Assembly: GCA_022827625.1 (NCBI GenBank) | Contig: JAJEIE010000019.1 | Span: 310,001 to 374,000 of the forward strand | Origin: Candidatus Poribacteria bacterium | GTDB lineage: Bacteria; Poribacteria; WGA-4E; WGA-3G | Length of the DNA: 64,000 nt | Reading direction: 5' to 3' | In this document: positions 1-64,000 of the stretch, piece by piece | How positions within the stretch are numbered: the first letter of the stretch is position 1 | Layout of the letters: every line of letters begins with the position of its first letter | Made by a program: the position numbers and the translations under genes | Notes under the pieces: generated by a model | What the model was told of the DNA's origin: nothing | The model's input: the letters and a program-made list of their open reading frames with translations, nothing else | Databases searched by the model: none

Positions 1-783
1 TAGTACATCATCCGCCCCGAGTTCACGTGCCAACCGCTGTTGGTGCGGATATTTGGCGAAGATAATGATGCGATTCCGCTGTCCGAGCACCCGCAACGCA
101 GCAACAGTAAGCAAACCCATCGTGCCGCCGCCAATCACGCAGATTGAAGAGTCGGGATTACAAATCCCTCCTACCGGATGCCGTGCTTTCAAAACACCGT
201 GTAACGCACACGCAAACGGTTCGAGTAACACAGCCGCTTCGTCCGAAATACCGTCAGGAACGAGATGGAGTTGCGATGGATGCGCAAGCACGTATCGGCT
301 CCACCCGCCGCCTGTATCGCGACAATAACCGGTCTGGATGCCCTCTGAAATATCGCCGCTTGTGATATTTTCACAGTTGGCGAAACGGAAATTTCGGCAC
401 TGATGACACGCTGGTGAAATCCCTCGAACCTTACACGACAAGGCAGGTTCAATGACCACACGCGCACCAACGCCGAAGCCATCCACTGCGTCACCGATTT
501 CCGCGATGTCGCCTACGATTTCATGCCCTAACACAAAAGGTGTTGACGTGAACGGCGAAAAATAAGGACTCCCTTTCGCAGTGATTGTCGCCAAATCGGA
601 GCCGCAGATACCGCTGAGGCGGGTCTCGACTTTAACCCATTCAGGTGTTGGCAGTTGCGGCTCCGGTATATCAACGAGACGCGTACAGGAAAATGGCGAC
701 GTATAAAGGCTCCGCCACCGTTTTCCAAGGTAGCGCATCGCAAGATAACGTGGGATACTTTTGGTATATTGGACGGCTTCCAC
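1..783 (-). CDS. Zinc-dependent alcohol dehydrogenase-like oxidoreductase (3' end outside window)
   Basis: Medium-chain Zn-ADH of the threonine/butanediol dehydrogenase type (COG1063-like); about 261 residues are visible and the C-terminus lies beyond position 1. The catalytic zinc region reads SGICGSD and LGHE. The structural zinc lobe has four cysteines spaced C-x8-C-x2-C-x7-C. The Rossmann glycines read CVIGGGTMG. I chose GTG at 783 (MEAVQYTKSIPRY) because family members carry a short leader before the LGKR segment, and an in-frame TAG lies four codons upstream; ATG at 738 is the alternative. It follows the Uma2 gene by 18 bp on the same strand, so it may be cotranscribed. Oddity: a copy of the genome's palindromic repeat is read in frame just before the Rossmann motif (151-174). 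Substrate cannot be inferred. Confidence 0.85.
   Translation of the reverse strand, partial: MEAVQYTKSIPRYLAMRYLGKRWRSLYTSPFSCTRLVDIPEPQLPTPEWVKVETRLSGICGSDLATITAKGSPYFSPFTSTPFVLGHEIVGDIAEIGDAVDGFGVGARVVIEPALSCKVRGISPACHQCRNFRFANCENITSGDISEGIQTGYCRDTGGGWSRYVLAHPSQLHLVPDGISDEAAVLLEPFACALHGVLKARHPVGGICNPDSSICVIGGGTMGLLTVAALRVLGQRNRIIIFAKYPHQQRLARELGADDVL
151..174 (-). repeat. Palindromic repeat copy inside the alcohol dehydrogenase reading frame
   Basis: On the minus strand this is a copy of the dispersed repeat (GTAGGAGGG, then the palindrome GGGATTTGTAATCCC, then GAC). It is translated in frame as VGGICNPDS, between the helix ending LKARHP and the Rossmann strand CVIGGG. Other copies of this repeat in the window are intergenic. 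Confidence 0.85.
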
Positions 784-801
784 TGTGTTGTACTAATGTC
801 C

Positions 802-1386
802 CTAATGATCACTGTCAAATTTGACACGTCTATAGATATGCTGCAAAGGCAGCTCACACCCAATAGACACAAGCGGCACCACATCCACAAGTGCCCGAAA
901 TTCTGTTGGTATCCACTCAGGTTCTTGGCGACGATATTGCACCACCTGTACGTTCTCTTGTGAAATCAGAATATATTCCTGCAAAGTGTCAATCTGGCGA
1001 TAATGCGTGAATTTTTCCTCTCTGTCATACGTTTCAGTGGAGGACGAAAGGACCTCTACGATGAGTGTTGGATTCAGGAGCATGTCAAAAGTATTATCCG
1101 CAGCGCGCGGTTCCCCGCAAACAACGACAATATCCGGGTAAAAGTAGGATCCTGTTCGGCTAACTTTTACACGCAGATCACCCGTAGCAGCAACTTGACA
1201 GTTACCATCCATCAATTCGTTGTTCAGATGGGTTGCTGTGTCTAACGTGATGAAGTTATGCGCGAAACTGGCACCCGCCATCGCGATTATCTCTCCATTC
1301 ACATATTCGCTTTTTCTTGTCGCCTTACGTTCCAATTCAAGGTATGCTTCAGGTGTCAAGTAAGTGGGTGCTGCCATAGCTGCCAT
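802..1386 (-). CDS. Uma2 family (DUF820) restriction-endonuclease-fold protein
   Basis: 194-residue protein of the Uma2/DUF820 family, which has a PD-(D/E)xK nuclease fold and is usually orphan and of unknown role. Visible family marks: N-terminal TPEAYLELER, then YVNGEI, the acidic strand YPDIVVVCG (residues ~85-93) and IVEVLSSST (~108-116), which supply the presumed metal-binding residues. Start ATG at 1386 has a GGAGG box about 8 bases upstream. The full family length suggests an intact gene. It lies upstream of the alcohol dehydrogenase on the same strand, with no obvious functional link. Confidence 0.88.
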   Translation of the reverse strand: MAAMAAPTYLTPEAYLELERKATRKSEYVNGEIIAMAGASFAHNFITLDTATHLNNELMDGNCQVAATGDLRVKVSRTGSYFYPDIVVVCGEPRAADNTFDMLLNPTLIVEVLSSSTETYDREEKFTHYRQIDTLQEYILISQENVQVVQYRRQEPEWIPTEFRALVDVVPLVSIGCELPLQHIYRRVKFDSDH

Positions 1387-1425
1387 TTAACTGCCTCCTT
1401 CTCCCATATTTTCGTCTAAACCAGA

Positions 1426-1447
1426 GGCGGGACGAGGAAATCCCGCC
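1426..1447 (-). terminator. Hairpin downstream of sat
   Basis: GGCGGGA and TCCCGCC form a 7-bp stem with an 8-base loop, 14 bp past the sat stop codon and before the Uma2 gene. No strong U-tract follows, so it could be a weak terminator or simply a palindromic repeat. Confidence 0.4.
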
Positions 1448-1461
1448 TTCAGACAGTTCAC

Positions 1462-2658
1462 TTACGCACTCGCCTCAGTCTGGTAGTATTCCATAAGAAT
1501 CTCCGCGACTTCAGGACGCGCAATCTCCGGGGGCAACGGCTCACCCGCAGCGAGAATCTCACGCTGTCTCGTGCCAGAGACGTTAAAATAATCATCGCCA
1601 TCGTGCGGGCAGTCGCGCATCATCACAATCTCATTACACTTTTTACACCAGACCGTGAAATCACCGCGGAAAATCCCGATCTCCAAAGCACCTTCAGGAA
1701 CTGTATCGAAAACCTCTTGCGCTTCAAACGGTCCGTAGTAGTCGCCAGCACCCGCATGATCCCGTCCGACAATGAAGTGCGACGCACCACAATTCTGACG
1801 GAAAACAGCGTGTAGGAGTGCCTCCCGCGGTCCTGCGTAGAGCATATCGAATCCGTAACCCGTGATAGAGACAGTATTTTCGGGGAAATAGTGTTGCACC
1901 ATCGCACGGATAGACGCATCGCGAACGGCAGCGGGAATGTCACCGGGTTTGAGTTTGCCCAAAAGCATGTGGATCAGAACCCCATCGGCGTTGACTTCTC
2001 TTTGCGCGATTTTACAGAGTTCCTCATGGGCGCGGTGCATCGGGTTACGCGTCTGGAAAGCGACGACTGTGTTCCATCCGCGCGCTGCGATGTCTTCACG
2101 AATCTCAACGGCTGTACGGAACGTGTCGGGGAAGTCCTCGCGGAAGTAGGAGTAGTTCAGCACTTCGATTGGACCAGAGAGAACCTTGTCGCCGACATCC
2201 GCGAAAGCCGGGACACCGGGGTGTTCTGGATCGGTGGTTCCGAAGGTCTTTTCGATGAGAAGTTGTTTCTGTTCTGCTGAGAGTGTCTCGATTGCCGAAA
2301 CCTTCATAACTGCGAGTGGTGGGTTGCCTTCAACGTTCGGATCGCGTAGCGCAATGCGATCAGCGTTCTTCACGGCATCCGTGAGTTGTTCCGAGGGAAC
2401 GATGTTCAGGATCGGAACGGGCCAGAAAAGTCCGCTCGGCAGTTTCATATCTGCAGCAACGCTGGTCGCTTCAGCGACGTTCATATAGCCCGTCAGCGGT
2501 GTGAAGTAGCCTGACGCCAGCATAACGGCTGATGCAGCAGCACCTGAAGAGATCAGGACAGACGGAAGGTGTTCCGCTTCTTTCGTCAGCTCGGCGCGTT
2601 CTACATCATCCGAAACGTACAGCGGTGTTAAGGTTTCGGCTCCATGTGGTTTAATCAT
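1462..2658 (-). CDS. sat: Sulfate adenylyltransferase (ATP sulfurylase)
   Basis: Converts ATP and sulfate to adenosine 5'-phosphosulfate in the cytoplasm. 398 residues, the usual length for the homo-oligomeric Sat family that lacks a kinase domain. Visible signatures: QTRNPMHRAHE (nucleotide-binding HxxH-type motif), GRDHAGAGDYYG, and a C-terminal zinc-type cluster CKKC...CPH followed by SGTRQREIL. Start ATG at 2658 has AAGGAG upstream. No APS kinase, APS reductase or sulfate permease lies beside it. A cysteine synthase sits about 15 kb away, so assimilation is plausible but the route is not shown here. Confidence 0.95.
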   Translation of the reverse strand: MIKPHGAETLTPLYVSDDVERAELTKEAEHLPSVLISSGAAASAVMLASGYFTPLTGYMNVAEATSVAADMKLPSGLFWPVPILNIVPSEQLTDAVKNADRIALRDPNVEGNPPLAVMKVSAIETLSAEQKQLLIEKTFGTTDPEHPGVPAFADVGDKVLSGPIEVLNYSYFREDFPDTFRTAVEIREDIAARGWNTVVAFQTRNPMHRAHEELCKIAQREVNADGVLIHMLLGKLKPGDIPAAVRDASIRAMVQHYFPENTVSITGYGFDMLYAGPREALLHAVFRQNCGASHFIVGRDHAGAGDYYGPFEAQEVFDTVPEGALEIGIFRGDFTVWCKKCNEIVMMRDCPHDGDDYFNVSGTRQREILAAGEPLPPEIARPEVAEILMEYYQTEASA

Positions 2659-2729
2659 TTAGTTCTCCTTTGTCCCGTTGTGGGAGATAAATCTTATCAG
2701 TAAGTACTCGGATTTGCTTAAATTATGCA

Positions 2730-4838
2730 TTATTTTGGTTGGACCTGTTCGATAGTACTACCGTTCCAAATCCAAAAATGGTCTCTCCTACCCCATTCAC
2801 CTTCATGACGTACCCGGTCTTTCGGTGTGAAAATGACTTGGGTGAGGTATCCGTCCGTAACTTCCACAGTATAGGTGTGGTGTAGTGCTGCGTCGCCATC
2901 TGTTAGGACCAAATCTTTGATAACAGGGGTACCATTTGCCAATAGATTGATTGTATGCGTCGCATTTATTGCCGCCATAAATGTGTTGGTCACGCGATAG
3001 GTACCGTTGCGTAGATCAAGCTTGAACGCCGCGTCCCTTTGACTCCAAACGGCATCATGAGAAACCGGTTCCTGCCGCCTACCGTCTCGGTAAGCCTCAT
3101 AAGGCGGGCGCGTCCGCCATCCGAATTTACCGCTCTCGTATTCCGTGTTGGGACCGATAGCGTGGTGGTCAGGGGCAGTTTCACTGGGTCTGCTATTGTG
3201 GTGTTGCATATCAAAACGGATTATCAAATTGCCTTCGTCCGTCTCGTCCCACAAATCCAGCATCGGGCCCGGGGCGCGTTTTTTCCTATAGAGTTGGAGA
3301 TGTTTCGTTTCGTAAATAATTTCATGATCTGCCGTGTATGCCCGAAATTCAGCAGTATCCGGTGGATACCATGCAAGAACATAGTCTACGGGTGCTTTCA
3401 GGTACCACGCGTCGATATAATCATCCGGCGCGTTTTCCTCGTCGCGATTTATCGGGAAGTAGTTGAAAGCGGCTTCGTAATTTGCCAAATGTGCCACGTC
3501 GTCTGCGTATACGCCATAGAGTGCCATGTGGTGCGCAAACGGTGTGACGTACTCAATCCTTCCTAACGCATCAGATTTGTGCCAATCCTCACTCCGAATT
3601 TGGTACGTTGTATGCGGTTCGATAAGATGTGTTCCCGATACCACTTCTGAAATCTCTGGCGCGATGCGGGCATGGTCATAGGCAGTCCTACCAAAGTGGA
3701 TTAAACTGAAGACGATAAGACAGGCTGCGATAGCATAACGAAATTGTTTGCCCATATCTGGAATGAACCACGCTGCCATCATCAGCAGAATGTAGAGATG
3801 AATTCTGTCGTTAATCCAACCTCCAGGACCATAACTCCACGGTGCCCTGATGAACATATACGTGAACAAGATCGCAATTAGTAGAAAGACATCAGTCTGT
3901 TTCACCCACTGTTTACGTTGAATTCGATAACCGATAGAGACAAGTAATGCTATACCTAACACACCGAGGACACAATAGTGCACCGGAAGATGCCAGTCGG
4001 TAAAGTAGACGATCGACTTGATTCCCAAAAAGTATTCCCAAACCCATTCCGCGCCGCGGTGGTTGCCTTGTTGGTGCTGTTTTACACTCTGTAGGTAATA
4101 ATCTACCAGCACAAAATACATCGGCACCATATAAAGAAAGAAGCGAAATACGGGTTTGAGGCTAACGACAAACTTTTGCAGCAGTGCGGTAAAACCTTCG
4201 CGGCGCGTTCGCCACGCTGCGGCTATCGCCGGTGCCCCCCACAAACAACCGCCTGCCACAGAGATACCCAACACGACCAGTCCGTATGAAGCAATATGTG
4301 ATAGATAGGTCACCAGTAGCAACACATAAAGCCAAACCAAGTATCTTACCTGCATGTCGTCTTTGTGTTTCCACCAGAACCCGAAGCTAAAAAAGAAAAA
4401 CGAGATGCTCAGTTGGAAGTTGTAGAATCCCATATAGAGGAGATAGTTATAAGCAAATGGGAAACCGAGCCAAGCATACACATACTGTCCTTCCCGACCT
4501 TTGTTGACAGCATTGAGGAAGTAGAAGAAAGCGAACGGGACCATGCCAATCGCAATCGTTAGAAAAACCTTCTCCGAGATGACGGGTGGGAATACGTAGA
4601 GGAACGCCGCCAGCATGATGTGGGACAGCCAGTTCGGGAAGACCGTGATGTTCAACTCCCACGCATCCCGCAATGTATAATTTTCGTGTTTGCCATATTC
4701 TTTTAACACCAAACCGTTATAGATATGGCTCGCACCGTCTTGAGAGGGAAAATACGCAAAGATCCAGAGCGGTAAGATATGTAGAACCAACAACACTACA
4801 AATATATGTTTCCATGACAAATTTCGCCAGTTAAACAT
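2730..4838 (-). CDS. Large multi-pass membrane protein, possibly GT-C glycosyltransferase-like
   Basis: 702 residues from the chosen ATG at 4838. The N-terminal ~430 residues hold about ten to twelve hydrophobic segments; the C-terminal ~270 residues are soluble and presumably extracytoplasmic. The first loop after TM1 has FPSQDGASHIYNG, with an acidic residue where GT-C (PMT/ArnT-type) glycosyltransferases carry a catalytic Asp; this is only a suggestion. The frame stays open upstream to 4883, but those 15 extra codons (MSGFGNPSYRRIGEN) are simply the palindromic repeat at 4856-4881 translated, so the downstream ATG with GGGGA before it is preferred. Family not firmly recognised. Confidence 0.7.
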   Translation of the reverse strand: MFNWRNLSWKHIFVVLLVLHILPLWIFAYFPSQDGASHIYNGLVLKEYGKHENYTLRDAWELNITVFPNWLSHIMLAAFLYVFPPVISEKVFLTIAIGMVPFAFFYFLNAVNKGREGQYVYAWLGFPFAYNYLLYMGFYNFQLSISFFFFSFGFWWKHKDDMQVRYLVWLYVLLLVTYLSHIASYGLVVLGISVAGGCLWGAPAIAAAWRTRREGFTALLQKFVVSLKPVFRFFLYMVPMYFVLVDYYLQSVKQHQQGNHRGAEWVWEYFLGIKSIVYFTDWHLPVHYCVLGVLGIALLVSIGYRIQRKQWVKQTDVFLLIAILFTYMFIRAPWSYGPGGWINDRIHLYILLMMAAWFIPDMGKQFRYAIAACLIVFSLIHFGRTAYDHARIAPEISEVVSGTHLIEPHTTYQIRSEDWHKSDALGRIEYVTPFAHHMALYGVYADDVAHLANYEAAFNYFPINRDEENAPDDYIDAWYLKAPVDYVLAWYPPDTAEFRAYTADHEIIYETKHLQLYRKKRAPGPMLDLWDETDEGNLIIRFDMQHHNSRPSETAPDHHAIGPNTEYESGKFGWRTRPPYEAYRDGRRQEPVSHDAVWSQRDAAFKLDLRNGTYRVTNTFMAAINATHTINLLANGTPVIKDLVLTDGDAALHHTYTVEVTDGYLTQVIFTPKDRVRHEGEWGRRDHFWIWNGSTIEQVQPK

Positions 4839-4855
4839 ATTTTCCCCAATCCTTC

Positions 4856-4881
4856 TGTAGGAGGGATTTCCGAATCCCGAC
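4856..4881 (+). repeat. Dispersed palindromic repeat copy
   Basis: TGTAGGAGGG plus palindrome and GAC, in the 5' region of the 702-aa membrane protein gene. It creates a misleading upstream start in that frame. Confidence 0.85.
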
Positions 4882-4940
4882 ATCTACGACAAATTGCGTC
4901 AATTGAACATATCTTCCCTCCGATACGGGGAAGTTGCTAC

Positions 4941-5609
4941 CTAAGTTGGTCGGTTATCTTTATAGTAGAGACAGTGGTGCGTCAAGGGACACCGTTCACA
5001 CAACGGCTTTCGGGCATCACAGATTTGTCTGCCAAAGTAAATCAGGTTCATGTGGAACGGATACGCCTTTCCTTCTGGCACTATCGGTGGCAACACTTGA
5101 TGCGCCTTTTCCGCACTACAATTCGATGGAATTAAGCCAAGGCGTTTGGAGATTCGCAAGATGTGTGTATCAACAGGAAAAACCTCCCTACCACACGCGA
5201 AAGAGAGTGTGACACAGGCGGTTTTGATACCGATCCCTTTGTGTTGACACAGGAGTTCTAATGCCGCCTCGGTTTCCATATCGTGGATAAACTCCAGTGA
5301 GAGTTCACCCCGTTCTGTTTTGAGCCACGAAAGGAAGTTTTTGATGGTCCGACTCTTCTGATTGCCCAATCCGGCAAGTCTGATGGCTACCGCTATCGCC
5401 TTAACATCTGCCTGCAAGACAGCTTCCCACGTTGGAAATCGGTCTTTCAGTTCGGCATATCCTCTATCTCGATTAACGTCGGTCGTATTTTGTGACAGGA
5501 TCGTTAAGATGAGGCATTCTAAGACATCTCCTGCACCGTCGCGGGTCGGGACACCGAGTAACCCTTCCAGTGTATCTGATATGAATTCTGCCTTCTCTTT
5601 GAGTTCCAA
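4941..5609 (-). CDS. nth: Endonuclease III (DNA glycosylase/AP lyase)
   Basis: 222-residue HhH-GPD glycosylase that removes oxidised pyrimidines and cleaves the abasic site in base-excision repair. The helix-hairpin-helix reads HKGIGIKTACVTL with the catalytic lysine; VDTHILRISKRLG carries the catalytic aspartate. The C-terminal 4Fe-4S cluster cysteines have the exact C-x6-C-x2-C-x5-C spacing. Start is TTG at 5609 with GGAA about 10 bases upstream; no better start is in frame. A TATAAT-like box lies about 35 bases upstream. Palindromic repeats flank the gene. Confidence 0.93.
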   Translation of the reverse strand: MELKEKAEFISDTLEGLLGVPTRDGAGDVLECLILTILSQNTTDVNRDRGYAELKDRFPTWEAVLQADVKAIAVAIRLAGLGNQKSRTIKNFLSWLKTERGELSLEFIHDMETEAALELLCQHKGIGIKTACVTLSFACGREVFPVDTHILRISKRLGLIPSNCSAEKAHQVLPPIVPEGKAYPFHMNLIYFGRQICDARKPLCERCPLTHHCLYYKDNRPT

Positions 5610-5703
5610 TGCTTCGTTCCGAATATTGTGTTTTAAATATTATACCACAAATAGAAAAAATAACAACGCCTTTTGTATATTTACCAAAGACGTTAACTTC
5701 TTC

Positions 5704-5767
5704 TGTAGGAGGGATTTCCAAATCCCGACCCACCGCTTTTCTGTAGGAGGGATTTCCGAATCCCGAC
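5704..5767 (+). repeat. Two dispersed palindromic repeat copies
   Basis: Copies at 5704-5729 and 5742-5767, separated by 12 bp, upstream of nth. They are followed by a GACTGCTGACCGCCAGCAG-type segment that recurs in variant form near 37310. Confidence 0.85.
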
Positions 5768-5807
5768 TCCTAATAGTTAACCACTGACTGCTGACCGCCA
5801 GCAGCCA

Positions 5808-7694
5808 CTAAAACAGGAAGCGATACATCGGTTGATCGAGGGCAATCGCTAACAAGCTCCAGAACGAACCAATCACAAACTCACCCAGCACAATTCCAAG
5901 GAAAAACGGGACAGCCTTCCGATGTAAACGGATACCGCCATATTTTAGCACGAGCCACTTGAGCAGCCATCCCACAAAAATGGAACCAATCATTGGGTTA
6001 ATCGCCCAACTCCCGGAGATCGCATAGCCGACAGGGTGTAAGTTCCACCAGAGGAATCGCATCCGCATCGCTGCAAGCAGCAGCGTCAAGCCGAACCCGA
6101 ACGTCGCAAAACTGATGGCTGGTACATCTGGCGGTGCTGTGTAGGTAAGCCAGGTTTCTAATCGGTTAAAAGATTCTCTACCGAACCCGGCGACACCGCC
6201 CTCTGCATAGTACATGGACAGATACGCCCAGAATGACCCAATCGCACCTAACGCCGAAGCCAACATCATGAGTGCCGCGAACCGGCGTATTGGAATGTTA
6301 GCACCGTCTGCTAATTTAAAACCTTCAAGTTGATGCGGCATGGCATGTGAACGGTGCGCACGGTTCAGGCAATAGAGATAGGCGAATCCTGTTAGATTCA
6401 CTGCACCGAGACGACGGATACCTAACAGACGCGGCAACATTTCATCAGGTCCGATGAAGTGCAGGTCGTGGACAGGTGAACCGAGTTCAGCACGCAATCG
6501 CGTAATCGCTATCGCAATGGCGAACCAGATGGCGAAATAGACAATAATTATCCAAAAACTCATCCCCATCTTCAAGCAGAAGCCGATGATGAATCCTATA
6601 CCAACGAGAAATCCGATAACAGCCAATCGGTATGAAACCGGTTCGTCTTTTTTCGGGGATATGAGCTGCTGTGCGACCCCCTTCAAATAACGACGGCTCA
6701 TCCAAATGGCGACAACGCATAGCCCTAAATACGCGCCGTGTGATTGCTCTGCTTCGTAAGGGAAACGTGGCAACCCGCGCCACCCTGCAATGACACCTAA
6801 CAGACGCTCCGCCCGCCAGATGAGCCAGAATGCCCAACAGGAGAAAGAGAGGTCCAAGGGTATGAAGAACGAAAGCCCTACACCGAACGGAAAAACACCC
6901 AGAGGACTCCAGCCTATCCCGTTCCACGGGCGTTCTGTAAAAATCTGTCGCAAATCATACAGTTTTCCCCCGAGGCTCGGAACAGCAGGAAACAAGAAGT
7001 TTAATCCGTTAATAATGTCGATGACAACACCGATCGAAAGCCCAAGCCACATCCAGGGTGAACTGAAGAATCTACGGCTCCGTGTGGTCATCTCAAAAGG
7101 GAGTTGGATAATTGGATAACTGAGGCGTTCCGATTCGACCCACTGCTTCCGAAAAATGAGGCTCAAGCAGAGCATCACAAGATGGACAGCGACTAAGAAA
7201 AGCGTCCACCAGATAATAGCGGGCAACCACGCCAGTAAGTAACGCGATTCGTAGATACTCTCAAATCCGGTGTAATATCCTTCCAGGGCGTATCTCTCAC
7301 TGACGGTTAGCCACTGGGGGATGTGCAGATGAAACAGGTTTGCCCAGTCGTTCTCCGGTGTCGCAAACCAATGTGCATGCCCAATCAGAGGCATCAAAAC
7401 GAGGAACCTATCGACACCTGCGAGTCCGGCGCCCACTGAAATACAGGTATAGATGACCAGCAATTCGGCGCGGTTCAGCATGAGGACGTGATGCAGCCGA
7501 CGCAAAAGCACACCAATGCCTAATAGGATTAAGATGGTGATAACGGCATTATAAAAGAGCGACACCTGCGTCGGACTCCCACCGCCACGCATGATAGAGA
7601 CAGATACCCACCAACAGTTGATAGGCACTAACACGCAGATGAGAAAAATAGTGAATGGTCGAATTCTGAGCGTTTGGGTAGGAACAGTGTTCAC
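5808..7694 (-). CDS. Multi-pass membrane protein, DUF6785-like
   Basis: 628 residues with about 14 hydrophobic segments throughout and no large soluble domain. The N-terminal region (RAELLVIYTCISVGAGLAG) and overall layout resemble the DUF6785/DUF6784 membrane proteins common in Planctomycetes- and Poribacteria-type genomes; I recall the family but could not search. A transport role is likely, substrate unknown. The start ATG at 7694 has a weak AAAG upstream; the divergent gene at 7827 shares the intergenic region. No neighbouring gene suggests a substrate. Confidence 0.7.
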   Translation of the reverse strand: MNTVPTQTLRIRPFTIFLICVLVPINCWWVSVSIMRGGGSPTQVSLFYNAVITILILLGIGVLLRRLHHVLMLNRAELLVIYTCISVGAGLAGVDRFLVLMPLIGHAHWFATPENDWANLFHLHIPQWLTVSERYALEGYYTGFESIYESRYLLAWLPAIIWWTLFLVAVHLVMLCLSLIFRKQWVESERLSYPIIQLPFEMTTRSRRFFSSPWMWLGLSIGVVIDIINGLNFLFPAVPSLGGKLYDLRQIFTERPWNGIGWSPLGVFPFGVGLSFFIPLDLSFSCWAFWLIWRAERLLGVIAGWRGLPRFPYEAEQSHGAYLGLCVVAIWMSRRYLKGVAQQLISPKKDEPVSYRLAVIGFLVGIGFIIGFCLKMGMSFWIIIVYFAIWFAIAIAITRLRAELGSPVHDLHFIGPDEMLPRLLGIRRLGAVNLTGFAYLYCLNRAHRSHAMPHQLEGFKLADGANIPIRRFAALMMLASALGAIGSFWAYLSMYYAEGGVAGFGRESFNRLETWLTYTAPPDVPAISFATFGFGLTLLLAAMRMRFLWWNLHPVGYAISGSWAINPMIGSIFVGWLLKWLVLKYGGIRLHRKAVPFFLGIVLGEFVIGSFWSLLAIALDQPMYRFLF

Positions 7695-7779
7695 CTTCTT
7701 TCGAGAGATAACACTAATATTCTACATCATTTTTCTCCTGTTGGCAACAAATTTTACGGATAACTAACAACTATTTCGA

Positions 7780-7808
7780 TTGTTTACTCAGAAAAGATAT
7801 GCTATAAT
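7780..7808 (+). promoter_or_regulatory. Sigma-70-type promoter for the DUF3352-like gene
   Basis: TTGTTT, 17-bp spacer, TGC-TATAAT (extended -10). Predicted start of transcription near 7815. Confidence 0.65.
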
Positions 7809-7826
7809 CAAATAATAATTACAAAG

Positions 7827-9515
7827 GTGAAGTTCCAGCAGAAATCGTCAACGGAAATCCCTCTGTCTGGCAAGGTCTCAAAACGTATGCACCTGACCAA
7901 ACCTAAAAAACTCATTTTCATCAGTCTCATTGTTCTAATTGGGGTTATCATTTTGCTATCCATTATCTATCACCATACGGCGCTGTGGGAACCGGAACAA
8001 CACTTGATTACCTTGTTACCGAAATCTCCAATCTGTTACCTGACCCTCAAAGAGTTAAAAGGCTTGGTGCAAACCTTTAATCGGAGTGAGTTGGGAGAAC
8101 AGACCGCTCAAATGCCACTCCTCGCTGAAATCAAAGAACAACGGTGGTGGAAACAGCTCGTCTATCAGAAGCAACTCTGGGAATACGAAATGGGCGGCAA
8201 GCTCGACCTTAAGACAATCACTGGCTATTTCGGAGAGGAAGCCATTCTTGCCATTTATCAGCGTGAAGGCGAGTATACGTTTCTTCTTATCACAAAAGTT
8301 GGTGGGGCGGAGAAACTCAGCATTGAGGCGATTACTGCAACGGATGTAATCAACCCAAAATACGAACGCATTCAGACCGAATATCGCCAGTTCACTATAA
8401 ATACCATTATCGGCTATCCCCGCCCTTTTAGTTATACCTTCATCGGAAAAATTGGTATTTTAACCCTTGATCCACTCCTCTTAGCCGAGACGATTGACCT
8501 CTATGCCGATGCTTCAGATCCAAAGGCAGCACAGCACAGCCAAAGGTTTACCACTGGACACCCAATGGGAGACGAGATTCAGCAAGACTATCGTCAGGAC
8601 AAGAACACCGGCTATGCCGAACTACCGCAACTCGCTGCTGCCTTGGATAGTGTAGATTCTCACGCGCTTGTTAAGCAAATTCATGGGCTTTTCGGGGATA
8701 CGGCGTTCTGGACATTCAGCAATCGCTACGAAGATGGTGTGATTATCTCGCAGCATCGTCTCCGCAAGCCGGTGGAGACGCCTCCGTCTATTGCTCTCTC
8801 TGCGGACGACACCAAACCGTTCCGCGCTTTTCCTGAACGCACCGCTTTCGTTACGTCACTACCTGTTCCGGGGCTGATGACGGCACTTCTCGAGGGTGTT
8901 GATCTTTCCCCAATTTTAGGAACAGACCTAACGCTCCTATTGATTGCCCCTGAATCTAATGAAGTATCGGTAGTCCCTTCGTTAGTCCTGCTCACACACG
9001 CTAAGGCGCCTGACGCACTAAAAGCGATTTTGGAGATCGTGAAAGAAAGAAAAATCTCTGTTGCGGGCAAGCCGCTTGAATTTCTCGAAACACAAGATTA
9101 CAACGGTATGACAATCCAACCCATCCAACTCCGTCTCAATTTTCTGTTATCGGTTACAGGGGGATACGCAATTGTTGACGATTATTTCGTTTTGAGTACG
9201 ACCCTGATGGGATTAAAGTCTGTTATTGATACGACTACTGGAAACGCACCAATTTTGACCGACATTTCATTCTCAGCAGATGCGAGTCCTGTTCAAGCGT
9301 TCATTCAACCCGAGCTCTTTGTGCCGGAGTTGAAACGCCTCCTGCCGTTAGCAACCGTGTTGCTTTCGCTTTCAGGACAACAGTTGGACGCAACAGTGAC
9401 ACAGCGTATCGCTGAGAACCTCTTTCCGCTGGAATCCCTCGGTCCGATTACTGCTGAAGTGGATTTTAGTGAGAGTGGTGTAGATGCAGAGATTCGCATT
9501 GTTTTGGAGAAATGA
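7827..9515 (+). CDS. Membrane-anchored hypothetical protein, DUF3352-like
   Basis: 562 residues with one N-terminal hydrophobic segment (about residues 28-48, after KPKK), then a large extracytoplasmic domain. The pattern of a cost/score-like protein with repeated LPxSPICYLTL and FSADASPVQAFI segments resembles DUF3352 proteins, whose function is unknown. GTG at 7827 is used because the promoter predicts a start near 7815; ATG at 7887 (MHLTKPKK) gives a more typical signal anchor and AAGG lies 11 bases before it, so it is a serious alternative. Single gene with its own promoter. Confidence 0.6.
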   Translation: MKFQQKSSTEIPLSGKVSKRMHLTKPKKLIFISLIVLIGVIILLSIIYHHTALWEPEQHLITLLPKSPICYLTLKELKGLVQTFNRSELGEQTAQMPLLAEIKEQRWWKQLVYQKQLWEYEMGGKLDLKTITGYFGEEAILAIYQREGEYTFLLITKVGGAEKLSIEAITATDVINPKYERIQTEYRQFTINTIIGYPRPFSYTFIGKIGILTLDPLLLAETIDLYADASDPKAAQHSQRFTTGHPMGDEIQQDYRQDKNTGYAELPQLAAALDSVDSHALVKQIHGLFGDTAFWTFSNRYEDGVIISQHRLRKPVETPPSIALSADDTKPFRAFPERTAFVTSLPVPGLMTALLEGVDLSPILGTDLTLLLIAPESNEVSVVPSLVLLTHAKAPDALKAILEIVKERKISVAGKPLEFLETQDYNGMTIQPIQLRLNFLLSVTGGYAIVDDYFVLSTTLMGLKSVIDTTTGNAPILTDISFSADASPVQAFIQPELFVPELKRLLPLATVLLSLSGQQLDATVTQRIAENLFPLESLGPITAEVDFSESGVDAEIRIVLEK

Positions 9516-9605
9516 TTCACTCAATGTACGGATATTGGCGTGCCGTCCGGCAGCTTTTGTGGTATTCTTATAACATACATAAAACAAAAACTGGAGGGTT
9601 TTACA

Positions 9606-9953
9606 ATGGAAACAGCGACACTTGAAGATATTATTCAGCGTTTAGATCGTCTGGAGAAGATAGTTACGAGGATAAATGAGCAACTCTCTTGGGTTGTTGA
9701 AGAAGCGAAGCCAGATGTTCCGAAGGAGCGCGAAACTTGTGCTGCGTTAAGAGCAACTGCGGCACTAAAAAACGACAAGAAGGATGCCCATATTGCCGAG
9801 GAAGCTCTGGACAGACTATTTGAAAAAATGGGAATCCCACCTGATTTTGACCCCGGCTCTATTGAGGAACTTCATGAAAGTATGAGACAAAGCGGTATCC
9901 GTGCTGAGGATAACGAGTTTAGCCGCGCAATTATTGAGGAACGGGAGAAATAA
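9606..9953 (+). CDS. Putative antitoxin partner of the PIN-domain toxin
   Basis: 115 residues. The N-terminal half is predicted coiled coil (LEDIIQRLDRLEKIVTRINEQL); the C-terminal half is acidic and likely binds the toxin. ATG at 9606 is chosen because GGAGGG at 9593-9598 precedes it at normal spacing. Its stop is 2 bp before the PIN toxin start, the typical antitoxin-first order. No recognised DNA-binding fold, so the antitoxin assignment rests on context. Confidence 0.65.
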   Translation: METATLEDIIQRLDRLEKIVTRINEQLSWVVEEAKPDVPKERETCAALRATAALKNDKKDAHIAEEALDRLFEKMGIPPDFDPGSIEELHESMRQSGIRAEDNEFSRAIIEEREK

Positions 9954-9955
9954 AT

Positions 9956-10453
9956 TTGTACCATTTTTATTTCGATGCAAGTGCGCTTGTTAAACGATAT
10001 ACTCGCGAATCTGGTAGCGATAAAATGTTCTTTCTTTTTCGCAATGTGCCTTTGGAACGTTTGTTATGTTTGACAATTGGGGCGATGGAGGTTTTCTGGA
10101 TCTGTGTCCGCAAACGAAACGACGGCCGCCTTACGAGTCGTCAGTTTGAAAGGGCTGTTACCCATTTAAGACGTGAGCTGATTAATAGACAGTCCGATTT
10201 TGAAACAATTTCAGTTCCAGATTTGCTTGTTTGGGATTCAATAGATTTGATTGAAACCCACTCACTCAACAGCGTTGATGCTTTAGTGTTGCGATCCGCA
10301 TTGAATATCGCAACTGAACTTCGCAACACGGATGATACCTTAGTCCTTGTTGCCTCAGATCAACGACTTCTCAGGGCAGCTCGTACAGAAGGATTACAAG
10401 TCTTCAATCCAGAGCTTGATCCACAACAGACACTTACAGATTGGATAAATTAA
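9956..10453 (+). CDS. PIN-domain ribonuclease, VapC-like toxin
   Basis: 165-residue PIN-domain protein, presumably an Mg-dependent RNase acting as a type II toxin. The acidic residues expected for the active site are visible: FDASALVKRY (Asp8), GAMEVFW (Glu), NSVDALVL (Asp) and ASDQRLL (Asp). The start is TTG at 9956, two bases after the upstream partner's stop, so translational coupling is likely. The stop is followed after 3 bp by a Gfo/Idh/MocA gene. Slightly longer than the common ~135 aa VapC. Confidence 0.85.
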   Translation: MYHFYFDASALVKRYTRESGSDKMFFLFRNVPLERLLCLTIGAMEVFWICVRKRNDGRLTSRQFERAVTHLRRELINRQSDFETISVPDLLVWDSIDLIETHSLNSVDALVLRSALNIATELRNTDDTLVLVASDQRLLRAARTEGLQVFNPELDPQQTLTDWIN

Positions 10454-10456
10454 TAC

Positions 10457-11509
10457 ATGAAAGCAAAAATTGGTATCGGCATAATTAGTTTCGCGCACGG
10501 GCACGCCAACGCCTACTGCAACCAAATGCGGTCGTTTGACGACGTTGAACTCATCACATGCTGGGACGACAACACGGAACGTGGCAAAAACGCCGCAACG
10601 CAGTACGGCATGAATTATTCACCGCATCTCGAAGATGTCATCAACCATCCCGATATTCACGCAGTCATTGTAACGTGCGAGACGAATCGACACGCAGAGA
10701 TGGTGGAAGCAGCCGCTTCAGAGGGAAAGCATATCCTCTGCCAGAAACCGATGGCGCTCACACTCGAAGATTGCGATCGGATTGCAGCGGTTGTCGAGAA
10801 AACCGGCGTTAAGTTTATGATGGGCTACCAGATGCGCCGCGACCCGGCGAACATCGCAATGAAAGAGTTGATTGATAGCGGTGTGTTAGGAAAAATTGGA
10901 GTGCTACGCCGCCGACACTGTATCAACGCCTTATTTAGCGAAGCCTTCGTGACGGGTCTCAGTCGTTGGCACATCGATCCAGAGAAAAATATGGGAATGT
11001 TCATGGACGATGCCTCCCACGCAACCGATTTTATCCATTGGATGCTCGGGCCACCGACAAGCGTTATTGCTGAGATTGATAACATTTTGACGGACGTTGC
11101 ACCTGACGACACAGGGTTAGCGGTCTATCGGTTCACCGGTGGTGAGATGGCAATCCTACTGAATACATCTGTGACACTTGCGGGTGAGAATACAACTGAA
11201 ATCTACGGCGATGAAGGCGTTGTTATTCAGAACTATGGCGACGCCCCATCGTGTAACATACCGCGTCCCGCAGACGCTGTCGCGCTAAAGTTGTATACAC
11301 GCGCTGAACCTACATGGAAAGATTTGGGTATCCCAATTCCAGATAGCCACGGGGAACGGATTGCGGGTGTACCGCGTCCATTTATTGATTGCCTGAAAAA
11401 CGATACTGAACCCGATGTGACAGTAAAGGATGGACGGGTATCGGTGGAGATGATTTTGGGGGCGTATCGTTCGGCGCAAGAGGGAAGACGTGTTGTGTTC
11501 CCACTCTAA
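10457..11509 (+). CDS. Gfo/Idh/MocA family oxidoreductase
   Basis: 350-residue NAD(P)-dependent dehydrogenase of the Gfo/Idh/MocA family, acting on a sugar or inositol-like substrate that cannot be named. N-terminal Rossmann region (GIGIISFAHGHANAY, a variant of the GxGxxG loop), then ILCQKPMALTLEDC with the family EKP-type motif as QKP, then the C-terminal alpha/beta domain (HATDFIHWMLG). It starts 3 bp after the PIN toxin stop. A second family member lies at 34135. Confidence 0.9.
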   Translation: MKAKIGIGIISFAHGHANAYCNQMRSFDDVELITCWDDNTERGKNAATQYGMNYSPHLEDVINHPDIHAVIVTCETNRHAEMVEAAASEGKHILCQKPMALTLEDCDRIAAVVEKTGVKFMMGYQMRRDPANIAMKELIDSGVLGKIGVLRRRHCINALFSEAFVTGLSRWHIDPEKNMGMFMDDASHATDFIHWMLGPPTSVIAEIDNILTDVAPDDTGLAVYRFTGGEMAILLNTSVTLAGENTTEIYGDEGVVIQNYGDAPSCNIPRPADAVALKLYTRAEPTWKDLGIPIPDSHGERIAGVPRPFIDCLKNDTEPDVTVKDGRVSVEMILGAYRSAQEGRRVVFPL

Positions 11510-11522
11510 AAAGGATTTTGAA

Positions 11523-12257
11523 TCACGGACTATTCCGGCGCATAATACTCAAAATCTGACCCGTCATGCCGGTCGCAGGGGGTTGGGCTGCAAGGAAAAG
11601 TGCCGATGCGACAACCTGTTCCGGGTCTTTCCACGGATCGCTTTCCGCTCTGAAAGTGTCGGAGTTTTCCCACGCTGGTTTTGAAAGTTCGGTTCTCACG
11701 GGACCAGGGATAAGGACGTTCGCGATGATACCATCTTCCCATACCTCTTCAGCGATGGATTGCGTCAACCCGTGAAGTGCCGCTTTAGCAGCACAATAGA
11801 CGCTAAGGTTCGCACGTCCAACTTGCCCCATACCGGAACCGACGTTAATGATATGACCGCTTCTCTGTTGCTGCATGATTGGCAGTGCTGCACGGCAGCA
11901 ATGCACAACACCCATCACATTAATCTGCCACCCCTGCTCCCACTCTTCGTCTGTAGAATCTAAGAACCGACCCCTCGGATTGACACCGGCGTTGTTCACG
12001 AGTATATCTATCCGTCCAAACCGATCAACGGTTTTCTGGACAAGGGTTTCTACTTCAGAACGGACTCGCACATCGGTTGGCACGGCGAGGATTTCGCCGT
12101 CTTTTGCTTCGATTTCTGCGACAACTTCATCAAGTTGTGTGGTGCTTCGCGATGCGATAGCGATCCGCGCACCTTCAGCAGCATAAGCAATAGCGATGGC
12201 TTTACCGATACCGCGCCCACCACCCGTGATAATAGCGACTTTATCTTTCAGTTGCAT
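11523..12257 (-). CDS. SDR family oxidoreductase (FabG-like)
   Basis: 244-residue classical short-chain dehydrogenase/reductase. Visible: cofactor loop TGGGRGIGKAIA, VNNAGVNP, and the catalytic Ser...Tyr-xxx-Lys (VGSGMG...VYCAAKAAL). The C-terminal TGQILSI is typical. Convergent with the Gfo/Idh/MocA gene, 13 bp between stops. Substrate unknown; the FabG likeness is only at family level. Confidence 0.9.
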   Translation of the reverse strand: MQLKDKVAIITGGGRGIGKAIAIAYAAEGARIAIASRSTTQLDEVVAEIEAKDGEILAVPTDVRVRSEVETLVQKTVDRFGRIDILVNNAGVNPRGRFLDSTDEEWEQGWQINVMGVVHCCRAALPIMQQQRSGHIINVGSGMGQVGRANLSVYCAAKAALHGLTQSIAEEVWEDGIIANVLIPGPVRTELSKPAWENSDTFRAESDPWKDPEQVVASALFLAAQPPATGMTGQILSIMRRNSP

Positions 12258-12276
12258 GATTAATTCCTTAACGCCT

Positions 12277-12297
12277 GTAGGAGGGCTTATCCCCCGA
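12277..12297 (+). repeat. Degenerate copy of the dispersed palindromic repeat
   Basis: TGTAGGAGGG is conserved but the palindrome has decayed (CTTATCCCCCGAT). It lies in the 5' region of the SDR gene. Confidence 0.6.
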
Positions 12298-12362
12298 TTT
12301 TCTACGATCTACACGAGCTTGGAGTCTTCAGGAACAGCAAGATTGTTACAGAGAAACCTCTT

Positions 12363-12404
12363 AACTTATAACTTATAACTTATAACTTATAACTTATAAC
12401 TCAT
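12363..12404 (+). repeat. Tandem heptamer array (AACTTAT)5-6
   Basis: Five perfect AACTTAT units and one variant (AACTCAT), ending at the stop codon of the J-domain gene on the minus strand. Single units also appear near 23869. Confidence 0.9.
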
Positions 12405-13213
12405 GACTTGTGCCACATATTAATTAATCGTGCTAAATGAGAGCGACTCGCTTTAACCCGTCGTTCTAAGTCTTTCGCGAGACCTGTCAGTAAATCGATG
12501 CCGGTTTCTTTACCTTTTTCTACCTGTTGTTTGAGTTGGTAGGTGCGTCCTGTCTTGAGTCGGTTTATTTCTAAACGCAATTGGCTCGCCGCACGATTGA
12601 GTTGTCGAAGTTCTGATTGCAAGGCTGCCCGTTTCTCAGCGGCTGTTTTTTCGTCTACATCGAACGCTGTTTCACCGAGGTTCAACCGCTCTAAGATTTG
12701 GACATCCTGCTCACGATATGCCCGATTAATCAAGGGCATCAGTTGCTCACGGCGTTCCGCTTCCGCAGCATCCATAGCCTTGTCTGGATGGTATCGCTTG
12801 GCAAGTCTACGGTAGAGATTTTGCAAATGTTTGGGTTTCGCTGCAGGGAGTTTATCTGCTTGCGGTGTCGGTTCTGGTGCGTTAGACACCTCGTCCGCCG
12901 CTACACGCGCCCGGCTTGCCCTGAAACAGGATTCCACACGGGCTTCTATCTCTTCCTCGTGCACCTGCTCTCGGCGCAGTTGTAGACGGAGGCGATACGC
13001 TTTCGTTTCGAGTTCAATCTTATCGAGTTCGAGGTAGTAACGACTGATATGGGCATTGTAGCGACGCTGAAACAGGTCCACTTCTGACTTAAGTTTCTCG
13101 ACGGCTACTGTGAGTTCCGCTACCTGTGCCTGTTTCACTTCAATTGCGCCCAAGAGCTCGGCTATCTGTCGGTCATCAATGCTATTGACATGAATTAAGG
13201 CAGCAGGTTTCAT
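12401..13213 (-). CDS. Coiled-coil protein with internal J-domain
   Basis: 270 residues. The N-terminal ~110 residues are heptad-rich coiled coil; a J-domain follows (LYRRLAKRYHPDKAMDA, HPD intact); the C-terminal ~90 residues are again coiled coil. A J-domain with HPD normally stimulates an Hsp70 ATPase, so this may deliver a client to DnaK. It lacks the Gly/Phe and zinc regions of DnaJ. Start ATG at 13213 has a TAGGAAAC box. Soluble, no signal peptide. Confidence 0.8.
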   Translation of the reverse strand: MKPAALIHVNSIDDRQIAELLGAIEVKQAQVAELTVAVEKLKSEVDLFQRRYNAHISRYYLELDKIELETKAYRLRLQLRREQVHEEEIEARVESCFRASRARVAADEVSNAPEPTPQADKLPAAKPKHLQNLYRRLAKRYHPDKAMDAAEAERREQLMPLINRAYREQDVQILERLNLGETAFDVDEKTAAEKRAALQSELRQLNRAASQLRLEINRLKTGRTYQLKQQVEKGKETGIDLLTGLAKDLERRVKASRSHLARLINMWHKS

Positions 13214-13342
13214 GGAAGTTTCCTAATGAGAAAATAAAAACGGATTTTACTCTCTTAAAGGCATGCGCACTCAAAAGACGCACTCACAAGCATCTCAATT
13301 TGCACACGCCAGCGCACTTCGTTTTAGACATCTATTCGGAAG

Positions 13343-13711
13343 CTACTTTTTCCGATAAGTAATCCGTCCCCGCGTCAGATCATACGGAGAGAGTTCCACA
13401 GTTACCTTATCACCGGGCAAGATCTTAATAAAGAATTTCCGCATCCTGCCAGAGATGTGTGCAAGGATTTGGTGCTTATTGTCCAATTCCACACGAAACA
13501 TCGCATTAGGTAAGGGTTCGACGACGGTGCCTTCAACCTCTATTTTATCGTTTTTAGGCGAAGTTTGTGCTTCGTCTTCAGATTCAGACTTAATATCAGG
13601 ATCGGCATCCCGCTGCTTTTTGTATTTAGACTTCGGTTTGGGGCGGTTCGTATTCGTATACCGCGTCTGCGGCTTTCGTTTGTTCCTGTTTCCAGAAGGT
13701 CTTCGGTTCAC
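13343..13711 (-). CDS. infA: Translation initiation factor IF-1 with long N-terminal extension
   Basis: The last ~70 residues are a clear IF-1 S1/OB fold: [54 protein letters not shown]-1 binds the 30S A site during initiation. IF-1 is normally ~72 residues; here the protein is 122, with ~50 extra N-terminal residues, first Lys/Arg/Asn-rich then acidic. The start is GTG at 13711 because AAGGAG stands 9 bases upstream. No good start exists immediately before the OB fold. It could be a specialised paralogue; whether another infA exists elsewhere cannot be seen. Confidence 0.88.
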
Positions 13712-13818
13712 AGTATAAATCTCCTTTTTTGTAACGACAGTTAGCAGCGTAAGGCACGAATATCTCACACCACGCTGCTGGGAAAGCATCGACGGGTCGG
13801 TGCTCTCATCCATTATCT

Positions 13819-14613
13819 CTACGCTTCATCTTCTAAACTAAAACGTTTTCCGGCTTCAACAACAAGTTCTCGGAAATAATCCGTCGCGCGTTGAAGTTCC
13901 GTTTCGGCATCAGCTTTATTGCCATGTGTTGAGACCAGATCAATAGGCATTGTGTCCCCATCTACTTCGCGGAGGGACACGTAAGCCTTAAGATAAACGT
14001 CTGAGTGGCGTTCCATCACCTGCTGCATCAGTGGTGAAACTTCCGCTTCAAACATATTCACATAAACGCGTGCTGTGGTAATCTCTGAACGGTAGCGTTC
14101 GGCGATTAAGGGTTGAATGTGCGTTTCAAAGACCGCCTTCATCTCTCGGGGTGGACCGGGCATCATCATAATCGTGGACGTTTTATGTGTAACGCTGATA
14201 CACGGTGCCCATCCTGCCGGGTTCTGCAAAACAACAGCCGTCTCTGGTGCAATCGCCATCTTCATCAACGCTTCGCTGATCGGATCGTTTTCTGACATCT
14301 CACGGCGTTTCCGGAATTCCGCAATCGTCTCTTCGCTCACGACAGGTTTCGCGCCAATCAATGAAGCGACGACATCGACGGTCATATCATCGGGTGTTGG
14401 TCCAAGACCCCCCGTCGTAAGAATGAGCGACGTTTCCCGCGCTACCGCTGAATCGAGTGCTTCGGACATCTCCTCGCGGACATCGCGAAGCATCGTGACG
14501 CGTCGTAACTCACCACCAAGCTGAAGAATTTGCTGTGCAATCCAGTGGGCATTGGTATCCTGAATCTGCCCAAGGACTAATTCTGTGCCGATCGAGAACA
14601 ATTCAATTGCCAC
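13819..14613 (-). CDS. CinA-type molybdopterin-binding domain protein
   Basis: 264 residues matching the N-terminal COG1058 domain of CinA (MoCF-binding fold; in some bacteria an ADP-ribose pyrophosphatase). Visible: [33 protein letters not shown], and [10 protein letters not shown]. The C-terminal NMN amidohydrolase domain of full CinA (~410 residues) is absent, so this is the short form. It is 13 bp downstream of the esterase gene and probably cotranscribed with it. Confidence 0.88.
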
Positions 14614-14626
14614 ACGCTTCTCCTTT

Positions 14627-15667
14627 TTAGAGAACCTCTTTCAGAAACTCAAATGCACCGACCCCGTGGAAGCTATGTCCGGCTTCAAACACCTCAAGTC
14701 CTAATCTATCATCAGCCTCGAAATGTTTGAAAATTGCTTTTGCCGCATTAACGGCGAAGCGAGTGGCTTCAATCGGGAAAATCGTGTCTTCCGTACCGGA
14801 TTCAACAAAGAGCGCACGCGGCGCGATTAATCCGGCTATGTCATACATTTCTGCATATTGTAGCACATTCGGTATGTAATTGTCTATACAATGGCTGAGA
14901 CTCAGGATGCTGTCCCGAAATGTGTTAAAATAGCCACTCACGACAGCCGCCTTAACACGGGGGTCAATCGCTGCGGTAAAAAAGGTTGTTGTGCCGCCGC
15001 CTGATATCCCCATCACACCGAGACGGCTTGTGTCAATCTCAGGTCGGGTCGCCAAATAGTCAAATGCTCGCATCGCATCATAAACCCGCCAGCCTACCAT
15101 TGTCTGTCCCAGTAGGAGTGCTGCCCCCGCGCTCGGTTGACAGGAGGAGTTGCCACCCCCGCGCTCGCGCGCGATCGGGTCCCGTCGATGCCCGAACCCG
15201 AATTGTTCGATCGCCAGTACCGTATAGCCGTGTGCGACACATTGGAGGGCGAAATCGTTTTGGTAGCCCCCGTATTCTGAGCGCATGCTGCCGTCTTCCG
15301 CAATACCCACGATGTCATCTACACCGCGACCATGTCCGGCGAGACAGAGGATCGCTGGGTTGGGTGCCGAACCGTTGAGATGCTTCGGCGTAAGCAGATA
15401 CCCAAAGACAGCCATGTGTGGACGGCTTTTAAACTGCACCGTCTCACGGAAATAGGTCGGGAATTCGTGTGATTCCAAAACTACCGATTCTAAATCACAC
15501 GACGCCTCTGGAAACCCACCGACCAGTTCAATCAGTTTTGCCCGAAGTTCCTGTTGCCACACTTTCGCTTCAGTGAGTGTCGTCGCTTGGAATGCAAGGT
15601 GGCGCGGTGTATTAGTGTATAACTGGTGTGAGAAGGCTAAAGTGTCTCTTTCATGTTCATGATACAT
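14627..15667 (-). CDS. Alpha/beta hydrolase, acetyl-xylan-esterase/dienelactone-hydrolase-like
   Basis: 346-residue alpha/beta hydrolase. Triad candidates are visible: nucleophile Ser in GVMGISGGG, Asp in ESGTEDTIFP, His in EAGHSFHG. The long N-terminal region before LAGHGRG resembles the large esterases annotated as acetyl-xylan esterases or DUF-type dienelactone hydrolases in Planctomycetes and Poribacteria. ATG at 15667 is chosen over an upstream in-frame TTG because GGAGG lies 7 bases before it. No signal peptide, so cytoplasmic. Substrate unknown. Confidence 0.82.
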   Translation of the reverse strand: MYHEHERDTLAFSHQLYTNTPRHLAFQATTLTEAKVWQQELRAKLIELVGGFPEASCDLESVVLESHEFPTYFRETVQFKSRPHMAVFGYLLTPKHLNGSAPNPAILCLAGHGRGVDDIVGIAEDGSMRSEYGGYQNDFALQCVAHGYTVLAIEQFGFGHRRDPIARERGGGNSSCQPSAGAALLLGQTMVGWRVYDAMRAFDYLATRPEIDTSRLGVMGISGGGTTTFFTAAIDPRVKAAVVSGYFNTFRDSILSLSHCIDNYIPNVLQYAEMYDIAGLIAPRALFVESGTEDTIFPIEATRFAVNAAKAIFKHFEADDRLGLEVFEAGHSFHGVGAFEFLKEVL

Positions 15668-15710
15668 CGTGTCCTCCAACGGATAAAATGTTTCAGGATC
15701 CTTTACAACA

Positions 15711-16973
15711 TTATCGATTCAAAAGGTTTAAAACGAACCCGGTCGCCATTTTCGGATAGAAGTAAGTCGATTTTTGTGGCATTGTTGAACCCGCCATCGC
15801 CACGTCCAACACCTGTTCAACGGGTGTCGGATTCATGAGGAGCGCAACGCCACCCGCTCTGCTTTTTACGTGTTCAACGGCATCGTCTGCATGAGCCGTG
15901 TAACTAATATGTTCCGCTAATGTCTCAACCTGAAACATCTCTTTGATGAGCGTTTCTTGTACAATCACTACGTCTAATTGTCTTGGTGATGTTGTATGCG
16001 GAATCAATAGGCGGTAGTTGCCGTCTGCCGTATACATGCCGACAGCGGCTGATTTCCCTTTTAATGTCTCCAATTTTGCCATAAGATTTGCTTGCGTGTC
16101 AATTTCATGTACTTCAAAGACTTCAGGCAATTTCGCAATAGCCCGCGAAATCTGATGAGGGCTTAGATTATCTAATAAGCGATGAATCGCCAGAACAGCC
16201 AGACCGGGTGATTCCATCCGCACAAGGTTCATCATCATATAACCGTAACCCGTTAGTGCGGTGTTCGACAGTTTCTGTGCCATTTCCGCTTGAAAAGCCA
16301 GCGCCGTTTCATATCGGTGGTGCCCATCGGCGATTAAGAGCGGTTTCGATGAAAAAAGGTTTTGAATTTCCTGGTTGCGCGCCGCGTCATCTAAACACCA
16401 CAAGCGATGTGTGCTGCCAAAAGTCTCTGGACAGTCAACTTCGGGGGCGTGTGCATCGGTGAAACCTTGCATAACCTGTTCAATATCACCGGTTGGGTCG
16501 CCGTAAAGCAGAAAGATTGGACTTAGGTTCGCGTGACATGCACGCATGAGATTCAGCCGATCTGCCTTCGGACCAGCGTGTGTCTTTTCGTGGGGGAGAA
16601 TGATTCTGTTTTTAAAGGGTTCAAGTTTGACGAGGGCAATCAAAGCGCGACGCGTGTAGTTTTTTCCGTCTGGCGCACGAAACGCTTGATCGTAGATGTA
16701 ATATCGCGGCGTTGGGTCCTGTACGAGTGTGTTGTCTGAAATCCACTGATTCATCAATGCCGCGGCTCGCGTATACTGATTCGCATCTTCGGTGTCATCT
16801 TCGCAAGGTTGGCTTAAAATCAGATGAATGATATTGGCAGGGTCGCGTGCCGCTAAGGCGAGTCGTTCTTCGGTTTTGATGACATCATAAGGCGGCGCGA
16901 TGACATGCTCGATCCGCTCTACTTGGGTTGCATTGTAACGTAAGCCGCAAAACGGTATAACTGTTGTTTCCAT
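15711..16973 (-). CDS. DUF1015 family protein
   Basis: 420 residues matching DUF1015: N-terminal APPYDVI, ARDPANIIHLIL, then ILPHEKTHAGPKADRL and LIADGHHRYETALAF. The function of the family is unproven; it is often near serine biosynthesis genes, though here the next gene is a cysteine synthase about 450 bp away on the same strand, separated by a MITE-like element. Full family length. Confidence 0.9.
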   Translation of the reverse strand: METTVIPFCGLRYNATQVERIEHVIAPPYDVIKTEERLALAARDPANIIHLILSQPCEDDTEDANQYTRAAALMNQWISDNTLVQDPTPRYYIYDQAFRAPDGKNYTRRALIALVKLEPFKNRIILPHEKTHAGPKADRLNLMRACHANLSPIFLLYGDPTGDIEQVMQGFTDAHAPEVDCPETFGSTHRLWCLDDAARNQEIQNLFSSKPLLIADGHHRYETALAFQAEMAQKLSNTALTGYGYMMMNLVRMESPGLAVLAIHRLLDNLSPHQISRAIAKLPEVFEVHEIDTQANLMAKLETLKGKSAAVGMYTADGNYRLLIPHTTSPRQLDVVIVQETLIKEMFQVETLAEHISYTAHADDAVEHVKSRAGGVALLMNPTPVEQVLDVAMAGSTMPQKSTYFYPKMATGFVLNLLNR

Positions 16974-16974
16974 A

Positions 16975-17424
16975 TTTTTAACTATTAAATCTGGTCACCG
17001 TTCCACTTCGTTTCACGGTGGTTTTCAATCCAGTAATAAACCTTTCATAACCTAAAGTAGGCTTTTTAGACTATATTTTTAACGATTGCTTCGCCATGAG
17101 AATGCAGGCTTCCAATTGCATGTTTTTAACGATTGAATCTGGTCACCATTCCACTTCATTTCACGGTGGTTTTCAGTCCAGTAATGAACCTTTCATAACC
17201 TAAAGCAGGTTTTTTAGACTATATTTTTAACGATTGCTTCGCCATGAGAATGCAGGCTTCCAACTGTTGGTTAAGAAACTCTCATACGTCAAACGCTGTT
17301 AGGCTTAACCTAAAACCCGGGGAATGCCATACGGCATTCATACCCGGTTCATGCCATACGGCATGAATACCGTTGATTCTGATTTGTGAAACGTAGTGGA
17401 ACAGTGACCATATTTAATAGTTTA
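16975..17424. mobile_element. MITE-like element with terminal inverted repeats and internal direct repeat
   Basis: Fills the 455-bp gap between the DUF1015 and cysteine synthase genes and encodes no protein. The ends, 16978-17016 and 17386-17424, are imperfect inverted repeats of 39 bp (inner end GTTTCAC / GTGAAAC). Inside the left half, 16975-17115 and 17123-17263 are near-identical direct repeats, period 148 bp. The right part holds GCCATACGGCAT palindromes and GAATACCGTTGATTCTGATT, which also occurs at about 28432. No clear target-site duplication was seen. Confidence 0.75.
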
Positions 17425-17428
17425 AAGA

Positions 17429-18358
17429 TTAATCCCAGAGGCGTGTACTAAAATAACGTTCGCCGAGGTCGTTAAAGACTGTGACGATAATACCTTCCTG
17501 AATTTCTTTGGCAACTTTATAGGCACCATAAAGATAGCCACCCGAAGATTGTCCGACGAACCAACCCCGTCGAGCCAGGCGACTACACATTTCATGCGCA
17601 TTTTCAATCGTAGCCGGAATGCGATGATCAATTACGGACGCGTCGAGGATCTCTGGCACGATATCATCTGGATGTCCCAACGGTTTGAGTCCTTCGATCC
17701 CCGGAAACACCTCAGGCGCAATCGAGCAGACCTGGATATTTGGATTATAGGTCTTCAGGCGTTTGCCGACCCCCGTGATCGTACCACCCGTCCCGACACC
17801 CGCAACAAAGTGCGTAACTTGCCCACCTGTCTGTTGCCAGATTTCAACGCCAGTGGTATCGTAATGTGCCCGCCAATTATTTTCGTTCTCATATTGCGAT
17901 TTAAAAAAATACTTCTCCGGATCCGCGTCGTAACGACGATCGACTTCTCGCAATGCTTCATCGTAACCGAGGATGGCATCGGTATAGATAATGCTCGCGC
18001 CGTGTGAATGAATGCGTTTCTTTCGTTCTTCACTGGCGTTGTCTGGAATGACGAGTTCAACTTTATAGCCGAGAGTCGCACCGATCATCGCGTAAGCGAT
18101 GCCAGCGTTGCCGGAACTCGAATCAAGGATAACTTTTTCCCGCGTAAGTTCTCCAGAGGCAATCGCTTCCGTAAGCATCCTTAAGACAGGTCGATCTTTG
18201 ATTGAGCCGCCTGGGTTGTAGGTTTCTATCTTTGCATAAATTTCGACGTTTGGCAGCTCATCAGCAAAGATATCTATTTTGGCAAGCGGGGTCTGCCCTA
18301 TGATTTGAAGCAGTGGATATTCTGAAAGATTCACCTTTTCAGGCTTTCGCTGGCTCAT
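17429..18358 (-). CDS. PLP-dependent cysteine synthase family protein
   Basis: 309 residues, fold type II PLP enzyme; O-acetylserine or O-phosphoserine sulfhydrylase producing cysteine. PLP lysine in NPGGSIKDRP; substrate loop SSSGNAGIAYA; phosphate-binding GVGTGGTITG; C-terminal GQSSGGYLYG. It begins with QIIGQTPL as in CysK/CysM. Cystathionine beta-synthase activity is an alternative that sequence alone does not exclude. Together with sat it hints at sulfur assimilation, but the genes are far apart. Confidence 0.9.
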   Translation of the reverse strand: MSQRKPEKVNLSEYPLLQIIGQTPLAKIDIFADELPNVEIYAKIETYNPGGSIKDRPVLRMLTEAIASGELTREKVILDSSSGNAGIAYAMIGATLGYKVELVIPDNASEERKKRIHSHGASIIYTDAILGYDEALREVDRRYDADPEKYFFKSQYENENNWRAHYDTTGVEIWQQTGGQVTHFVAGVGTGGTITGVGKRLKTYNPNIQVCSIAPEVFPGIEGLKPLGHPDDIVPEILDASVIDHRIPATIENAHEMCSRLARRGWFVGQSSGGYLYGAYKVAKEIQEGIIVTVFNDLGERYFSTRLWD

Positions 18359-18385
18359 GGAGCGTTATCTATCCTACCTTTTGTA

Positions 18386-19012
18386 TTATGTCTTGAGTGT
18401 TGAGAGTTTTGTGAGTCGCTGGTGAAGCAGGCGTTGCATGTAATCCTTCGCTGCGGTGTCTGTTAATTGTCCATTGAGAAGCGGCGCAACCTCAAATTCA
18501 GCTAATCTTAGGGTCGGATTGAGACCGTGCAACGGGGGCAGCCAATCTCGGAACGTGTCGAAAAAAGCGCGTTGTGCTGCGCGTCCGTTTGTATAGGGAA
18601 AGTCTGCAGTATTTCTGCGGAACCGCGCCGGTCCCTTTGCGAGTGCTGCAGCGTGGTGTTGTTGGCAAAACTGGCGGTATTTTTGCGGCGCATAAGCAAT
18701 TTCAATATCTGCTGGATAATGCTGGAATGTTCGTTCCCGGAATTGTGTGAAGTGTTGGAGTTCATCGAATTCAAAAATAAAATGATAAGGCTCCGGAAAA
18801 TACGCATCTGGGATCAGATAGCCATCTGCTTTCGCTGTTGTGCCTTTCCAATCCCCTTCCAGCGCAGTGTAAAGTGTCATCACAGCATCGTAGTGTTTAC
18901 CGAAATCTTCACGACGCGGTTTATTGCGAAGCCAATCGAATTGTGCGCGGCGCTCTGCTCTGATGCCGATAACCGCCTCCACCAATTTGATAATACCTAC
19001 TTCCAAGCGCAT
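18386..19012 (-). CDS. Hypothetical protein
   Basis: 208 residues, soluble, rich in aromatic and basic residues, with no domain I can name. FIFEFDELQHFTQFRERTF (residues ~80-98) has the look of a nuclease-type strand with nearby histidine and arginine, but this is speculative. ATG at 19012 is preferred over an upstream in-frame TTG since GGAG sits 6 bases before it. It lies 50 bp from the TIM-barrel gene and 27 bp from the cysteine synthase, all on the minus strand, so an operon is possible. Confidence 0.7.
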   Translation of the reverse strand: MRLEVGIIKLVEAVIGIRAERRAQFDWLRNKPRREDFGKHYDAVMTLYTALEGDWKGTTAKADGYLIPDAYFPEPYHFIFEFDELQHFTQFRERTFQHYPADIEIAYAPQKYRQFCQQHHAAALAKGPARFRRNTADFPYTNGRAAQRAFFDTFRDWLPPLHGLNPTLRLAEFEVAPLLNGQLTDTAAKDYMQRLLHQRLTKLSTLKT

Positions 19013-19062
19013 GACGTGCTCCAACTGTTTTCTCGGAGACGCTTGTTATCAGAGATTCTGGT

Positions 19063-19869
19063 TTAGACAGGTTCGATGTCTAAATCTTTGAGTGTATCGC
19101 CGTCTACCGCATTAATCAAACTGGCGAGATAGTCTCGGTCGCGTTGTAAAGCCTCCAATTTATTATTGCCGTGGACGAACTCTACCTCTAAGTATCCGCT
19201 GTATCCAGCAGCACCTAAAATCTCAACGACTCGGGCATAATCGACAACGCCGTCTGCAATCGGGCATCCTTTGCCGTTCTCATCAAAGTTTTGGGCGTGG
19301 ACGTTTACAATATGTTCAGCGAGTTTTTCAGCGGCAGCATGCGGTTCATCGGCATCGGATCGTGCAAGCGGTTGATAATACGTTTGCAACGCTGACTGGT
19401 TAATACCCTCAATCGTCTCCAAAATAGTCGCGACACTATCGGTGAAGTTATTGTTATGCATTTCCAAACCGAGCCGAATGTTGCGAAAACTTGCCCATTG
19501 CGTAATGCTCACCAGTCGGAACAGGATCAAGCGTCTATCAGCTGGCACAATGGATTTGGAAGGACCCCCACCCGACCAGATTCTCACGAGGTTGGTTCCT
19601 AAATCGTATGCGACTTTAAAGGCTTCCTCAAAATGTTTCTGGTGGAGCGGCATCAGTGGATCCACATACGAACCGAACGCTGAGATCTCTAATCCCTTGC
19701 GGAGTGCCATATCCCGAACGTTCTTGACATAACTTTCGTCATATTCCGCGGGTAGATGCGGTGGTTTTCCCCAAAGCTCGATGCCGTCAAAGCCGTAGTC
19801 CGCCGCGATATCAATAACCTCTTCCAACGGTTTTTCTTGGAAAGCGATGGTGCATAAACCTATTTTCAT
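19063..19869 (-). CDS. Sugar phosphate isomerase/epimerase family TIM-barrel protein
   Basis: 268 residues of the xylose-isomerase-like TIM barrel family (AP endonuclease 2 superfamily). Visible: GFDGIELWGKPPHLP near the N-terminus, LGLEMHNNNFTDS with the metal-site Glu/His, VHAQNFDENG and GYLEVEFVHG at the C-terminal side. Such enzymes isomerise or epimerise sugars and often accompany Gfo/Idh/MocA dehydrogenases. Substrate unknown. The ATG at 19869 is followed by the typical MKIGLCTIAF start. Confidence 0.87.
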   Translation of the reverse strand: MKIGLCTIAFQEKPLEEVIDIAADYGFDGIELWGKPPHLPAEYDESYVKNVRDMALRKGLEISAFGSYVDPLMPLHQKHFEEAFKVAYDLGTNLVRIWSGGGPSKSIVPADRRLILFRLVSITQWASFRNIRLGLEMHNNNFTDSVATILETIEGINQSALQTYYQPLARSDADEPHAAAEKLAEHIVNVHAQNFDENGKGCPIADGVVDYARVVEILGAAGYSGYLEVEFVHGNNKLEALQRDRDYLASLINAVDGDTLKDLDIEPV

Positions 19870-19960
19870 GATTTTCCTCTAACGTCCATTTTTATTTTAA
19901 TAGGATACCACAGGCATAGACCGAATGCAAGGAAACTTTGTTACGATAACTGAAAACCGC

Positions 19961-19989
19961 TTGACATAGTTTAGCAAACCCGCTATAAT
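19961..19989 (+). promoter_or_regulatory. Consensus promoter upstream of modA
   Basis: Perfect TTGACA, 17-bp spacer, perfect TATAAT. CTTGACA at the -35 and TGTCAAG just after the -10 are inverted copies and could form an operator. The modA leader would be about 115 nt. Confidence 0.8.
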
Positions 19990-20027
19990 TGTCAAGTGTT
20001 TTTTCCGATAGGAGCAATCAGTTTTCC

Positions 20028-20052
20028 TGTAGGAGGGATTTCCAAATCCCGA
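20028..20052 (+). repeat. Palindromic repeat in the modA leader
   Basis: Copy with core GGGATTTCCAAATCCC between the modA promoter and start, so it would be transcribed as a hairpin in the 5' UTR. Confidence 0.85.
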
Positions 20053-20112
20053 TTTCTTCCAGAGAACCTGAAAAAGCCAAAAACTAAATAGCCCTACAGA
20101 TAAGGGTAAATA

Positions 20113-20892
20113 ATGCAGCGACGTGTTGGATATCTCATCGTAATTGGTTTAGTGTTCACTGTGTTTTCTGGGTGTACAACGGATCAGCAAAAACCCATCG
20201 AATTAAGCGTCTTCGCTGCGATCAGTTTGTCGGATGCCCTTGCTGAAATTGGGACAGCATTTACAGCGGAAAACGGTGTTAAAGTATTTTACAATTTCGC
20301 GGCATCTACGACCTTACAACGCCAAATCGAAAAAGGGGCACCCGCGGATGTCTTCATCTCGGCGAGTCCCCGTCAACTCATTGCCTTGGAAGCCAGTGGG
20401 CTGCTTGAAGCCGAGAGTCGCCGAAATTTGCTAACCAATCGATTAGTCGTCGTTTCTGATGAAACCGAACGGATTTCTGTGGATACACCTACCGACCTTG
20501 CTGCACCTGAGATTTCGAGAATTGCGATTGGGCATCCAAGCATAGTGCCCGCTGGGGCTTACGCAAAAGAAGCCTTGATGCACTTCGGGTTGTGGGAAAC
20601 CTTACGCCCGAAACTTATCTTCGGCGTGGATGTGCGTGCTACGCTCGCTTATGTGACATCCGGGAATGTGGACTTAGCCATTGTTTACAAAACGGATACA
20701 GTCGTAAGCCACTCTGTGAGGGTGCTGTATCAGGTACCCCCCGAAGCGTATGCACCGATCATTTACCCGGCTGTCATTATAAAAAATAGCCCGCAGAAAC
20801 AGTTGGCGCGTAGGTTTATTACCTATCTCCAGTCTGCCGAGAAAAGTGAAATTTTTGAAAAGCACGGATTTACCCTTTGGGCTTTAAAATAA
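20113..20892 (+). CDS. modA: Molybdate ABC transporter substrate-binding lipoprotein
   Basis: 259 residues. The signal peptide ends in a lipobox (VFSGC, Cys ~20), so the mature protein is anchored to a membrane. ModA fold marks: SVFAAISLSDALAEIG, YNFAASTTLQRQI, GAPADVFISAS, and IGHPSIVPAGAYAKEAL, which line the oxyanion site. It binds molybdate or tungstate and passes it to ModB. Its stop overlaps the modB start by one base (TAATG). Confidence 0.95.
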   Translation: MQRRVGYLIVIGLVFTVFSGCTTDQQKPIELSVFAAISLSDALAEIGTAFTAENGVKVFYNFAASTTLQRQIEKGAPADVFISASPRQLIALEASGLLEAESRRNLLTNRLVVVSDETERISVDTPTDLAAPEISRIAIGHPSIVPAGAYAKEALMHFGLWETLRPKLIFGVDVRATLAYVTSGNVDLAIVYKTDTVVSHSVRVLYQVPPEAYAPIIYPAVIIKNSPQKQLARRFITYLQSAEKSEIFEKHGFTLWALK

Positions 20893-21557
20893 TGAGGATA
20901 ACTCCCGCCGAAGTTGCCGCACTCTCTTTATCTATAAAGGTCGCGTTGCTCAGTCTCGTTATAATGTTTCCACCCGGTTTACTGATAGGGTGGCTTCTCG
21001 CAAAACGGACATTCCGCGGGAAAACACTTCTAAATACACTCGTGATGGGTCCATTGGTGCTGCCCCCTATCGTCAGTGGGTATTTACTCCTCATTCTCTT
21101 GGGAAAACATGGCGTTATCGGTGGATTTATCTATCGCGCTTTCGGTATAGAGATCGTTTTTTCCCAGTGGGCTGTTGTTCTTGCAGTCTCAATTATCTCA
21201 TTTCCACTGTTGGTGCGCGGTATTGTGACAGGGATGGCGTCCGTCCCCGTCGAACTTGAAAACGCGGCGCGCACGCTTGGCGCATCACCACTCAAAGTGT
21301 TTTGGACGATAACGCTTCCTCTCGCCTATCGCGGCATAATCGGCGGAACGATCCTCGGTTTCTCCAAAAGTCTGGGTGAGTTTGGTGCCACTATTATGGT
21401 GGCGGGAAATATTCCGGGTAAAACCCAGACGATGGCGTTAGCGATTTTCAGTGCTGTTCATCTTGGAGAAGATGCATCTGTCTATCGGCTGGTGCTGATT
21501 TCAACCGTTGTTGCTTTCGTAGCACTTTGGTTCACCGAGCGTTTTACCCTCCGATAG
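20892..21557 (+). CDS. modB: Molybdate ABC transporter permease
   Basis: 221 residues with about five to six membrane spans. The EAA loop that docks ModC is visible (VELENAARTLGASPLKVFWTI). GFSKSLGEFGATIMVAGNI is the typical ModB signature. ATG at 20892 overlaps the modA stop, indicating coupling; an upstream TTG at 20877 is in frame but less likely. The last codons of the gene are repeated 86 bp downstream in non-coding sequence. Confidence 0.95.
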   Translation: MRITPAEVAALSLSIKVALLSLVIMFPPGLLIGWLLAKRTFRGKTLLNTLVMGPLVLPPIVSGYLLLILLGKHGVIGGFIYRAFGIEIVFSQWAVVLAVSIISFPLLVRGIVTGMASVPVELENAARTLGASPLKVFWTITLPLAYRGIIGGTILGFSKSLGEFGATIMVAGNIPGKTQTMALAIFSAVHLGEDASVYRLVLISTVVAFVALWFTERFTLR

Positions 21558-21694
21558 ACATAGCGTTCAGTTCTTCTGTAGGAGGGATTTGAAATCCCGA
21601 CTCTTATCGCTAACGATATTCGGAACGTTTTACGCTCCGATAGACATAGTATTCAGTTCTTCTGTAGGAGGGATTTGTAATCCCGACTCTTATC
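21540..21694 (+). repeat. 86-bp direct duplication covering the modB 3' end and a palindromic repeat
   Basis: 21540-21608 and 21626-21694 are near-identical (period 86). Each holds the modB terminal sequence CGTTTTAC(C/G)CTCCGATAG and one palindromic repeat copy (21577-21601 and 21663-21687). Confidence 0.85.
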
Positions 21695-21736
21695 TGACAA
21701 CTCTTGGATGTACTTACGAAAAAAGGAGATTAATCA

Positions 21737-21997
21737 ATGGGTTGGATTTTCGTTGGTATCACCGCATGCGTGCTGCTCGGTTGGTATCTCTATCAACGTT
21801 CAAAAAATGACGCAGCTGAGAATACCGATCAAATCGCTGAGGCTGAGGCGACTGATGATTTTGAGGATCTACTCTGGACCGGTGTCCTGCTCAACGAAAT
21901 ATATGATGATGACGAACATCGCGATCCATCTGACGATATGGATTCTGATGACTATGGTATGGATGATGGTGGATTCGACGATGGTGGGTTTGAGTAA
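21737..21997 (+). CDS. Small acidic single-span membrane protein within the mod operon
   Basis: 86 residues. Residues ~2-19 form one transmembrane segment (GWIFVGITACVLLGWYLY), and the rest is highly acidic and Gly/Asp-rich, ending DDGGFDDGGFE. AAGGAG precedes the ATG. It sits between modB and modC, 11 bp before modC, so it is probably cotranscribed. I do not recognise the family. It could be an accessory of the transporter or an unrelated insertion. Confidence 0.72.
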   Translation: MGWIFVGITACVLLGWYLYQRSKNDAAENTDQIAEAEATDDFEDLLWTGVLLNEIYDDDEHRDPSDDMDSDDYGMDDGGFDDGGFE

Positions 21998-22008
21998 TAG
22001 GTCTCACA

Positions 22009-23082
22009 ATGACAGATAGTCCCAAAATCAAACTCAATTTTCGCAAATGCCTCGGTAATTTCACCTTAGCGGTTAATTGTACCCTCGAAAGAAAGGTTTC
22101 GGCATTTTTAGGGGTGTCCGGGAGCGGAAAAAGTACGCTGCTCAATTGCATCAGCGGCACACTGATACCCGATGAAGGTGAAATCGCTTTTGGCGAAGAG
22201 GTCCTTTACGCATCCGCCTCAAAAATTAATACACCCCCTGAAAAACGACGGTTCGGATACGTTTTCCAAGAAGGTTATCTATTTCCGCATCTCACCGTTG
22301 CCCAGAACATCCGATATGGACAACCCAGTCCACGAAAAACGTCAGCCGCCGTAGATGTTCTCGAAATTTCCGAACTGCTCCAGCGCTATCCGAAAGAACT
22401 CTCAGGTGGTCAACGTCAACGCGTCGCCATCGCCCGTGCACTCGCTATGGAACCGCGGATGCTCCTCATGGATGAGCCCCTCGCTGCGCTTGATAGCGCG
22501 CTAAAAGACCGAATTATCCCATATCTGCACCACATTAAAGACGCTTTTGATATACCAATCCTCTACGTAACCCATACCTTTTCCGAGGCGGTGGCACTCG
22601 CCGATGAAGCGTTCCTGATTGCCGACGGCAAAATTGCGGCAAGCGGCGAACCACACCAGTTGCTAACTGCCCCTTCTGCAATGCCTATTGCACAATTAAC
22701 CGGTGTTGAAAACATTCTATTCCTTCCGGTGACGCTTTCAGACAAGATACTCGGTGTAACTTCGTTAGAAATCGGAAACCAATCCCTCGTCATTCCTTAC
22801 ACTGAAGCAGAAGTCGGTGAGGTCGTACCGGTTGCTATCCGTGCTGAGGATATTATCATCTCGCTTGAACCGGAGCTCCCGATTAGTGCGCGCAACACAT
22901 TACGCGGCGCAATTCAAGGGCTTGATACCAAGAGCGAACGGACATGGGTATCTATCCTCGTTGAGTGCCATCATCTTGCTGTGAAGATCACGCACGAAGC
23001 ACGTGAGCAGATGGAGTTGAGAGAAGGTCGGGAGGTCTACTGCGTCATCAAAGCGAGTGCTATCAATCGTCTCTGGGATTAA
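22009..23082 (+). CDS. modC: Molybdate ABC transporter ATP-binding protein
   Basis: 357 residues. Walker A GVSGSGKST, signature LSGGQRQRVAIARAL, Walker B MLLMDEPLAALD, H-loop YVTHTFSEA. The C-terminal ~120 residues form a molybdate-binding MOP/TOBE-type domain (VPVAIRAEDIIISLE...TLRGAIQGL). It energises ModB at the inner face of the membrane. Completes a modABC set with the small acidic protein inserted before it. Convergent with coaE. Confidence 0.95.
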   Translation: MTDSPKIKLNFRKCLGNFTLAVNCTLERKVSAFLGVSGSGKSTLLNCISGTLIPDEGEIAFGEEVLYASASKINTPPEKRRFGYVFQEGYLFPHLTVAQNIRYGQPSPRKTSAAVDVLEISELLQRYPKELSGGQRQRVAIARALAMEPRMLLMDEPLAALDSALKDRIIPYLHHIKDAFDIPILYVTHTFSEAVALADEAFLIADGKIAASGEPHQLLTAPSAMPIAQLTGVENILFLPVTLSDKILGVTSLEIGNQSLVIPYTEAEVGEVVPVAIRAEDIIISLEPELPISARNTLRGAIQGLDTKSERTWVSILVECHHLAVKITHEAREQMELREGREVYCVIKASAINRLWD

Positions 23083-23145
23083 GTGCTTATCTACCGGAAT
23101 CGTATCTGCAGTTATAACCCTGTGCATCTTCCCGTAGCATACGCT

Positions 23146-23793
23146 TTACCCACAACGTTTCTGAAGTTCCGCCCAAAGCGCATCCACTTGTTGATGAAGT
23201 GCGTCGAGCGTCCCCTCATTTTCTATCACAACATCAGCGTACGTAACTTTCTCCGTGAGTGGCATCTGTGCGTCAATCCGTGCTTGGACATCGCTTTCGG
23301 TCAGCGACCTACCTTGTGCGATACTGCGTGCCAAAGTGCGTTGCAGTTGCGTCTCCGATGATGCCGTCACGACGACTATCAGATCAACGGTATCGTAAGC
23401 CCCCGCTTCGATGAGGAGCGGTGCGTCAAGGAGCACAATACAATTTGGGTCTTCTGTAACGAGCTGGCGTGCACGGGCGCGTGAACGCTGGATGATTAAC
23501 GGGTGCAGGATGCTATTGAGTCGCTCCCGAGCGGCTTTGTCTTTGAAAACAATGGCTCCTAATTTTTTTCGACTGACATCCCCGGTATCTTCGAGTATCT
23601 CCTTTCCAAATGCATTGATCAGGACATTAATAACCGGGCTGTCTGCTCTGAGGAGCTCGTGTCCGATTTCATCTGCATTGATCGGAATCGCCCCTTTTTC
23701 AGCAAGCAGGTCGGAGACAGTCGTCTTTCCGCAAGCAATTCCACCCGTTATTCCAATAATGATACCACGTTCGCGGTGTTTTTCGCTTCTCAT
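23146..23793 (-). CDS. coaE: Dephospho-CoA kinase
   Basis: 215 residues; phosphorylates the 3'-hydroxyl of dephospho-CoA, the last step of CoA synthesis. P-loop GITGGIACGKTTVSDLL, NADEIGHELL, ILHPLI, and LDAPLLIEAG are diagnostic. ATG at 23793 is the likely start: an in-frame TTG 36 bases upstream coincides with the -35 box itself and cannot be used. The -10 box ends 7 bases before the ATG, predicting a leaderless mRNA. Confidence 0.95.
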   Translation of the reverse strand: MRSEKHRERGIIIGITGGIACGKTTVSDLLAEKGAIPINADEIGHELLRADSPVINVLINAFGKEILEDTGDVSRKKLGAIVFKDKAARERLNSILHPLIIQRSRARARQLVTEDPNCIVLLDAPLLIEAGAYDTVDLIVVVTASSETQLQRTLARSIAQGRSLTESDVQARIDAQMPLTEKVTYADVVIENEGTLDALHQQVDALWAELQKRCG

Positions 23794-23800
23794 GCTATTG

Positions 23801-23829
23801 AGTGTATACCATACACCAAAATTTGTCAA
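23801..23829 (-). promoter_or_regulatory. coaE promoter, leaderless type
   Basis: On the minus strand TTGACA, 17 bp, TACACT, then 7 bases to the coaE ATG. Confidence 0.72.
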
Positions 23830-23839
23830 TCCTATCTTC

Positions 23840-23908
23840 TGTAGGAGGGATTTCCAAATCCCGACTCTTAACTTATAACCTCTGTAGGAGGGATTTCCAA
23901 ATCCCGAC
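23840..23908 (+). repeat. Two palindromic repeat copies
   Basis: Copies at 23840-23865 and 23883-23908, separated by an AACTTATAACC segment similar to the heptamer array at 12363. Confidence 0.88.
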
Positions 23909-23961
23909 TCTTACGAACAGCCGACAGCCAACCGCTAACAACCAATACCCCATAAAAATCC

Positions 23962-23990
23962 TTGACTTGATTTCAGGGTCATGCTATAAT
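23962..23990 (+). promoter_or_regulatory. Promoter of the LamG protein gene
   Basis: TTGACT, 17 bp, TGC-TATAAT, about 60 bases before the GTG start. Confidence 0.75.
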
Positions 23991-24054
23991 ACCCAATAAT
24001 CCGCAGTGCTTTGTTACGCGAATAGCCACGCTATAACCTATAGGGAGGTCCGAA

Positions 24055-24810
24055 GTGAACCATAAATTACGAGTTCTTACGGTTTTGACATTTGTCTTTA
24101 GCTTTTGGGCTATGGGCGTGTCAGCAATAGACGTGACAGAAGGAATTGTCGGTTATTGGCCCCTTGATGGTAATGGAAATGACGAATCAGGTAATGGAAA
24201 CGATGCCAAACTGGAGAAAGGGGCAAAGTGGTCTGATAACGGTTGGGTAAACGGTGCCGTTGAAGTCGACGGTGCTGGTGGACATGTTGTTGTTGATCAA
24301 TCGTTTGAGTTGAAAACGGATAATATTACAGTCGTCGCTCGAATCAACGGTTGGAAAACGATCGACTGGTCAGGCATTGTTGTCGGGCGAAGTGGCACCC
24401 CGTTCTGGATGGGAGTCTCCGCGAGTAACACGCTGACCTATGTCTGGAACAATAACTCCGCAGAGACATGGGGGTGGGTTGGCGCATCAGAAATTCCGCA
24501 AGACAAATGGGCACTCGCAGCGATAGCAATTGACCCCGATAAAGCAACGAGTTACATTTATCACAAAGCATCGGGCAAACTTGATGCGCAGATAAATGAC
24601 ATTGGCCATATTGAGCAGACGGTCATGAACGTAAAATTCGGTTGGGACGAGTGCTGCGGTGCCAGATACTTCAAAGGATTAATCGACGAAGTAATGATCT
24701 ACGATCGCGCCTTGAACGACGATGAGATCGAAAGGTTAGCAACTGTCGGGCTACCTGTTGAGAGTGCCGGGAAACTTGCCATCACTTGGGCATCGCTCAA
24801 ATGGAATTAG
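24055..24810 (+). CDS. Secreted LamG (concanavalin-A-like) domain protein with C-terminal KLxxTW motif
   Basis: 251 residues. Signal peptide about residues 1-25 (cleavage near VSA-ID). One LamG/jellyroll domain follows: GYWPLDGNGNDESGNG, GKWSDN-type strand, and the terminal FKGLIDEVMIYDRAL typical of LamG. These domains bind carbohydrates or mediate adhesion. Start GTG at 24055 with GGGAGG upstream. The last residues GKLAITWASLKWN match the tails of two other secreted proteins in the window. 30 bp upstream of an ABC exporter pair, possibly cotranscribed. Confidence 0.85.
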   Translation: MNHKLRVLTVLTFVFSFWAMGVSAIDVTEGIVGYWPLDGNGNDESGNGNDAKLEKGAKWSDNGWVNGAVEVDGAGGHVVVDQSFELKTDNITVVARINGWKTIDWSGIVVGRSGTPFWMGVSASNTLTYVWNNNSAETWGWVGASEIPQDKWALAAIAIDPDKATSYIYHKASGKLDAQINDIGHIEQTVMNVKFGWDECCGARYFKGLIDEVMIYDRALNDDEIERLATVGLPVESAGKLAITWASLKWN

Positions 24811-24840
24811 TAGATATTATGAAATTCAGGATTAAACAAA

Positions 24841-26607
24841 GTGCGCGAAAAAGATAACCCAAATTTAGACAAAGTCCCCTTCCGGCAATACGCCGCACTG
24901 CTCTCACAATACCTCAAACCGCAGTGGTTCCGTGTCACGCTGCTCGCTATATTCATGTTCGCTGGAATCGGGCTGAACCTTGTCAATCCCCAAATTATCC
25001 GCTATTTCATTGATACTGCAAGAGACGGCGGCGCGATGCGCAACCTCCTTATCGCGGGTGGGATATATCTTGCAATTGGGTTTATTCGGCAATTGGTGAT
25101 GTTAGTCAGCTCTTATTTAGGACAGGACGTCGGATGGCGCGCCACAAATCAGATGCGTGAAGACCTTACCGATCACTGTTTACACCTCGATATGTCCTTC
25201 CATCATGAATACACACCCGGGGAAATGGTCGAGCGCATTGATGGCGATACCACGGCACTCTCGAACTTTTTCTCTGAGTTTATACTTCAGGTGATTGGGA
25301 GTCTGATATTCCTCATAGGTGTACTCATTTTGGTCGCCCGCGAAGACTGGCGTATCGGTGTCGCACTCACGGTTTTTGTAATCATCGCTATCTGGATTTA
25401 CAATCTCACGCGAAACATTGCGGTGCCAGTCTATACCGCTGAGCGGGAAGGGTACGCAAGACTTTTCGGGTTTCTTGAAGAACGATTGACAGGCATTGAA
25501 GACTTCCGCACCAATGGTGGGGTCGGCTATACAATGGACCGGTTTTACGATGTCAATCGGGATGTATACGGGCGTGCTGTGAAGGCGCATGTATGGGGTG
25601 AAGTCTTACGAACCATTAGTGGGGTCCTGTTTGCCTTGGGGCATGCCCTAACGATGGGAATGGGTATCTACCTCTATCGAGAAGGCGTGTTCACAATTGG
25701 CACCGTCTTCCTCGTTTTTAGCTACACGGCGATGCTCCGATGGCCCCTCATGATGATTAGCCGTCAGATTAACGATCTCCAACGCGCGACTGCTGGATTG
25801 AAACGGATTGAAATGCTCTACCGAACGTCTTCAAGTATTGAGGACGGAACTGAGGATCTACCGGGATCAGACGCGCTCGGTATCGACTTTGATCACGTCA
25901 CGTTTAGTTATACCGGTGAAGAAGTCGTGCTAAAGGATGTGTCGTTCCAGTTGTCCCCTGGGAAATCGCTTGGGCTGTTAGGACGCACAGGGAGCGGCAA
26001 GACCACAATCACCCGTCTCCTCTTTCGATTCTATGATATAAATCAAGGGCAAATTCGTGTTGGCGGTAAACCGATTGAGAAAATCCAGCTTGAAGATTTA
26101 CGAAGCCAAATCGGAATGGTCACGCAGGATGTCCAACTCTTCAATGCAACCGTACGTGAAAATCTGACCCTCTTTGATGCCACAATTCCCGATGAGCGGA
26201 TTTTGTCAGTTATTGCAGAACTCGAGTTATCTGATTGGTATCGCTCCTTACCAGATGGGCTTGATACATTCCTTGAAGGGAGCGGGCTTTCCGCTGGGGA
26301 AGCGCAGCTCCTCGCCTTTGCCCGCGTCTTTCTCAAAGATCCTCGGGTTGTCATTCTTGATGAACCCTCTTCAAGACTGGATCCCGCCACGGAATATCGC
26401 ATTGATCGGGCAGTACAGCGACTTTTGAGAGGACGGACAAGTATTATTATTGCGCATCGGTTGGGGACGGTTCAACAGGTAGATGAGGTAATGATCCTCG
26501 CCAATGGAGAGATTCAAGAGTACGGTGAACGCCAGCAACTCGTCAGTAATCCTGATTCTGTCTTCTCAGGACTCCTAAAAACAGGGTTGGAGGAGGTGAC
26601 GCAGTGA
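24841..26607 (+). CDS. ABC exporter half-transporter, subunit 1 (consensus Walker B, degenerate signature)
   Basis: 588 residues: six-helix membrane domain (residues ~20-320), then ATPase domain. Walker A GRTGSGKTT; Q-loop MVTQDVQ; signature changed to LSAGE; Walker B VVILDEPSS with the catalytic Glu; H-loop IIAHR. GTG start. It overlaps the next gene by 4 bases (GTGA), so both are translated together and should form a heterodimer. Substrate unknown (lipid, peptide or drug). Confidence 0.92.
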   Translation: MREKDNPNLDKVPFRQYAALLSQYLKPQWFRVTLLAIFMFAGIGLNLVNPQIIRYFIDTARDGGAMRNLLIAGGIYLAIGFIRQLVMLVSSYLGQDVGWRATNQMREDLTDHCLHLDMSFHHEYTPGEMVERIDGDTTALSNFFSEFILQVIGSLIFLIGVLILVAREDWRIGVALTVFVIIAIWIYNLTRNIAVPVYTAEREGYARLFGFLEERLTGIEDFRTNGGVGYTMDRFYDVNRDVYGRAVKAHVWGEVLRTISGVLFALGHALTMGMGIYLYREGVFTIGTVFLVFSYTAMLRWPLMMISRQINDLQRATAGLKRIEMLYRTSSSIEDGTEDLPGSDALGIDFDHVTFSYTGEEVVLKDVSFQLSPGKSLGLLGRTGSGKTTITRLLFRFYDINQGQIRVGGKPIEKIQLEDLRSQIGMVTQDVQLFNATVRENLTLFDATIPDERILSVIAELELSDWYRSLPDGLDTFLEGSGLSAGEAQLLAFARVFLKDPRVVILDEPSSRLDPATEYRIDRAVQRLLRGRTSIIIAHRLGTVQQVDEVMILANGEIQEYGERQQLVSNPDSVFSGLLKTGLEEVTQ

Positions 26608-28355
26608 CGGCAGGGAAATCGGCAATTCAATTAATTCGGTACCGTCCGCTTCTTTTTCTCGGGACGATCCTCTTTCGAGGCATAGATGATCTCGTGCCGT
26701 TTGCGATTGGAATCATCATGAAGGGATTTTTTGATGCCCTTACTGGTGAATCACCGGCTGGGCTCAATCCGTGGACGTTTGTTGCCCTCTTCATCATCGT
26801 TGAACTCGGGGATCGGAGCGTGCTTATCTCTTCGGCGTTTGTATGGGCGCGTTGGCGTTACGCGATTTCGACACTTCTCCGAAAAAACCTCATAACTGCC
26901 ATCATGAACATGTCCGCACCGCATCGCGTCTCAACGGCTTCGGGGGAGGTAACCAATCGTTTACGGGACGATGTCGATGGGATCGTACGGTATCTGGAAC
27001 AGTATATCCACCTCTGGGGAAATACCATCTTCGCAATATTGGCAATCATCTGGATGGTACGCATTGATGTCACTGTGACACTCATTACCATTATTCCTTC
27101 TATTCTGATTATCACGACTGTCAATTTCGCGAGGCGATTCATTCGGAGGTATCGGAACGCCCAACGGGTTGCCACGGAAAAATCGACCAACTTCGTCAAT
27201 GAGCTCTTCCAATCTATTTTAGCCGTGAAAGTGGCGCGGACAGAGTCTAATGTCATCTCACATTTCCATCAACTCAACGACTCACGCCGTAAGGCGACCA
27301 TCGTAGACAATCTCTTTAATCAGCTCCTCAGATCTATTAGTTTCAGTATCAATCATATCGCAACAGGGATAATTATGATTCTTGTTGCTGAGCAGATGAG
27401 GGATGGATCGTTTACAGTCGGGGATTTCGCACTTTTCACGACTTATGTCGGGGACGTTGCCAGAAGCGGATCCCTCGTCGGCGGTATTATGGCACAGCAT
27501 CAGCGAGCGAAGGTGTCCTTCAACCGTATGGAGCAAACTGTCGAGGAGATGCCGGATGAGGACTTAGTGAAGCACACACCCGTCTATCTCAAAGAACAAC
27601 AGCCACCGCTTGTTATGCCCGAACGCACTGAAGCCGATCGTCTGGATGAACTCACTGTCACTAACCTGACGCACCTTTATGATGGATCAACAGTGGGGAT
27701 TTCCGATATTAGTTTTCGGGTCCCAGCCGGTTCGTTCACTGTTATTACCGGACGGATTGGTGCTGGCAAAACGACGCTCTTGCAAACACTCTTAGGTGTG
27801 CTGCCGAAACAAGCAGGAGAGGTCCGTTGGAACGGTGAAGTTGTTACGGATCTGAAGTCGTTTTTCGTGCCACCGCGGTGTGCCTATACACCCCAGGCAC
27901 CCAAACTTTTCAGCGAGAAATTGAGTGACAACATTCTCTTGGGTTTACCCTGGAATTGGGACGACTTAAATCGCGCTATCCGACTCAGCGTCATGGAGTC
28001 AGACCTCCCAACACTTGAAGATGGGCTTGACACTGTTGTGGGTCCCCGCGGTGTGAAATTGTCTGGTGGACAGATGCAACGCACCGCCGCCGCACGAATG
28101 TTTATCCGAAATTCGGATCTACTTGTTTTTGATGACCTCTCCTCTGGTCTTGATGTAGAAACGGAACAGACCTTATGGAAGCGTCTCTTTGAAACGCAGC
28201 GAGCCACCTGTCTCGTTGTTTCCCACCGACGTGCTGCCTTACAGCAAGCAGATCAGATTGTCTTACTCAAAGACGGTCGTATTGAGGGCATCGGAACGTT
28301 GGATGAATTGCGCCGCGCTTCTGGGGAGATGCGGCGGTTGTGGGAAGGCGAGTAG
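26604..28355 (+). CDS. ABC exporter half-transporter, subunit 2 (consensus signature, degenerate Walker B)
   Basis: 583 residues with the same layout as its partner. Walker A GRIGAGKTT; signature KLSGGQMQR is canonical; Walker B LLVFDDLSS has Asp in place of the catalytic Glu; H-loop VVSHRR. Paired with the upstream subunit this gives one consensus and one degenerate ATP site, as in known heterodimeric exporters. GTG start overlaps the previous stop. Confidence 0.92.
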   Translation: MTAGKSAIQLIRYRPLLFLGTILFRGIDDLVPFAIGIIMKGFFDALTGESPAGLNPWTFVALFIIVELGDRSVLISSAFVWARWRYAISTLLRKNLITAIMNMSAPHRVSTASGEVTNRLRDDVDGIVRYLEQYIHLWGNTIFAILAIIWMVRIDVTVTLITIIPSILIITTVNFARRFIRRYRNAQRVATEKSTNFVNELFQSILAVKVARTESNVISHFHQLNDSRRKATIVDNLFNQLLRSISFSINHIATGIIMILVAEQMRDGSFTVGDFALFTTYVGDVARSGSLVGGIMAQHQRAKVSFNRMEQTVEEMPDEDLVKHTPVYLKEQQPPLVMPERTEADRLDELTVTNLTHLYDGSTVGISDISFRVPAGSFTVITGRIGAGKTTLLQTLLGVLPKQAGEVRWNGEVVTDLKSFFVPPRCAYTPQAPKLFSEKLSDNILLGLPWNWDDLNRAIRLSVMESDLPTLEDGLDTVVGPRGVKLSGGQMQRTAAARMFIRNSDLLVFDDLSSGLDVETEQTLWKRLFETQRATCLVVSHRRAALQQADQIVLLKDGRIEGIGTLDELRRASGEMRRLWEGE

Positions 28356-28665
28356 TGGCAATTGGTTGATAATAGTCAAGACGTTCAGTAGCGAATCTTT
28401 GTAGCATACGGTGAATGCCATACGGAGAACCTGAATACCGTTGATTCTGATTTGTTAGTTTGTGCCGCTGTGGGTTGCGAATTAAGTAAAGTTTCGACAT
28501 TATAGTGCATTCCATAATTAATTGGACACTTCTATTGTACCGCAAACTGTTAGTTTGCGCGTCTTCCACGCCTATACACAAACTAACAGTTTGTGCTACA
28601 AGTGTTCACATGTTTTTGGGCTTTACTATAATTGAATAGCCCTAAATTGTAGATGGAGTATTTTC
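28356..28665. other. Intergenic region with palindromic elements
   Basis: 310 bp without a gene. 28432-28451 matches the right part of the MITE-like element (GAATACCGTTGATTCTGATT). 28535-28559 and 28577-28601 are imperfect inverted repeats, each itself palindromic (CGCAAACTGTTAGTTTGCG). A GGAG box precedes the ATG at 28666. I see no convincing promoter. Confidence 0.7.
28535..28601. repeat. Nested palindromic element
   Basis: Left arm CGCAAACTGTTAGTTTGCG and right arm CACAAACTAACAGTTTGTG are each hairpins, and the two arms are inverted copies of each other. A related single hairpin is at 33029-33047. Confidence 0.85.
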
Positions 28666-29496
28666 ATGGGAAGATTAGAGAATAAAGTCGCAATTGTAAC
28701 AGGTGCTGGCAGGGGCCATGCCGAGGCAGTGGCACGCCGTTTTGCGAAGGAGGGCGCAGCCGTTGCCATCTGTGATGTTATGCCTGTCCAAGAGTTAGAG
28801 GCAACAGTCGGTTCAGACATCAGAGCCGCCGGTGGGGATGTGCGCTGCTTTGAGACGGATGTGTCGCAAGAAGCACCCGTCAAGGAGATGGTCGAGGCAA
28901 CCATCCAGCAGTTCGGTACTGTTGATATACTCGCCAACGTTGTCGGTATTGCCGGACCCACAAAGGATGTCTGGGACATGCGCTTAGAGGAGTGGAGACG
29001 CACGCTTGAGGTCAACCTCGATTCGTTGTTTATCTGTTCCAAAGCCGTGCTACCCGAGATGATCCGAAAGAGATACGGAAGAATCATCAACTTCAGTTCC
29101 GGCACAGGCAAACAACCCCTTTCCCACAGAGCACCGTATGCCACTTCAAAGATGGGTGTTATCGGTTTCACACGCACCCTCGCCGCCGATGTCGGACGTT
29201 ACAATATTACCGTCAACGCTATCTGTCCCGGCTGGCACATGGAGAGAAGCATTGAACTCGCAAGGGGCAGAGCCGAATACATGAACAGAGACTTTGACGA
29301 GGCAGCCTTACGCCAGCGATATGCACAAGAAAACCCGAAGAGTGTCATCGCTGGGAGATGGTGTGCGGATGAAGGTTACAGCGACAAAGGCTCAGGTTCT
29401 GAGGATGCCGCCGCCTTAGCCGCCTTCCTTGCATCAGAGGACTCCGCCAATATGACGGGACAGGACATTAACACGGGTGGAACGGTGATGTGGTAA
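28666..29496 (+). CDS. SDR family oxidoreductase
   Basis: 276-residue short-chain dehydrogenase. Cofactor loop VTGAGRGHAEAVARR (final Gly of TGxxxGxG replaced by Ala), catalytic Ser in INFSSGTG and Tyr/Lys in APYATSKMG, C-terminal MTGQDINTGGTVMW. GGAG before the ATG. Single gene, followed by a hairpin terminator. An insertion near residues 195-245 (ARGRAEYMNRDFDEA) is longer than in short SDRs. Substrate unknown. Confidence 0.9.
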   Translation: MGRLENKVAIVTGAGRGHAEAVARRFAKEGAAVAICDVMPVQELEATVGSDIRAAGGDVRCFETDVSQEAPVKEMVEATIQQFGTVDILANVVGIAGPTKDVWDMRLEEWRRTLEVNLDSLFICSKAVLPEMIRKRYGRIINFSSGTGKQPLSHRAPYATSKMGVIGFTRTLAADVGRYNITVNAICPGWHMERSIELARGRAEYMNRDFDEAALRQRYAQENPKSVIAGRWCADEGYSDKGSGSEDAAALAAFLASEDSANMTGQDINTGGTVMW

Positions 29497-29521
29497 AAGA
29501 ATAGCATCAACAAGCCTTGTT

Positions 29522-29542
29522 AGGCGAGGCTGTGCCTCGCCT
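29522..29542 (+). terminator. Terminator-like hairpin after the SDR gene
   Basis: AGGCGAGGC, loop TGT, GCCTCGCCT, followed by TTCAGCTTTCTT. Similar GCGAGG palindromes occur at 36797, 49427 and 62895. Confidence 0.6.
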
Positions 29543-29597
29543 TTCAGCTTTCTTAGCCCCAGCGGAGCGGTATGTGTACAGGGGTATTTAGTTCTTC

Positions 29598-29652
29598 TGT
29601 AGGAGGGATTTCCAAATCCCGACTTTTCGCTGTAGGATCGAGCTGTGCTCGC
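29598..29652 (+). repeat. Palindromic repeat copy and a second repeat type
   Basis: 29598-29623 is the GGGATTTCCAAATCCC repeat; 29631-29652 (TGTAGGATCGAGCTGTGCTC) is a second type, recurring in variant form at about 41355. Confidence 0.8.
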
Positions 29653-29740
29653 CATATTCCCTAAAAGCGTTAACTTATATAAACGAAAACCAAGATCGGA
29701 ACCGAAAACTAAATGGCCCTGGGTATGTGTATAGAAGAAC

Positions 29741-29769
29741 TTGACATCTGTTTATCAATATACTATAAT
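29741..29769 (+). promoter_or_regulatory. Consensus promoter upstream of the R-M remnant
   Basis: TTGACA, 17 bp, TATAAT. It still looks intact although the gene it serves is broken. Confidence 0.72.
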
Positions 29770-29827
29770 AGCGTTACTTGCACAGACAAGGAAAATTAGG
29801 ATTTTCTATACACATAAGTTCGTAGTA

Positions 29828-29843
29828 GTGCGATTCATCGCAC
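29828..29843. repeat. Palindrome GTGCGATTCATCGCAC
   Basis: 7-bp arms around TC, in the leader of the R-M remnant, preceded by GTAGTA as are the GGCACACGCCGTTGTGCC elements at 36728 and 39835. Confidence 0.7.
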
Positions 29844-29857
29844 GTAAGTAACACATA

Positions 29858-31147
29858 ATGAACCGACAGCACACCAACAGCGAAGACACCATCACGACCT
29901 TATTCGTCGAAATCCTGATGCCGATGAGTAAGACATGGCGCATCCACGAACAGACAACACAACCCCTCGTTGAGAACCAAAGAAAACCCGATGTAATTAT
30001 CCGCACAGTCGAAAGACACCCAATCGCAGTTGAGGTGAAAATCGACTACAAGCGCGGACCCAATGAAACCGGCGAAAAACAGGCACGCGAATATTACTTA
30101 GGCAAACCCTCCGCACCCCACTTGAAACAGTTGCCAGTGCAATAGCAATCCGTCTCCCCTACAGATTCCGTACAATGCCGCGCGAAGACATCCGCGAGAA
30201 TTTAGAAGCATCAAATGACTTCGCGTATGCGCTGCTTAGCGTTGATGAACCGGATAGATTCCCAAAAAAAGGGTGGCTTGAAGGAAGCATTGCCGACATC
30301 GCAACCGCTATCCGCATCGGGGCAACACCCATCACCAAAATTGAACAAGCTGCCGAAGTTTTGGAAAATGGCATTCATAAAGCTGCCGTTATCGTCAACA
30401 GTGCAATTCAGCACCGACCCCATATCGGTAAACGGATAGGCGAACTCCTCGTACAGGAATCCGGCGAACAGGCGACACAGATGGCGATGCTTATCATCAG
30501 CAATGCGTTGGTCTTCCAGAGTTCTCTTGCACGCAAACCAGATTTAGAAGCCGTTCCTTCGCTCAGCGAACTCACTGCTGATTACGGACAACTCGATTCA
30601 GACGAAATCCTCGGCGCGTGGCGAGAAATCCAAAAAGTTAACTACGCCCCGATTTTCAGCGTCGCCTACAAACTCGTGGAAACACTCGCCGCCGATGATA
30701 AACTCGTAGGTGAGATTTTGAGTGTCCTACGTGATACCGCTCGTGAATTAGAGAAGATGGGACTGGCACAAGAACACGAACTCGCGGGTATTGTCTTCCA
30801 GAAACTCATTGACAATCGGAAAATCCTCAAGACGAACTACACCCGTCCCGAATCCTCTGCACTCCTCTGTGCCTTGGCGTTACCAGAACTCAAAGGCGAT
30901 CCCAAGAAACTAAAAATCGCAGATTTTCAACGCGCGCAAACATCAGAAAATGCTACCGTTTAATCAGATGGATGAAGATCCCGTGCGTCATGAACTCGAT
31001 CGGTTGTTGTTATCAGAGGTGTTGGACATCACAGAGGCGGAGCGTCCGGATGTGCATGAAGGAGTTGCATTACTTCGGAAGATGTTGTGTCAGGAGCCGA
31101 GTATTCACGGAGGGAAGAAGTCGAAGGTTAAACTGGATGCCTCTTAG
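29858..31147 (+). pseudogene. Degraded restriction-modification (N6-adenine methylase type) gene
   Basis: Three pieces read like one gene. 29858-30145 encodes an N-terminal nuclease-like part (KPDVIIRTVERHPIAVEVKI, PD-(D/E)xK pattern). Near 30100 the frame shifts: the coding continues one frame over as QTLRTPLETVASAIAI and joins the 30175-30963 frame, which resembles the helical region preceding a DNA methylase. It ends at KLKIADF, where the SAM motif FACGTG would be expected, and instead becomes QRAQTSENATV. 30950-31147 looks like the C-terminal tail of the same family. So a frameshift plus loss of the catalytic core; inference from layout. Confidence 0.65.
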
Positions 31148-31311
31148 TCTTGTAAGCGTGGTATGTTTGCAGTAAAAAAATTGGATTTTTTACTATATTT
31201 ATGTTATACTAAAATTGTAAAATCAATAGTAGAGACTACTCCTTTTGTGTGTTCTATTCACTTCGGAAAAGTCTCTCGGTATTGTAAGGCAAGTAACCTA
31301 CATAGGAATTT

Positions 31312-31932
31312 ATGCAAGCGACCCATTATAACGACAATGTATTTATCAATTGTCCATTTGATTCGGCTTACAAGCATTTGTTTGATGCAATGGTATTTGC
31401 AGTCCATGATTGTGGTTTTATCCCACGTTGTGCACTTGAAGAAGAAGACGCAAGTGAAGTTCGGATTGATAAGATTTATAACATTATTGCGGACTGCCGT
31501 TATGGAATTCATGACATATCCAGAACGGAATTAGACAAGGATTCGGGACTGCCTCGGTTTAATATGCCTTTGGAATTAGGAATTTTCCTCGGGGCAAAGA
31601 AATTTGGTATAGAGGAGCAAAAAAGAAAAAAATGCCTGGTACTGGATACCGAACGATATAGGTTTCAACAATTTATATCCGATATTGCCGGTCAAGATAT
31701 TCAGTCACATAACAACAGTTCCAGAGAAGTTATAATGCGCGTCCGGAATTGGCTCCGCACTGCCTCAAGACGTGAGACGATTCCAAGCGGTAGTATCATT
31801 TGGGAACGTTACCAAGAGTTTATAGAAAAATTGCCCCAAACAGCGAGAGAGGCTCGGCTGATACCTGAAGAGTTGATATTTAACGATTATACTTTGTTAG
31901 TTGCTCAATGGTTAGAAATTAAGGGCGATTAG
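31312..31932 (+). CDS. TIR/nucleoside-deoxyribosyltransferase-like protein, candidate defence effector
   Basis: 206 residues. The N-terminal ~110 residues look like a Rossmann-type fold of the TIR/NDT superfamily: VFINCPFDSAYKHLFDAM, a central RIDKIYNIIADCRYGIHDIS, then RFNMPLELGIFLGAKKFG, whose Glu is where such enzymes have their catalytic acid. The C-terminal part is helical. Similar proteins are widespread but uncharacterised. It lies between a decayed R-M gene and a small basic gene that starts 34 bp downstream with a strong RBS. The defence role is inferred from fold and context only. Confidence 0.62.
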   Translation: MQATHYNDNVFINCPFDSAYKHLFDAMVFAVHDCGFIPRCALEEEDASEVRIDKIYNIIADCRYGIHDISRTELDKDSGLPRFNMPLELGIFLGAKKFGIEEQKRKKCLVLDTERYRFQQFISDIAGQDIQSHNNSSREVIMRVRNWLRTASRRETIPSGSIIWERYQEFIEKLPQTAREARLIPEELIFNDYTLLVAQWLEIKGD

Positions 31933-31965
31933 CAGCTGGCAATGGGATTTAAGGAGGTGTTTAGA

Positions 31966-32229
31966 ATGGCAAGAGGAAGGACTATCAAGTTTTCCCCCAA
32001 ACGTGGGAAACTTACGAGAAGTCAAGCAAAACGAGCAGTGGAAAAGGTTCTTTATGGTAAAGAGGGTAGTAGAAAAGCAGCATCTTCAAACGGACAGAAA
32101 TCGCAGCCCACTACTTTTAAGGTTGGTCGTGATGCTCAGACAGGTAGATTTATAAGTCGTAAGGAAGCCGAGCGCCGGAAGACAACGGCTATCGTTGAAA
32201 CTATCACAATACCGAAACAAACGAAATAG
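31966..32229 (+). CDS. Small basic protein downstream of the TIR-like gene
   Basis: 87 residues, strongly basic, without membrane segments. ATG at 31966 is chosen because AAGGAGG stands at 31952-31958. The C-terminal part (VGRDAQTGRFISRKEAERR, then TTAIVETI) is a recurring motif in small uncharacterised bacterial proteins. The Lys/Arg-rich N-terminus suggests nucleic-acid binding. Probably cotranscribed with the gene before it and perhaps its partner or antitoxin. Confidence 0.68.
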   Translation: MARGRTIKFSPKRGKLTRSQAKRAVEKVLYGKEGSRKAASSNGQKSQPTTFKVGRDAQTGRFISRKEAERRKTTAIVETITIPKQTK

Positions 32230-32414
32230 TTTCTTGCATATAATGGAATGTGACCATTGTTTGTCCTTGATGTGATTAAAATTATTGGCCCAACTTAGAA
32301 CGCGCTTCGGATTCCACTGCCTATAGCGCGTTTTATCATTATTTCATTTAATCCTGCAAATCCTGATTCTGACAGACACCAACCGCTAATTGTTAATCAC
32401 TATCCCATTTTAAC

Positions 32415-32443
32415 TTGACACAATTTAATAAATATAGTATAAT
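32415..32443 (+). promoter_or_regulatory. Consensus promoter, leaderless type
   Basis: TTGACA, 17 bp, TATAAT, then only 5 bases to the ATG at 32449. Confidence 0.78.
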
Positions 32444-32448
32444 ATATT

Positions 32449-32589
32449 ATGGCTTTTCCAAAAAGGAACGTCCTGCGTCAACTACGAAAAGCGGGGATGT
32501 CAGGGAAGCGATCTGTTGCCGGTGAAAAAATGTTACACTTTCAGCGAAATTGTAAAAAGTATTCGCTGCATCGGGCGAATTCGAGGTAA
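32449..32589 (+). CDS. 46-residue basic small protein
   Basis: A short ORF beginning MAFPKRNVLRQLRKAGMSG and ending RANSR, rich in Lys/Arg with one Cys. Evidence for expression: a perfect promoter ends 5 bases before the ATG, and the stop is 8 bases before the glyoxalase-fold gene, whose GAGG box lies in the ORF's last codons. Function unknown. It could also be only a leader region of the downstream gene. Confidence 0.5.
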   Translation: MAFPKRNVLRQLRKAGMSGKRSVAGEKMLHFQRNCKKYSLHRANSR

Positions 32590-32597
32590 ATCACATT

Positions 32598-32996
32598 ATG
32601 AAAATTAGAGTAACCGCCATTTTTGTTCAAAATCAGGAAAGTGCGTTAAAATTTTATACTGAAAAATTGGGATTCGTTAAGAAGCGGGACATTCCCTTAG
32701 AAAATGGGGACAGATGGCTTACGGTAGTAGCAAAAGAAGAACAAGATGGGCCTGAACTTTTGTTAGAACCATTATCTGATAACCATCTTGGACCCGCCAA
32801 AACGTATCAAGAAGCTGTATTTGATGCAGGGCTTCCATATACCCAATTCAGTGTGGAAAACGTTCAGGAAGAATATGAGCGATTAATCAACCTTGGTGTC
32901 GAATTCAGTGTAGAGCCTACTCAGATAGGAACAACAATTTTTGCTGTTTTCAATGATACTTGCGGAAACAATATTCAGATCGTAGAAATTGAGTGA
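32598..32996 (+). CDS. VOC/glyoxalase-fold protein
   Basis: 132 residues with the paired beta-alpha-beta-beta-beta modules of the vicinal oxygen chelate family: FVQNQESALKFYTEKLGF, LLLEPLSDNHLGPA, TQFSVENVQEEYERL, and terminal FNDTCGNNIQIVEIE. Members include glyoxalases, dioxygenases and resistance proteins; the metal ligands are not clear enough to choose. GAGG precedes the ATG. Second gene after the 46-aa ORF under the 32415 promoter. Confidence 0.88.
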   Translation: MKIRVTAIFVQNQESALKFYTEKLGFVKKRDIPLENGDRWLTVVAKEEQDGPELLLEPLSDNHLGPAKTYQEAVFDAGLPYTQFSVENVQEEYERLINLGVEFSVEPTQIGTTIFAVFNDTCGNNIQIVEIE

Positions 32997-33028
32997 GGGT
33001 AGTTCATTATTCGCAGTATTTTTGTAGC

Positions 33029-33047
33029 GCAAACCGCTCGTTTGCGG
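33029..33047. repeat. Hairpin element
   Basis: CGCAAAC, 5-base loop, GTTTGCG; same family as the arms at 28535-28601, located between the VOC gene and the next gene. Confidence 0.75.
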
Positions 33048-33085
33048 ACCGATTCCAGTTTGAATGTCCAATAAAGGTTTAATAA

Positions 33086-34009
33086 ATGAAACAACTTACG
33101 CGAGCTGCGTTTCAGAGAGCAAAGAACTTTATAATGGATCAGGGAAGAGCATTGGACCAAAGACGTTTTGAATTCCATTTTGAAGATGGATCCGCTGATG
33201 CCGTCCTCGCCGCGTTAGTACCTTATCAAAACGGTGACGGCGGTTTCGCCCACAGTCTGGAGCCTGACCTTAGAACACCTACTTCGTCTGCTATTGTGAC
33301 CACAATAGGTTTCCAGATACTGAGGGAAGTTCGAGCACCCGCAAATCACATAGTGGTCCGTAAGGGAATCCAATATTTTATCGCCACCTATGACGAGTCC
33401 CAACAGGTATGGCCCATCGTTCCACCTGAAGTAGATGAAGCACCCCACGCCCCTTGGTGGAATTACGAGAACAGTCCCGAATCTTTCGGTCGGTTTCTGG
33501 TCAACCCCCGCGCTGAGATTGTTGGGTATTTACACGAATTTAGCGATGGCGTGCCGACGGAGTTGTTAGAAACATTAACAGCAGCCGTTCTGGAGCATCT
33601 GGATGCCCTATCCGATGAGATGGAGATGCACGACACCCTCTGTTTCGTCCGGCTCGCGGAGACAAAGACGCTGCCGAATAGGGACAAGGTCTGGGCGAAA
33701 CTCGCCCGAGCAGCGCAGGGTGTTGCCCGGAACGCGGAGCAGTTGACCGGTTATGTTCTCAAACCTCTGTGGTTGGTGACCTCTCCAGAATCACCTTTAG
33801 CTGCCGGGCTTCAAGATGAAGTAGAGATGAACTTGGACTTTGAGATCGAACAGCAGGGCGAGGATGGTGCTTGGTCCCCGAATTTCTCCTGGGGCGATCA
33901 ATATCCAGAGGCATGGCAAACAGCGAGAAAAGAGTGGCAATCCAGGATTACGGTGGATACCCTGAAAACGTTGAAAGATTTCGGTCGCATCGAGCAAGAA
34001 GATGAATAG
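33086..34009 (+). CDS. Hypothetical protein with terpenoid-cyclase-like alpha-toroid features
   Basis: 307 residues, mostly helical. The YQNGDGGFAHSLEPDL segment (residues ~50-65) resembles the QW-type motif of squalene-cyclase/prenyltransferase alpha-toroids, and a second GEDGAWSPNFSWGD occurs near the C-terminus. No DxDD catalytic motif is visible, so enzymatic cyclase activity is doubtful. AAAGG precedes the ATG. Soluble, no signal peptide. The two motif copies suggest a repeat fold. Confidence 0.75.
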   Translation: MKQLTRAAFQRAKNFIMDQGRALDQRRFEFHFEDGSADAVLAALVPYQNGDGGFAHSLEPDLRTPTSSAIVTTIGFQILREVRAPANHIVVRKGIQYFIATYDESQQVWPIVPPEVDEAPHAPWWNYENSPESFGRFLVNPRAEIVGYLHEFSDGVPTELLETLTAAVLEHLDALSDEMEMHDTLCFVRLAETKTLPNRDKVWAKLARAAQGVARNAEQLTGYVLKPLWLVTSPESPLAAGLQDEVEMNLDFEIEQQGEDGAWSPNFSWGDQYPEAWQTARKEWQSRITVDTLKTLKDFGRIEQEDE

Positions 34010-34067
34010 AAATACAGGTCAGCAATTTCACAGGAACCTTCCACAAAAACCTTCCAAAAATTACCGC

Positions 34068-34097
34068 TTGACACCCTTCCCGAATTTCTGCTAAAAT
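34068..34097 (+). promoter_or_regulatory. Promoter of the second Gfo/Idh/MocA gene
   Basis: TTGACA, 18 bp, TGC-TAAAAT. Confidence 0.7.
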
Positions 34098-34134
34098 GAA
34101 CACTGCGATATAAAAAATGGAAGGAGCAAAATAA

Positions 34135-35172
34135 GTGGCACAAGACACAATTCGAGTCGGTATTATCGGCGCAGGTGGAAATACAAGATCACGGCATATT
34201 CCCGGACTCCAGGCAATCGAAGGCGTTGAAATCGTCGGGGTCTGCAATCGGAGTCAGGAATCTTCACAACGGGTAGCGGACGAGTTCGGGATCCCCAAAA
34301 CCTACGGCAATTGGCAGGATGCTATCGCTGACCCCGATACCAACGCAATCGTCATCGGAACGTGGCCCTATATGCACTGCCGCGCCACTGTGGCAGCACT
34401 TGAGGCGGATAAGCACGTGATGTGCGAGGCACGGATGGCGATGAACGCTGCCGAGGCACATATCATGCGCGCCGTATCACGTCAACAAACACACCTCATC
34501 GCGCAGATCGTTCCGTCACCGATGACCCTAAGAGTAGATAACACCATAAAACGCCTCATTGCCGAGGGGTATATCGGAGATGTGCTTGCCATAGAGGCAC
34601 GCGCAGGCGGCGCATTTCTCGACAGCGAAGCACCGCTCCAGTGGCGGCAGGATTTTGACCTCAGCGGTCTGAATATCATGAGCATGGGAATCTGGTACGA
34701 GGCGTTAATCCGATGGGTCGGCGAAGCGACACGGATTATGGCGATGGGCAAGACATTCATCAAAATGCGTCCCGATGCTGAGGGTGTGATGCGTTCGGTT
34801 CGGATTCCTGAGCATATCGATGTTGTTGGTGATCTCGCCTGTGGCGCACAACTCCATATACAAGTTTCTAACGTTGCCGGATTAGCCGGTGCTCCCGAAG
34901 TCTATGTTTTCGGTAGCAACGGGACTTTGCGCTTTTCAGGAAATCGCCTCTACGGCGGACAGAAAGGCGACACCGAACTCAACGAGATTGATATTCCTGA
35001 AGCAGAGGCAGGTGGGTGGCGCGTCGAAGAGAAATTCGTGAATGCGATCCGTGGTGAAGAGGTTATCACACACACCGACTTTGAGACGGGTGTGAAGTAC
35101 ATGGAGTTCACGGAGGCCGTCACGCGGAGTATGCAGTCGGGCACAGCCATTACTTTGCCACTTCACATCTAA
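34135..35172 (+). CDS. Gfo/Idh/MocA family oxidoreductase
   Basis: 345 residues. N-terminal Rossmann GIIGAGGNTRSRHIPGL, then HVMCEARMAMNAAEA where the usual EKP is EAR, then the C-terminal domain with VYVFGSNGTLRF. NAD(P)-dependent oxidation of a sugar-like substrate is expected; the replaced EKP lysine may alter or abolish catalysis. GTG start with GGAAGGAG upstream. A ferritin-like gene follows after 28 bp on the same strand. Confidence 0.9.
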   Translation: MAQDTIRVGIIGAGGNTRSRHIPGLQAIEGVEIVGVCNRSQESSQRVADEFGIPKTYGNWQDAIADPDTNAIVIGTWPYMHCRATVAALEADKHVMCEARMAMNAAEAHIMRAVSRQQTHLIAQIVPSPMTLRVDNTIKRLIAEGYIGDVLAIEARAGGAFLDSEAPLQWRQDFDLSGLNIMSMGIWYEALIRWVGEATRIMAMGKTFIKMRPDAEGVMRSVRIPEHIDVVGDLACGAQLHIQVSNVAGLAGAPEVYVFGSNGTLRFSGNRLYGGQKGDTELNEIDIPEAEAGGWRVEEKFVNAIRGEEVITHTDFETGVKYMEFTEAVTRSMQSGTAITLPLHI

Positions 35173-35200
35173 GGACAGTCCTACCCTAAAGGAGAAACAT

Positions 35201-35743
35201 TTGACATTAGGCGAACTCTTTAACCTTTGTCAAGATATTGAATTGCGGCAAGCCAAGCTCTACGCCTCCCTCTCATTGCTTCTCGGAGATGTTGATGAAC
35301 GGATCGCACGGTTCTGGGAACAGATGAGCATGGAGGAGTGGCAGCACTATATCCTCGTGGATTTCGGGCGTTCTTTGTGTACCGATGCTTTCGGAATTGA
35401 TTCACCTGTGACGGAGTTGCCAAATATTCCAGTGCAGCAAATTACGGACGCATTGGAGGGACACGAACGCAGAGTCAATAGCGGAGAGATTTCGCTGGAT
35501 GAAGCCTTTGGGATAGCGATTGCAATTGAGGGAAGTGAAGCAGATGCGATCTATATGTACCTGCTCTCTATCATGAGAAGAGCAATTGAGCAGAGCAATC
35601 AACCGTATCTGATGGACCGAATTGTACAGGTGGAGAAGGACATGGTGTCGCACGTACATGGGTTGGTTAAGGCGACACAAAGGTTCGCGAAAGATCCGGC
35701 ACTCATTCGACAGGCGCATCGTTTAGAAGCAGAACACGGGTGA
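35201..35743 (+). CDS. Ferritin-like (rubrerythrin-type) protein
   Basis: 180 residues, all helical. Candidate di-metal ligands: Glu in QDIELRQAKLY, Glu/His in MEEWQHY, Glu in AIEGSEADAIY and His in MVSHVHG. No rubredoxin domain follows. Members reduce peroxide or bind iron. Start TTG at 35201 with AAAGGAG upstream. Probably in one transcript with the preceding dehydrogenase. Convergent with the cation exporter. Confidence 0.72.
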   Translation: MTLGELFNLCQDIELRQAKLYASLSLLLGDVDERIARFWEQMSMEEWQHYILVDFGRSLCTDAFGIDSPVTELPNIPVQQITDALEGHERRVNSGEISLDEAFGIAIAIEGSEADAIYMYLLSIMRRAIEQSNQPYLMDRIVQVEKDMVSHVHGLVKATQRFAKDPALIRQAHRLEAEHG

Positions 35744-35757
35744 GGGTTACGGCGAGA

Positions 35758-36705
35758 CTACGAGTGTTGCGCGTTGCACAGGAGATTTCCGCCTTGTGCG
35801 CAAGCGGTCTGCTCCAGTTGCAAGGTAGTATGACTAATGCCGAAATGTGTTTGCAATTCGGCGTTGATTTCTTCAAGGATCCGATCCGGGGCTAAGGTTG
35901 TGTTCTCATCAACTACGATGTGTGCGCTCAATGCACAGTAGTTGGAACACAGTGACCAGATATGTAGGTCGTGAACGTCTTTGACGGTGTCCAACTCCTG
36001 GAGATGCGTGGCGACGGTGTGTGCGTCTGCATTCCGCGGTGAGTTTTCAAGCAAGATATGTACCGCCTCCCGTGTCACATTCACTGCACCGATAAGTATG
36101 ATCCCACCGATGAGAAAACTCAGCAAAGCATCGATCGGATACCACCCTGTCCAATAGATAATCGCGCCGCCGACAACGACAGCGACCGAGGAGAGCGTGT
36201 CCCCTATCACATGGAGTACAGCACTCCGGACGTTGAGGTTTCCGTGACCCTCACCGTGCAACTGCCATAGGATAAGCAGGTTTCCCACAAAGCCGAGGCA
36301 TGCCACAATAAACATTCCCGTCACTTTTATCTCTGTTGGGGACATGTAGCGTTGATAGGCTTCGTAGAAAATCCAGCCAGAGATGGCGATGAGCGATACA
36401 CCGTTGACAAAAGCGGCGAAGACTTCAGCGCGATGATACCCGTATGTCCGAGAGGCAGTCGCAGGACGGGTTGAGAGATAAATTGCCAACCAGCTAATCA
36501 TCAGCGAGAAGACATCCGACATGACATGCATCGCATCACTGAGGAGTGCTAAACTGCCTGACCAGATACCCCCAATAAGTTCGCCGAGGAAGACGCAGAA
36601 CGTGACGACAACGGCAAACTTGAATTTTTTCTGGAGATGCGTCTGATGGCTATGCGCGTGTCCATCGTCATGATGATGGTGGTGGTCATGACTGTGATTG
36701 TGCAA
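35758..36705 (-). CDS. Cation diffusion facilitator (zinc-type efflux)
   Basis: 315 residues, six membrane spans. The N-terminus is a histidine-rich metal-binding tail (HNHSHDHHHHHDDGHAHSH). SLALLSDAMHVMSD in TM2 and VLHVIGDTLSS in TM5 carry the HxxxD zinc site of CzcD/ZnT proteins. It exchanges Zn2+ or similar for protons across the inner membrane. TTG at 36705 with GGGAG upstream is the preferred start; the open frame upstream to 36735 runs into a palindromic repeat. Confidence 0.92.
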   Translation of the reverse strand: MHNHSHDHHHHHDDGHAHSHQTHLQKKFKFAVVVTFCVFLGELIGGIWSGSLALLSDAMHVMSDVFSLMISWLAIYLSTRPATASRTYGYHRAEVFAAFVNGVSLIAISGWIFYEAYQRYMSPTEIKVTGMFIVACLGFVGNLLILWQLHGEGHGNLNVRSAVLHVIGDTLSSVAVVVGGAIIYWTGWYPIDALLSFLIGGIILIGAVNVTREAVHILLENSPRNADAHTVATHLQELDTVKDVHDLHIWSLCSNYCALSAHIVVDENTTLAPDRILEEINAELQTHFGISHTTLQLEQTACAQGGNLLCNAQHS

Positions 36706-36727
36706 AGCGTCTCCCTTTAAAAGTAGT

Positions 36728-36747
36728 CGGCACACGCCGTTGTGCCG
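36728..36747. repeat. Palindromic repeat CGGCACACGCCGTTGTGCCG
   Basis: Hairpin with 7-bp arms. A second copy with the same AGTAGT prefix and AACT suffix is at 39835-39852. Confidence 0.85.
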
Positions 36748-36796
36748 AAAACTATGGTGGATCCTAAAAACACATAAACACTGTCCTGCCCTGGTA

Positions 36797-36817
36797 GGCG
36801 AGGTTTCTAACCTCGCC
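36797..36817. repeat. GGCGAGG...CCTCGCC palindrome
   Basis: GGCGAGGTT, loop TCT, AACCTCGCC. A near-identical copy is at 49427-49448. Confidence 0.85.
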
Positions 36818-36906
36818 GGTGCAGAGTGTCCAAATAATTCTAAAATCTACCATAAAAACGTAACGGAACAGAAGTGTGGAAACCTCGTCTGATGATGTTG
36901 GAACGT

Positions 36907-37224
36907 TTAATCCGAATCGGTAGATTTGCCCTTCGATCCGCTACTCGTATCCGTTTTCTTCTCTTTTTTCTCGCCTTTGTCCGATGAAGTGCTTTTGTCC
37001 GACGGCTCGCTTTTATCTTTTTTCGCAGATTCTTTATATCCTTCACTTCGGTAGTCTGTGATGTAGAAACCCGAGCCTTTGAAAATCAACCCGGCACCCG
37101 CTCCAATGAGCCGTTTCACTTTACCGTGACACTCCGGGCACTCTTCGATGGGTGGGGCAGTAATACCTTGAAATCGCTCGAATTGGTTGTCACAGGCGAG
37201 ACATTTATACTCGTATGTGGGCAT
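36907..37224 (-). CDS. FmdB-family zinc ribbon protein with charged tail
   Basis: 105 residues. The N-terminal ~55 match the FmdB/CxxC_CXXC_SSSS family: MPTYEYKCLACDNQFERFQ, then ECPECHGKVKRL, giving two CxxC knuckles, followed by GSGFYITDYRS. A ~45-residue Lys/Ser/Asp tail ends in SDSD-type low complexity. Possibly a regulator, as suggested for FmdB, but unproven. Confidence 0.9.
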   Translation of the reverse strand: MPTYEYKCLACDNQFERFQGITAPPIEECPECHGKVKRLIGAGAGLIFKGSGFYITDYRSEGYKESAKKDKSEPSDKSTSSDKGEKKEKKTDTSSGSKGKSTDSD

Positions 37225-37436
37225 ATAAAACGATCCTCCATTTCGGCGTATTTTACAGACAGGTTTCTTGGTAAGGTGACTCTTGGCATTTCTAAGTCAC
37301 GATATTTAACTGACTGCTGATAGCCGACTGCTGACAGCCACTAAAAAAAGTTTGTTGCTAAAAAGAAGATATTTTGGTAAATTTTAATCGTTACGTAGGC
37401 AAAAGTCAAGCGAATTTTTTGGAATCGAGGTTTTTT

Positions 37437-38795
37437 ATGTTTCGCCTTCCTATTGATGCCGAGAGTTTTCCGCTCGGTAAGGGACCCATGGTCATGCTGG
37501 TCCTTTTTCTCGTGTCCACCCTTTTTATCTTCGGACGATCCGAGGAAGCGGGTGAGAATCTGGAATTTTGGATTTTCGCTAATACCCATTACGAAGAATA
37601 CCAAGCGCGCGTGCCGATTTTTGAGGCACAGAACCCGGGGGTCAACGTGCAGCTTATCAATTTTGGTAACACGATGCACGACAAACTCCTCGCTGCCATG
37701 CTGTCGAATTTCGGTGCTCCCGATCTCGTTGAGGTCGAGATTACATCCATCGGGCGGTTCCTCAAAGGCGCAATCGACGAGGTAGGTTTTGTCGATCTCC
37801 GTCCACGTTTAGAGAGCGAAGGCTGGATGGAGAAGTTGGTCGTCAGTCGCTTTACACCGTGGTCCTATCGTGGAAAGATTTTCGGAATTCCGCACGATTT
37901 GCATCCGGTCGTTCTCCTCTATCGCGACGACCTCTTTAAAGCCGCAGGCGTTGAGATGACTGAGGTTGAAACGTGGGACGATTTTATCGTCGCTGGAAAA
38001 AAAGCGACGCGCGATCTTGACGGCGATGGTGAGATTGATCAATACGCCATTGTCCTGGATCGACGCACGGAGAGCGACTATTTCAGCCTACTCCTCCAGC
38101 AAGGCGGCGGCTTTTTTGATGAGGAGGGCAACGTCATTATTGACAGCGAACTCGCAATTGAGACTTTAGAATTCTTCACGGCACTCTTCAACGAGCATGA
38201 GATTGCTACGCCGGTCTACGGCACATGGCACGGCGACCCAAGCAATTTTGCTGCCATGCAAGACGGTAAAATCCTCTCTATCCTCTCACCCGATTGGTAC
38301 GTCGGGATTCTCAAGAGTCAGGTACCCCAGATGTCCGGCAAATGGAAGGCGATACCCATGCCAGCGTGGCATCCAGGGGGTAGGCGGACCACAACACGCG
38401 GTGGCACGATGATTGGGATGACGACGCAATGCACAAATCCTGACAAAGCCTGGGAACTCCTCAAGTTCACATATTTTGACCGTCCTGGACTCGTGAACCG
38501 ATATGAAACGACACGTATCATTCCGCCGCTCAAATCCGCATGGGACGCCCCTATTTTTAAAGAACCCGACCCCTATTTAGGAGGTCAGCCGCTCGGGGAT
38601 TTATTTATTGAACTCGCACCCGATTTACCACCACGTTATCAGAATCCCTACTGGTCGGAAGGCGCAGATCTATTGAATGACGCAATTTTCGCCGCCGTAA
38701 CAGAAAAGCAGACCCCCAGAGCGGCGCTCACAGAGCTTGCCGAGAAAGTCCGAGCACTCATCGCGAAGGACCAAGGACGCTGGGGTGAATTATAA
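37437..38795 (+). CDS. Sugar ABC transporter extracellular binding protein (family 1)
   Basis: 452 residues. N-terminal hydrophobic signal or anchor (VMLVLFLVSTLFIFG) without lipobox. Fold marks of MalE-type binding proteins: WIFANTHYEEYQARVPIFE, APDLVEVEITSIGRFL, GIPHDLHPVVLLYRDDL, and C-terminal NPDKAWELLKFTYFD. ATG at 37437 is chosen because GAGG precedes it at 37427; in-frame codons run upstream to 37374. A permease follows after ~130 bp. Probably sugar or oligosaccharide uptake. Confidence 0.88.
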   Translation: MFRLPIDAESFPLGKGPMVMLVLFLVSTLFIFGRSEEAGENLEFWIFANTHYEEYQARVPIFEAQNPGVNVQLINFGNTMHDKLLAAMLSNFGAPDLVEVEITSIGRFLKGAIDEVGFVDLRPRLESEGWMEKLVVSRFTPWSYRGKIFGIPHDLHPVVLLYRDDLFKAAGVEMTEVETWDDFIVAGKKATRDLDGDGEIDQYAIVLDRRTESDYFSLLLQQGGGFFDEEGNVIIDSELAIETLEFFTALFNEHEIATPVYGTWHGDPSNFAAMQDGKILSILSPDWYVGILKSQVPQMSGKWKAIPMPAWHPGGRRTTTRGGTMIGMTTQCTNPDKAWELLKFTYFDRPGLVNRYETTRIIPPLKSAWDAPIFKEPDPYLGGQPLGDLFIELAPDLPPRYQNPYWSEGADLLNDAIFAAVTEKQTPRAALTELAEKVRALIAKDQGRWGEL

Positions 38796-38929
38796 TTTTC
38801 TCAAACAGCATCGGCTGATGAACCCTCGGCCAATGTCTGTAGCATTGCAACAGCGGCAGCAATGCGAATTTGAAAGATAACGCTGCACACTATAGAGTTC
38901 CTGACAACTCGCTTGCGATAATTAAAAAA

Positions 38930-39829
38930 ATGAAAACCAAACCAACGACATACCGCTTTTGGAACCAACAACAGAAAATCGCCCCTTATCTTTTCATCGC
39001 CCCGTTCTACATACTTTTCGTTGTCTTTATGGGGTATCCACTTATTTCGTCGCTCGTGATGAGCCTGTATGAGATGCGTGGATTCCAAAGTCGGATATTC
39101 GTCGGAATCGGGAACTTCGTAGATCTCTTCCGCGATCCAATCTTCTGGAAATCCCTCCGAAACACCGCCTATTTTGCCGCAGGCACGCTAACCCTTCAAT
39201 TGCCGATTGCGCTGCTCTTAGCAATCCTGCTCAACTCCAAATTCGTTAGAGGGAAAAACATCCTCAGACTCGCCTTCTTCGCACCCGTGTTGGTTGCGGG
39301 TGTTTTCGTCGCTATCATTTTTAACCTCGTCTATGACCAACGCGCAGGCTTAGTGAATGAGGAATTCATCTTCTTTGGTAAGGAGATTGGTTGGTTGAAC
39401 GAAGAAAATTACGTGATGCCAGCAGTCATTTTAACAGGCGTTTGGCAGTGGGCAGGCTTCAACATGATTTATTTCTTAGCGGGTTTACAAGGCATCCGAC
39501 AGGAACTATACGAAGCCGCAGCGGTTGATGGCGCGAATTGGTGGCAAGCGTTTCTACATGTCACACTCCCTTCCTTGCGACCTGTGATCGCTTTCGTCTT
39601 TGTTGTGTCAATGATAGGTTCGTTGCAACTCTTCGATCTCCCCTATATCCTAACAAACGGTGGTGAACCCGCTGATGCCGGTTCAACGATCGTCATGTAT
39701 CTCTACAAAAACGGATTTCAGTTCATGCGTCTCGGCTATGCAGCAACAATCGGCTGGGTGTTATTTTTCATTATCGCTGTCATCTCGATTGTCCAACTGA
39801 AATTACTCGGCATTTTCCGAGATGAATAG
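38930..39829 (+). CDS. Sugar ABC transporter permease (MalF-type)
   Basis: 299 residues from ATG 38930, six membrane spans. The EAA loop reads ELYEAAAVDGANWWQAFLH, which docks to an ATPase. TTG at 38870 is in frame and would add 20 residues; ATG fits the family better though neither start has a good RBS. A second MalG-type permease and the ATPase normally follow, but here hisA comes next, so the transporter is incomplete in this locus. Confidence 0.88.
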   Translation: MKTKPTTYRFWNQQQKIAPYLFIAPFYILFVVFMGYPLISSLVMSLYEMRGFQSRIFVGIGNFVDLFRDPIFWKSLRNTAYFAAGTLTLQLPIALLLAILLNSKFVRGKNILRLAFFAPVLVAGVFVAIIFNLVYDQRAGLVNEEFIFFGKEIGWLNEENYVMPAVILTGVWQWAGFNMIYFLAGLQGIRQELYEAAAVDGANWWQAFLHVTLPSLRPVIAFVFVVSMIGSLQLFDLPYILTNGGEPADAGSTIVMYLYKNGFQFMRLGYAATIGWVLFFIIAVISIVQLKLLGIFRDE

Positions 39830-39834
39830 TAGTA

Positions 39835-39852
39835 GGCACACGCCGTTGTGCC
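39835..39852. repeat. Palindromic repeat, second copy
   Basis: GGCACACGCCGTTGTGCC, as at 36728, just after the permease stop and before hisA. Confidence 0.85.
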
Positions 39853-39875
39853 GTCAACTGTAGAAAGGAAAAACT

Positions 39876-40583
39876 TTGCAGATACTACCCGCAATTGATC
39901 TTCGCGGTGGAAAATGTGTAAATCTCGTTCAGGGCATTGCAGAACAGGAGACCGTCTTCTCGGATGCCCCAGTGGAAATGGCACTGCGGTGGCAGGCAGA
40001 AGGCGCGGAATATCTCCATCTCGTAGACTTGGATGGCGCGTTTCAAAACGAATCAGCGAACCTTGACATCGTTGGCGAGATTGTTGATGCCCTTGAGATC
40101 CCAGTCCAACTTGGTGGCGGTATCCGTAGTATGGAACGCTTGGATACCGTGTTGGCGTTGGGTGTTGATCGCGCCATTTTAGGCACCGTTGCCCTCAAGC
40201 AACCCGATTTCGTGAAACAGGCGTGCGCCAAATACGACGCACGCATCGCTGTCGGTATTGATGCAAAGGACGGGATGGTCGCGACGGAGGGATGGTTAGA
40301 GGTTTCGCAAAAGTCCGCCGTTGAATTCGCACAAGAGATGACGGACGTGCAGACGCTTATTTACACCGACATCAAGAGCGACGGCATGCTCAAGGGACCG
40401 AATGTCGAGGCAACCGTCGATATTATCAACGCTGTCTCAGCGGACGTGATTGGTTCCGGTGGTGTTACGTCGCTTGCGGACATAGCTGCCCTGAAAGGGA
40501 TTGGTGCGAGCGGCGCGATTATAGGTCGTGCTTTGTATACAGGCGACCTCACGCTCAATGATGCCATTGCTGCTGCGAGTTAA
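39876..40583 (+). CDS. hisA: Phosphoribosylformimino-AICAR ribotide isomerase
   Basis: 235 residues, TIM barrel; isomerises ProFAR in histidine synthesis. PAIDLRGGKCVNLVQG carries the first catalytic Asp; LGGGIRSMERLD the phosphate loop; LIYTDIKSDGMLKGPN the second catalytic Asp; GSGGVTS the C-terminal phosphate site. Start TTG at 39876 with AAAGGAA upstream. No other his gene is adjacent, so it is isolated from the pathway here. Confidence 0.95.
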   Translation: MQILPAIDLRGGKCVNLVQGIAEQETVFSDAPVEMALRWQAEGAEYLHLVDLDGAFQNESANLDIVGEIVDALEIPVQLGGGIRSMERLDTVLALGVDRAILGTVALKQPDFVKQACAKYDARIAVGIDAKDGMVATEGWLEVSQKSAVEFAQEMTDVQTLIYTDIKSDGMLKGPNVEATVDIINAVSADVIGSGGVTSLADIAALKGIGASGAIIGRALYTGDLTLNDAIAAAS

Positions 40584-40634
40584 AAGACAGATTTTTTACA
40601 AGGGTCTTGGCGTTTCCGATGAAGGCATCTCCAA

Positions 40635-40874
40635 TTAGGAGGCAGACAGCAATAACGCCTTTTCGACAGCGATAGGGAGCTGAATTAGATGAAAACGGTT
40701 AGCTGCATAGGCATAATCTTCGCCGCTTTCATCTATAACGCGGATATAACCGTGAGCCGTTGCATCATCATCTGGAATAACGCGATACACTTTCCCTACT
40801 TCAAGAGAAGCGAGGTATCCGTCGTTGTTAAGACATAGACCGAATGGCAAAGATTGATTTTCTTTTTTGCTCAT
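40635..40874 (-). CDS. Small hypothetical protein
   Basis: 79 residues, soluble, with SLEVGKVYRVIPDDDA and RVIDESGEDYAYAANRF. I recall similar small proteins in cyanobacteria and other large genomes, often next to a homologue of the neighbouring 78-residue gene. Function unknown. It starts 2 bp after that gene's stop, so the two are coupled. Confidence 0.75.
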   Translation of the reverse strand: MSKKENQSLPFGLCLNNDGYLASLEVGKVYRVIPDDDATAHGYIRVIDESGEDYAYAANRFHLIQLPIAVEKALLLSAS

Positions 40875-40876
40875 CT

Positions 40877-41113
40877 TTAATCAAGGAATGGGAGTTTAAT
40901 TTTGAATTCCCTTTTGCCGATATTGTCGGCTTGGCACCAGTGAACTTCGGCGAGACGAACTGAACCATTCGTCAGGCGAACGTATGCTACTCCCTTCAGT
41001 TTACGCCATCTGCCTCGACCGTACTGACGCTGTAATCGGGCTTGGTTCCTAATGCCACTACCGCGGCTAATTGTTTCAATTTGCGTAATTTCTCCAACAA
41101 TCTCAAAATCCAT
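40877..41113 (-). CDS. Small hypothetical protein, first of a coupled pair
   Basis: 78 residues, basic, beginning MDFEIVGEITQIETISRGSG, with GRGRWRKLKGVAYVRL and EVHWCQA. No recognised domain; I recall the pair as recurrent in other genomes. The two-gene layout is compatible with a toxin-antitoxin pair, but no known toxin motif is seen. Confidence 0.75.
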   Translation of the reverse strand: MDFEIVGEITQIETISRGSGIRNQARLQRQYGRGRWRKLKGVAYVRLTNGSVRLAEVHWCQADNIGKREFKIKLPFLD

Positions 41114-41320
41114 TGTTGTATATCATCCCAACTTATATTAAATTATTATAACATATTTCTAATGATTTCTGAAATTAAAACTATAAGTGGACCCAGAGAT
41201 ATTCAATTGTTACATTATCTGAATCGCAGATGACACGGGTTGCGCGGATTTAAAGAGATTTGGGAAATTTCATAGAGAATTGAAGATCTTTAATATCAAA
41301 ACAAGGTCATTCAGTTCTTC

Positions 41321-41378
41321 TGTAGGAGGGATTTCCAAATCCCGACTTCTTACTATAGGAGCGAGCTCCTGCTCGCGA
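41321..41378 (+). repeat. Palindromic repeat copy plus GAGCGAGCTCCTGCTCG repeat
   Basis: 41321-41346 is the GGGATTTCCAAATCCC repeat; 41354-41378 is the second type, also seen in degenerate form at 29631. Confidence 0.82.
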
Positions 41379-41426
41379 CTTTTCTGATAGACAAAACTGA
41401 ATAGTTTATTGCTCTTTCTCTTTACC

Positions 41427-41456
41427 TTGACATACCACTTTGTAGAGGGGTATAAT
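41427..41456 (+). promoter_or_regulatory. Promoter of the small protein/FAD oxidoreductase pair
   Basis: TTGACA, 18 bp, TATAAT, followed by TAGGAG and ATG at 41480. Confidence 0.75.
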
Positions 41457-41479
41457 TGTTTAGGAGTTAATGAATTAAA

Positions 41480-41683
41480 ATGGCAGACTATGAAATTGAT
41501 GAAAATCGCAGAATTCGCCGAGAAATATCAGCTCGGTTCGACCATGATGTGGACAAACTGATCGCGTACTATCAAGAATTAGAGGAAGAGTACCGGAAAT
41601 CTGGAAAGTACAAGTTCGTGGATCCACCCTCAGAGACATCGGAAGAAGCAACAAAATCAACGAATAAAGATGCCGCTGACTAA
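41480..41683 (+). CDS. Small acidic hypothetical protein
   Basis: 67 residues, hydrophilic and helical (RRIRREISARFDHDVDKLI, YYQELEEEYRK). I recall similar small proteins, sometimes paired with toxins, but no toxin is adjacent. It has its own promoter and TAGGAG box. The next gene's upstream ATG (41670) lies inside its last codons. Confidence 0.7.
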   Translation: MADYEIDENRRIRREISARFDHDVDKLIAYYQELEEEYRKSGKYKFVDPPSETSEEATKSTNKDAAD

Positions 41684-41714
41684 TGATTTTCCTACACGCC
41701 TCATAGACAAGCAG

Positions 41715-42977
41715 ATGAACACGCACCACAATTACGACCTCATCGTTATCGGCGGAGGACCCGCTGGCAGCACCGTTGCAACCCTTGTTGCAGAACAGGG
41801 ATACCGCGTCCTACTCCTCGAACGCGAAGCCGAACCGAAATTCAAAATCGGTGAGTCGCTAATCCCCGCGACCTACTGGACTTTCAAACGACTCGGCATG
41901 CTTGAAAAACTACGGACAAGCCACTTTCCACAGAAATACAGCGTCCAATTCTACTCACGCACCGGCAAAGCCTCCAGTCCGTTCTACTTCTTCCAAACCA
42001 ACCCGCATGAGAGTGCCGTCACATGGCAGGTATTGCGAAGCGAGTTTGACGAGATGCTCCTGGACAACGCGAAAGAGAAAGGTGTGGAGGTGCAACGCGG
42101 AATCCGTGTCCGAGAGGTGCTTTTCGAGGACGATACAGCCACCGGTGTTGTGGTCCAAGGCGTAAACGGCACCCATGAAACCCGCAACGCAACCGTCATC
42201 GCCGATTCCACTGGGCAGCGATCGCTGATCGGACGGCAACTCGGTCTAAATACAGTCGAACCCAACCTCAAAATGGCATCGCTCTTTACACACTACGAGG
42301 GGGGATACAGGGACGAAGGCATCGACGCAGGCGCGACGCTCATCCTACATACGGAGGCGAAAGACTCTTGGTTCTGGTCGATCCCCTTGCCCTATAACCG
42401 CACGAGCATCGGTGTCGTTGGTGAACTCGACTACCTCCTCCAAAATCGGAGAGATACCAACGGTAGACTCGATACGCAGCAAATTTTCACCGAGGAACTT
42501 GAGAGATGCCCCGCGCTGAAGGGGCGACTTGAAGGTGCGAAGCAGCTCTTCCCTATCCAAACTACGAAAGATTTTTCCTATCGTGCCAGCCGTATTGCAG
42601 GCAATCATTGGGTGTTGGTCGGCGATGCGTTCGGGTTCTTGGATCCGGTCTATTCGACTGGGCTGTTTCTGGCACTCAAGTCGGGTGAGATGGCAGCGGA
42701 CGCTATCCTTGAAGCCTTTGAAAAAGATGACTTTTCCGAGACACAGCTTGGAAGTTTCGGACCGACGTTTGTAGACGGGATGGAGGCATTTCGGAAACTC
42801 GTCTACGCTTTTTACACAAAAGAATTTAGTTTTGCACGGTTTCTATCGCAATACCCGGAGCATCAGGGAGGCATCGTTGACATTTTGAGTGGGGATGTAT
42901 TTAGAAAAGACGTGACCCACATTTTTCCCGCGATGGCAGAGATGTGTCCATTGCCGCCTGAAGTGCCACTCGGTTGA
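41715..42977 (+). CDS. FAD-dependent oxidoreductase, flavin halogenase/geranylgeranyl-reductase-like
   Basis: 420 residues. N-terminal FAD loop LIVIGGGPAGSTVATL and LLLERE; GESLIPATYW; WFWSIPLPYNRTSIGVVG; and the second FAD motif VGDAFGFLDPVYSTG. This matches the tryptophan-halogenase/FixC-type superfamily. The halogenase GWxWxIP motif appears as DSWFWSIP, one reason for suspecting a halogenase-like member. ATG at 41715 gives a typical N-terminus; ATG at 41670 would overlap the preceding gene. Substrate unknown. Confidence 0.82.
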   Translation: MNTHHNYDLIVIGGGPAGSTVATLVAEQGYRVLLLEREAEPKFKIGESLIPATYWTFKRLGMLEKLRTSHFPQKYSVQFYSRTGKASSPFYFFQTNPHESAVTWQVLRSEFDEMLLDNAKEKGVEVQRGIRVREVLFEDDTATGVVVQGVNGTHETRNATVIADSTGQRSLIGRQLGLNTVEPNLKMASLFTHYEGGYRDEGIDAGATLILHTEAKDSWFWSIPLPYNRTSIGVVGELDYLLQNRRDTNGRLDTQQIFTEELERCPALKGRLEGAKQLFPIQTTKDFSYRASRIAGNHWVLVGDAFGFLDPVYSTGLFLALKSGEMAADAILEAFEKDDFSETQLGSFGPTFVDGMEAFRKLVYAFYTKEFSFARFLSQYPEHQGGIVDILSGDVFRKDVTHIFPAMAEMCPLPPEVPLG

Positions 42978-42982
42978 TACAC

Positions 42983-43008
42983 TGTAGGAGGGATTTCCCA
43001 ATCCCGAC
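42983..43008 (+). repeat. Palindromic repeat copy
   Basis: Between the FAD oxidoreductase stop and the TAXI protein start; GGGATTTCCCAATCCC variant. Confidence 0.85.
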
Positions 43009-43042
43009 ATCTTAATCTCAAGAGTCTCTATAGGAGAACCCC

Positions 43043-44065
43043 ATGAAATCAGTCGTATACTATCTATCAATTATCTGTGTTATTTTTACTTTTGGATGCG
43101 ATAACGCCACAAAACGCGACACCACCCAAAGTCAGAAAACCGATACCGCTGAATTAGTGAATGATCCGACCTCAAAACGTCGGTACATCAGCGTCGGCAC
43201 GGCACCAGCAGGCGGCGCGTTTTTCGTCGTCGGTTCCGCAATCGCTGAGGTCGTCGCTGGGAACGCACCGAACACAGGTTGGGAAGTCACTGCCGAAGCC
43301 ACCAAAGGCACGCAGGAGAACATCCGCCGCATCGTCAGCGGTGAATTGGAATTCGCACTTGCCAACGCTGCGATCTCCTATTTTGCAAGCCGTGGTGAGG
43401 GCGCGTGGGAAACCGAACACGCCATCCGTAACGTCATGACCCTTGCTCCCAACGTCGGTTTATTCCTTACACCCCAGTCTTCCGGTGTCCGTACAATTCA
43501 GGACTTCGCCGGGAAGCGGATTGTCGTTGGACCCGCAGGCGCAGGCTTTGAGTATTTCCTGAGACCGATATTGGCTGCACACGGTGTCACGTACGACGAT
43601 TTTACACCCATCAACAGCACTTACATCGGCGCGGTAGATCTATTAGCGGACGGATCGGCTGCCGCTGCGTTCATCGGAGGTGCTGTCCCGACACCCGCTG
43701 CCACGCAAGCCAGTACGTCTCAAGACATCTTCTTTATTCCGTTCGATGCAGCAGCGAAACAGTCCCTCTTTGCCGATTATCCGTTCTTTAATGCCATAAC
43801 CATTCCCGCGAATACTTACAAAGGACAGACAGAGCCGTTTGCGAGTATGAACGTCGGAGCGATGCATCTCATCACTGCCGAAGGCGCAGATGAAGATATG
43901 GTCTACGCATTCACGAAGACCTTGTATACACACCGTGCAGAAGTCGTCAAACGGCACGGTGCCGGAAAAGCCATCAATCCGACAAATGTCGTTAAAAACA
44001 CAGGTACCGCTTTCCATCCGGGGGCTATCCGTTTCTATCAAGAAATCGGTATCTGGAACGAGTAA
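43043..44065 (+). CDS. TAXI-family TRAP transporter substrate-binding lipoprotein
   Basis: 340 residues. Signal peptide with lipobox (FTFGC, Cys ~19). TAXI marks: ISVGTAPAGGAFFVVGSAIAE, EATKGTQENIRRI, LAPNVGLFLT, GKRIVVGPAGAGFEY, and TKTLYTH near the C-terminus. It would bind an organic anion such as a dicarboxylate or glutamate and deliver it to a fused DctQM permease. No TRAP permease gene lies in the window. TAGGAG precedes the ATG. Confidence 0.9.
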   Translation: MKSVVYYLSIICVIFTFGCDNATKRDTTQSQKTDTAELVNDPTSKRRYISVGTAPAGGAFFVVGSAIAEVVAGNAPNTGWEVTAEATKGTQENIRRIVSGELEFALANAAISYFASRGEGAWETEHAIRNVMTLAPNVGLFLTPQSSGVRTIQDFAGKRIVVGPAGAGFEYFLRPILAAHGVTYDDFTPINSTYIGAVDLLADGSAAAAFIGGAVPTPAATQASTSQDIFFIPFDAAAKQSLFADYPFFNAITIPANTYKGQTEPFASMNVGAMHLITAEGADEDMVYAFTKTLYTHRAEVVKRHGAGKAINPTNVVKNTGTAFHPGAIRFYQEIGIWNE

Positions 44066-44431
44066 AAAAATCCTACCTTCTATTTGTCATAACGCTCCAC
44101 AAAGTTATGCACCCTTTTCGCACCCACATCGCATCATTTATAATCAAGGAACGAGATTTTCACTATCCTTTTTAGCCTTGAGGTTTCTGTTTTAAGTAAC
44201 ATAGACAATCGGTTATCCGACTATGCGATATTGGAAAATGTGCAACTTTTTCGCGACTGGTTTGTAGTAATAATACGCGCAAAGAGGAACCGGGAATAAG
44301 GGTTTCTCAGCAATAAGCATATTGATTTGAGATACACTTATTCTTGGTTGACTTCGGTCTGCAGGAAACTATTTTCTTTCAGGCCGAAGTCTCATTCTCA
44401 TTTCAAAAATATAAAAAATTTGGAGATTAAG
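44066..44431. other. Intergenic region with long hairpin
   Basis: 366 bp without a gene. 44350-44361 and 44380-44391 form a 12-bp stem (GACTTCGGTCTG / CAGGCCGAAGTC, one mismatch) around an 18-base A/T-rich loop, 40 bases before the peptidase start. It could be an attenuator-like hairpin, a terminator or a repeat. Otherwise nothing recognisable. Confidence 0.55.
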
Positions 44432-47400
44432 ATGAATTCAGAACAGAGTAGGACAGATTCTCAGTATCCATCCGTTAACCTGTACCCAGGACAATATCTA
44501 CACGGCTTTGAAGTGAAAGCCATCACGCCCATTGACGAATTGCGTGCAGTAGCAATAGAACTCGCACACCCACAGAGCGGCGCACGGCTCTTACATCTCT
44601 ATACAGACGATCCCAAAAACTGGTTCTCAATCAGTCCGATAACCCCAAACCCCAATGACGATACAGGATTAACACATATCCTCGAACATTCTGTAATGGC
44701 AGGCTCTCGGAACTATCCTATAAAAGAGGTGTTCATTGAGATGATGAAGAGGAGCCTCGCCACCTTTGACAGTACGAATGCCATGAACTACTTTGATCAT
44801 GCTTTTTACTACACTTCAAACAATGTGCGGAAAGACTTATTCAATATGGCGGAGGTATTCTTTGATAGCGTTTTTCACCCACTTTTGACGGAGGAAACCT
44901 TCAAACGTGAAGGCCACCATTTTGAACCCGTGGATCCCAATCAACCTACAGGAGATTTAAAAATAAATGGGATCGTCTATAATGAAGTAAAAAGTGGCGG
45001 TCCAGAAGATTACTTGGGTCTGGTTGTTTCCAAAGGACTTCTGCCTGATACCTGTTACGCCTACAATGGTGGCGGGGATCCACGAGCTATACCGGATCTA
45101 ACCTACGAGCAGCTCAGTACTTATTACCAAACTTATTATCGTCCAAGCAATAGTTATTTCTTCTGTTATGGCAATATTCCAACGAGCGATTATCTCGAAT
45201 TTCTCGCCGGTAAACTGGAGGCAATTCCGAAGAGTGATACGAGCGGGTTTCTGCATCCACTCCGACCCGAAGTCACACACCCACCCAAATGGGAGTCGCC
45301 GCGGACTGTGAAAGATGTCTATCCCATTGGACCCGATGAACCTCTCACTGAAAAGACATACCTCATGCTCAATTGGCGCATTGGAGATGCAACGAATCCT
45401 GAGGATGTCGTCTTATGTCGCATCTTAAATCTTATTTTACTCGGGAACGAGGGGGCACCCCTCCGCAAGGCGATTGTTGATTCAAAACTCGGCACTGACA
45501 TATATGATACATATTGGATGCAAGCCGGAGCCAATACACTGGGTCCACATACGACTTTCGATATTGGCTTGACCGGCAGTGAAGCCGATCGCGTTGATGC
45601 GTTCACAGAATTGGTTATCAATACACTAACGCAAATGGCAGACGCTGAAATTGACAAAGAGAAGGTGGAAGCGGCGTTCCAACAAGTCACTTATGACTAT
45701 CAGGAAATCACGCCGAGCTTCCCGTTTCGGATGATGGAACGTGTTGTAAACACTTGGATATATGAAAAGGAGCCGACCCGCTTCTTAGAGATGGGCAAAG
45801 TCCTGTCCATTGTCCGTCAATGTTGGGAGCAAAATCCAAACGTCTTTAATGAACTGATTCGTGAGAAATTTCTTGACAACCCACATCGGTTGACGGTTGT
45901 TTACGCACCTGATCCGGAGATGCAGGCGCGTCTTGATGCGGCTGAGGATGCGCGCTTGAAAGCGGTCCGCGCACAGTTCACCGACGAGCAGATGAGAGAG
46001 ATTGCTGCCGACGCTGTTGAACTTGAACATCGCAGTGGACAACCCAACTCTCCCGAAGATTTAGCGAAGTTACCGCAACTGCACGTCTCTGATCTGCCGG
46101 AAAAACCGCTGCATATCCCTACAACCGTTGAGACGGTTAAGGGGTGTCCGTTACTTCGGAATGAAGTCTTTTCCAACGGCGTGAACTATCTCACACTCAA
46201 TTTGGACTTACAAGGATTATCGCAACATCTTTGGCAATATCTACCCAGGTATACGGACGCTATCACTAAATTGGGTGCCGGTGAGATGGATTACGAGCAG
46301 ATGGCACGCCGTACCGCAGCAGCTACCGGTGGGTTGAGCTGTTCTCCTAACTTTGGTACCCACGCGCTTAACCCTGATCAGCCTGTATGGAATATGCAGT
46401 TTCGACTCAAGGCACTCGACGATAAAATGGAAGATGCCTTGAGGGTCTTGCACGATTTGATTTTTGCTGTGAATCCACGGGATACTGGACGACTTCGCGA
46501 TGTGCTTAGTCAATCAGTAGCAGAATATCGGACGTATATTCACGGTTATCAGTGTTTAGGTATCGCAAATCGTCGGGCTGCCCGCGGACTTTCACCACAC
46601 GGATACCTGTCGGAAATCGTTTCCGGAACAACTCAGTTTCGCGCGAGTGATATGTTGCTCAAGCGTTTTGATGAATCTCATGAACAGCTCAGCGATAGCA
46701 TTGAGCAGATTCGCGACTTCTTGTTAGTACGGAGTCGTGTGAGTGCCAGTTTTACCGGTTCTGATGCAGCTTTTGCAACGCTCAATAGAAAATTGGCTGG
46801 CTGGATTGATAACATGCGTAGTGAGCCGATAAACCCAAAATCAACCGGGTTTAGACCTTTTGACACATATCCGCGCGAGGGATTGGCAGCTCCCATTCAG
46901 ATAGCGAATTGCACACACATGATACCGGCACCGCCCTATTCACATCCGGATTCTGTGCCTTTGACCATTGGGGCACATATCTTGGGGCTTGATTACATGA
47001 TGACCGAAATCCGGCTTAAAGGTAATGCTTATCTGGGAATTTTTGAATATAACCCATTTGATGCTGTGCTCTATCAAGGCTCGGGTTTTGATCCACATGT
47101 CGCCCGTTCGCTTAATGTTTTTGAACAAACCGCTCATCATGTCAATCAGGTGAAGTGGACCCAGGCAGACATTGATCGAGGAATTATCGGGGCAGCGTCA
47201 GACTACCAGAAGGCAATCCGTCCCAGTCAAGCCGCAACCGATGCGCTCACGCGTCATCTTACCGGACAAACGCGGGAAATGTTTGAAGAGAGGTATGACC
47301 AACTCCGACGCGCAACTCCCAAAGAAGTAAAACGCGCACTTCTCCACGTCCTTGAGGAAAATCGGGATAAAGCCGCTATTTGTGTCGTCGCGAGTCGTGA

Positions 47401-47464
47401 GAAATTAGAAGCCGAGAATCAGAAGATGACTCAGCCCCTTCAGATTGAGGATATTTTCAAGTAG
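44432..47464 (+). CDS. M16C-family metallopeptidase, PreP-like
   Basis: 1010 residues. Inverted zinc motif HILEH near residue 90 in GLTHILEHSVMAGSRNYP, with the distal Glu in NGIVYNEVKSG. Two homologous halves joined by a long linker, as in presequence protease (PreP/CymA-type), which degrades peptides in a closed chamber. ATG at 44432 is chosen from GGAG 7 bases upstream; the upstream in-frame codons lie in the hairpin region. No signal peptide, so probably cytoplasmic peptide clearance. Confidence 0.92.
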   Translation: MNSEQSRTDSQYPSVNLYPGQYLHGFEVKAITPIDELRAVAIELAHPQSGARLLHLYTDDPKNWFSISPITPNPNDDTGLTHILEHSVMAGSRNYPIKEVFIEMMKRSLATFDSTNAMNYFDHAFYYTSNNVRKDLFNMAEVFFDSVFHPLLTEETFKREGHHFEPVDPNQPTGDLKINGIVYNEVKSGGPEDYLGLVVSKGLLPDTCYAYNGGGDPRAIPDLTYEQLSTYYQTYYRPSNSYFFCYGNIPTSDYLEFLAGKLEAIPKSDTSGFLHPLRPEVTHPPKWESPRTVKDVYPIGPDEPLTEKTYLMLNWRIGDATNPEDVVLCRILNLILLGNEGAPLRKAIVDSKLGTDIYDTYWMQAGANTLGPHTTFDIGLTGSEADRVDAFTELVINTLTQMADAEIDKEKVEAAFQQVTYDYQEITPSFPFRMMERVVNTWIYEKEPTRFLEMGKVLSIVRQCWEQNPNVFNELIREKFLDNPHRLTVVYAPDPEMQARLDAAEDARLKAVRAQFTDEQMREIAADAVELEHRSGQPNSPEDLAKLPQLHVSDLPEKPLHIPTTVETVKGCPLLRNEVFSNGVNYLTLNLDLQGLSQHLWQYLPRYTDAITKLGAGEMDYEQMARRTAAATGGLSCSPNFGTHALNPDQPVWNMQFRLKALDDKMEDALRVLHDLIFAVNPRDTGRLRDVLSQSVAEYRTYIHGYQCLGIANRRAARGLSPHGYLSEIVSGTTQFRASDMLLKRFDESHEQLSDSIEQIRDFLLVRSRVSASFTGSDAAFATLNRKLAGWIDNMRSEPINPKSTGFRPFDTYPREGLAAPIQIANCTHMIPAPPYSHPDSVPLTIGAHILGLDYMMTEIRLKGNAYLGIFEYNPFDAVLYQGSGFDPHVARSLNVFEQTAHHVNQVKWTQADIDRGIIGAASDYQKAIRPSQAATDALTRHLTGQTREMFEERYDQLRRATPKEVKRALLHVLEENRDKAAICVVASREKLEAENQKMTQPLQIEDIFK

Positions 47465-47498
47465 AATCGTTCAACACGAAGGAAGGCAAGCTCATCCC

Positions 47499-47527
47499 TT
47501 GACAAGCGTCGCGTTACTCGTTATACT
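47499..47527 (+). promoter_or_regulatory. hicA promoter, leaderless type
   Basis: TTGACA, 17 bp, TATACT; the -10 ends 6 bases before the ATG. Confidence 0.75.
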
Positions 47528-47533
47528 ATTATC

Positions 47534-47782
47534 ATGGCGGAAGATAAATTACTGGCGAGAATGAAAAACAATCCACGCGGGGACTGGCGAATTTCTCATG
47601 TTGAAACACTCGCGAAACGATACGGGTTCTGGATAAGGCGACCTGGAGGTGGAGGAAGTCATGTGACGCTACGCCATGATTCAGGGGCGAGATTGAGTGT
47701 TCCCGCCCGTCGTCCGATTAAACCCGCGTATATTCGGCAGCTCGTTCGGTTAATTGAACATCTGGAGGAGGACGAATCATGA
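47534..47782 (+). CDS. hicA: HicA-like mRNA interferase toxin
   Basis: 82 residues. The HicA fold is marked by GSHVTLRHDSG with the catalytic-type His and ARRPIKPAYIRQLVRLI. Slightly long for HicA because of ~20 N-terminal residues. HicA degrades mRNA and is held inactive by HicB. Its stop overlaps the hicB start by 4 bases (ATGA). It has no space for a ribosome-binding site if transcription starts at the predicted place. Confidence 0.85.
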   Translation: MAEDKLLARMKNNPRGDWRISHVETLAKRYGFWIRRPGGGGSHVTLRHDSGARLSVPARRPIKPAYIRQLVRLIEHLEEDES

Positions 47783-48114
47783 GTGAACTGAAGTACCCAT
47801 TTCTTATGAGCATATTGCCCCCTGAAGAAGGCGACAGTTATTTGAGCAAATTTCCTTCTCTACCAAAGTATCCATTTCTTATGAGCATATTGCCCCCTGA
47901 AGAAGGTGGGGGGTATTTAATCGAATTCCCGGACCTCCCCGGGTGTATGTCTGATGGGGAGACAATTGAGGAAACAATAGAGAATGGAAAAGACGCTGTT
48001 TTTTGCTGGTTAGAAACCGCGAAGGAATTTGGGGATGAAATTCCACAACCCGGCTCTGCCAAAGGATTCAGTGGACACTGGATTCAGCCTGAAGGCATAC
48101 AAGCGGGGACATAA
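47779..48114 (+). CDS. hicB: HicB-like antitoxin with duplicated N-terminal segment
   Basis: 111 residues. Typical HicB: YLIEFPDLPGCMSDGETIEE then AVFCWLETAKEFG. Unlike other HicB proteins the first strand unit KYPFLMSILPPEEG occurs twice, residues 5-29 and 30-54, from a 75-bp in-frame tandem duplication. The HicB fold should use the second copy; the first lacks the DLPGC part. No DNA-binding domain is evident after residue 100. Confidence 0.85.
   Translation: MSELKYPFLMSILPPEEGDSYLSKFPSLPKYPFLMSILPPEEGGGYLIEFPDLPGCMSDGETIEETIENGKDAVFCWLETAKEFGDEIPQPGSAKGFSGHWIQPEGIQAGT
47791..47940 (+). repeat. 75-bp tandem duplication within hicB
   Basis: 47791-47865 and 47866-47940. About 35 bases are identical (CCATTTCTTATGAGCATATT onwards), so the duplication is recent; the later halves have diverged. 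Confidence 0.9.
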
Positions 48115-48116
48115 CC

Positions 48117-48216
48117 GTTCTCCTTATTAAGATCACTTAACGAAAGTTAAAAAGTACTTGACTTTAACGCGCTTTTTCGGTATAATTAATTGTAGGTAAT
48201 ACTTAATAAGGAGAAC
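48117..48216. repeat. Perfect 15-bp inverted repeat flanking the dnaN promoter
   Basis: GTTCTCCTTATTAAG at 48117-48131 and CTTAATAAGGAGAAC at 48202-48216. The right arm contains the dnaN ribosome-binding site. Confidence 0.9.
48158..48186 (+). promoter_or_regulatory. dnaN promoter
   Basis: TTGACT, 17 bp, TATAAT, within the loop of the 15-bp inverted repeat; predicted start near 48193. Confidence 0.78.
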
Positions 48217-48221
48217 TGGAA

Positions 48222-49325
48222 ATGGAATTAACTTTTGAGAAAGATAACCTCTTGTATTCCCTACAGGTGCTACAAGGTGTAGCCAGTGGACAGAGCACTT
48301 TGCCGATTCTCGCGAATGTCCTCATCCAAGCCGCAGACGGGACAATTACGTGTGTCGCTACAGATTTAGAGATCGGCATCAAAATCAGAGTGGACGGTGT
48401 TATTCAAGAAGAAGGTGCTATCACTGTTTCAGCGAGAAAATTAGCAGATGTCGTCAAAGAATTGCCCGAAGATAAAACAATACACTTGGCAACTACAGCA
48501 AATAACCGTGTTGAAATTACCTGTGGCGATGGTGTTTACAAAATTATTGGACTCCCTGACGAAGAATTTCCACAATTACCCGCTATTGACGGTGAATCGT
48601 TAACAATTGACGGAGATACCCTCCGGGCACTGCTCCGCAGAACCGAGTTTGCTGCAGCTACAGAGGAGGTCCGCTACTTCCTAAACGGTCTCTATTTTAA
48701 TTTCCTCGCAGACAGGACCGAAGTGGTTGCCACCGATTCGAGATGGCTCGCCCTCGCACACTGTGACCCGCTCAAGACCCCTGGGGATAATGATGGGTTT
48801 ATCTTACCCCTTAAATCCGTTAAGGAGATTGCACGCACCTTTGCAGATGCTTCTGAGGTAACCCTCTCAATTTTTGAAAATCAGATTCTTTTTGCTGATG
48901 GGAACGCCGTTTTAACGACACGGCTTGTGGACGGAGATTATCCAAAGTATGAGAAGCTCATTCCAGAAGACACAACCGGTAGAGCCGTCGTCTCTAAGGA
49001 GAGTATGTTACCGGCTGTTCGGCGTGTCGCGTTGCTGTCGAATCCGAAAAACTATTCAATCACTTTGGATATGGAGACGGAGCAGATTACGATTTCTTCA
49101 AAAACCCCAGAATTAGGAGAAGCACATGAAACGGTTGCCGTACAGTCTTGCACCGCAACCGCACGGTTCGCGATTGATGCGCGTCTGCTCATAGACATTT
49201 TAGTGCACATCGAAACGGAATCACTCGCCATAGAATTCACGGGTGAATTTGCACCGGTCGTGATTAGACCGGTCGGAGATGAAAGGCACATCTGTCTCGT
49301 GATGCCGATGCGTTTGGAATCCTAA
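48222..49325 (+). CDS. dnaN: DNA polymerase III sliding clamp, beta subunit
   Basis: 367 residues in three clamp domains: LANVLIQAADGTITCVATDLE, the middle FLNGLYFNFLADRTEVVATDSRW split across residues ~155-180, and the C-terminal end ICLVMPMRLES. The MPMRL-type end is the protein-binding pocket strand typical of DnaN. Start ATG at 48222 with AAGGAG at 48208. Not next to dnaA, recF or gyrB; it lies between hicAB and two tRNA genes. Confidence 0.95.
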   Translation: MELTFEKDNLLYSLQVLQGVASGQSTLPILANVLIQAADGTITCVATDLEIGIKIRVDGVIQEEGAITVSARKLADVVKELPEDKTIHLATTANNRVEITCGDGVYKIIGLPDEEFPQLPAIDGESLTIDGDTLRALLRRTEFAAATEEVRYFLNGLYFNFLADRTEVVATDSRWLALAHCDPLKTPGDNDGFILPLKSVKEIARTFADASEVTLSIFENQILFADGNAVLTTRLVDGDYPKYEKLIPEDTTGRAVVSKESMLPAVRRVALLSNPKNYSITLDMETEQITISSKTPELGEAHETVAVQSCTATARFAIDARLLIDILVHIETESLAIEFTGEFAPVVIRPVGDERHICLVMPMRLES

Positions 49326-49392
49326 CGGTATACTTGAGCCGTGAAATATATAGGCGAGGTCTTATGAAGATTAATTTTTTAATTCGGTAATT

Positions 49393-49448
49393 ACCTATCT
49401 GCACGAGATAGGTGTACCCTGCCGCTGGCGAGGTTTCCTAACCTCGCC
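49393..49448. repeat. Two hairpins downstream of dnaN
   Basis: ACCTATCTGCACGAGATAGGT (49393-49413) and a GGCGAGG...CCTCGCC palindrome (49427-49448) like the one at 36797. Either could end dnaN transcription but neither has a clear U-tract directly after it. Confidence 0.7.
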
Positions 49449-49476
49449 TATTTCCTTTTCGATTTTTCAAAAAAAC

Positions 49477-49505
49477 TTGACATTCCTACCGTTTTGTGAT
49501 ATTAT
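49477..49505 (+). promoter_or_regulatory. tRNA promoter
   Basis: TTGACA, 17 bp, TATTAT, 13 bases before tRNA-Phe. Confidence 0.75.
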
Positions 49506-49518
49506 TATATAGCCCAAT

Positions 49519-49591
<73 letters not shown>

Positions 49592-49622
49592 CTTTTTCTT
49601 TTCAATGGTAAGAGTTTGCTAA

Positions 49623-49694
49623 GCCGGTGTAGCTCAGGGGAAGAGCAACTGATTCGTAATCAGTAGGTCGGAGGTTCAAATCCTCTCATCGGCT
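49623..49694 (+). tRNA. tRNA-Thr (CGT)
   Basis: Acceptor GCCGGTG pairs with CATCGGC (one G-T), D-arm GCTCAGGGGAAGAGC, anticodon loop TTCGTAA giving CGT, T-loop GTTCAAATC, discriminator T. 72 nt; CCA not encoded. Confidence 0.92.
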
Positions 49695-49732
49695 TTCATT
49701 TTTTGCCAGCAACTATCGTTTCCCACTTTTTC

Positions 49733-50842
49733 TTATTCTTCGGCTCCCATCTCAGCGGCGACATCTTCTTCAAGCGATTTGACATTCGCTAAAACAGTTG
49801 GATGCGGTTCAATCTCATATACTTTCCGGTACATCTCCAGTGCAGCCGCCTTATCACCAAGGAAACTGGCATAAATTTCACCCATCCGTTCCAATGCCCG
49901 CACCTCTTGCGGATCGAGTTCTACAATGCGTTCGTAGACGCGAAGGGCATTTGCGTACTGACGCGTTTCAAAATCCTCACGTTCGAGCGCAGTCGCGCGG
50001 GCGAAGAGCAGGCGAACGAGATCGTCAACCACTTCGTTCATTTCCGGGTCTTTTTCATGTGCTGCTTCCAGCAAGCGGATTGCTTCTGATTCAAGGCGGT
50101 TGACCTCAGCCAAGTCTTCGTCGGTGAATTCCCGATCGAGAAATTGGTAATCCTGAAGCATTCTTGCGTATGTTCGAGAGAGTTGAAGCCGCGCGAGGAT
50201 ACCGATAGGTGCTTTTTCAGAGGAAATCACTCTCAACTCTGGATCGTTTTCGATGGCTTTACTATAGTATTCAGCCGCGGATTTAAGTTGCTTGCTCCCT
50301 TGATAGAGAACACCGAGGAGATAATATGTTTCGGCGTGATGCGGATCCTTGTTGAGGACTGCAAGAAATTCTTCCGTTGCTTCGCTGAGTAAGCCTTCAT
50401 CTCGGAATAGTTTACCGCGTAAGAGACGGACCCCGGTATGTTCAGGCTGAATGCGTGAAGCGTGTTCAAGTCGTGCCTTGGCATCTTTCAGCCAGCTGCT
50501 GTGCGAATAGATTTCCGCGATACGGAGATTGGCGTGCAGACGGACTTCCGCACTCGATTGTGATTCGCCATTTATGGAGATGTTCTGGTCTTCTCCATCC
50601 GTTTCTAAGGCTTGCAGTGCTTGCCAATAGAAGAGCGCAGCGTCAACAAGGTCTTGCTTTTCAAAGAGAGCGTCTGCCTTTTCAATGAAAGTTGCTACCT
50701 GTGACAACGGTGGTGGTTCAGGTTCGGCACTGCCGCGCCGGATATAGAGTGCCGCAAGCACAACAAAACCGATGACAGCCAGCACTTCGGCATAAAAAAG
50801 CCAACTCCGTAAGGAGAATAGGGATTTTGTATTGAATGGCAT
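49733..50842 (-). CDS. Membrane-anchored TPR protein
   Basis: 369 residues. One N-terminal transmembrane segment (residues ~14-31, AEVLAVIGFVVLAALYI), then a chain of tetratricopeptide repeats, e.g. EATEEFLAVLNKDPHHAETY, LGVLYQGSKQLKSAAEYYSKA and VYERIVELDPQEVRAL. A scaffold for protein assembly in the periplasm is likely. Separated from dsbD by ~150 bp on the same strand. Confidence 0.85.
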   Translation of the reverse strand: MPFNTKSLFSLRSWLFYAEVLAVIGFVVLAALYIRRGSAEPEPPPLSQVATFIEKADALFEKQDLVDAALFYWQALQALETDGEDQNISINGESQSSAEVRLHANLRIAEIYSHSSWLKDAKARLEHASRIQPEHTGVRLLRGKLFRDEGLLSEATEEFLAVLNKDPHHAETYYLLGVLYQGSKQLKSAAEYYSKAIENDPELRVISSEKAPIGILARLQLSRTYARMLQDYQFLDREFTDEDLAEVNRLESEAIRLLEAAHEKDPEMNEVVDDLVRLLFARATALEREDFETRQYANALRVYERIVELDPQEVRALERMGEIYASFLGDKAAALEMYRKVYEIEPHPTVLANVKSLEEDVAAEMGAEE

Positions 50843-50996
50843 GTTGATTCCTCTATCTTCTATAGCATTGGTAAACCAGACAAATAAACAGGTAGTTTAC
50901 CCTAACCCGGTAGGTCCGGTAGGTCCGGTTTCTAACCGCACCCGCAGAATGCCACACGCGCATTCTGACGTTGATTCGCTGAATGTCTAATTAATT

Positions 50997-52853
50997 CTAA
51001 GGTTCACCAATGTTGTTCTCGAGGTCATTAAGAATGCTGAGCATCTCCTCTGGACCGACGAAACCTGTGAATCGCTTGAGAACTTTGCCTTCAGCGTCCA
51101 TGAAAATGACGACCGGTAATCCCGGAATTTGATATTTTGCCGTCAGTGCTTCGGTCGTTTCAGAGCTCCGAGTGAAGTCGAGTTTGACGTTAACATAGTT
51201 ATCAAGTTTTGCAGCGACTGCACGATCAGCATAAGTCTTGTGATCGAGTTCTTTACAAGCGACACACCAAGCGGCATAAAAGTCGAGCATTATGAGTTTG
51301 TCTTCACGTTTAGCGATTTCAAGCCCTTCGGTTTCGTCATAAATCCAATCCAGATGCGGTCCAGCGGGTTCTTGAATACCACCAACAAACATGTAGACCC
51401 CAAGGATAGCCAATAAAAGACCACACGCCTTTTGGAATTGCACACGTCGAGAGATGCCGCTGAAACGTTGTGTCAACTTACCGAGCCACAGCCCAATAAG
51501 TAGTAAACCACCGGCAACGGCAAAAAATGGCACTGAATTCTGGAGGACCTCCTGCAACGGCGGGAATACATCTTTGAGGAAGTAAAGTGCCATCGTAATA
51601 ATGGCGATACCGAAAATATTTTCCAGAACATACATCCATCCGCCTGACCGTGGCAGCGCAGAAAGCAACCCGGAAAAAGTGCCTATACCGATAAAGAGGA
51701 GTCCCATTCCCAGAGCATAGGTGAACATGAGCCAGAACCCAAGAAACAGGCTTCCTGTCGTAGCGATATAAGTGAGTACGACCGCTAACGCCGGTCCCGT
51801 ACAAGGCGCAGCAATCACGCCAGCAACTGTTCCCATGGCGAACGCGCCAGCAAACCCGGTACCGCCAACGGTGTTAAGACGATTCTGCACCGCATACGGC
51901 AACCGAATTTCAAAAACACCGAACATAGACAGTCCCAGAGAGACCAAAATCAGGCTGATAAATCCAACGACCCACGGGTTTGCCATGATCTGACCGAAGA
52001 CGGCACCCGTTGACGCAACGGCAACGCCTAAAATTGAGTAGGTGACGACGATTCCCAGCACATATACAACGGAGAGCAGGAAAGATTTGAAAAGTCCTGC
52101 GGATTCATTAGCACCGAAGATGGAGACGGTAATTGGTATGAGCGGATAAACGCAAGGGGTCAAACTCGTCAAAATGCCACCAGCGAATACGAGTAGCAAT
52201 GCGAGCCATACCCGCCCCCCGGAAAGCGCACTCGCAAGCGTGCCTTCATCACTGCCTGAACTCGGTGGTGCGCCAAATTCAATGTTGGCAAAAACGCCTT
52301 CATGCGTCCGTTGAATCGCCTCTTCTATGCCGACAATTTCAATCGGGACGGTGAAGGCAAGGGTTTCCGGTAATAGACACTGATCGTCGTTACACGCCTG
52401 ATAACGGAGCTGCATATCCAGTGCCACCGGTTCAATCGGAGCATTTTGACTTAAATCGGCTTGGATACCGATCGTGATCGTATCGTGATAAACCGGTGCT
52501 TCCCCAATTGAGCCGAGTTTTAGCACCTCGCCCTTTGGATACACAGCTTCCCCGAAAGCGAGATGTGGTGTATCTGGGAAAAGGATCTCAGTGCCAATAA
52601 GCCCTTCACCCGCCGGATTGGCGTTGACATGCCAACCTTCAGCAATCTCTACGACGACAGCAATTTGGAATTGACTGCCCGGCTGTACTTTGTCAACCGA
52701 AAGGTATCCGCTTGCCGTAAGCTTTTCCACAGGCGGCTCCCTTAGGAGTCCGAAATCGGCGAGTTGTGCCTGTGTGTACGTCGGAAAAGTTATCGCACCC
52801 AGTATCAGCAGGATCCAGAATATAGACTTATGAGGTATAGAATTTTTCAGCAT
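50997..52853 (-). CDS. dsbD: Thiol:disulfide interchange protein DsbD
   Basis: 618 residues. Signal peptide; periplasmic alpha domain (YQACNDDQCLLPETL with its Cys pair); eight-span CcdA-like core with TPCVYPLIPI and IAAPCTGPALA; C-terminal thioredoxin domain with AAWCVACK. It carries electrons from cytoplasmic thioredoxin to periplasmic substrates. All six redox cysteines are present. Full length. 17 bp downstream of the PorX-like gene. Confidence 0.94.
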   Translation of the reverse strand: MLKNSIPHKSIFWILLILGAITFPTYTQAQLADFGLLREPPVEKLTASGYLSVDKVQPGSQFQIAVVVEIAEGWHVNANPAGEGLIGTEILFPDTPHLAFGEAVYPKGEVLKLGSIGEAPVYHDTITIGIQADLSQNAPIEPVALDMQLRYQACNDDQCLLPETLAFTVPIEIVGIEEAIQRTHEGVFANIEFGAPPSSGSDEGTLASALSGGRVWLALLLVFAGGILTSLTPCVYPLIPITVSIFGANESAGLFKSFLLSVVYVLGIVVTYSILGVAVASTGAVFGQIMANPWVVGFISLILVSLGLSMFGVFEIRLPYAVQNRLNTVGGTGFAGAFAMGTVAGVIAAPCTGPALAVVLTYIATTGSLFLGFWLMFTYALGMGLLFIGIGTFSGLLSALPRSGGWMYVLENIFGIAIITMALYFLKDVFPPLQEVLQNSVPFFAVAGGLLLIGLWLGKLTQRFSGISRRVQFQKACGLLLAILGVYMFVGGIQEPAGPHLDWIYDETEGLEIAKREDKLIMLDFYAAWCVACKELDHKTYADRAVAAKLDNYVNVKLDFTRSSETTEALTAKYQIPGLPVVIFMDAEGKVLKRFTGFVGPEEMLSILNDLENNIGEP

Positions 52854-52870
52854 GCGTTCAGGTTCCTTTA

Positions 52871-54538
52871 TTACCGTGGTTCAAGGACAACACAAGGAAG
52901 AATCATCTCTTCAAGCGAAATGCCCCCATGTTGAAAACTACCGTAGAATAGTTCTTTGTAGACATTGAACTGTTTTTCATAAACGAAATAGTAGTCCTCT
53001 TTCGCGATGATGTAGCTTCTCCCCTCCTCACTACCCGGTAAACGGTAAGTTTCGGGATCTGTGATGAGATATCCAGCATCGGTGTCGTAGGTAATATGTT
53101 TTCCTTCTTTGAACCGTAATCCAGTCGTCAGCGGTGTTTGGCTCGAAATTTTCGACGCATTCTGACAAAGGAGCGAACCGTGGTCAGATGTCAGGACAAC
53201 GGTTATACCACGATCGGCTGCCATTCTGAATATTTTGTAGAGCCAAGAGTGCTGAAACCACGTCTGAACAAGGTCTCGAAATGCCGCTTCGTCCGGGATG
53301 AGCTGCCGGAGTAAATCCGCCTCATACCGTGTGTGGGTCAGCATATCCAAAAAATCAACGACGATCGCTTCCAAACTAATCCGGTCCGTGACGTTGAGCC
53401 ACTGCAAATATTGGGTTTCCCCTTGCGTATCAAAAATTTTGAAATAATGCAACGGCGGTTTGAGCGCGATACCGTGTCGTTCAAATTGTAAGCGTATCAG
53501 TTCTTTTTCGTGCCGGTTAATACTCGTTTGTGCTTTATCGGGTTCTGCGTATAAATGTGGATACCGTTTGGCCAACTCAAGCGGGAACAGTCCACTAAAA
53601 ATAGCGTTTCTCGCATAACGGGTAGCCGTTGGCAAGATGGAATAGTAGTAATGCGTTGTTACGTCGAACATTGGATGTAGCAGCGGCTCGATCTTCAACC
53701 AATGGTCCAACCGCATACAGTCCATAACCACAAACAGTACCTGTTTGCCAGCCTGAATTTCAGGAATAACGTATTTATAGACCACATCCACTGATAGGGG
53801 CGGCGACGCTTGATTCACAAGCCAATCGCTGTAGTTATTTTGAATGTAATTGGCGAATGCGGCGTTTGCCTCCTGCTTTTGCATTGCGTGGATAGCTTTG
53901 AGCTCGTCTACACTATGAAGCCTGTCAAGTTGGAGATCCCACTTGATGAGGTTGATGTAAGTATTGATCCAACTTTGCCAACTGTTGGTGAGATTGTGTT
54001 CTTGGGCGCCTCCGTCCGAAATGTATCCACTGTTAAAGTTTTGAACGTATGCTTGGGGTATGTACAATTCGCGCACTCTCTGCTTTTCAATGAGAAAAAC
54101 GAGTGACGCTGCTAATTGTTTACATAGGACCTTTTTGCAAGCCGCGTCTGGTGGGTTAGCAGGCATTATGAAGATGTTAGTAACATCGTAAAGGCTCGCT
54201 TCTTGTCTTATTTCTTCACCATCTTTGCGGGTTAGGAGTAGAATTGGGATATGGGTATCTAAGTTTCGGATATGCGCGAGTAGATTTTCTTTTCGCGCCG
54301 GTCCATCATAATTCAATAAGACAGCATCATACCGCTGGTCTTTGAGTGCTTTAATGCCATGCGTAGCACTGTTGGCTACAGATACATCGTACCCTTGAGA
54401 CTCCAAAAAGGAAACGTAAGGTTTGGGTGTTACATATATTTGCTTTTCAGAATATCCATCTTCGGTCTCAGCAGTTGCTTGCCGAACATCGGAAACCTCG
54501 TTATCAATCCACAAGATCCTCCCTCTTTTTTCTGTCAT
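52871..54538 (-). CDS. PorX-like protein: degenerate receiver domain plus PglZ/alkaline-phosphatase domain
   Basis: 555 residues. Residues ~1-135 are a response-regulator receiver fold (RILWIDNE, IPILLLTRKD) with an insertion after strand 1. The phosphoacceptor Asp is Asn76 (AVLLNYDGP) and the conserved Lys is Met124 (NIFIMPANPP), so phosphorylation is unlikely. Residues ~210-555 are a PglZ-type phosphatase fold: VVMDCMRLDHW, LPTATRYARNAIFSGLFP and LTSDHGSL. The layout matches PorX, the type IX secretion regulator. Cytoplasmic. 17 bp upstream of dsbD. Confidence 0.85.
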   Translation of the reverse strand: MTEKRGRILWIDNEVSDVRQATAETEDGYSEKQIYVTPKPYVSFLESQGYDVSVANSATHGIKALKDQRYDAVLLNYDGPARKENLLAHIRNLDTHIPILLLTRKDGEEIRQEASLYDVTNIFIMPANPPDAACKKVLCKQLAASLVFLIEKQRVRELYIPQAYVQNFNSGYISDGGAQEHNLTNSWQSWINTYINLIKWDLQLDRLHSVDELKAIHAMQKQEANAAFANYIQNNYSDWLVNQASPPLSVDVVYKYVIPEIQAGKQVLFVVMDCMRLDHWLKIEPLLHPMFDVTTHYYYSILPTATRYARNAIFSGLFPLELAKRYPHLYAEPDKAQTSINRHEKELIRLQFERHGIALKPPLHYFKIFDTQGETQYLQWLNVTDRISLEAIVVDFLDMLTHTRYEADLLRQLIPDEAAFRDLVQTWFQHSWLYKIFRMAADRGITVVLTSDHGSLLCQNASKISSQTPLTTGLRFKEGKHITYDTDAGYLITDPETYRLPGSEEGRSYIIAKEDYYFVYEKQFNVYKELFYGSFQHGGISLEEMILPCVVLEPR

Positions 54539-54708
54539 ATTGTGTCTCCCGTCTTTGCAATATAGATTTGCAAATTATGTCGTACAGCGTTGTACATCTT
54601 GAGGCAACTGCACTATTGTGTGCCTAATTTTTCCGGGTGAGCGGTTGTGAATCTTCCGATGGCGCGCAGAAAAGTCCACCACGGTATTCTTATTGAGCAA
54701 AATAGAAA

Positions 54709-56040
54709 TTAAATACTGGCAATGAACCTCCCTGGATTCAACAAACCGTCTGCATCAAATTTGGTTTTAACCTGTTTCATGAGATGAAGTGTTTTGCCGA
54801 CGGGTCCCCAAACGTCAATGTACCGTTTGAGTTCAGGGGGGGCGCGCTCTATGATAAGATTCCCTTGCACCTCCAGTGCCGATTGACGCAGTGCCGTCAG
54901 CACCTCCGAGAGCGCTTGGAAATCTGTTTCCGAAACTACTGGAATGGTGAGATACAACACACCATTGCCGAGTAACGCCATCATCTGCACATTGTGCGTC
55001 CAACTCGCGCCTATAATATGCTCCGAAAACTCAGCGATGTCGGTTCGTTTCAAGTTTACTTTGACGACGACTCTCTCAGTGTTACCGTTATTTGCTGAAA
55101 ATTCCTGAATGGTCTCTTGAATGTGTTGCTGTGGTTCATCTTCTATGGTTGTCACACCCTTACCGCCATTTTGTTCCATAATTCCTCGGCTTTGCGCCGA
55201 CTGCCACGCCACGGTTTCAGGGTCCCCGCCGAAGCCGGCCACCAACATGAATTTCCCTTGTCCGGGAGTTTCCGGGTGCCTCGGATCGAAATTAATGAAT
55301 AGATTTACGAACATCGGGAGCGTCTGTGAACTAACAATGTTCAAACCTGTATTGACAGCGTTTTGAATGTCCTGAAATTCTGTTGTGACTATTGCTTGTC
55401 GGGTCGGTATCGGCGATAATTTGAGTGCAACTTCGGTGATAATACCCAGTGTTCCGAAGGCACCTATATAGAGTTTGTTGAGATCATATCCGGCGACATT
55501 TTTTACGACTTTCCCACCGCTTTTGACGACAGTGCCATCGGCGTGAACAACTCGCATGCCCAACACCTGATTTCGGGCTGTTCCGTGTCGAAGGCGGAAT
55601 GCGCTACTCGTATTTGTTGCAACAATCCCACCAATGGTACATCGTTCCGCATAAGGTGGGTTGAGTGCCAAAAACTGCCGATGTTTTGCCAACTCCTTTT
55701 GGAGGGCTGCCAAGCGGATACCCGCTTCCACGGTTACGGTTAAATCTGCTGGTTCATACTCGATAACGCTGTTCAGGTGTATTGTTGATAGGACTATATC
55801 TACTTTCTTTGAGAGATTTCCTATGCCGAGTTTCGTGCCTGCACCCGCAGGGATAACCGACAAATCCTGTTTTGCCGCAAATTGAAGGATATCCTGTATC
55901 TCTTGGACAGATGTTGGCAGGACAACTGCCTTCGGAGGGCATCCGTCAATGATATAAGACGCGGATTCTGCCTCTGGCAGGACACCTGAGTTTCCAACAA
56001 TCTGCTTAAGTTCAGCGTGCAAAGCACGTGAATTTTCCAT
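54709..56040 (-). CDS. glcE: FAD-binding oxidase, glycolate oxidase subunit GlcE-like
   Basis: 443 residues, FAD_binding_4 (VAO-type) fold: VLPTSVQEIQDILQF, VIPAGAGTKLGIG, CTIGGIVATNTSS, GGKVVKNVAGYDLNKLYIGAFG, and C-terminal FDADGLLNPGRF. Pairs with GlcD to oxidise glycolate or another 2-hydroxy acid. It starts 14 bp after glcD. The iron-sulfur subunit GlcF normally follows but none is seen downstream within the minus-strand run. Confidence 0.88.
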   Translation of the reverse strand: MENSRALHAELKQIVGNSGVLPEAESASYIIDGCPPKAVVLPTSVQEIQDILQFAAKQDLSVIPAGAGTKLGIGNLSKKVDIVLSTIHLNSVIEYEPADLTVTVEAGIRLAALQKELAKHRQFLALNPPYAERCTIGGIVATNTSSAFRLRHGTARNQVLGMRVVHADGTVVKSGGKVVKNVAGYDLNKLYIGAFGTLGIITEVALKLSPIPTRQAIVTTEFQDIQNAVNTGLNIVSSQTLPMFVNLFINFDPRHPETPGQGKFMLVAGFGGDPETVAWQSAQSRGIMEQNGGKGVTTIEDEPQQHIQETIQEFSANNGNTERVVVKVNLKRTDIAEFSEHIIGASWTHNVQMMALLGNGVLYLTIPVVSETDFQALSEVLTALRQSALEVQGNLIIERAPPELKRYIDVWGPVGKTLHLMKQVKTKFDADGLLNPGRFIASI

Positions 56041-56054
56041 GCGCTTTCTTTCTC

Positions 56055-57488
56055 CTAAACCGGCCTCACTGCGTCGTGTTCCAGACCGAGTTTCGCATAA
56101 GATTCAGCGGTCGGGAATATCTTACCTGGATTGCAGAGCCCAGTCGGGTTAAAGATGCTTTTGACCGTTGCCATTATTTGCAAATCTGCAGGACTGAAAA
56201 TCAGGGGCATGTAGTCCATCTTCTCAACACCGATGCCGTGTTCTCCAGTGATTGTGCCACCGACTTCAGCGCATACCGTCAAGATTTCCTTGTTGACGTG
56301 TTCTACACGTTCGCATTGGTCAGCGTCGCGTTCGTTAAAGAGAACGATCGGGTGGATGTTACCGTCACCGGCATGAAATACGTTGGCAATCGGAATCTGA
56401 TATTTTTCGGAGATTTCGGAGATACGGCGCAGGACCTTCGGCAGCGTCGTCCTCGGAACGACTCCATCTTGCGTGATATAGTTCGGTGCGAGCCGTCCGA
56501 ATGAACCGAACGCACTTTTCCGTGCCTTCCAGAGTTCCTGCCGTTCTGTCTCATTTTTGGCGTAACTCACATCCCGGGCGTTGTTCTGTTTGAAAATCTC
56601 TAAAATCTGTGCTGTCTGGTTCTGCATACCTGCTTCAATGCCGTCGAGTTCCACAATCAAGATGGCTTCAGCATCAAGTGGAAAACCGAAGTGGAATGCC
56701 TCTTCTAACGCGCGAATCACGAGACTGTCCATCATTTCGAGCGCAGCGGGAATAATGCCTTCACCAATGATCGTTGAGACTGCGTTGGAGGCGTCGTCCA
56801 TCGTTTCAAAAACTGCGAGCGCAGTCTGATACGCTTGCGGATTACGGGTGAGACGGACAACGGCTTTCGTCACTATCCCGAATGTACCTTCGGAGCCGAT
56901 CATCACACCCCGGAGATCGTAGCCGATTGTATCTTCGACACTGCCACCGAGTTCAACAATCTCGCCATCGGGTAAAACGACTTCCAGTTCAAGCACATGG
57001 TCGGATGTGACACCGTATTTCAAGGTATGCGGTCCACCAGAATTTTCGGCGATATTGCCACCGATTGTGCATGCCTTTTGGCTTGACGGGTCTGGCGCGT
57101 AATGATAACCCTTGTTTTGAACCGCCTGCGTTAGCAACAGATTAACGACACCGGGTTCAATCACGGCTCGTTCGTTTTCAAGATCTATCTCTAAAATACG
57201 ATCCATGCGATTGAGGGCAATAATGATCCCACCTTGAACAGAGAGCATACCACCACTCAAACCTGTGCCGCCCCCGCGCGCGATAAACGGTACACCGTAT
57301 CTATTCGCCAACTTCACGATATCCGACACCTGTTCTGCTGTATCTGCGAAGACAACGATATCCGGCATCGCCTTAAAAGACGGCGCCGCATCACATTCAT
57401 ATACCGATAAAGCCGTCGGATCCGTTAGAACATTTTTAGGACCCAAAAGCGTAGAGAGGTCGGCAACAATTTGTTCTTTTTGATCCAT
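56055..57488 (-). CDS. glcD: FAD-binding oxidase, glycolate oxidase subunit GlcD-like
   Basis: 477 residues. FAD-binding VPFIARGGGTGLSGGMLS, CTIGGNIAENSGGPHTLKYG, GSEGTFGIVTKAVVRL, and the metal/FAD site FHAGDGNIHP with ITGEHGIGVEK. Oxidises glycolate or D-lactate-type substrates to the keto acid. Upstream of glcE in one transcript. D-lactate dehydrogenase is an alternative. The 320-bp region before it contains two palindromic repeats and no gene. Confidence 0.9.
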   Translation of the reverse strand: MDQKEQIVADLSTLLGPKNVLTDPTALSVYECDAAPSFKAMPDIVVFADTAEQVSDIVKLANRYGVPFIARGGGTGLSGGMLSVQGGIIIALNRMDRILEIDLENERAVIEPGVVNLLLTQAVQNKGYHYAPDPSSQKACTIGGNIAENSGGPHTLKYGVTSDHVLELEVVLPDGEIVELGGSVEDTIGYDLRGVMIGSEGTFGIVTKAVVRLTRNPQAYQTALAVFETMDDASNAVSTIIGEGIIPAALEMMDSLVIRALEEAFHFGFPLDAEAILIVELDGIEAGMQNQTAQILEIFKQNNARDVSYAKNETERQELWKARKSAFGSFGRLAPNYITQDGVVPRTTLPKVLRRISEISEKYQIPIANVFHAGDGNIHPIVLFNERDADQCERVEHVNKEILTVCAEVGGTITGEHGIGVEKMDYMPLIFSPADLQIMATVKSIFNPTGLCNPGKIFPTAESYAKLGLEHDAVRPV

Positions 57489-57596
57489 AGTTTATATCCC
57501 TCCGCAAGGTAATTTTAATTATTACATTTAGTTTACCACATTTCTGCTTGTATGTCCAATTAGAAATACAGTGTAGGGCAGTGGCATTCAATTCCT

Positions 57597-57704
57597 TGGT
57601 AGGAGGGATTTCCAAATCCCGACTTCTGACCGCTGAGGGTGAAGCGAAGCAGAATGCCCCAACTGCTGATAGCCATTCTGTAGGAGGGATTTCCAAATCC
57701 CGAC
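57597..57704 (+). repeat. Two palindromic repeat copies
   Basis: 57597-57623 and 57679-57704, both followed by TTCTGACC, so a larger unit of about 80 bp may be duplicated. Confidence 0.88.
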
Positions 57705-57730
57705 TTCTGACCTCACCTTGAATTCTTTGT

Positions 57731-57760
57731 TTGTTAGAGGGTTGGGCAATGTGTTATAAT
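57731..57760 (+). promoter_or_regulatory. Promoter of the second LamG gene
   Basis: TTGTTA, 18 bp, TATAAT. Confidence 0.65.
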
Positions 57761-57808
57761 TATAAAATCTGATACAATTTGCCAAAATTCACTTATGGAG
57801 GGACAAAA

Positions 57809-58588
57809 ATGCGAAAATTGATCTTAGTTTTAGGGGTTATCTGTTCTGTTGTTTGGACACTACCACAATTCTGCGCTGCTGCAATTGATCCTGAAACAGC
57901 AGTCGGTGTCTGGCTCTTTGATGAAGGTGCCGGTAAAACAACCAAAGATGCTTCGGAATTCGGACATGATGGCACAATCAATGGTGCCAAGTGGAAAGAC
58001 GGAAAAATCGGCAAAGGGCTCGAGTTTGATGGCGCGCAGTGGGTGTCAATTGACTCAACACCGGAACTGCAGCTCGGTGACGAACTCACGATGATGGCGT
58101 GGTTTTATGCTACCGATATTTCTACTTGGAGACAACTCATTGCGAAGAGTAACGAATATCTCTTACGCATTGATCCGCCGCAGGAAGGCAATAGAATGTC
58201 CGCATTCGTCAAACCGGGTGGAAGTTGGGAACCGAGAGCCTCCTCACGCGTTCCTGATGAGAAAACATGGATCCATTTTGCTGCGACTTACGACATCAAC
58301 GAGAAGACTGAACAACTCGTGGTATATGTCAACGGTGTGAAAGCCGGTGTGAGCACACGTCCCGGGAAAACCGCTGTTACAGCAAATCCCGTCGAGATTG
58401 GTAAATGGGGCGGTGGTTCATACTTCGTCGGTATCATTGACGAAGCCGCCATTTTCAATACGGTTCTCAGTGAAGACGATCTGGCAACGATTGTGGAACA
58501 CGGATTAGCAAAAGCACTCGGTGGATTGGATGTTGAACCGTTAGATAAACTGGCGGTGACATGGGGTGCCCTCAAAGCAAATCGGTAA
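57809..58588 (+). CDS. Secreted LamG domain protein with C-terminal KLxxTW motif
   Basis: 259 residues. Signal peptide ~1-24 (cleavage near CAA-AI). LamG domain: VWLFDEGAGKTTKDASEFG, GKGLEFDGAQWVSID, MMAWFYATD, IHFAATYD, and YFVGIIDEAAIFN. Carbohydrate binding or adhesion is expected. ATG at 57809 is preceded by GGAGGG at 57796-57801. The C-terminus LDKLAVTWGALKANR matches the other two secreted proteins here. A third follows 127 bp downstream. Confidence 0.87.
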   Translation: MRKLILVLGVICSVVWTLPQFCAAAIDPETAVGVWLFDEGAGKTTKDASEFGHDGTINGAKWKDGKIGKGLEFDGAQWVSIDSTPELQLGDELTMMAWFYATDISTWRQLIAKSNEYLLRIDPPQEGNRMSAFVKPGGSWEPRASSRVPDEKTWIHFAATYDINEKTEQLVVYVNGVKAGVSTRPGKTAVTANPVEIGKWGGGSYFVGIIDEAAIFNTVLSEDDLATIVEHGLAKALGGLDVEPLDKLAVTWGALKANR

Positions 58589-58600
58589 TTTGGGATTTCC

Positions 58601-58630
58601 TTGTGGTGATGCCTGATTCTATGCTATAAT
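58601..58630 (+). promoter_or_regulatory. Promoter of the third secreted protein gene
   Basis: TTGTGG, 18 bp, TGC-TATAAT. Confidence 0.65.
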
Positions 58631-58715
58631 AACCCAAGTTGCTACTCACAAGACTTTGGGTATCATGCTACAAACATGACAACGTTACAATAGCAAACAT
58701 TAGGGAGGTTTGGCT

Positions 58716-59456
58716 ATGAAAACGTCTATGATTCTGGTATGCGGAGCCCTTATGTTCGTCTTCATCATAGGAGTGTCTGCGGGGGTATGGACAGACCCGT
58801 TTGATGGTGATGAACCCGTTGAAGGCTGGGAATTCCGGGACTATCGCGACAAGGTTACAACCTTTGAAGTCAAAGACGGCTTCTTACAGATGACCAATCC
58901 AAACGGTGGGTGGGGGCATACAACCCCTGACAAACCGATGCTTGAACGGGAAATCCCCAAAAGTGCCGCGAAAAATATAACAGTGAGCGGGATTTTCTCT
59001 ACTGAACCCGATACACCTGCGGATTCGTGGATCGGTATTTTCCTTTACAGTGACGATGACATGAACTACGCCTGTTTACTGTTTGGTGGCGAAGCCAATC
59101 AACCGCAGAAAACGCTCATCGGTAGTATGGTTGAAGCCAATTGGCAAGACAAAGGACACTTCCAGACCGGTTTTGATGTTCCGCTTCACCTCAAAATCGT
59201 CAAAGAGGACGATCTCTTCTCGGGTTATTATCGAGAGAGCGAAAAAGATGAATGGGAACTCTCTGGAGACAAGACGTGGAACCATAAGTTTGATGTCGAA
59301 CGCGTCGGGATCGGTTTCATGAACAGTTGGGGTGGCAAAACGGTTACCTTTCTTGTCGATACACTTTCTATTGAGGGCGAAGGTATTGAGCCTTTGGCAG
59401 TTGATCCAACGGGTAAATTGACGGCAACATGGGGTGCCCTTAAAACGGCTCGATAA
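58716..59456 (+). CDS. Secreted jellyroll-type protein with C-terminal KLxxTW motif
   Basis: 246 residues. Signal peptide ~1-22, then a beta-rich domain that resembles concanavalin-A-like/DUF1349-type folds (PFDGDEPVEGWEFRD, WIGIFLYSDDDMNYACLLF, LHLKIVKEDDLFSGYYRES). It is not a standard LamG but likely also a carbohydrate-binding jellyroll. ATG at 58716 has GGGAGG at 58702. C-terminus TGKLTATWGALKTAR. A hairpin follows at 59544. Confidence 0.8.
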   Translation: MKTSMILVCGALMFVFIIGVSAGVWTDPFDGDEPVEGWEFRDYRDKVTTFEVKDGFLQMTNPNGGWGHTTPDKPMLEREIPKSAAKNITVSGIFSTEPDTPADSWIGIFLYSDDDMNYACLLFGGEANQPQKTLIGSMVEANWQDKGHFQTGFDVPLHLKIVKEDDLFSGYYRESEKDEWELSGDKTWNHKFDVERVGIGFMNSWGGKTVTFLVDTLSIEGEGIEPLAVDPTGKLTATWGALKTAR

Positions 59457-59543
59457 TCTCCAGTCAACAGGATGAAGTCTCTTGTGTTCTCGATTCTTTT
59501 CGGGAAAAAAAGAAATTCATTCGGCAGATTGGCAAATTTAAAA

Positions 59544-59567
59544 TGGGGTAGTGCTCGCACTACCCCA
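59544..59567. terminator. Perfect hairpin after the secreted protein gene
   Basis: TGGGGTAGTGC, 2-base loop, GCACTACCCCA; 11-bp stem. No U-tract follows, so it may be a palindromic element rather than a true terminator. Confidence 0.55.
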
Positions 59568-59656
59568 ATAACATCATCTTAAGACGCAAATGTACCAAAA
59601 ACAACCTTTTCAAGCCATTCAGGTTCTAAAAGAAAATAAGGAGAAATTCTACTGCT

Positions 59657-62600
59657 ATGTCCATTCCTAAGATATCCGTGAATAATCCTGTTTTGGCAAA
59701 TATGCTGATGATTATCATCATCGCTTTTGGGGTGTATGCATGGATAAACCTACCCCGCGAACTCACACCAGAAATCGCCTTACAGAGTGCGACGGTGACA
59801 ACACTCTATCCGGGTGCTTCCCCCGAAGAGGTTGAAAAACTCGTCACCGCCCCCATTGAAGACGCTATCGAGGAAAACGTTAGCAAAATCAATCTCCTGT
59901 TCTCTACCTCTTCAGAGGGGCGGTCCGTCATCTCTATCGACTTTGAGGAAATGAGTGACCGAGATTACGACAAGGAGGTTGAAAATCTTCGCACCGCTGT
60001 TGAGGGTGTGAATGACTTGCCAGAGGAGATTTTGGACGATCCAAGGGTCGAAGAACTCGATATCTCCTCCGGTTTCCCTATGCTAACAATTGTTGTTAGC
60101 GGAGATATTTCCGAAAGGCAGATGCGGGATATTGCTGAGAATCTCAAAGATGAGATATTGGATATTAAAAACATCGCATCTGTCCGGATAGCAGGACTCC
60201 GTGAAAGAGAAATCTGGGTTGAGATGGATCCAGATCGGTTGAAAGCCTATCAAATCCCGATTGCGGGCGTTGTTGCTGCGCTTGGTGCCAGCAACTTGAA
60301 CCTGCCCGCAGGCACGATGGAACTCGGTAATACCGAGTTCATGGTGCGAACAATGGGTGAATTTGCGAGTCCAGATACGATTGGTGAAACTATCATTGCT
60401 GTTCAACCGACAGGTACACCGCTGCGCCTAAAGGATGTCGCAACCGTTTCGGATACCTATGAAGAGGCGAGGACGCTCTCACGAATTAGCGGAGAACCCT
60501 CTATCAGCTTAAGTGTACAAAAAAAGACGGAAGGCAACACAATTGCCTTGGTTGCTGAACTCCGGGAGTTGGTTGAAAAACGGAGCGGCGACCTCCCTGA
60601 AGGTGCTGAACTAACGGCGGTTAACGACTATTCGGTTATCCTCAAAGAACGTTTGGGGATTCTTGAAACGAATGCGCTTTTCGGGTTAATACTCGTTGTC
60701 TTGATGCTCCTCCTCTTTATCGGCTGGCGCAACGCTATGTTCGCTGCGCTCGGAATACCGGTAGCCTTTATGGCGACCTTTTGGTTCATGTCTATAGGTG
60801 GCTACTCACTCAGCGGTGTTTCTTTGTTCGGACTTATTTTGGTCGTAGGGATTGTTGTAGATGACGCGATTGTTGTTGTAGAAAATATCTATCGCCACAT
60901 TGAGACGGGGGCATCTCCGAAAGTTGCTGCGATTCGCGGTGCTGAGGAGGTGGGTTGGCCAGTTGTGGCGGCGAGTTTGACGACGATCTGTGCGTTTGGT
61001 CCGTTGATGTTCATGTCTGGTGTTCCTGGTCAATTTATGCGGGTCGTGCCGATTATGGCGATCCTCGTTCTGGTGGCTTCGCTCTTTGAGGTGTTCGTCA
61101 TTTTACCTGCGCACGTCTCCGAATGGGGAAGACCCAAACCCAGGACAGGGCGCAGCAGACTTGAACCGCTCCGAACTCGATCTCGGAATACTTTTGCCTT
61201 AACTGCCTACATCGTCGGCTTTTTGGCATGGTTCGGTACGGTTTTTGACCTCATCCGAAACCGATATGTGAGAGTCCTGAAGAAAACGATACGATACCGA
61301 TATGCGTTTGTCGGATGTGTTCTCTTGATCGGCTCGGTTGTGTGTGTGAGCGCGTTCGTGATACTTGACAAGGAACTCTTCCCCGGAGAAGATTTCCCAC
61401 AATTCTATGTCAAAGCCGAAATGCCGCCCTCCTATGGTATCCAAGAGACGACTAACGTGATCGCTCAGATTGAAGAAGCCGCCAAAACGCTTCCATCGAG
61501 TGAAGTCGCTGCAATCGTCAGCAACGTTGGGTTACACACGCCGACCGGTGCTATAATGGAAGGTGTTACCTATGGATCCAATTTCGGAGAAGTTATTGTT
61601 GAACTCACACCGAAACAGGAGCGCACTCGAGGTGTGGATGACATCATCGCGGAACTGCGGGCGAAAACCACAACGATTAGTGGTATAGAAGAGTTGAATT
61701 TCATTACACAGGAAGGCGGCCCACCCCAAGGGGAAGATGTTGAAGTCAAGGTGAAGGGCGCGAGATTTGACCAACTTACAGGACTCGCTGATACCCTTAA
61801 AGCATCGCTCACGCAGATGGACGGTGTCTACGACATCCGAGATGACTTTCGCACGGGTAAATCCGAACTCCGTATCTATCTGAAACCGGAGAAAGCGCAT
61901 CAATACGGGTTAACCACATTCCAAGTTGCGCAAACGGTGCGGACTGCTATTGAAGGTGCTAAAGCTACAACGTATCGTGAAGCCGACGAGGCGATTGATG
62001 TCATCGTCAAATACGAGGAAGGGACGCTCGGAAACTTGGCTGAACTGAATAATCTGTTGATTGCAACACCCAGCGGGGCTATCGTTCCGCTCAAGGATGT
62101 CGCCGATATTACAGAGGAAAAAGGGTACTCTGATATCCGTCGGTTTGACGGTGAACGGGCGATTACGGTTTATGCGTCAGTGGATAGGGCAAAAACGACC
62201 CCTTTTGCGGCAACTCAGGCATTAATCGGGACATTCGCCGATGTTGGATCCTTGTATCCGGGATACCAACTCGATTTTCGAGGGCTTTTCGATGAGATTA
62301 TAGAGTCCTTTTCCGAGTTGTGGAAACTGTTCATCGTCGGGCTGTTGTTGATCTATGTCGTGTTAGGCGCGCAATTTAAATCGTTTCTACAGCCGATTAT
62401 CATTATGCTTGCCGTTCCATTCGGGATGATAGGCGCGATGGTTGGGTTGTTCCTTGCCAATGCAACGCTTAGCATGGTCGCTATGTTTGGTATCGTCGCA
62501 CTTTCAGGGATTGTGGTGAATGATTCGATTGTCCTTATCGACTTCATCAACAAGTACCGCGAGCGCGGTTATAATAAATGGTATGCGATCCTAAAGGGCG

Positions 62601-62884
62601 GGAGTATCCGATTGCGTCCGATCATTCTCACGTCTCTAACGACGATTTTCGGACTCATTCCGATGGCAATCGGTTTAGGCGGCAAATCACCGATCTGGAT
62701 GCCGATGGCGTATACAATTATCTTTGGGCTTGCGCTTGCAACCACAATGACGCTGTTTGTGATGCCTGCCCTATACGCAATTGTAACAGATCTGCGAGGG
62801 GTCTTCCTAAAAAATCCAGAGGAACGCTTCCAAACCGTTTCAGACGAAAACCTATTGGGTGTTGCGGTCCCAGCTGACGACTAA
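59657..62884 (+). CDS. RND-family efflux transporter permease
   Basis: 1075 residues, slightly longer than AcrB (1049). Twelve-span RND layout with two large periplasmic loops: LYPGASPEEVEKLVTAPIEDAI (porter region), TM4 proton-relay pair Asp402/Asp403 in GIVVDDAIVVVENIYRH. In TM10 the AcrB Lys position reads VVNDSIVLIDF (Asn955-Asp956-Ser), typical of non-AcrB HAE subfamilies. Probably a proton-driven exporter. GGAGA precedes the ATG. No adaptor (HlyD/AcrA) or TolC gene lies between the two copies. A paralogue follows at 63004. Confidence 0.93.
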   Translation: MSIPKISVNNPVLANMLMIIIIAFGVYAWINLPRELTPEIALQSATVTTLYPGASPEEVEKLVTAPIEDAIEENVSKINLLFSTSSEGRSVISIDFEEMSDRDYDKEVENLRTAVEGVNDLPEEILDDPRVEELDISSGFPMLTIVVSGDISERQMRDIAENLKDEILDIKNIASVRIAGLREREIWVEMDPDRLKAYQIPIAGVVAALGASNLNLPAGTMELGNTEFMVRTMGEFASPDTIGETIIAVQPTGTPLRLKDVATVSDTYEEARTLSRISGEPSISLSVQKKTEGNTIALVAELRELVEKRSGDLPEGAELTAVNDYSVILKERLGILETNALFGLILVVLMLLLFIGWRNAMFAALGIPVAFMATFWFMSIGGYSLSGVSLFGLILVVGIVVDDAIVVVENIYRHIETGASPKVAAIRGAEEVGWPVVAASLTTICAFGPLMFMSGVPGQFMRVVPIMAILVLVASLFEVFVILPAHVSEWGRPKPRTGRSRLEPLRTRSRNTFALTAYIVGFLAWFGTVFDLIRNRYVRVLKKTIRYRYAFVGCVLLIGSVVCVSAFVILDKELFPGEDFPQFYVKAEMPPSYGIQETTNVIAQIEEAAKTLPSSEVAAIVSNVGLHTPTGAIMEGVTYGSNFGEVIVELTPKQERTRGVDDIIAELRAKTTTISGIEELNFITQEGGPPQGEDVEVKVKGARFDQLTGLADTLKASLTQMDGVYDIRDDFRTGKSELRIYLKPEKAHQYGLTTFQVAQTVRTAIEGAKATTYREADEAIDVIVKYEEGTLGNLAELNNLLIATPSGAIVPLKDVADITEEKGYSDIRRFDGERAITVYASVDRAKTTPFAATQALIGTFADVGSLYPGYQLDFRGLFDEIIESFSELWKLFIVGLLLIYVVLGAQFKSFLQPIIIMLAVPFGMIGAMVGLFLANATLSMVAMFGIVALSGIVVNDSIVLIDFINKYRERGYNKWYAILKGGSIRLRPIILTSLTTIFGLIPMAIGLGGKSPIWMPMAYTIIFGLALATTMTLFVMPALYAIVTDLRGVFLKNPEERFQTVSDENLLGVAVPADD

Positions 62885-62894
62885 ATCGAGCGAT

Positions 62895-62919
62895 AGAGCG
62901 AGGCACGCAGCCTCGCTCT
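62895..62919. terminator. Hairpin between the two RND genes
   Basis: AGAGCGAGGC, 5-base loop, GCCTCGCTCT; 10-bp perfect stem followed by CTATAAAA. Terminator-like or GCGAGG palindromic element. Confidence 0.6.
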
Positions 62920-63003
62920 CTATAAAAGTGCCTCTTGTGAAACGGAAACTCCGCAATCTATACACGAAGTGCTCAGCATCTCACACCGTAAAATCCTACC
63001 ACC

Positions 63004-64000
63004 ATGTCTATCCCCAAGATGTCCGTAAATAATCCCGTTTTAGCGAATCTCCTGATGGTTATCATCATCGTTTTTGGGGTGTACGCATGGATAAACCTAC
63101 CACGGGAGCTCACACCAGAAGTCTCAGTACAGAGCGCAGTTGTAACAACGCTATATCCAGGAGCATCCCCAGAAGAAGTTGAAAAGCTTGTCACTGCTCC
63201 TATTGAAGACGCAATTGAAGAGAACGTCAACAAAGTTAACCTATTGTTTTCCACCTCTTCAGAGGGGCGTTCTGTTATCTTTGTCGATTTTGAGGAGATA
63301 AGCGATCGGGATTTTGACAAGGAACTTGAAAATCTACGCACGGTTGTTGAACAGGTAAATGAGTTGCCAGAGGAAATTTTAGATGATCCGAGGGCCGAAG
63401 AATTTGATGTCTCATTTGGTTTCCCTATTGTGACGATTGTTGTAGGTGGAAATATTGCGGAAACGCAAATGCGGGATATTGCTGAAAATCTCAAAGATGA
63501 AATCTCGGACATCAAAAACATCGCCTCTGTCCGAATGGCAGGTCTCCGTGAGAGGGAAATATGGATTGAGGTGAACCCGGATCGATTGAAGGCATATCAA
63601 CTCCCAATTTCAGCGGTCATTACCGCGCTGGGAACAAACAACTTGAATCTCCCCGCCGGCACAATGGAACTGGGAGGCACAGAATTCATGGTCCGAACGA
63701 TGGGAGAATTCACCGATTTGGACACTATTGGCGAAACTCTCATCACTGTTCAGCCGATAGGTCCGCTGCTCCGTCTGAAAGATGTTGCAGCGATCTCTGA
63801 CACCTACGAGGAGGTGCGAACGCTATCGCGAATTGATGGACAACCTTCGATTAGCCTGAGTGTGCAAAAGAAGACGGAGGGAAACACAATTGCATTAGTT
63901 ACTAAACTTCGAGAATTAGTCGACAATCGGAGAGCGAATCTCCCTGAAGGTGCTGAGTTGACGGTTGTTAATGACTATTCCGTTGTTCTCAAAGAACGAT
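63004..64000 (+). CDS. RND-family efflux transporter permease, paralogue (3' end outside window)
   Basis: 332 residues are visible from ATG 63004. The N-terminus matches the preceding RND protein almost residue for residue (SIPKMSVNNPVLANLLM, LYPGASPEEVEKLVTAPIE, LSVQKKTEGNTIALV), clearly a tandem duplicate, with differences concentrated in the porter loops. The end of the gene is not in the window. Weak RBS (ACCATG context). Confidence 0.92.
   Translation, partial: MSIPKMSVNNPVLANLLMVIIIVFGVYAWINLPRELTPEVSVQSAVVTTLYPGASPEEVEKLVTAPIEDAIEENVNKVNLLFSTSSEGRSVIFVDFEEISDRDFDKELENLRTVVEQVNELPEEILDDPRAEEFDVSFGFPIVTIVVGGNIAETQMRDIAENLKDEISDIKNIASVRMAGLREREIWIEVNPDRLKAYQLPISAVITALGTNNLNLPAGTMELGGTEFMVRTMGEFTDLDTIGETLITVQPIGPLLRLKDVAAISDTYEEVRTLSRIDGQPSISLSVQKKTEGNTIALVTKLRELVDNRRANLPEGAELTVVNDYSVVLKER

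Follow-up and report, generated by a model that had tools for sequence, protein, structure and literature searches.

The DNA analysed here (the window, 64,000 nucleotides of Candidatus Poribacteria sequence) opens inside a dehydrogenase gene whose coding sequence contains a short palindromic repeat that recurs elsewhere in the same stretch. What kind of element is this repeat, could an enzyme that contains it still work, and how did it come to lie in the reading frame? Very probably, the repeat is a GTAG-class REP that lies in frame in a zinc-dependent dehydrogenase, contributes the peptide VGGICNPDS to it and has many counterparts in other genes.

The repeat and its host gene

Window positions 151-174, which the gene uses on the minus strand, read GTCGGGATTACAAATCCCTCCTAC; the reverse complement, GTAGGAGGGATTTGTAATCCCGAC, is an exact repeat core, a copy of the architecture GTAGGAGGGATTT-loop-AATCCCGAC of this genome's repeat. 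The exact match, together with zero matches to the repeat in dinucleotide shuffles, rules out a chance resemblance. An earlier note on this DNA had described a palindromic repeat in frame inside an alcohol dehydrogenase, and the exact core within an intact ORF bears this out. It had also placed all other copies between genes. This holds in the window, where none of the 13 other copies (Table 1) has a two-sided coding signal, but not in the genome, where in-frame copies occur in other genes.

The repeat exists in two forms. A 25-nt form, GTAGGAGGGATTTNNNAATCCCGAC, has 73 exact copies in the genome, many of them paired, and a 24-nt form with a shorter loop has 13 copies with at most one mismatch. 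Folded as single-stranded DNA, the repeat forms a hairpin of 6 bp, its GTAG head unpaired and its tail GAC. The main-family copies in the window all start with GTAG, followed by GA, the 6-bp stem, a loop of 3-4 nt and GAC. GTAG-1 REPs are defined by a GTAG head, GW extra bases, a stem of 5-13 bp, a loop of 2-20 nt and a 3-bp tail (PMC3733652), and the head and layout found here agree with this definition. REPs of the GTAG class have tens to thousands of dispersed copies, mainly intergenic and frequently clustered (PMC3733652); the copy number and dispersal of the present repeat are of the same kind, with 2 of 66 inspected 25-nt copies intragenic. Judged by its sequence, the repeat is a GTAG-class REP, present in the dehydrogenase as an intragenic copy.

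Further GTAG-headed hairpins, one copy each, lie at window positions 29822, 36723, 36794 and 39829, which suggests that the genome harbors several REP families. A separate 148-nt tandem duplication (16968-17263, 93% identical) adjoins a 27-nt tandem repeat at 17315-17368.

Table 1. Repeat copies and host gene in the window
Feature	Position	Strand	Remark
Dehydrogenase, first 261 of 413 codons	1..783	-	continues outside the window, L009:9542-10783
28-nt stretch equal to the intergenic copy at 21664-21691	147..174	-	sequence identity, 28/28 bases
In-frame 24-nt core of the GTAG repeat	151..174	-	GTAGGAGGGATTTGTAATCCCGAC, read VGGICNPD
25-nt form, 5' end of ORF 2730-4883	4857..4881	+	overlaps the longest reading of that ORF
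25-nt form, tandem of two, starts 5705 and 5743	5705..5767	+	
25-nt form, GAT end in place of GAC	20029..20052	+	without coding signal
24-nt form	21578..21605	+	without coding signal
24-nt form, 28 nt identical to the in-gene copy	21664..21691	+	without coding signal
25-nt form, tandem of two, starts 23841 and 23884	23841..23908	+	
25-nt form, intergenic	29599..29623	+	
25-nt form, intergenic	41322..41346	+	
25-nt form, intergenic	42984..43008	+	
25-nt form, two copies, starts 57599 and 57680	57599..57704	+	

The host gene runs out of the window; in full it encodes 413 aa on the minus strand of L009, free of stops and frameshifts. Its product is a zinc-dependent medium-chain dehydrogenase, with complete Pfam domains ADH_N (PF08240) and ADH_zinc_N (PF00107) well over cut-off, corresponding to the GroES-like catalytic and Rossmann domains with their metal and cofactor motifs. 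With the next codon, the 24-nt core is read VGGICNPDS (V204-S212), within the stretch KARHPVGGICNPDSSICVIGGG and directly ahead of the first Rossmann strand. The zinc and cofactor motifs are intact, and the conserved motif columns are retained in the proteins that carry the insert (carriers). A dead gene is excluded, the orthologue matches of the dehydrogenase all being free of stops. As the earlier note had supposed, the enzyme is presumably functional, judging from its intact ORF, its motifs and its predicted fold.

The dehydrogenase fold is common to the AlphaFold models of an orthologue that carries the insert (413 aa, 92% identical to the protein of the window) and of one with an empty site (407 aa), and a fold search returned zinc dehydrogenases. 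The modelled loop lies between a helix ending near residue 199 and the first Rossmann strand; over its ten-residue block 201-210, the carrier has a mean pLDDT of 48, compared with 85 for the empty protein. Modelled in this way, the insert is a flexible loop with which the enzyme could remain active.

Filled and empty alleles of one gene

The insert occupies the same codon in 8 of 50 aligned orthologues, namely in G000, G031, G037, G034, G009, G001 and G007 of one genus and in G040 of another; the remainder are empty, with a loop six residues shorter. The earlier estimate of about six added residues is exact, carriers aligning over 412-413 residues and close empty orthologues over 406-407. The alignment with close homologues that the earlier note proposed has thus yielded filled and empty alleles of one gene, and some of the empty-site orthologues are sisters of carriers. 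All VGGIC(N/D)PD loops of the dehydrogenases are encoded by the repeat and no broken gene was found, so that neither of the contrary outcomes named in that note, a similar loop lacking repeat DNA or a frameshifted gene, was encountered. The difference between filled and empty loops extends over 8 to 14 codons and is no clean insertion, so that the exact junctions between element and target cannot be fixed.

Repeats are common trouble spots of assembly, and these genomes are metagenome bins. An artefact of assembly or binning would nevertheless have had to produce the same junctions in eight assemblies, including the 5.5-Mb contig of G040, to keep the frame every time and to involve a 24-nt repeat shorter than a sequencing read; it can be set aside with near certainty.

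The carriers do not share a simple line of descent. In a gene tree built with the insert columns omitted, they fall in four places; an AU test rejects a single clade (p=8e-70), and four state changes are required by well-supported branches. The rpoB tree places the empty G017 among carriers G007, G009 and G001. Near the insert, the sequence of G007 is closest to that of empty G017, and that of G034 to empty G033; the segment that was swapped measures no more than about 8 to 14 codons. Sliding similarity lends no support to transfer of the insert on a wide recombination tract, while shorter tracts are possible. Separately, the dehydrogenases of G001 and G009 (L028, L027) are near-identical despite well-diverged rpoB genes, indicating gene transfer or mixed bins.

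The core itself has changed little. Between carriers, 34-62% of fourfold-degenerate codons outside the insert are different; all eight nevertheless use the same codons for V, G, G, I and C, and no invariant stretch of the gene is longer than CGGTAGGAGGGATTTGT. Among the same-genus carriers tested, the core shows 0.87 differences per 24 nt, whereas none of the 387 other eight-codon windows falls under 1.13; once G040 is included, 3 of 387 windows are as low. At a second site, in an FAD oxidoreductase, the core value is 0.93 and the lowest of 393 windows has 1.40, and there too the carriers are not one clade (p=5e-4). Copies in a heparinase-like host decay ordinarily. Since the core falls below the other windows and the heparinase-like copies are decaying, the copies in the dehydrogenase seem younger than the genes around them, or under special constraint, and their conservation could reflect function. 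Carriers outside the dehydrogenase and the FAD oxidoreductase were gathered by near-exact repeat patterns, which under-counts decayed copies; for this reason, conserved cores in the NuoG-like and N-terminal hosts carry no weight as evidence.

Because the carriers are polyphyletic, at least two of them have flanks that group with an empty sister and the core is little diverged, three options remain for the dehydrogenase site: repeated insertion, very short exchanges, or an old allele under unusual constraint. All are possible. The last would be a single insertion that spread early through recombination or unsorted ancestry and was then kept almost unchanged by selection on the hairpin, as DNA or as RNA, or by gene conversion with copies in the same genome as donors, with no repeated insertion. 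It would fit the core boundaries, which are common to all carriers, and the 12 nt 5' of the core, which look homologous among them (KARHP, KAQHP, KTQHP, KERHS) and have diverged at 5.2 of 12 positions versus 1.1 of 24 in the core. Such an origin is doubtful all the same: the empty alleles of the same lineages have their own derived NRTAT-type loop in common, and repeated loss would not have restored it; the normal decay of the heparinase-like copies argues against general constraint or conversion; and no decayed intermediate was seen at the dehydrogenase site among the aligned orthologues.

Could the loop instead be adaptive, altering substrate, oligomer contacts or, through its Cys, redox sensing, and have been exchanged as a useful allele? 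The insert is intact at the protein level in 8/8 carriers, save for N to D and S to A in two, and is common to more than one genus. Yet this is improbable, as many unrelated proteins, and linkers too, contain the same peptide, the antisense reading gives the unrelated SGLQIPPT, confidence in the predicted loop is low, and selection on the protein leaves the silent-site identity unexplained. In the reading preferred here, REP mobility would bring the element in, by analogy through a RAYT-type HUH transposase that acts on the hairpin in single-stranded form. Copies would persist as tolerated rather than useful, and permissive loops would be re-occupied in separate lineages, whether through fresh insertion or through recombination with a carrier over very short tracts.

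Insertions in other proteins

Copies inside coding sequences were counted on sampled loci and scored by a simple codon-usage heuristic. By this measure, 35 of 199 distinct inspected copies lie in frame with a coding signal, so that the search for other coding sequences with the repeat in the same frame, also proposed earlier, was answered positively. All 22 sense copies use one reading frame and read VGGI, and 12 of 13 antisense copies share another, giving SG, two residues and IPPT. As far as translated sequences can tell, the same REP family is in frame in loops or domain linkers of about 12 unrelated proteins of this bacterial family. Hosts assigned by Pfam or NCBIfam include glycyl-tRNA synthetase (a tandem in the alpha-beta linker), chorismate synthase, PriA, a UvrD-exonuclease fusion, the FAD/NAD(P)-binding oxidoreductase, and proteins resembling PEP synthase, NuoG/formate dehydrogenase, siroheme synthase, squalene-hopene cyclase and thiamin pyrophosphokinase. 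Some of the host enzymes are normally considered essential. The insert of chorismate synthase corresponds to an 11-residue gap in the closest solved structures.

An alpha-2-macroglobulin-like protein of G000, named from its GCLEQ motif and not from a profile, has a sense tandem. One of two such proteins in G040, 58% identical to that of G000, has an antisense tandem in apparently the same loop. Because the tandems are oppositely oriented, two events are needed there. It is conceivable, though put forward only tentatively, that in separate species repeated, independent insertions placed the repeat at the same codon in the dehydrogenase, the FAD oxidoreductase, the alpha-2-macroglobulin-like protein and the glycyl-tRNA synthetase linker. 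If so, particular protein loops would be landing sites of a transposable hairpin that adds peptides to working enzymes.

The two forms differ in how often they lie within genes, with 6 of 12 copies of the 24-nt form and 2 of 66 of the 25-nt form intragenic in this genome (Fisher p=9e-5, hand-counted). A unit of fixed length would keep the frame only in its 24-nt form, for which such an intragenic excess would be expected.

The same glycyl-tRNA synthetase linker also contains a second GTAG family, GTAGGTGCGGTTTCTAACCGCAC, read VGAVSNRT (L360 in G010, L363 in G013, L362 in G030, L349 in G023, L350 in G008); it is often tandem and sometimes adjoins decayed copies of the first family. In two genes for secreted proteins, VGGICNPD directly follows the hydrophobic core of a predicted signal peptide, of which it may form the cleavage region (L017 in G000, L108 in G016, L256 in G026, L271 in G035; L252 in G026).

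Known elements and the source of mobility

Intragenic GTAG-tagged REPs have been published for Opitutus terrae, Xanthomonas, Stenotrophomonas, Thioalkalivibrio and others, and recB of two Xanthomonas species carries different REPs at about the same site (PMC3733652). The Poribacteria repeat resembles them in its GTAG head, GW bases, stem, loop and 3-bp tail, as well as in its intergenic majority and its in-frame minority that includes tRNA synthetases and repair helicases. It differs in belonging to another phylum, in having filled and empty orthologues in dozens of species, in its reused sites and near-invariant core, and in that no dedicated RAYT was found at the loci checked. Among the papers listed in the literature searched, none was relevant to REPs in Poribacteria. 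An intragenic REP is a known kind of insertion in a new lineage, and the pattern extends across a sponge-associated family of Poribacteria; the combination of polyphyletic dehydrogenase carriers with a low-divergence core is new and unexplained.

The earlier note had likened the insert to the palindromic elements of Rickettsia, which, as later papers relate from Ogata et al. 2000 (PMC10969869, PMC3733652), are in-frame palindromic inserts in many unrelated functional protein genes. The analogy stands, while the nearest class is the GTAG-tagged REP and not the longer RPE-1. In those accounts, RPE-1 is a palindrome of about 150 bp with a conserved encoded peptide, against a GTAG-tagged element of 24-25 nt (24-28 nt in the class comparison) here, and the REPs RPE-4 and RPE-6 are tagged with CGTC instead of GTAG.

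Intragenic palindromes are usually known from single genomes, whereas here dozens of related genomes hold filled and empty alleles, allowing direct questions about whether REPs choose sites, how they move and whether working enzymes gain new loops from mobile hairpins. Sites with intact copies only (dehydrogenase, FAD oxidoreductase) can be set against a decaying one (heparinase-like), which makes age and turnover measurable.

The earlier proposal that the repeat can move and is tolerated as a protein insert gains support from its distribution; as no transposase is tied to the family, we infer mobility from that distribution. Neither a RAYT nor another transposase was found beside the main repeat family at the loci checked, although RAYT association is frequent, if not required, for REPs. 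As in REP-RAYT systems (REPtrons), the genus has RAYT-type Y1 transposase genes, several of which adjoin arrays of other GTAG repeats; unlike REPtrons, those checked have these other repeats, not the main family, at their flanks. The array that flanks one such gene (L076, G000:C7:153721-154317) consists of a different GTAG repeat, GTAGGGCAATTCATTGCC.

Follow-up and report, generated by a model that had tools for sequence, protein, structure and literature searches.

An inverted repeat around the dnaN promoter of a sponge-associated poribacterium, a possible insulator of clamp translation against upstream read-through

A perfect inverted repeat encloses the dnaN promoter

In the genome of a sponge-associated Candidatus Poribacteria bacterium (G000) we found that the promoter of dnaN, the gene for the DNA polymerase III beta clamp, is enclosed by a perfect inverted repeat, whose 15-nt arms are 100% complementary and lie 70 nt apart in a repeat scan of the window (the whole 64,000-nt stretch of DNA that was analysed). 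A sequence-only reading of this DNA had described a perfect 15-bp repeat enclosing the dnaN promoter and holding the dnaN AAGGAG in its right arm, and both statements proved correct. Tentatively, and with a little less than even confidence, we read the repeat as a clade-level insulator of dnaN translation against upstream read-through. RNA entering from upstream would carry the left arm, which would pair with the Shine-Dalgarno (SD) region and hide it; RNA from the dnaN promoter would start between the arms, lack the left arm and be translated. Clamp synthesis would then be set by the dnaN promoter, whatever the level of transcription upstream. The features are as follows.

47534 to 47782, plus strand: hicA, toxin-like (Pfam 23.5 bits, below the curated cut-off of 27)
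47779 to 48114, plus strand: hicB, antitoxin-like (Pfam match; C-terminal ribbon-helix-helix segment missing)
48117 to 48131, plus strand: left arm (anti-SD arm, in read-through RNA only), GTTCTCCTTATTAAG
48135 to 48153, plus strand: box ACTTAAC-GAAA-GTTAAAAA, shortly before the dnaN -35, recurring across most of the genus
48158 to 48186, plus strand: dnaN promoter-like site TTGACT-17-TATAAT (11/12 matches), between the arms, kept in relatives
48202 to 48216, plus strand: right arm, CTTAATAAGGAGAAC
48208 to 48213, plus strand: dnaN SD, AAGGAG, inside the right arm, kept in relatives
48222 to 49325, plus strand: dnaN, beta clamp (Pfam match)

The spacing from AAGGAG to the dnaN ATG is 8 nt, and from the position of the promoter the dnaN RNA would start near 48193. 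The box, whose genus form is ACTTAAC-N4-GTTrAAAA, is possibly an operator or an UP-like element.

Such repeats are rare by chance: perfect repeats of at least 15 bp with a loop of at most 100 averaged 0.005 per 64 kb in 200 simulated sequences of that length (order-1 Markov, with the window's dinucleotide statistics), and the window has a total of 2. The other one lies at 28543-28593 (CAAACTGTTAGTTTG, loop 21), and its 15-mer CAAACTGTTAGTTTG is found again in the dnaN leader of the related genome G021. At up to three mismatches the arm matched only the two arm sites in the window, and at up to one mismatch a 14-mer of the arm matched four sites in the genome, two of which are the arms themselves; the arm belongs to no family of repeats and is not dispersed. 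MITE or IS ends were rejected as an explanation: the genome contains no further full copy, and what lies between the arms is the conserved dnaN promoter. Rfam gave no match at the gathering score over 47400-48400. On the minus strand (48131-48068) the left arm reads by eye as an AAGGAG followed by an ATG and a 14-codon open reading frame; this minus-strand AAGGAG is not conserved in G022.

Among named records the closest DnaN was 96% identical and came from a Candidatus Poribacteria MAG, as did the other nearest matches. The left arm was not seen upstream of either of the two further dnaN copies of this genome. Several members of the genus have tandem dnaN pairs (L059, L060, L063, L065 and others) as well as paralogues elsewhere. 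One paralogue, on contig C20 of G000 and outside the window (L108:571-2304), is a 577-residue open reading frame in which an ECF-type sigma factor is fused with a complete beta clamp (Pfam Sigma70_r2, Sigma70_r4_2 and three DNA_pol3_beta domains). A dnaN match within an open frame of ~575-620 residues was present in 22 of 24 genus genomes, the Pfam domain scan covering the L108 frame only; a search for sigma factor-clamp fusions in the literature returned none among the matches listed. A regulon sharing the promoter block was also considered and set aside, as its two weak genome matches both resemble ordinary promoter-like sequence.

Pairing is predicted to hide the SD in read-through RNA

The sequence-only reading had proposed that read-through RNA would pair its two arms and hide the SD while RNA from the dnaN promoter would leave it accessible, and folding predictions agreed. 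The predicted probability that the SD is unpaired was 0.001 in read-through RNA, with the arms paired, as against a mean of 0.42 in RNA started near 48193, which would begin between the arms and so carry no left arm. When the upstream stretch was shuffled the mean rose to 0.57, and none of 100 shuffles was as low as the observed value. In a longer RNA reaching from the hicA promoter into dnaN (47527-48400) the arm pairs were predicted to form at 0.95-1.0, with the SD unpaired at 0.0. The 151-nt segment 48110-48260 had a predicted fold of -32.4 kcal/mol (z -2.67); shuffled versions did as well in 2 of 200 cases. Ranked by SD hiding among the 23 open reading frames of the window that have an SD, dnaN and one other stood at the hidden extreme, both at 0.0.

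For read-through to reach dnaN, transcription would have to cross the hicB-dnaN interval. A scan of 47300-49700 found 4 terminator-like sites vs 2.7 in shuffles; within the interval there was no convincing terminator, the sole match being a 5-pair stem at 48102-48119.

Distribution of the left arm among relatives

A leader search matched 35 of the 38 genomes of the genus (no match in G018, G046 and G047), and 31 of the 38 were folded, each represented by one dnaN copy, though in several the gene is present in tandem; G043, whose contig ends within the leader, and G015, G048 and G049 were left out. The SD of read-through RNA was unpaired at 0.001-0.106 in all seven close genomes (G000, G022, G044, G052, G050, G021 and G053) vs 0.117-0.849 in the 24 other folded members. 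In five of the seven (G000, G022, G044, G052 and G050) its predicted partner was the left arm, always at one register, and shuffled left regions reached the observed hiding there in 0, 1, 0, 2 and 0 cases per 100, respectively; in G022 the SD is hidden in part only (0.106). In G021 a different stretch, near its box, hides the SD, and in G053 the SD pairs mostly with the promoter spacer.

Imperfect left arms were present in five close relatives that have no hicAB (G022, G043, G044, G050 and G052), the truncated G043 bringing the arm-bearing genomes to six with G000. Neither the close relatives G021 and G053 nor any other genus member whose leader was examined has the arm. Since it is found in six genomes and missing from two close relatives, we regard the left arm as a clade feature; what the clade tells about insulation is mostly of one shared ancestry. 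The gene upstream of dnaN is preP in G022, G050, G052 and G043, another gene in G044, and hicAB in G000 only. As relatives with preP or another gene upstream already have the imperfect arm, the arm predates hicAB, and the view of the sequence-only reading that the device is tied to hicAB was too narrow, hicAB being only its newest neighbour. If it is an insulator, it would first have met read-through from other genes.

The upstream genes are codirectional with dnaN, and in arm-bearing genomes they are near and without intrinsic terminators. From the last base of the upstream gene to the dnaN ATG we measured 108-146 nt in arm-bearing genomes (hicB, 108), as against 447 nt in G021 and 357 nt in G053, a contrast that, in these few and related genomes, would be consistent with a need to shield dnaN from genes close by. 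In other members of the genus, e.g., L013 and L019, preP also ends near dnaN, yet the arm is lacking.

Identity between G022/G044 and G050/G052 is 0.53-0.54 at fourfold sites of dnaN, while the 17-nt left arm agrees at 15-16 of 17 positions (p 0.003 to 0.0004); since the stretch from preP to the arm is itself 63-69% identical in the same genome pairs, the contrast is a moderate one. This conservation makes selection on the left arm probable, whether at the DNA or at the RNA level. An alignment of the stem in five related genomes (again without the truncated G043) had 89.4% of its cells paired vs 34-66% in slid controls. There were no pairs changed on both sides in the five related sequences, a number at which the shuffle control is uninformative, and a G-G mismatch and a U-G wobble were each kept in four of the five.

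The hicAB cassette and the changes on its branch

The locus of no relative examined has hicAB beside dnaN, and since G022, G043, G044, G050 and G052 are without it at this place, it arrived on the G000 branch. The cassette has a promoter-like TTGACA-17-TATACT at 47499-47527 ahead of hicA and aligns over 590 bp with a cassette of G021 at 85% identity. The match stops in the middle of hicB, at a TTCA that is also present in the old dnaN leader, and the final HicB residues are encoded by that leader. The HicB of G021 extends further, with a ribbon-helix-helix segment that the G000 protein lacks and that scores 24.8 bits for Pfam FitA-like_RHH, below the cut-off of 27. At its N-terminal end HicB has a tandem duplication, with KYPFLMSILPPEEG occurring twice, which is shared with the G021 homolog. 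HicB represses its own promoter through its ribbon-helix-helix C-terminal end; if this self-repression holds here, the loss of the DNA-binding end may leave the cassette derepressed and the read-through stronger. A toxin acting on the DnaN clamp is described in PMC12795458, in a system other than HicAB.

Compared with the ancestor of G000 and G022 reconstructed by parsimony, the G000 leader carries six substitutions; four strengthen the stem and two fall outside it. The chance of four in six (p ~1e-5 to 2e-5) is too small a figure, as a perfect repeat was what singled out the site, the stem was defined on G000 and the ancestor was inferred by parsimony. Selection for pairing would give these changes, and a single template-directed copying event together with one additional substitution would do so too. 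The same branch carries both the strengthening of the stem and the arrival of hicAB with the HicB C-terminus cut off, and in G000 the element would now meet hicAB with a perfect stem. A fuller scenario, to which we give a low probability, is that a toxin-antitoxin cassette, bringing its own promoter, inserted next to the clamp gene, its antitoxin lost the DNA-binding end and with it probably self-repression, and selection then perfected the existing anti-SD arm, keeping clamp translation independent of the toxin operon; this would be an adaptive RNA insulator observed soon after a gene insertion.

Alternative explanations

The conserved arm might instead act at the level of DNA, as part of the dnaN promoter (a binding site or an UP-like element); TTAA-rich sequence common to both would then account for its complementarity to the SD region as a by-product. 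This appears somewhat unlikely to us, though some features favour it: TTAA recurs every 10 bp up to the -35 (TTAAGATTAC TTAACGAAAG TTAAAAAGTA), the adjoining box is conserved in most of the genus, the G-G mismatch and U-G wobble kept in four of five genomes are not required by pairing alone, and CTTAATAAG is nearly self-complementary and thus pairs easily with TTAA-rich DNA. Such an element, however, gives no reason for the four stem-strengthening changes on the G000 branch, G021 and G053 retain the dnaN promoter although they have no arm, and G021 hides its SD through another stretch. The pairing might also have no function, an imperfect repeat having been perfected by template-directed mutation (quasipalindrome correction), with chance helping. 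Three of the four changes fall within 7 nt (alignment columns 13, 16 and 19) and match the complement of the right arm, change in the left arm on this branch (4/17) is above the neutral rate (p 0.012), and neither G021 nor G053 has the arm. We nevertheless hold this to be unlikely, since the imperfect arm was conserved between groups whose fourfold sites have diverged to 0.53-0.54 identity, with the SD predicted to be hidden there already; moreover, the change in column 8 sits beyond a bulge, so one simple copying event does not account for all four.

A further possibility accepts the hairpin and reverses its role, linking the two genes rather than insulating them: a ribosome ending hicB would cover the left arm and open the SD, and read-through dnaN would be translated only while hicB is. 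The hicB stop (48112-48114) indeed lies 2 nt before the left arm, and an upstream stop is similarly close in G044. In G022, G050 and G052, however, the upstream stop is ~40 nt before the arm, which means that close spacing is not a kept feature, and a strong stem would be expected to re-form once the ribosome departs. We consider such a link very improbable.

Comparison with known systems

In the transposase genes of IS10 and IS50, read-through RNA includes the end of the element and hides the transposase start, and RNA from the internal promoter escapes this. Unlike these, the dnaN repeat belongs to no transposon, its interior is the conserved dnaN promoter and it has no second copy in the genome. 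In the open-licence PMC literature we found no paper on dnaN together with Shine-Dalgarno, hairpin and read-through, and none on Poribacteria dnaN. The establishment genes of pLS20 were considered as a parallel and dropped, as hiding of the RBS is not described in the excerpted text of PMC8708921.

The closest counterparts are the RBS hairpins of phage T4 (I-TevI, I-TevII, I-TevIII, segB, soc and e) and of Aeh1 (mobE), for which PMC2988022 describes long transcripts from upstream promoters that fold and hide the RBS, and transcripts from a promoter near the gene that are too short to fold and are translated. As in the T4 hairpins, the dnaN repeat has its RBS in the downstream arm, its promoter-like site is placed such that the putative transcript would omit the upstream arm, and the long RNA is predicted to hide the RBS while the short one does not (0.001 vs 0.42). 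The T4 and Aeh1 hairpins differ in serving phage genes whose early and late promoters are timed, and PMC2988022 reports experiments on them, whereas dnaN is a cellular clamp gene, known here from sequence and prediction, and its 70-nt loop holds a whole promoter. The most likely mechanism would be translational insulation by promoter position, of the T4 I-TevI type. If so, the hairpin arrangement of T4 genes would also insulate a cellular replication gene, the near relatives would show the element strengthened on the branch with an upstream toxin-antitoxin insertion, and dnaN would be a simple case of a gene that keeps its own expression as its neighbourhood changes.

Follow-up and report, generated by a model that had tools for sequence, protein, structure and literature searches.

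The porXB locus

The window (the whole stretch of 64,000 nucleotides of Ca. Poribacteria DNA that was analysed) carries at 52871..54538 on the minus strand a gene for a protein of 555 amino acids, a PorX-family paralogue with a pseudo-receiver that we call porXB. Its product is matched by the model NF052313 (T9SS_RR_PorX) with 454.6 bits at a cut-off of 300, which places it in the PorX family, and a PDB search returned PorX entries as top matches (E 8.6e-89). A preliminary description of this DNA had likened the PglZ half closely to PorX, and both searches bear this out. Poribacterial relatives reach up to 95% identity.

The AlphaFold2 model of the product (mean pLDDT 82.9) is divided into three parts, all on the minus strand: a receiver domain (residues 1-150; 54089..54538), delimited with PF00072, the model and PDB structure matches, a helical linker (residues 160-262; 53753..54061), visible as helices in the model, and a PglZ (alkaline-phosphatase-like) domain (residues 263-555; 52874..53752; PF08665, 58.9 bits). 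PF00072 scores 26.9 bits on the receiver, under its cut-off of 30.2. The receiver half of the model matches PDB receivers, e.g., KdpE (4l85) with Z 16.9 and an rmsd of 1.6 Å over 112 residues, and the (beta-alpha)5 fold is thus predicted to be kept. In the PglZ domain all catalytic and zinc residues are present (D273, T306, D398, H402, D452, H453, H537). Compared with PorX chains, the whole model reaches Z of about 51 over about 500 residues at an rmsd of about 7-8 Å, and this large rmsd suggests that the relative domain placement, as modelled, differs from PorX.

The gene is embedded in the conserved order glcD-glcE-porXB-dsbD-TPR, again on the minus strand. dsbD (50997..52853) follows 17 bp downstream and precedes a gene for a TPR protein (49733..50842), while upstream we find what we take to be a glcE-like FAD-binding protein (54709..56040) and a glcD-like oxidase subunit (56055..57488). 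Counted over 65 loci of porXB orthologues (termed B; L043 and L143 left out), glcE adjoins porXB in 64 and dsbD in 63, which extends the earlier remark that the gene lies next to dsbD. The exceptions are L089, with neither glcE nor dsbD in its short stretch, and L041, which is without dsbD. Further along the window, a HicA/HicB-like toxin-antitoxin pair is encoded at 47534-48114 on the plus strand, with HicA under its cut-off; near the start of the HicB-like protein, the 13-residue segment YPFLMSILPPEEG is present twice.

An intact paralogue, PorX-A

The preliminary description had proposed to look for a second, intact PorX in the genome, and such a gene is indeed present on a different contig (G000:C30:219068-220579). 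This paralogue, PorX-A, is about 43% identical to porXB and has a histidine kinase on one side and RNase E/G on the other; among 42 loci, the kinase adjoins it every time and RNase E/G in all but two. The kinase-PorX-RNase E/G order (e.g., L053:4324-9201) is conserved in Poribacteria for PorX-A, and the proximity of RNase E/G to an oligonucleotide-cleaving regulator may be meaningful. Also in other phyla, a kinase is located directly upstream of PorX in 16 of 27 cases. Neither the 20 B loci L079-L098 nor the neighbours of porXB in the window gave a histidine kinase that matches the one beside PorX-A.

Receiver switch residues

In an alignment of 138 rows, obtained from 190 similar ORFs by identity over the last 480 residues, the five conserved receiver residues correspond in porXB to D12, N13, N76, T103 and M125. 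Asn13 (54500..54502) stands at the second metal-binding Asp of PorX, Asn76 (54311..54313) at the phosphoacceptor Asp and Met125 (54164..54166) at the conserved Lys. Besides one acidic residue only the switch Thr103 (54230..54232; all on the minus strand) is retained, so that the phosphotransfer set DD, D, T, K is incomplete. Asn76 had already been assigned to the phosphoacceptor position, where all 44 other poribacterial rows and all 27 rows of foreign phyla indeed have Asp. The Met for Lys replacement is likewise real, except that the residue is number 125 and not 124 (IFIMPA begins at residue 122), and the loss of the second metal-binding Asp at Asn13 has to be added to the earlier list. With Asn76 in register, there is no other Asp at the phosphorylation site; a displaced Asp as simple refutation was thus rejected, and Asp78 is the only substitute candidate. 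The earlier claim that this receiver is not phosphorylatable by the usual chemistry is supported. A pseudo-receiver is described as a receiver fold without at least one of the five conserved residues, and an ALR as one without the Asp (PMC12632262); porXB is both.

The beta1-alpha1 loop carries an insert (residues 15-38; 54425..54496, minus strand) seen in the alignment and in the pLDDT values, which are below 50 and predict disorder. The stretch measures 25 residues compared with 5 in normal PorX; the insertion noticed before is thus genuine, with a net size of 20 instead of about 17 residues. Residues 130-139 form a second, small insert relative to the other paralogue. At residue 78 (54305-54307), two past the lost acceptor, 52 of 56 family rows have an acid (Glu in 14) and the other four Asn, while this position is mostly hydrophobic in normal PorX and non-acidic in PorX-A and the rows of other phyla. 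None of the 10 order-level B rows is acidic here, and the acceptor Asp is missing in 7 of these.

Distribution, duplication and selection

According to the genome table, 67 of 84 genomes of the phylum have B-type genes: 37/38 in the genus (one partial), 19/20 in the rest of the family, 10/14 among order-mates outside the family and one at class level; nearly all of them also have PorX-A. B loci were taken from 65 of these 67 genomes (G082 and the partial G022 copy were left out), G024 contributes two B copies, and the B rows further include L143, taken from a named record. The two copies in the G024 bin (L006, L050) are 84% and 68% identical to the copy in the window; mixed binning is likely, since L050 is very close to L024 of another genome.

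None of the 66 distinct B rows has all five receiver residues. The acceptor Asp is missing in 63, and the three order-level rows retaining it are without the second metal Asp. The receiver is intact in all 44 other poribacterial rows and all 27 rows of other phyla (Latescibacterota, KSB1, Eisenbacteria and others), and the seven catalytic PglZ residues are complete in every row of the three groups; the stop-interrupted L043 was excluded from these counts. Because the 27 rows were drawn from the best 80 of 545 loci, a pseudo-receiver PorX may exist outside Poribacteria. Judged by these rows, the receiver loss in porXB is a property of the lineage and not a sequencing oddity. In titles and abstracts, with subscription papers mostly outside the coverage, no PorX with a degenerate receiver was recognisable.

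In trees calculated from linker and PglZ columns only, i.e., without receiver columns, B forms one clade. A first tree of 109 rows, thinned at 95% identity from 137 (without L043), supports it with an SH-aLRT of 100; in a second tree of 56 hand-picked rows, support is 100/97 for B alone and 100/100 together with the deep orthologue L043. L043 is the sister of the B clade, shares the glcE neighbourhood and has an intact receiver (DDE, D, T, K). Among the B orthologues it alone has kept the receiver whole, and its reading frame (L043:4505-6118) contains one in-frame TGA, either a sequencing error or a real break. Since the deeper orthologue is intact, the switch decayed after the duplication. 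A fewest-changes count gives two changes in the presence of the acceptor Asp, four for the second metal Asp and one for the Lys. Most likely, then, the duplicate settled with its receiver still intact, and the decay followed later in several lineages, suggesting that phosphorylation had ceased to be needed early on.

Selection has nevertheless not released the domain. Among 8 genomes (28 pairs each; dS often close to saturation and in some cases undefined), dN/dS of the receiver ranges, where defined, from 0.08 to 0.35 in B versus 0.03-0.09 in A, and that of PglZ from 0.03 to 0.11 in B versus 0.01-0.08 in A. With values well below 1, these comparisons indicate that the porXB receiver is still under selection.

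Type IX secretion context of the genome

The genome encodes a relative of the SprA/Sov translocon of 2257 amino acids (145 bits at a cut-off of 200, in 4 stretches), an assignment based on this sub-cut-off NCBIfam match and on the occurrence of a match to the SprA model in 60 of 60 genomes, one of them above the cut-off; a phmmer search of the protein against the PDB gave no match. A PorU-type sortase of 2090 amino acids (385 bits at a cut-off of 420) adjoins a PorV-family protein and matches PorU in the PDB (E 2.9e-33). These outer-membrane genes are located at L199:4470-11243 (SprA relative) and L208:2615-10038 (PorU-type sortase beside PorV-family protein), both on the minus strand. Additionally, there are three C25 peptidases, 16 PorV-family matches (7 above cut-off) and 52 Por_Secre_tail domains for type IX sorting. 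The search for core genes suggested in the preliminary description was hence positive for SprA, PorU and PorV relatives, whereas models for the motor genes GldM (PF12081, TIGR03517), GldL (TIGR03513) and GldN (TIGR03523) found no match; as the positive controls were silent or, in one case, gave only a sub-cut-off signal, this result makes no claim of absence. A PorW/SprE model was set aside after matching 12 of 14 control genomes, probably via TPR repeats.

To our knowledge, Poribacteria are uncultured. A single-cell study of 2014 described type IX sorting domains in Poribacteria and did not find structural genes (PMC3909097), and in the part of the literature on Poribacteria and type IX or Por secretion that was accessible we noticed no report of them, although one may exist. 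By the model matches given above, the genome analysed here has, beyond the sorting domains of that study, relatives of the translocon, the sortase and PorV. The preliminary description had separated the gene from type IX secretion because of its neighbours; this inference is weakened by the three kinds of relatives and the 52 sorting domains, so that a role for porXB in type IX secretion is possible. Several proteins share a tail of the form K-L-x-x-T-W-(G/A)-x-L-K (window 24037-24810, 57773-58588 and 58704-59456; L199:11695-13107), some of them with LamG, and this tail may serve as a sorting or anchoring signal.

Discussion

The sequences themselves show to which family porXB belongs, that its switch has decayed and its catalytic site is intact, that it is under selection and which genes are its orthologues. 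Based on these data, the interpretation towards which we lean, slightly beyond an even chance, is that porXB encodes a zinc phosphodiesterase acting on (cyclic) oligonucleotides, an old PorX duplicate working outside the control of a histidine kinase. We infer its substrate and activity, and likewise the zinc gating and the biological output discussed below. An old duplicate of the kinase-linked PorX would have been placed between glcE and dsbD with no kinase alongside. The receiver would then have lost its phosphotransfer chemistry stepwise, the metal Asp or the phosphoacceptor at first and the Lys later, with the fold kept and PglZ intact. Since the receiver is not phosphorylatable by the usual chemistry and the PglZ site is complete, control of porXB must differ from PorX, as had been concluded before. 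Candidate inputs would be zinc occupancy together with dimer formation via the enzyme half, the level of its expression together with dsbD, or a ligand or partner bound by the receiver in its remodelled form, of which zinc and expression are favoured.

This interpretation fits to the described biochemistry of PorX. In PorXFj of Flavobacterium johnsoniae, phosphorylation or zinc each gives dimerisation, and activity requires zinc and the PglZ site (PMC11320123; PMC10951265); zinc alone drives dimerisation, including that of D54A, and hydrolysis of bis-pNPP persists in a construct from which the receiver is missing (PMC11320123). In Porphyromonas gingivalis, D58A loses secretion only in part (PMC11320123). 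The zinc and catalytic residues of the PorXFj PglZ domain are T271, D237, D414, H415, H364, H499 and D360 (PMC10951265), with residue roles also given in PMC11320123, and PorX as well as BREX PglZ are reported to cleave cyclic and linear oligonucleotides (PMC12205998; PMC12839542). By analogy, a PorX without acceptor need not be dead, and porXB could be a zinc-dependent phosphodiesterase free of kinase control. The Ser of the PglZ-PglZ interface (S388 of PorXFj; position 426 here) is found in 43 of 44 A rows, 24 of 27 rows of other phyla and one of 66 B rows, and with this loss porXB may not assemble into the zinc dimer described for PorX. A further step, speculative and in our opinion rather doubtful, would be that PorX-B is a kinase-free arm of cyclic-oligonucleotide signalling in Poribacteria, in which a permanently licensed, zinc-gated phosphodiesterase sets the background of the messenger controlled by the kinase-driven PorX-A and thereby tunes type IX secretion of the numerous surface proteins of these symbionts of sponges.

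Alternatively, porXB could act only as a partner of PorX-A in a mixed dimer, with the pseudo-receiver tuning the kinase-controlled paralogue. This would agree with the near-constant presence of A in the 67 genomes with B, with the intertwined dimer formed by PorX (PMC10951265; PMC11320123) and with the precedent of the WhiI/BldM heterodimer (PMC12632262). However, the two proteins are only about 43% identical, are encoded on separate contigs and differ in the interface Ser, and several residues fixed in B against A (T304, E374, G473) equally fit an insulation of both, so that we regard the mixed dimer as unlikely. The idea of the preliminary description that the receiver has turned into a ligand-binding domain, where a small molecule gating PglZ is bound by a neutral pocket and by the insert covering the former active site, draws on the position of the insert in the beta1-alpha1 loop beside this site and on several pseudo-receivers described to bind ligands (PMC12632262). 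It is quite improbable, considering that the insert is predicted to be disordered and is missing from order-level relatives already without the switch, and that the Lys column varies within the genus (M, I, V, T, E, A, S, G), unlike one common ligand site.

The conservation of an acid at position 78 counts against our main interpretation, as it makes a shifted acceptor or metal site conceivable: the acid is confined to the family, and in PorXFj the backbone of the equivalent residue binds metal (PMC10951265). Yet 14 of the 56 family rows have Glu and four have Asn at this position, the Mg-binding Asp and the Lys are gone too, and the order-level B rows have no acid there, although most of them have lost the acceptor. 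Phosphorylation or metal binding in a new way via Asp/Glu78 is therefore very unlikely. Finally, many of the genomes are metagenome bins and the deep orthologue L043 has an in-frame stop, which would be compatible with a decaying gene or an assembly artefact. We reject this explanation as highly improbable on the basis of 66 distinct open rows, the fixed gene order, the low dN/dS and the invariant catalytic heptad, single-contig genomes included.

In a review of 2025, the on/off control of bacterial pseudo-receivers is called a mystery (PMC12632262). Within one phylum, porXB and its orthologues offer a graded series from an intact receiver (L043) via single losses at order level to the near-complete loss with a loop insert in the genus, fused to a kind of enzyme that can be assayed with bis-pNPP and accompanied by the intact sister PorX-A in the same cell. 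This combination makes the question of pseudo-receiver control directly testable, and the sponge-associated Poribacteria thereby provide in porXB a natural test case for the control of a signalling enzyme that has lost its phosphate switch.

Among known systems, BREX PglZ shares the PglZ domain with porXB (NF033449, 86.4 bits; 9zn5, Z 23.1), but the N-terminal half is different. BREX membership was rejected with a score far from the NF033449 cut-off of 250, and no BREX genes were found among the near neighbours. In comparison with known pseudo-receivers and ALRs, the output of porXB is a PglZ enzyme, and the main text of two pseudo-receiver reviews does not contain the word PglZ. Like PorX-A of its own genome, porXB has the same set of domains; unlike porXB, PorX-A combines these with an intact receiver and a place between histidine kinase and RNase E/G. 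A further close system is the PorX of P. gingivalis and F. johnsoniae (NF052313; PDB 7pv7, 7pva, 7pvk, 8p6f, 8ted), with which porXB shares the order of receiver, helical linker and PglZ, 33% identity and all catalytic and zinc residues, and from which it differs in the loss of phosphoacceptor Asp, second metal Asp and Lys, in the loop insert, in the altered interface Ser of PglZ and in having no adjoining kinase.
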